Part shown: positions 1 through 9,371 of the stretch, piece by piece | How positions within the stretch are numbered: position 1 is the stretch's first letter | Layout: each line of letters starts with the position of its first letter | Assembly: GCA_021789095.1 (NCBI GenBank) | Contig: JAJYJX010000100.1 | Span: 1 to 9,371 of the forward strand | DNA: 9,371 bases | Source of the DNA: a bacterium | Lineage (GTDB): Bacteria; JAMCPX01 | Reading direction: 5' to 3' | Position numbers and translations under genes: made by a program | The notes under the pieces: generated by a model | Seen by the model: only the letters and a program-made list of their open reading frames with translations | The model's database searches: none | Told to the model about the DNA's origin: nothing

Positions 1-16
1 CAGCGTCTTTATTTTT

Positions 17-304
17 TTAAGTGTTTTTTTTGTTTTTATTCTGCTCAATCCAGAGGTCTACGGCTCTCTGCGCGTTCAGCCAAAATTCTGGTGTGTTTCC
101 GAACAGGCGAGAAAGCCGCAAAGCCATGGACGGAGTGAGAGAACGCCTTTTGCGGAGTACCTCGTTGACCGTCTGTCGTGACACCCCTATTTTTCTTGCC
201 AGGCTTGCAGTAGTAAGCCCATAGTCCGGCATAAAATCCTTTGTCAGCATCTCTCCGGGATGGGTCGGTTTTGCCTTCCTTATACCAATGTTCCGTATGC
301 TCAT
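17..304 (-). CDS. higA: HigA-family antitoxin (XRE-type HTH protein)
   Basis: A 95-residue protein that should bind and neutralise the HigB ribonuclease and repress the pair's own promoter. It opens with the HigA-family signature PTHPGEML (residues 13-20). A helix-turn-helix follows at about 31-58 (LARKIGVSRQTVNEVL), then the usual PEFWLNAQRAVDL block (about 72-84). Length is typical of the short HigA/VapI type. The ATG at 304 is preceded by a near-ideal Shine-Dalgarno, AAGGAGGTG at 317-309, 6 nt after its core GGAGG. It lies 16 nt downstream of higB, giving the toxin-first order characteristic of HigBA. The strong ribosome site, against none for higB, would favour antitoxin excess (inference). 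The tail is rich in Lys and Asn (NKNKKNT), and the stop is close to the window edge, so any terminator is out of view. Family assignment is firm; activity is inferred. Confidence 0.93.
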   Translation of the reverse strand: MSIRNIGIRKAKPTHPGEMLTKDFMPDYGLTTASLARKIGVSRQTVNEVLRKRRSLTPSMALRLSRLFGNTPEFWLNAQRAVDLWIEQNKNKKNT

Positions 305-320
305 AATACACCTCCTTTCT

Positions 321-602
321 TTAGTGATAGTCTGTTATCTCAACATCATATGCATCTGCATCAACAAAGCGGAAACATATTCTCCATTGATCATTAATCC
401 TTATACTATGTTGGCCTAAACGGTCGCCGCCGATTTTTTCCAATTTATTACTTGGCGGTACCCTTAAATCTTCGACACACATCGCATAATCAATATATTC
501 CAGACGTCGTAAAGCCCTTTTTAAAATATCGCCTGGGAATCGCCGCGATTTACCGTTTATATAGAGTTCGCGAGTATGTTTTTCGGCAAACGTCTTAATC
601 AT
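321..602 (-). CDS. higB: HigB-family mRNA interferase toxin (RelE/ParE fold)
   Basis: A 93-residue toxin of the RelE/ParE superfamily, expected to cleave mRNA on the ribosome and to be held in check by the adjacent HigA. Family blocks are clear: MIKTFAEKHT at the N-terminus, RRFPGDILKRALRRL (about 20-34), LRVPPSNKLEKIGGDR (about 47-62), and the near-invariant end GQHSIRINDQWRICFRF followed by DVEITDYH. The frame is open upstream to 731, but family N-termini begin at MIK, so ATG 602 is chosen. The upstream part is another frame of a dead recombinase gene. No Shine-Dalgarno precedes ATG 602. The predicted promoter would start transcription at about 603-604, so the mRNA may be leaderless or nearly so. 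The protein looks intact, with no truncation. Confidence 0.93.
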   Translation of the reverse strand: MIKTFAEKHTRELYINGKSRRFPGDILKRALRRLEYIDYAMCVEDLRVPPSNKLEKIGGDRLGQHSIRINDQWRICFRFVDADAYDVEITDYH

Positions 603-609
603 TAGTATA

Positions 610-638
610 TATGTAACGAGTCTCGTGACAGTTGTCAA
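610..638 (-). promoter_or_regulatory. Predicted sigma70-type promoter of higBA
   Basis: A perfect -35 TTGACA (638-633) is followed by a 17-nt spacer and a weak -10 TACATA (615-610) on the minus strand. Predicted initiation is at about 603-604, immediately before the higB ATG. The weak -10 and the inverted repeat in the spacer fit a repressible promoter. It lies just downstream of the recombinase remnant. Confidence 0.5.
612..630. promoter_or_regulatory. Inverted-repeat operator candidate for HigA
   Basis: TGTAACGAGTCTCGTGACA is a 19-nt inverted repeat centred on base 621. Eight of nine arm positions pair, and the inner ACGAG/CTCGT arms are perfect. It fills the spacer and touches the -10 of the predicted higBA promoter, where a bound HTH antitoxin dimer would block RNA polymerase. 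HigA-family antitoxins are known to autoregulate through palindromes at their own promoter; that this one is bound by HigA is inference. Confidence 0.55.
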
Positions 639-666
639 GAGAAGATTTATTTGCTGTTCATCCAAT

Positions 667-872
667 TCAATTAGATATGCTTTTACGGTTAATCCTGAGC
701 TTTCGGGCTGCATCGCGGTAGCTCCATCCACTTTTGACCATCCTTATCGCATCGTCAGGTATGTCTGGACGATATCGAGCCCCCTACCCTTCGCAAACTT
801 CTTGAGCGGCTCAAGCTGGTGCTCGAACTCCTGCTTATCCGTGCTGACCCTGAGATATAGGTCTGCTTTTAC
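667..872 (-). pseudogene. Degraded serine recombinase (resolvase/invertase) remnant
   Basis: Two frames carry pieces of a small serine recombinase. From 872 to 744 the translation reads KADLYLRVSTDKQEFEHQL, then EPLKKFAKGRGLDIVQTY, ending at a TAA. This matches the catalytic N-terminus of the family, where the Ser of R-V-S-T is the nucleophile. From 759 to 667, one frame over, it reads PDDAIRMVKSGWSYRDAA then RKLRINRKSISN and stops; this resembles the C-terminal DNA-binding HTH. About 100 residues of the middle catalytic domain are missing, the two parts are frameshifted, and no credible start codon exists, as a TAG lies just upstream. It cannot encode a working enzyme. The first bases overlap the stop of the nucleotidyltransferase gene. 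Family assignment of the N-terminal part is good; that both pieces come from one gene is inference. Confidence 0.75.
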
Positions 873-1564
873 CTATGCCGGCCACGGGAATGATGGGGTT
901 TCTGTCCTTGATTTTGTTTGAGTTCTTGAGTGGATATTCTTTGTAAGTATTCTTTTGTAACATCCTTGAGAAAGGATTTTATTTCGGATGCTGAATATGC
1001 TTGCTTTATAAATTCGATAGGTGATTCGATCATATCGCTATAGTAAGTTACTTGTTGCAAAAAGAGCGCTTCATTGAATTCGCCGGCAAATTTCTTCTTC
1101 GCGAGCCCTATAATTTTATCGAGGGTTGTATGTCTGTCTTTCAATAAACAGAATATGTCGACATAATCGCGCCAGACAGCCCTTCTTGCGATGGTATGCG
1201 CTTTATCGGCTGCGATATCATCAATTGACGCAAGGCTTAAGGAATCGGTTTTGATTAAAGGAAACAGCGGCTTGAAATAGTACCAGACAAAGGTAACTTC
1301 TACGTTCTCTTTTGTTTTGAAGCTTATCTGGTCTGAGGTATTGACGTAATAATCCACCTGTCCAAAGGTTCTTTTAACGTTTTGCTTAAACACATTGGAT
1401 ATCGGTTTTTCAATGAACACGTCGAAATCAACCGATTTTCTATGGTTCAACTGTAGTGCGAGTGCTGTACCGCCCGCAAGGTAGCCGTGGTCTCTGAAAT
1501 CAGAGAGTGATTTATAAACCTTGAGCCTATCTCTGTTCAATATTTCTTGGTATATTCCTGACAT
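869..1564 (-). CDS. Nucleotidyltransferase, AbiEii/AbiGii toxin family
   Basis: A 231-residue member of the AbiEii/AbiGii (DUF1814) nucleotidyltransferases, the toxin half of AbiE-type abortive-infection or toxin-antitoxin systems; characterised relatives add nucleotides to tRNA. The DNA polymerase beta-like active site is visible: GGTALAL (31-37), then HRKSVDFDVF with metal-binding Asp47 and Asp49. The family C-terminal motif follows, with Lys121 in AADKAHTIARRAVWRD and RDYVDIF (132-138). It is shorter than classical AbiEii (about 300 residues) but has all core motifs. Start ATG 1564 has GAAAGG 4 nt upstream and lies inside the partner gene, a 38-nt overlap that implies coupling. The last 20 or so residues (rich in Gln, His, Arg) look unconstrained and end beside the recombinase remnant, so the C-terminus may have been altered there. 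Its substrate and role here are inferred. Confidence 0.88.
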   Translation of the reverse strand: MSGIYQEILNRDRLKVYKSLSDFRDHGYLAGGTALALQLNHRKSVDFDVFIEKPISNVFKQNVKRTFGQVDYYVNTSDQISFKTKENVEVTFVWYYFKPLFPLIKTDSLSLASIDDIAADKAHTIARRAVWRDYVDIFCLLKDRHTTLDKIIGLAKKKFAGEFNEALFLQQVTYYSDMIESPIEFIKQAYSASEIKSFLKDVTKEYLQRISTQELKQNQGQKPHHSRGRHR

Positions 1565-1865
1565 AAAGCCTTTCGTCTAAATGAACGGTTTCTAAATTCA
1601 AAATAAAGTTCTTTATAAAATAGAAACGGGAGCGATCATAGTCTTTATACGGAACCGTGGTAAAGACCTTTCTAAGATCATCCCGGGTATATACTTGTAA
1701 TAGCCAGATAATATCTTCCATTCTTCCATAAGCAAATACCTGATGAACGATATAACCCTTATCTCGCTTAATATCGAGATGATGGATGTTCGCTGACCAG
1801 AGTACTGCCTGGAGTCTCTCCGGGATTCTTTTTCTTTCGTGAGTTTGTTTATAAATTGTTGTCAT
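1527..1865 (-). CDS. DUF6922-like protein, probable antitoxin partner
   Basis: A 112-residue protein resembling the DUF6922 domain found next to AbiEii-type nucleotidyltransferases. The recognisable core is AVLWSANIHHLDIKRDKG (about 20-37), then VHQVFAYGRMEDIIWLL (about 40-56) and YTRDDLRKVF. After about residue 75 there is a basic and aromatic segment (YDRSRFYFIKNF). No membrane segment, signal peptide or clear HTH is seen, unlike classical AbiEi antitoxins with an N-terminal winged helix. ATG 1865 is supported by AGAAAGG 3 nt upstream. Its 3' end overlaps the nucleotidyltransferase gene by 38 nt in another frame, the arrangement expected of a toxin-antitoxin pair. The antitoxin role comes from position and family context and has not been shown. 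Confidence 0.7.
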   Translation of the reverse strand: MTTIYKQTHERKRIPERLQAVLWSANIHHLDIKRDKGYIVHQVFAYGRMEDIIWLLQVYTRDDLRKVFTTVPYKDYDRSRFYFIKNFILNLETVHLDERLYVRNIPRNIEQR

Positions 1866-1882
1866 AATCCTTTCTAGTAAAT

Positions 1883-1910
1883 ATTATAGCATAGCTTCAT
1901 AAAACATCAA
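1883..1910 (-). promoter_or_regulatory. Predicted extended -10 promoter of the AbiE-like pair
   Basis: TGCTATAAT at 1891-1883 is a perfect extended -10 (TGnTATAAT). A fair -35, TTGATG (1910-1905), sits 16 nt upstream. Initiation is expected near 1876, giving a leader of about 11 nt that consists almost wholly of the Shine-Dalgarno. The two toxin genes should therefore be transcribed independently of the chaperone operon. The promoter starts within a few bases of the end of the upstream HTH remnant. Confidence 0.65.
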
Positions 1911-1918
1911 TGGCAGGA

Positions 1919-2086
1919 TCATATACCTTTCAGCAAATTTATAACGCTTACATGGCTGACCCCAAGACGAGGGGCTACGGCTCTTATTTTCATACCCTGT
2001 TTAACCAGCTTTAGGGCTTGCACGCGCTTTTTTGATGTAATCCCCGGACATCCGGACTTTTGCCGGAGCGCTTTAACCTTCGTCAA
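1919..2086 (-). pseudogene. HTH fragment resembling a serine-resolvase C-terminus
   Basis: An open frame of 55 codons, too short to be an intact family member. After a basic lead (KALRQKSGCPGITSKKR, about 6-21) comes a clear helix-turn-helix, ALKLVKQGMKIRAVAPRL then GVSHVSVINLLKGI and stop. A Gly/Pro-containing basic linker followed by HTH and an early stop is how serine resolvases end, so the best reading is a C-terminal remnant of one; a transposase or small regulator HTH is possible. The only possible start is TTG 2086, with GAAGG close upstream, overlapping the mqnC stop by 4 nt (TTGA). A real translationally coupled mini-HTH protein therefore cannot be excluded. Aligned with the HTH of the other recombinase remnant, 9 of 27 positions match and most others are conservative. 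Confidence 0.5.
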
Positions 2087-3123
2087 AATACCTTCAGAGT
2101 GTCGTAAAACGTATTGCGCTGGACAGGTGTGAACCCTGCGTCCTTTATGAGCTGCACGATCTCGTCCCGCTGTGCCACCAACCTGTGCCCTGCAAGCCTC
2201 ATTACGTTCTCTTCAAAAAGCAGGCTGCCCAGATCGTTTGCTCCGAAGTACAATGAAAGCTGGCCTATGTCCTTGCCCTGGGACGACCATGATGCCTGTA
2301 CGTTCTCAAAATTATCAAGATAAAGCCGTGCAAGGGCAACGATCCGCAGATACATCTCAGCGCTGTGCACTGCTGTAATCTTTTTGCCGAGCGCGGTGTT
2401 TGCCGGTTTGAAGTCCCATGCTATAAATGCCGTAAAGCCGTGCGTTTTGTCCTGCAGCTTTCGCAGCCTGTCAAGGTGCTCCACAATCTCTTCAGGTGTT
2501 TCCACATGCCCGTACATCATGGTTGCTGTTGTTGGTATGCCCATGCCGTGTGCGGTTTCCATCACGGACAGCCATGCATCAACGGGAGGTTTCGCAGGGC
2601 TTATGGCCTTCCTGACCCGCTCCACAAGAACTTCAGCCCCGCCGCCTGGTATTGACATGAGCCCTGCCGACCTTAATTCCGCAATAACGTCTTTTACATT
2701 CATGGCCGAAACCTCTGCCATCCTTATGATCTCAGGCGGAGAGAACGCATGTATGTGCATACCAGGGTAGTTGTCCCTTATGAATGAAATAAACGATGTG
2801 TAATAATCCAGTTTTAGATCAGGATGCATGCCGCCCTGCAGCAGTACCGTTGTAACGCCGTTTTCAGATGCCGCATCAAGCTTGTTCCTGAGTTCTTTTA
2901 AGTCCATTACGTATGCATCCTTGTGACCTTTCGGCCTGTAAAACGCGCAGAAAAGGCACCCGACATCGCAGACATTTGTATAATTTATGTTCGTGTCCAT
3001 GACAAAGCTTACAACATGCTCAGGATGCACGGACATTCTCGTATCATGAGCATGCCTGCCGAGTGAAAGCAGGGGCTCTGATTTGAATAATTTTATCGCT
3101 TCCGCTTTAGTCAATCTTTTCAT
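2083..3123 (-). CDS. mqnC: Cyclic dehypoxanthinyl futalosine synthase MqnC (radical SAM)
   Basis: A 346-residue cytoplasmic radical SAM enzyme of the futalosine route to menaquinone, converting dehypoxanthine futalosine to its cyclic form. The 4Fe-4S motif C-x3-C-x2-C is Cys52, Cys56, Cys59 in NYTNVCDVGCLFCAFYR. Other MqnC landmarks are LLQGGMHPDLKLDYY (about 94-108), HAFSPPEI, SIPGGGAEVLVERVR, TTATMMYGHVETPEE, QASWSSQGKDIGQL and FGANDLGSLLFEENV. The phrase CAFYR and the QASW block favour MqnC over its paralogue MqnE. Length and ends match the family. It is the last gene of the chaperone block, 21 nt after the receiver gene, with only a weak ribosome site (GGAT). No other menaquinone gene is in the window, so co-expression with chaperones is notable. 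Function is confident; the regulatory link is inferred. Confidence 0.95.
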   Translation of the reverse strand: MKRLTKAEAIKLFKSEPLLSLGRHAHDTRMSVHPEHVVSFVMDTNINYTNVCDVGCLFCAFYRPKGHKDAYVMDLKELRNKLDAASENGVTTVLLQGGMHPDLKLDYYTSFISFIRDNYPGMHIHAFSPPEIIRMAEVSAMNVKDVIAELRSAGLMSIPGGGAEVLVERVRKAISPAKPPVDAWLSVMETAHGMGIPTTATMMYGHVETPEEIVEHLDRLRKLQDKTHGFTAFIAWDFKPANTALGKKITAVHSAEMYLRIVALARLYLDNFENVQASWSSQGKDIGQLSLYFGANDLGSLLFEENVMRLAGHRLVAQRDEIVQLIKDAGFTPVQRNTFYDTLKVF

Positions 3124-3144
3124 TGATCCAGGATATGGTGAGTA

Positions 3145-3711
3145 TTATGCAACAGGACGGATCCTGTTTATGACATCAAGCAGCCTCTTGCCGAATTGCT
3201 CCTTATCAGCGGTGTTTCCCTTGTTAAGGTATGCAGCCGGTCTTGTGATATCCATTATCTTCTTGAAATTCTCGTCACATTTTACAACAGAGAAGAACAC
3301 GATTGGTATTTTCTGGGCTAACTTAAGGCCGGCTTCCAGCGCGCGTACCGTCCTTGCCGCATCGATGCCGTTTATAATGGGCATATTTACATCAAGTATT
3401 ATAAGATCAACCTGCGCCTTGTTTTTAAGCAGTTCACTGAGCTGTGAAAGGAAAACCCTGCCGTTTTCACTCTCTATAATATCTTTTGCTATACCGCTGC
3501 TGGTAATAAGTTCGGTAACCTGTTTTCTTGTTATTGCAGAATCATCGGAAATGAGAACCCTGTCCATTGTCTTCTTTTTGAACTCTTTCTGGGACAGATC
3601 AAGACCGCATTCAGTGCAGTGTATTCTCTCCTCCCCACCTGTTATCATAACAAATGGATCGACCATCTCGCCGCAGCTTGGACAAAAGACTTTTGGAACC
3701 CGGTCTGTCAT
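3145..3711 (-). CDS. Zinc-ribbon plus receiver-domain protein (single-domain response regulator)
   Basis: A 188-residue protein with two parts. Residues 1-45 form a zinc-ribbon-like module: Cys10-x2-Cys13 and Cys32-x2-Cys35. Residues about 50-185 are a CheY-like receiver: acidic pair Asp56/Asp57 (RVLISDDSA), phosphoacceptor Asp107 (LIILDVNMPIING), Ser141 (VFFS) and Lys164 (YLNKG). All positions needed for phosphorylation are present. There is no output domain after the receiver, so it may act through the zinc ribbon or by protein contact. No histidine kinase gene is nearby. It starts 10 nt after dnaJ and ends 21 nt before mqnC. ATG 3711 has no Shine-Dalgarno (upstream bases are pyrimidine-rich), suggesting reinitiation after dnaJ. 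The domain reading is firm; the pathway it serves is unknown. Confidence 0.85.
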   Translation of the reverse strand: MTDRVPKVFCPSCGEMVDPFVMITGGEERIHCTECGLDLSQKEFKKKTMDRVLISDDSAITRKQVTELITSSGIAKDIIESENGRVFLSQLSELLKNKAQVDLIILDVNMPIINGIDAARTVRALEAGLKLAQKIPIVFFSVVKCDENFKKIMDITRPAAYLNKGNTADKEQFGKRLLDVINRIRPVA

Positions 3712-3721
3712 ATAGGGAGAT

Positions 3722-4825
3722 TTATTGGAAAAGGTCCTTTACCTTGTCAAAGACGCCTTTTGAATTGTTCTTGCTATAAATCCTTGAGATTTCATCAAAC
3801 TCTTTTAATAGTTCTTTCTGCCTGTCCGTTATATGCTTTGGTACTTCTATGTGAATCCTTATGATCTGATCGCCCTTTCTTTTATCATAAGGGCTGCTCA
3901 CGCCTTTATGTTTCAAAACAAATACCTCGCCTGAATCCGTACCGGCAGGGATCTTCAGTTCTTCCTCACCGTACAGCGTATGCACCTTTATTGCATCACC
4001 GAGTATTGCCTGTGCATAAGATATGAATATGTCCACTATAATATCCTGCCCATCCCTCTTGAAAACCGGGTGATCCTTGACCTTTATAATTACATGCAGA
4101 TCCCCTGCGGGACCGCCGTTATAACCCTCGCTGCCCTTTCCCTGTATCCTGAGCACGCTGTCGTTATCAACACCGGGAGGTATATGAACCTTTATTGTTT
4201 CCTCTTTTAAAACCCTGCCGGTACCGCTGCAGTCCCTGCATTTGTCGGGTATCTCATAACCGCTTCCGTTGCATACGCGGCATGTCTTTGTCACGGTAAG
4301 GAACCCCTGCCGGTAGTTTACCTGACCTGCTCCGCCGCATGTCCTGCATGTGTTCGGTTTTGTCCCCGGCTTTGCACCAGTACCGGAACAAGCATCGCAT
4401 ACACCGGTGCGTTTTATATTGAATTCCTTTTCTATACCCATGACAGCCTGTTCGAATTCAAGTTCAAGCACTGCTTCAACATCCTTGCCCCTGACCTTTC
4501 TGTTCCTTGAGGACCTTCTGCCGCCGAAGAAATCGCTGAACACATCGCCTATCAGATCTTCAAATATGGATCCGCCGAAAATATCTTCGTGTCCGGTCCC
4601 TATTCTCTCAAAATTATCGCCGTACATGTCATAACTGGACCGCTTGTCCGGATTGCCCAAAACGCTGTAAGCCTCGTTTATCTCCTTGAACTTTTCCTCC
4701 GAGGTCTTGTCACCGTTTGTCCTGTCAGGATGATACTGCAGTGCAAGCTTTCTGTATGCCTTCTTTATATCTGCGTCTGCCGCATCCCTCGGCACACCGA
4801 GTATTTCGTAATAATTCCTTTTCAT
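3722..4825 (-). CDS. dnaJ: Chaperone protein DnaJ (Hsp40)
   Basis: A 367-residue type I Hsp40 co-chaperone that delivers substrates to DnaK and stimulates its ATPase. Numbering from ATG 4825: the J domain spans about 3-68 with His32-Pro33-Asp34 (QYHPDRTNGD). A short Gly/Phe stretch at about 74-102 (GHEDIFGGSIFE) follows, then a complete zinc region with four C-x2-C pairs (about 143-146, 160-163, 182-185, 196-199). Substrate-binding C-terminal domains run to about 340. The dnaK stop and this ATG share one base (TGATG), typical of translational coupling. A TTG one codon upstream is also in frame, but ATG is preferred. A purine-rich GAGGAG lies about 14 nt before the ATG, rather far. The Gly/Phe region is shorter than in E. 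coli DnaJ (376 residues overall); otherwise the protein is canonical. Confidence 0.97.
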   Translation of the reverse strand: MKRNYYEILGVPRDAADADIKKAYRKLALQYHPDRTNGDKTSEEKFKEINEAYSVLGNPDKRSSYDMYGDNFERIGTGHEDIFGGSIFEDLIGDVFSDFFGGRRSSRNRKVRGKDVEAVLELEFEQAVMGIEKEFNIKRTGVCDACSGTGAKPGTKPNTCRTCGGAGQVNYRQGFLTVTKTCRVCNGSGYEIPDKCRDCSGTGRVLKEETIKVHIPPGVDNDSVLRIQGKGSEGYNGGPAGDLHVIIKVKDHPVFKRDGQDIIVDIFISYAQAILGDAIKVHTLYGEEELKIPAGTDSGEVFVLKHKGVSSPYDKRKGDQIIRIHIEVPKHITDRQKELLKEFDEISRIYSKNNSKGVFDKVKDLFQ

Positions 4826-6654
4826 CAATCTGCTTTCTTCTCCTCTGCTTCGACCTTTTGATAGAGCATCTCAGCTATCTTATGAGACAATGAGCTCAGT
4901 GTTTTAACCGCTGTGTCAAGAACTCCGACATCATCGGTATCCCTGTTCTTGCGCAGGTCCTCCATTGCCGCCACAATGTTATTATAATCATCTTTGGAAA
5001 GCATATCCTTGTATTCGTTCAGGGAGCGCGTTGTCGCATATATGAGTCCGTCTGCCTTATTGCGCAGATCAACAAGTTCCTTCCTTTTCTTATCATCCAT
5101 CTCATGCTGCTGTGCGTCGCTGATGATCTTATTTATCTGTTCCTCGGACAATCCGCTGCCAGCCGTAATCTTCACCTTCTGTTCCTTGCCTGTACCGAGA
5201 TCCTTTGCCCTGACATGCAGTATGCCGTTTGCATCTATGTCAAAAGTCACATCTATCTGCGGCAGCCCCCTGGGAGCAGGCGGAATGCCGATAAGCTGGA
5301 ACTTTGCAAGGCTCTGATTGTCCTTTGCAAGCTCCCTCTCTCCCTGCAGGATATGTATATTAACAAAATCCTGGTCATCTTCAGTGGTTGAAAAGACCAT
5401 GGTTTTCTTTGTAGGAACAGTGGTATTCCTCGGTATAATCTTTGTAAAGACGCCCCCCTGTGTCTCCACGCCGAGGGAAAGGGGCGTTACATCAAGCAGT
5501 ATGACATCTTTTACTGTGCCTTTCAGCACAGCGCCCTGGATAGCTGCACCCATGGCAACGACCTCATCCGGATTAACTTCCTTCACAGGCGGCTTGCCGA
5601 AAATTGCTTCTGCCTTTTTTACAACCGCGGGCATCCTGGTCATGCCTCCGACAAGAATTACATTATTTATGTCCTCCCTTTTAAGGTTTGCGTCCTTCAG
5701 TGCAAGTTCACAGGGTTCTGCAAGTCTATCCAGAAAATGCTGAACAAGGGATTCTAACTGCGTACGCGTTATTGTCTTTGTAAGGTGCTTTGGTCCCGAT
5801 GCATCGGCTGCAATAAAAGGAAGGTTGATCTCTGTCTCCTTCAATGTTGAAAGCTCCATCTTTGCCTTTTCCGAAGCATCCTTTACCCTCTGCATTGCCA
5901 TTTTGTCCCCGAAAATGTCAATGGACGTTTGCTGTTTAAAATCCTCAACAAGCCAGCCGGACAATGCCCTGTCAAAGTCTTCACCACCGAGAAATGTATT
6001 ACCGTTTGTAGCCAGTACCTCAAAAACACCATCGTTGAGCTCAAGTATGGATATATCAAAGGTACCGCCGCCCAGGTCAAATACGGCTATTTTAAGGTTC
6101 TGGCTCTTGTTTAGTCCGTAGGTAAGCGAGGCCGCAGTAGGTTCATTTATAATCCTGAGAACATTCAATCCTGCTATCCTTCCGGCATCCTTTGTCGCCT
6201 GCCTCTGGCTGTCATTGAAGTACGCCGGTACCGTGATAACAGCGTCCTCTATCTTTTCACCAAGAAAATCCTCGGCATATTCCTTCATCCTGGACAGTAT
6301 ATATGCCGATATCTCCGACGGGCTCATTTTCTTACTCCCGACCTCAACCCATGCATCATCATTATCCGCAGGTATGATCCTGTAAGATGCTATCTTCTTT
6401 GTTTGATCAACCTCATGGGAATTAAACTTCCTTCCTATCAGCCTTTTAACCGCAAAAATGGTATTTTCGGCATTTGTAACAGCCTGCCGTTTGGCAAGAT
6501 TGCCCACCAGCAAGGTCCCCTTCTCATTTATTGCAACCATAGACGGAGTTGTTCTTCCGCCCTCTGAATTGGGAATAACTACAGGTGTATCACCTTCCAT
6601 ATAAGCGACACAGGAATACGATGTGCCAAGGTCAATACCTATTGTTCTGCCCAT
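4825..6654 (-). CDS. dnaK: Chaperone protein DnaK (Hsp70)
   Basis: A 609-residue ATP-dependent cytosolic chaperone. The nucleotide-binding domain spans about 1-380: phosphate-1 loop [11 protein letters not shown] (6-16), RRLIG-type motif KRLIGRKF (70-77), [13 protein letters not shown] (142-154), phosphate-2 loop [11 protein letters not shown] (192-202) and [10 protein letters not shown] (335-344). The hydrophobic linker [12 protein letters not shown] (384-395) leads into the substrate-binding beta domain and a helical lid (about 500-600). The commonest GTTNS of phosphate-1 is GTSYS here (Ser12, Tyr13). The protein ends shortly after the lid (EAEEKKAD), without the disordered Gly-rich tail and acidic terminal motif of E. 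coli DnaK (638 residues). ATG 6654 has a GGGGG run 3 nt upstream. It lies 58 nt after grpE and overlaps dnaJ by one base. Identity is certain; the missing tail suggests altered client handling (inference). Confidence 0.98.
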
Positions 6655-6711
6655 TTACCCCCACACACACATACATAAATTATATTCGTGAATGCCTTAA
6701 AAATCTTCATA

Positions 6712-7467
6712 TTAATTCTTTTGCTCTTCAGCTATATTCTCCGGAACAATCTTCTTGCCGACTATTACCTTCGCAGGTCTTAGCAGCCTGTCATTATAAA
6801 TATAACCCTTTTCCACCTCCCTTATGATTACATTGTCTGCGTAGTCCTCTCCTTCTTCCACGCCCAGACCCTCATGGAAATTTGGATCAAATACCTCTCC
6901 CACGGTATGGACAGCACTCACACCATAGCCTTCTATGACTTTCTTGAGAAGTTTCAAGGTAAGCTCGACTCCCTCGTAAAGACTGTCTTTCTGTGAATGC
7001 TTTTTTGAATATTCAATAGCACGCTCAAGGTTATCAATAACAGGCAGGAGCTCCCGGATCAGGGTTTCATATCCATACTTCAATTGCTCAAGCTTTTCTT
7101 TATGGACCCTCTTTTTGTAATTATCCATATCAGCTTCCGCCCTCAGCCACTTATCTTTGTACGCTGCTGATTCCCTGCCCAGCTGCTCGCTCTTGTTTTT
7201 CAGGCTGTCGATTTCTAACAATTGGGGTTCTTGAGGCTGTACAGGGTCTTTTGACTCACCTCCCTGTGCACTACTGACTTCAGGTCCTGCCTGTGTTTCT
7301 GCTCCAACAGGCTCCTTTAATTCTGGTTCCTTCTCTGTGGTATCCTGCTGAGGGGAAGCTTTTTCCTCAACTGTCTGCTCTTCAACCGTATGTTCCCTGT
7401 CTTTTTGATCATCCTTATTGTTTTCCATTGTTTTATTCCTGTTTCTTTTTTTTCTTTTAACAGCCAT
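6712..7467 (-). CDS. grpE: Nucleotide exchange factor GrpE
   Basis: The ADP/ATP exchange factor for DnaK, acting as a dimer. From ATG 7467 it is 251 residues, longer than the usual 180-210 because of an acidic, Glu/Pro/Gln-rich disordered N-terminal part (about 25-85). Next come the long dimerisation helix (about 88-160, including WLRAEADMDNYKKRV) and the C-terminal beta domain with the GrpE signature (FDPNFHEGLGV, REVEKGYIYNDRLLRPAKV). Start choice: adjacent ATGs at 7470 and 7467 follow CGGAG; spacing (5 nt) favours 7467. ATG 7428 (MENNKDDQ), with AGGA 8 nt upstream, is also good and would remove an odd basic leader, KRKKRNRNK, encoded by an A-rich tract. It heads the chaperone block. No hrcA gene lies next to it and no CIRCE element precedes it. 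Confidence 0.95.
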   Translation of the reverse strand: MAVKRKKRNRNKTMENNKDDQKDREHTVEEQTVEEKASPQQDTTEKEPELKEPVGAETQAGPEVSSAQGGESKDPVQPQEPQLLEIDSLKNKSEQLGRESAAYKDKWLRAEADMDNYKKRVHKEKLEQLKYGYETLIRELLPVIDNLERAIEYSKKHSQKDSLYEGVELTLKLLKKVIEGYGVSAVHTVGEVFDPNFHEGLGVEEGEDYADNVIIREVEKGYIYNDRLLRPAKVIVGKKIVPENIAEEQKN

Positions 7468-7493
7468 CATAACTCCGTTGTAAATATTTTAAT

Positions 7494-7522
7494 GTATTAT
7501 CAAGCACTTAATATAATGTCAA
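7494..7522 (-). promoter_or_regulatory. Predicted sigma70-type promoter of the grpE operon
   Basis: On the minus strand a perfect -35 TTGACA (7522-7517) is followed, after 17 nt, by TAATAC (7499-7494) preceded by TGA, which can act as an extended -10. GATAAT at 7501-7496 is a better -10 match but gives a short 15-nt spacer. Initiation near 7488 would leave a leader of about 20 nt. No CIRCE repeat (TTAGCACTC...GAGTGCTAA) and no sigma32-type CCCCAT box was found, so the element looks housekeeping rather than heat-shock-specific. Confidence 0.45.
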
Positions 7523-7646
7523 GATAACACCGCCACATTATTTACATCTATACTTATATACTATATAAAGTAATAGTGCGATTTTCATAGTCAACCCTGT
7601 TAGGAGCTTACCATACAACAGCCGGATCCTTTATACACTCACTATT

Positions 7647-7675
7647 TTGACATTGTAATAATTGTTTGTTAATTT
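7647..7675 (+). promoter_or_regulatory. Possible promoter elements for the GGDEF gene
   Basis: Two overlapping readings exist on the plus strand. One is TTGACA (7647-7652), a 17-nt spacer and a weak TAATTT (7670-7675); this would initiate at about 7682, inside the predicted GTG start. The other is an extended -10, TGTAATAAT (7654-7662), initiating near 7669 and leaving about 12 nt of leader, but it has no good -35. The sequence alone does not decide between them. Confidence 0.3.
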
Positions 7676-7680
7676 AAAGC

Positions 7681-9111
7681 GTGTTTTGGAAATCCTTTAA
7701 TACATACATACATAAAGCATATTCCGTACTGGCCGGCTTATATCCGGGCAAAATATTTATCAGGCTAAGTCTGACCAACAAAATGCTCACAGGATACGCC
7801 ATACTTATCATAACATCTATCATTATATTCGTATATGCAGAATCCAGTTTTCAGCAGCTCATAAGCTTAAACAGGAGCATAGTAAGTGTGGATATAACCA
7901 TACAGAAAGCAGCACGCGATATGCTGGATATCCTTATGGACCAGGATAACTATGAGAAACGCTACCTTATACTTAAAAGTCCCGATATGATGAACCTTTT
8001 CTGGAAACGGGGAGAAGCTTTTCACCAATGGCTGAATAAGTTATGGGATATCCGCCATAAGAACGGCGCAACGATTGAAGAACTCGAAGAACTCGGTGAG
8101 GTTGAGAAAATTGACGGCTTATATAAGGATTACGAAGGGATGATCAGGAGGGAAGTGGATCTGGTAAAAACAGGCAAAATGAGAAAAGCTTATACCCTTT
8201 CAAATAACGAAATTAAGAAAATCCTTGATAAGCTTGTAGATTCGCTGGACAGAATGTCCACAAGCGCAAAAAATTATGAAGAGTTAAAAATGAGACTGAT
8301 CAGTGTTATGGGGCCGGGTGTATTTTTACGTACCATAGCCCTCTGGATTGCAAGTATAGTAATAGCAGTCTCTGTAGGATTACTGGTAACGTATCATATC
8401 ACCTCATCCATACATAAACTTAAGATAGTAACAGAGCACATTGCCGACGGGGATTTTGATTATGATCCGCAGATACATACGTCCGATGAGATCGGCACTC
8501 TGTCAGAGGCGTTTATCACCATGGGCAAACGTCTCAAGAAACTCGAAAAGATGCACCTGGATGCCAGTCCGCTCACCCGCTTACCCGGCGGTCTGGCCAT
8601 TGAGAACATGCTGCAAAAAAGGATCGATACAGGTCAACCGATAGCATTTTGCCTGGTGGATCTCGATAACTTCAAGGCATTCAATGACCAGTATGGTTAT
8701 GCAAGGGGTAATCTGGTGATCAGGGAAACTGCGAGGATTGTTGAAAAAGCTGTCAAGTCAAAGGGCATTACCGATGATTTTGTGGGACATATAGGCGGCG
8801 ATGATTTTGTGGTAATTACAGTGCCTTCCCGTATGCATGATATAAGCAAGGAGATTATTAATCAATTCGGCATGGTAATGCCGCAGTTTTATGATGCAAA
8901 AGACCGCGAAAAAGGATATATACTCGGTAAAAACAGGCAAGGGGTTGAGATACAGTTCCCAATCATGACAATTTCTATAGCCATTGTAACAAATGAAAGG
9001 CGCAAGCTTACGAATTCAATGGAGGTCTCGGCAATCGCTGCGGAACTAAAAGACTATGCCAAGACATTCCCTAAGAATATTTATGTAATAGATAAAAGGA
9101 GAACAACGTGA
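7681..9111 (+). CDS. Membrane-bound diguanylate cyclase-like protein (HAMP-GGDEF)
   Basis: A 476-residue inner-membrane protein predicted to make cyclic di-GMP from GTP. Membrane segment 1 is about 36-52 (YAILIITSIIIFVY). An all-helical sensor region of about 160 residues (54-215), resembling four-helix-bundle ligand domains, should lie in the periplasm. Membrane segment 2 is about 217-238, HAMP about 239-292 (TSDEIGTLSEAF), then GGDEF about 297-470. Catalytic features are LTRLPGG (298-304), DLDNFKAFND (327-336) with metal-binding Asp327, and the signature GGDDF (372-376), an accepted active variant. The inhibitory-site Arg is absent: ITDD replaces R-x-x-D before the signature. GTG 7681 is the earliest start, as an in-frame TAA lies 3 nt before it, and it has a poor ribosome site. 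ATG 7783 is the next ATG but would cut the usual leader before segment 1. The stop overlaps the next gene by 4 nt. Confidence 0.88.
   Translation: MFWKSFNTYIHKAYSVLAGLYPGKIFIRLSLTNKMLTGYAILIITSIIIFVYAESSFQQLISLNRSIVSVDITIQKAARDMLDILMDQDNYEKRYLILKSPDMMNLFWKRGEAFHQWLNKLWDIRHKNGATIEELEELGEVEKIDGLYKDYEGMIRREVDLVKTGKMRKAYTLSNNEIKKILDKLVDSLDRMSTSAKNYEELKMRLISVMGPGVFLRTIALWIASIVIAVSVGLLVTYHITSSIHKLKIVTEHIADGDFDYDPQIHTSDEIGTLSEAFITMGKRLKKLEKMHLDASPLTRLPGGLAIENMLQKRIDTGQPIAFCLVDLDNFKAFNDQYGYARGNLVIRETARIVEKAVKSKGITDDFVGHIGGDDFVVITVPSRMHDISKEIINQFGMVMPQFYDAKDREKGYILGKNRQGVEIQFPIMTISIAIVTNERRKLTNSMEVSAIAAELKDYAKTFPKNIYVIDKRRTT
9096..9101 (+). promoter_or_regulatory. Ribosome binding site fixing the lipoprotein GTG start
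   Basis: AAGGAG ends 6 nt before GTG 9108, ideal spacing, and lies inside the last codons of the GGDEF gene. It supports a GTG start that overlaps the upstream stop (GTGA) over ATG 9168, which would discard the lipoprotein signal peptide. Confidence 0.75.
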
Positions 9112-9371
9112 AAAGAGTCGTATATGTCCTTTTAACACTCGCCCTTATACTTCAGTCATGCGCTACCATGACGGGGGCCAATCGCGCCCTTTATAATGCG
9201 GACAGTCTTTTTACGGGAAAAAAGTACAGCCAAGCGATCTATACCTATAAAGATATAATACGTGATTATCCCGGGTCCAGTATTGCGGCTGACGCAAAAT
9301 TCGCAATTGCCTATATCCTTATCGATTCCGACAACCCGGATGCGAACTATGAACAGGCATTGGTGGAATTT
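9108..9371 (+). CDS. TPR-like outer-membrane lipoprotein, 5' part only
   Basis: The first 88 residues of a lipoprotein that continues past the window. A short signal peptide (KRVVYVLLTLALI) ends in the lipobox Leu15-Gln-Ser-Cys18, the lipidation site. Ala at +2 predicts sorting to the outer membrane if the cell has a Lol system. The mature part reads ALYNADSLFTGKKYSQAIYT then YKDIIRDYPGSS and a helix rich in Ala (ADAKFAIAYI). This is the helix-turn-helix spacing of tetratricopeptide repeats, as in BamD or CpoB-like proteins with the FPGS/YPGS turn. It starts with GTG, overlaps the GGDEF stop by 4 nt and has a strong ribosome site, so the two genes are one transcription unit. Whether it relates to cyclic di-GMP output, such as exopolysaccharide export, cannot be judged from this fragment. 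Confidence 0.8.
   Translation, partial: MKRVVYVLLTLALILQSCATMTGANRALYNADSLFTGKKYSQAIYTYKDIIRDYPGSSIAADAKFAIAYILIDSDNPDANYEQALVEF

Follow-up and report, generated by a model that had tools for sequence, protein, structure and literature searches.

The 9,371-nucleotide stretch analysed here (the window; positions 1 to 9,371 of contig JAJYJX010000100.1) encodes a real and strongly conserved protein of signalling type, in which a four-cysteine zinc ribbon is carried on a complete response-regulator receiver. This zinc-ribbon/receiver protein of window 3145..3711 (-) is called ZRR here. In the window it lies in a chaperone gene run; elsewhere ZRR stands beside a gene cluster of the AglRQS/Glt type, and a motor-driven envelope complex is better supported than the chaperone as its original partner.

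Results

ZRR joins a zinc ribbon to a complete receiver

The features of the window that concern ZRR are given in Table 1. The gene is a single open frame with an ATG start (3711 to 3145, 188 amino acids). Residues 52-154 matched the Pfam receiver model PF00072 (1.5e-11, 44.9 bits against a cut-off of 30.2). Several Pfam zinc-ribbon models matched the N-terminus, all below cut-off, and the arrangement that defines a zinc ribbon, a pair of CXXC knuckles carried by a beta-hairpin fold, was found in the sequence (CPSC...CTEC) together with the AlphaFold2 model, in which strands were placed at residues 8-10, 15-17, 19-24 and 27-32. The model was built from nine alignment rows (mean pLDDT 87.9) and consists of these four short strands (8-32) followed by an alternating beta/alpha receiver (49-184). 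D107 is the last residue of strand 103-107 and S141 that of strand 137-141, and K164 lies just after strand 159-163; these are their places in CheY. In a fold search the receiver superposed on those of CheY and Sln1 (Z 17.5-18.5, 1.9-2.2 A, 119-127 residues); receiver structures made up the matches listed, thus the ribbon was barely probed.

Table 1. Location of ZRR, its domains and its neighbours in the window
Feature	Position	Strand	Evidence
mqnC (cyclic dehypoxanthinyl futalosine synthase), 21 nt downstream of ZRR; adjacent only in genera g1 and g2	2083..3123	-	domain models, gene order
ZRR-mqnC junction; 12 kb AglRQS/Glt-type cluster at the same place in G002	3124..3144	-	gene-order comparison
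ZRR, 188 aa and stop	3145..3711	-	reading frame, Pfam, alignment, AlphaFold2 model, dN/dS
Receiver domain, residues 49-188; D56/D57 acid pocket, D107 phospho-acceptor, S141, K164	3148..3567	-	Pfam, alignment, AlphaFold2 model, fold search
Zinc ribbon, residues 8-40, CPSC-X18-CTEC (C10, C13, C32, C35)	3592..3690	-	Cys alignment, four short strands (8-32), sub-threshold Pfam ribbons
dnaJ, directly upstream of ZRR, 10 nt from dnaJ stop to ZRR start	3722..4828	-	domain models, gene order
dnaK	4825..6654	-	domain models
grpE, first gene of the run	6712..7470	-	domain models

The initial annotation had described a four-Cys ribbon fused to a receiver bearing Asp56, Asp57, Asp107, Ser141 and Lys164, and this description was borne out; C10, C13, C32 and C35 are present, the PF00072 match and the model agree with it, and the active site is complete and conserved in the family. 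The same annotation had held that the protein has no output domain. Domain-model searches of ZRR gave no match to a DNA-binding output domain, but the ribbon could serve as the output itself, and the question is one of definition. No J-domain, GrpE fold, substrate-binding domain or other known Hsp70-binding motif was found among the domain-model matches. The 48-residue N-terminal Cys4 ribbon also removes ZRR from the stand-alone receivers of the CheY type. From the residues present, we infer that the ribbon binds zinc and that ZRR is phosphorylated at D107, for which its active site appears fully equipped.

Conservation and distribution of ZRR

All the genomes compared were assemblies of uncultured organisms. 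ZRR was present in eight of the nine genomes of the window's family, with homologues of 71-82% identity in seven of the eight further genomes. In the genome without a match (G004) the dnaJ match covers residues 1-259 only and the place of ZRR is unreadable, and in G007 the ZRR locus is cut by a contig edge. The scorable pairs, which lie within or reach to genus g2 and within g3, and in several of which dS was saturated, gave dN/dS values of 0.04-0.06 (window against two g2 genomes, dS saturated), 0.06 (G001 against G008) and 0.08 (G002 against G005). ZRR is under strong purifying selection, also in the genera without the envelope complex described below.

The architecture is not confined to the window's family, as full-length homologues with 30-46% identity were found in other families, in G022, G047 (contig MGQK01000082, Deltaproteobacteria bacterium RBG_13_61_14), G056 (contig RFIY01000119, Candidatus Dadabacteria J088) and G051. 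The phylum-level relatives obtainable were three genomes for G047 and one for G022. A profile search of 386 genomes gave 23 positives, representing 17 of 325 genera; the distribution is scattered, not universal. Among the matches listed in the contig-wide scan, those below the best nine loci were mostly generic receivers, and the viral contigs scanned yielded generic receivers only.

All four cysteines are kept in 31 of the 35 members whose N-terminus is covered, the exceptions being three FHA-fused copies and one copy from a Myxococcales MAG. D107 is invariant (37 of 37 aligned members), S/T141 is kept in 34 of 37, K164 in 32 of 37 and the second acid (D57) in 29 of 35 aligned members. Six matches to the family were found in G047, and some paralogues in G047, G192 and G324 are without the acid pair and Lys. 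The family appears to have active and degenerate branches, and the window copy, judged by its residues, is of the active kind. In L047, L172 and L173 (from G047, G192 and G324) an FHA domain replaces the ribbon, and the degenerate receiver has lost the acid pair and Lys and kept the Asp.

The chaperone neighbourhood is specific to one family

The gene order in the window is grpE-dnaK-dnaJ-ZRR-mqnC, and the location of ZRR between dnaJ and mqnC, behind a chaperone run, had been correctly given in the initial annotation. The order grpE-dnaK-dnaJ-ZRR is shared by the window, G001, G002, G003, G005, G006 and G008, from four genera, and the distance from the dnaJ stop to the ZRR start is 3-10 nt across the family loci that cover the junction. 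As this adjacency is conserved in four genera, chance in a single genome does not account for it. Co-transcription of ZRR with the chaperone run is likely and translational coupling to dnaJ is possible. A search of the window's genome gave no HrcA, no CIRCE-like site was found in the window, and counts of promoter-like and terminator-like sequences in the window were close to those in shuffled controls.

Outside the family, no dnaJ, dnaK or grpE gene adjoined a ZRR homologue in the loci examined, the nearest chaperone-like gene being a dnaJ-like gene ~4.3 kb from the homologue in L167. The connection to the Hsp70 system proposed from the window stood in part; dnaJ is adjacent in all four genera of the family, but no chaperone gene adjoins the homologues examined elsewhere, whereas the envelope cluster adjoins ZRR in more than one family. 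The chaperone link is local to the window's family, and a special Hsp70 link in that lineage is possible, not a general rule.

Divergent from grpE, the window encodes a HAMP-GGDEF protein (7681-9111, +) with GGDDF where GGDEF or GGEEF is usual, and a HAMP-GGDEF gene lies beside the chaperone operon also in G001 and G006. At the other end of the window is a toxin-antitoxin-like run (17-1865, -), in which HigA-like HTH and HigB-like frames were recognised by eye, together with an AbiEii-like nucleotidyltransferase (PF08843, 1.8e-14) and a DUF6922 protein (7e-10).

ZRR precedes an AglRQS/Glt-type cluster in three families

In G002, G003 and G005, from two genera of the window's family, ZRR directly precedes an AglRQS/Glt-type cluster on the same strand. 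The order after ZRR is a 506-aa outer-surface-type protein, a 207-aa protein, TPR proteins of 694 (~700) and 1069 (~1070) aa, a TPR protein of 330-410 aa, a ~100-aa (105) protein, ExbB, ExbD, ExbD and a GltG-like protein, inside the gene for which the contig of G005 ends. ExbB and ExbD passed Pfam cut-offs, and the GltG-like protein matched NF033760 (5e-50) and, at 107 bits (cut-off 40), the AgmX/PglI C-terminal domain. This type of cluster is related to the gliding and sporulation machines of Myxococcus. In PMC3169522 a 'core complex' gene set of aglRQS with gltC, D, E and G is given. The gene set next to ZRR matches that 'core complex' as described there, the names GltC, D and E being provisional and drawn partly from TPR repeats, which match many models.

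Two families outside the window's phylum, one of them represented by a Dadabacterium, bring the number in which the cluster adjoins ZRR to three. In these genomes, G056 and G051, ZRR heads a homologous first part of the cluster in the order ZRR, TPR lipoprotein-like gene, then the 207-aa and 700-aa homologues and, in G056, the 1070-aa homologue; their ExbB, ExbD and GltG-like genes lie on other contigs than ZRR. ZRR is thus adjacent to the core cluster in G002, G003, G005, G051 and G056, and not in the window, the g2 genomes or G022, which has the full cluster away from both its ZRR genes.

Seven further genomes without ZRR (L215-L221) have the 207-aa gene directly before the 700-aa (GltC-like) gene; the cluster therefore exists independently of ZRR, which is an added gene. 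Without the families used for model-building, co-occurrence of ZRR with the 207-aa gene was not significant (one shared family, p 0.36); the envelope argument is carried by adjacency.

The 207-aa family precedes the GltC-like gene in many Agl/Glt-type clusters (L215-L221, L254) and might correspond to an additional, unnamed core-complex gene referred to in PMC3169522. In G047 (L039:2337-8363) and G192 (L159:760-6678) the gene after ZRR encodes a TPR protein of ~2,000 aa, the two proteins being 34% identical to each other; a GltI identity for these neighbours was dropped, as only generic TPR models matched.

A probable loss of the cluster from between ZRR and mqnC

The order in G002 is dnaJ-ZRR-cluster (12 kb)-mqnC, with mqnC following gltG and its product 79% identical to MqnC of the window. 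ZRR and mqnC are directly adjacent in the window, G001, G006 and G007. Neither G000 nor the g2 genomes searched (among them G001, 99% complete) yielded the 207-aa gene, a full GltG or a tandem ExbD pair. Most likely the g1/g2 lineage once had the cluster between ZRR and mqnC and then lost it; loss is preferred over gain because the adjacency of ZRR and cluster exists in other families too. Insertion of the cluster between ZRR and mqnC in g3 and g4, with the order of the window ancestral, is a somewhat unlikely course of events. An unrooted DnaK and DnaJ tree separates g1 and g2 from g3 and g4, and on it one gain explains the data as well as one loss; however, this split is weakly supported (SH-aLRT 96, bootstrap 63), the outgroup is very distant, and the ZRR tree instead groups the window with g3. 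In G051 and G056, too, ZRR heads the homologous cluster, which favours an older adjacency.

Discussion

We tentatively propose, at a little under an even chance, that ZRR is a response regulator working by protein contact which evolved with an AglRQS/Glt-type envelope motor, and that in the window's lineage the complex was lost and ZRR retasked. A histidine kinase would phosphorylate D107 of cytoplasmic ZRR, the receiver would switch via S141 and neighbouring helices, and the N-terminal ribbon would be the partner-docking (output) module, with output by protein contact, not DNA binding. A receiver without DNA-binding output, carrying a conserved small Cys4 module, is most simply read as a phospho-switched adaptor. 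The window's genome has ~20 HATPase_c genes, and a divergent copy in G056 (L048) follows CheY, Hpt/HATPase and PAS-HisKA genes on the same strand, which supports two-component input. ZRR would regulate the trans-envelope motor where both are present, adjacency making the motor complex its likeliest target there. In g1 and g2 the complex would have been lost from beside mqnC, and ZRR, kept in the grpE-dnaK-dnaJ run, may now serve another cytoplasmic target, for which the chaperone is a candidate. The window's genome and g2 are without the complex yet retain ZRR, which therefore cannot depend on it; the neighbours also differ in most other ZRR loci (G047, G022, G158, G366 and others), which counts against the envelope reading. 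In its fullest form, with ZRR a phospho-controlled regulator of AglRQS/Glt-type motors in several uncultured phyla, the ribbon docking on the inner-membrane part, and chaperone coupling after motor loss in the window's lineage, the proposal is to be regarded as unlikely.

Could ZRR instead be a dedicated partner of DnaK-DnaJ in the window's lineage, co-translated with DnaJ and modulating the chaperone, or folded by it, on a phospho-signal? The short gap to dnaJ persists in every covering assembly of four genera despite a changed downstream neighbour, and dnaJ is the only linkage common to all genera of the family. However, this evidence comes from four genera of one family, same-strand neighbours often stay together without a functional link, the loci examined outside the family have no chaperone gene adjoining, and ZRR has no J-domain, substrate-binding or known Hsp70 motif; the partnership appears rather doubtful. 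The mixed neighbours across the ZRR family (EngB, Ffh, UvrA, MetG, glutaredoxin/rubrerythrin, CheD), its scattered presence and its paralogues would suit an orphan response regulator of ordinary type and broad role, to which both neighbourhoods are incidental. To head homologous envelope clusters from the same 5' side in three families, with a conserved dnaJ linkage in addition, is hard to expect of such a protein, and we find this explanation fairly improbable. It is very unlikely that the ribbon is a redox or zinc sensor gating the receiver. The Cys4 set is conserved, and in G099 (L166:5597-7092) ZRR has a glutaredoxin gene 20 nt upstream and a rubrerythrin-like gene (assigned by eye) downstream on the other strand, but redox-gene neighbours were seen in one lineage only and structural zinc ribbons are far commoner.

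ZRR shares with the CheY-type single-domain regulators the receiver fold, a complete active site and the lack of a DNA-binding domain, and its divergent copy lies in a CheY/Hpt-kinase operon (G056 L048); it differs from them in the family-wide N-terminal Cys4 ribbon. GltJ (AgmX) is a gliding protein whose N-terminal zinc ribbon docks a regulator. GltJ sits in the membrane and has a TonB-like tail, whereas ZRR is soluble and carries a receiver. The TackOD1 response regulators of archaea and bacteria, reported near type IV pilus loci in thaumarchaea, have a cysteine-rich output domain and thus combine, as ZRR does, a receiver with a cysteine domain resembling a zinc ribbon; in TackOD1 ~11 Cys are conserved, in five CXXC and an HXXC, but ZRR has a single four-Cys ribbon and falls outside that group (PMC5847659). 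RomR and FrzS of Myxococcus are, according to their abstracts, receiver proteins and use protein contact to control surface motility; FrzS is without the phospho-acceptor Asp that ZRR has as D107, and no zinc ribbon is mentioned in those abstracts, the comparison being by description only (PMC3441718, PMC1974792). The cluster adjacent to ZRR shares with the AglRQS/Glt core complex an ExbB, two ExbD, a GltG-like and several TPR proteins, but no zinc-ribbon/receiver gene was found in the core complex as the accessible part of PMC3169522 describes it, and ZRR is an extra 5' gene in three families. Among the titles and abstracts searched, mostly from outside the subscription journals, none described a protein joining a zinc ribbon to a receiver or a response regulator encoded in a dnaK operon.

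In the window's lineage, ZRR in an Hsp70 operon without the machine offers a natural test between a chaperone role and another one. A phosphorylatable regulator heading the cluster in unrelated families would, if true, be a first handle on how the core complex is switched outside the myxobacteria.
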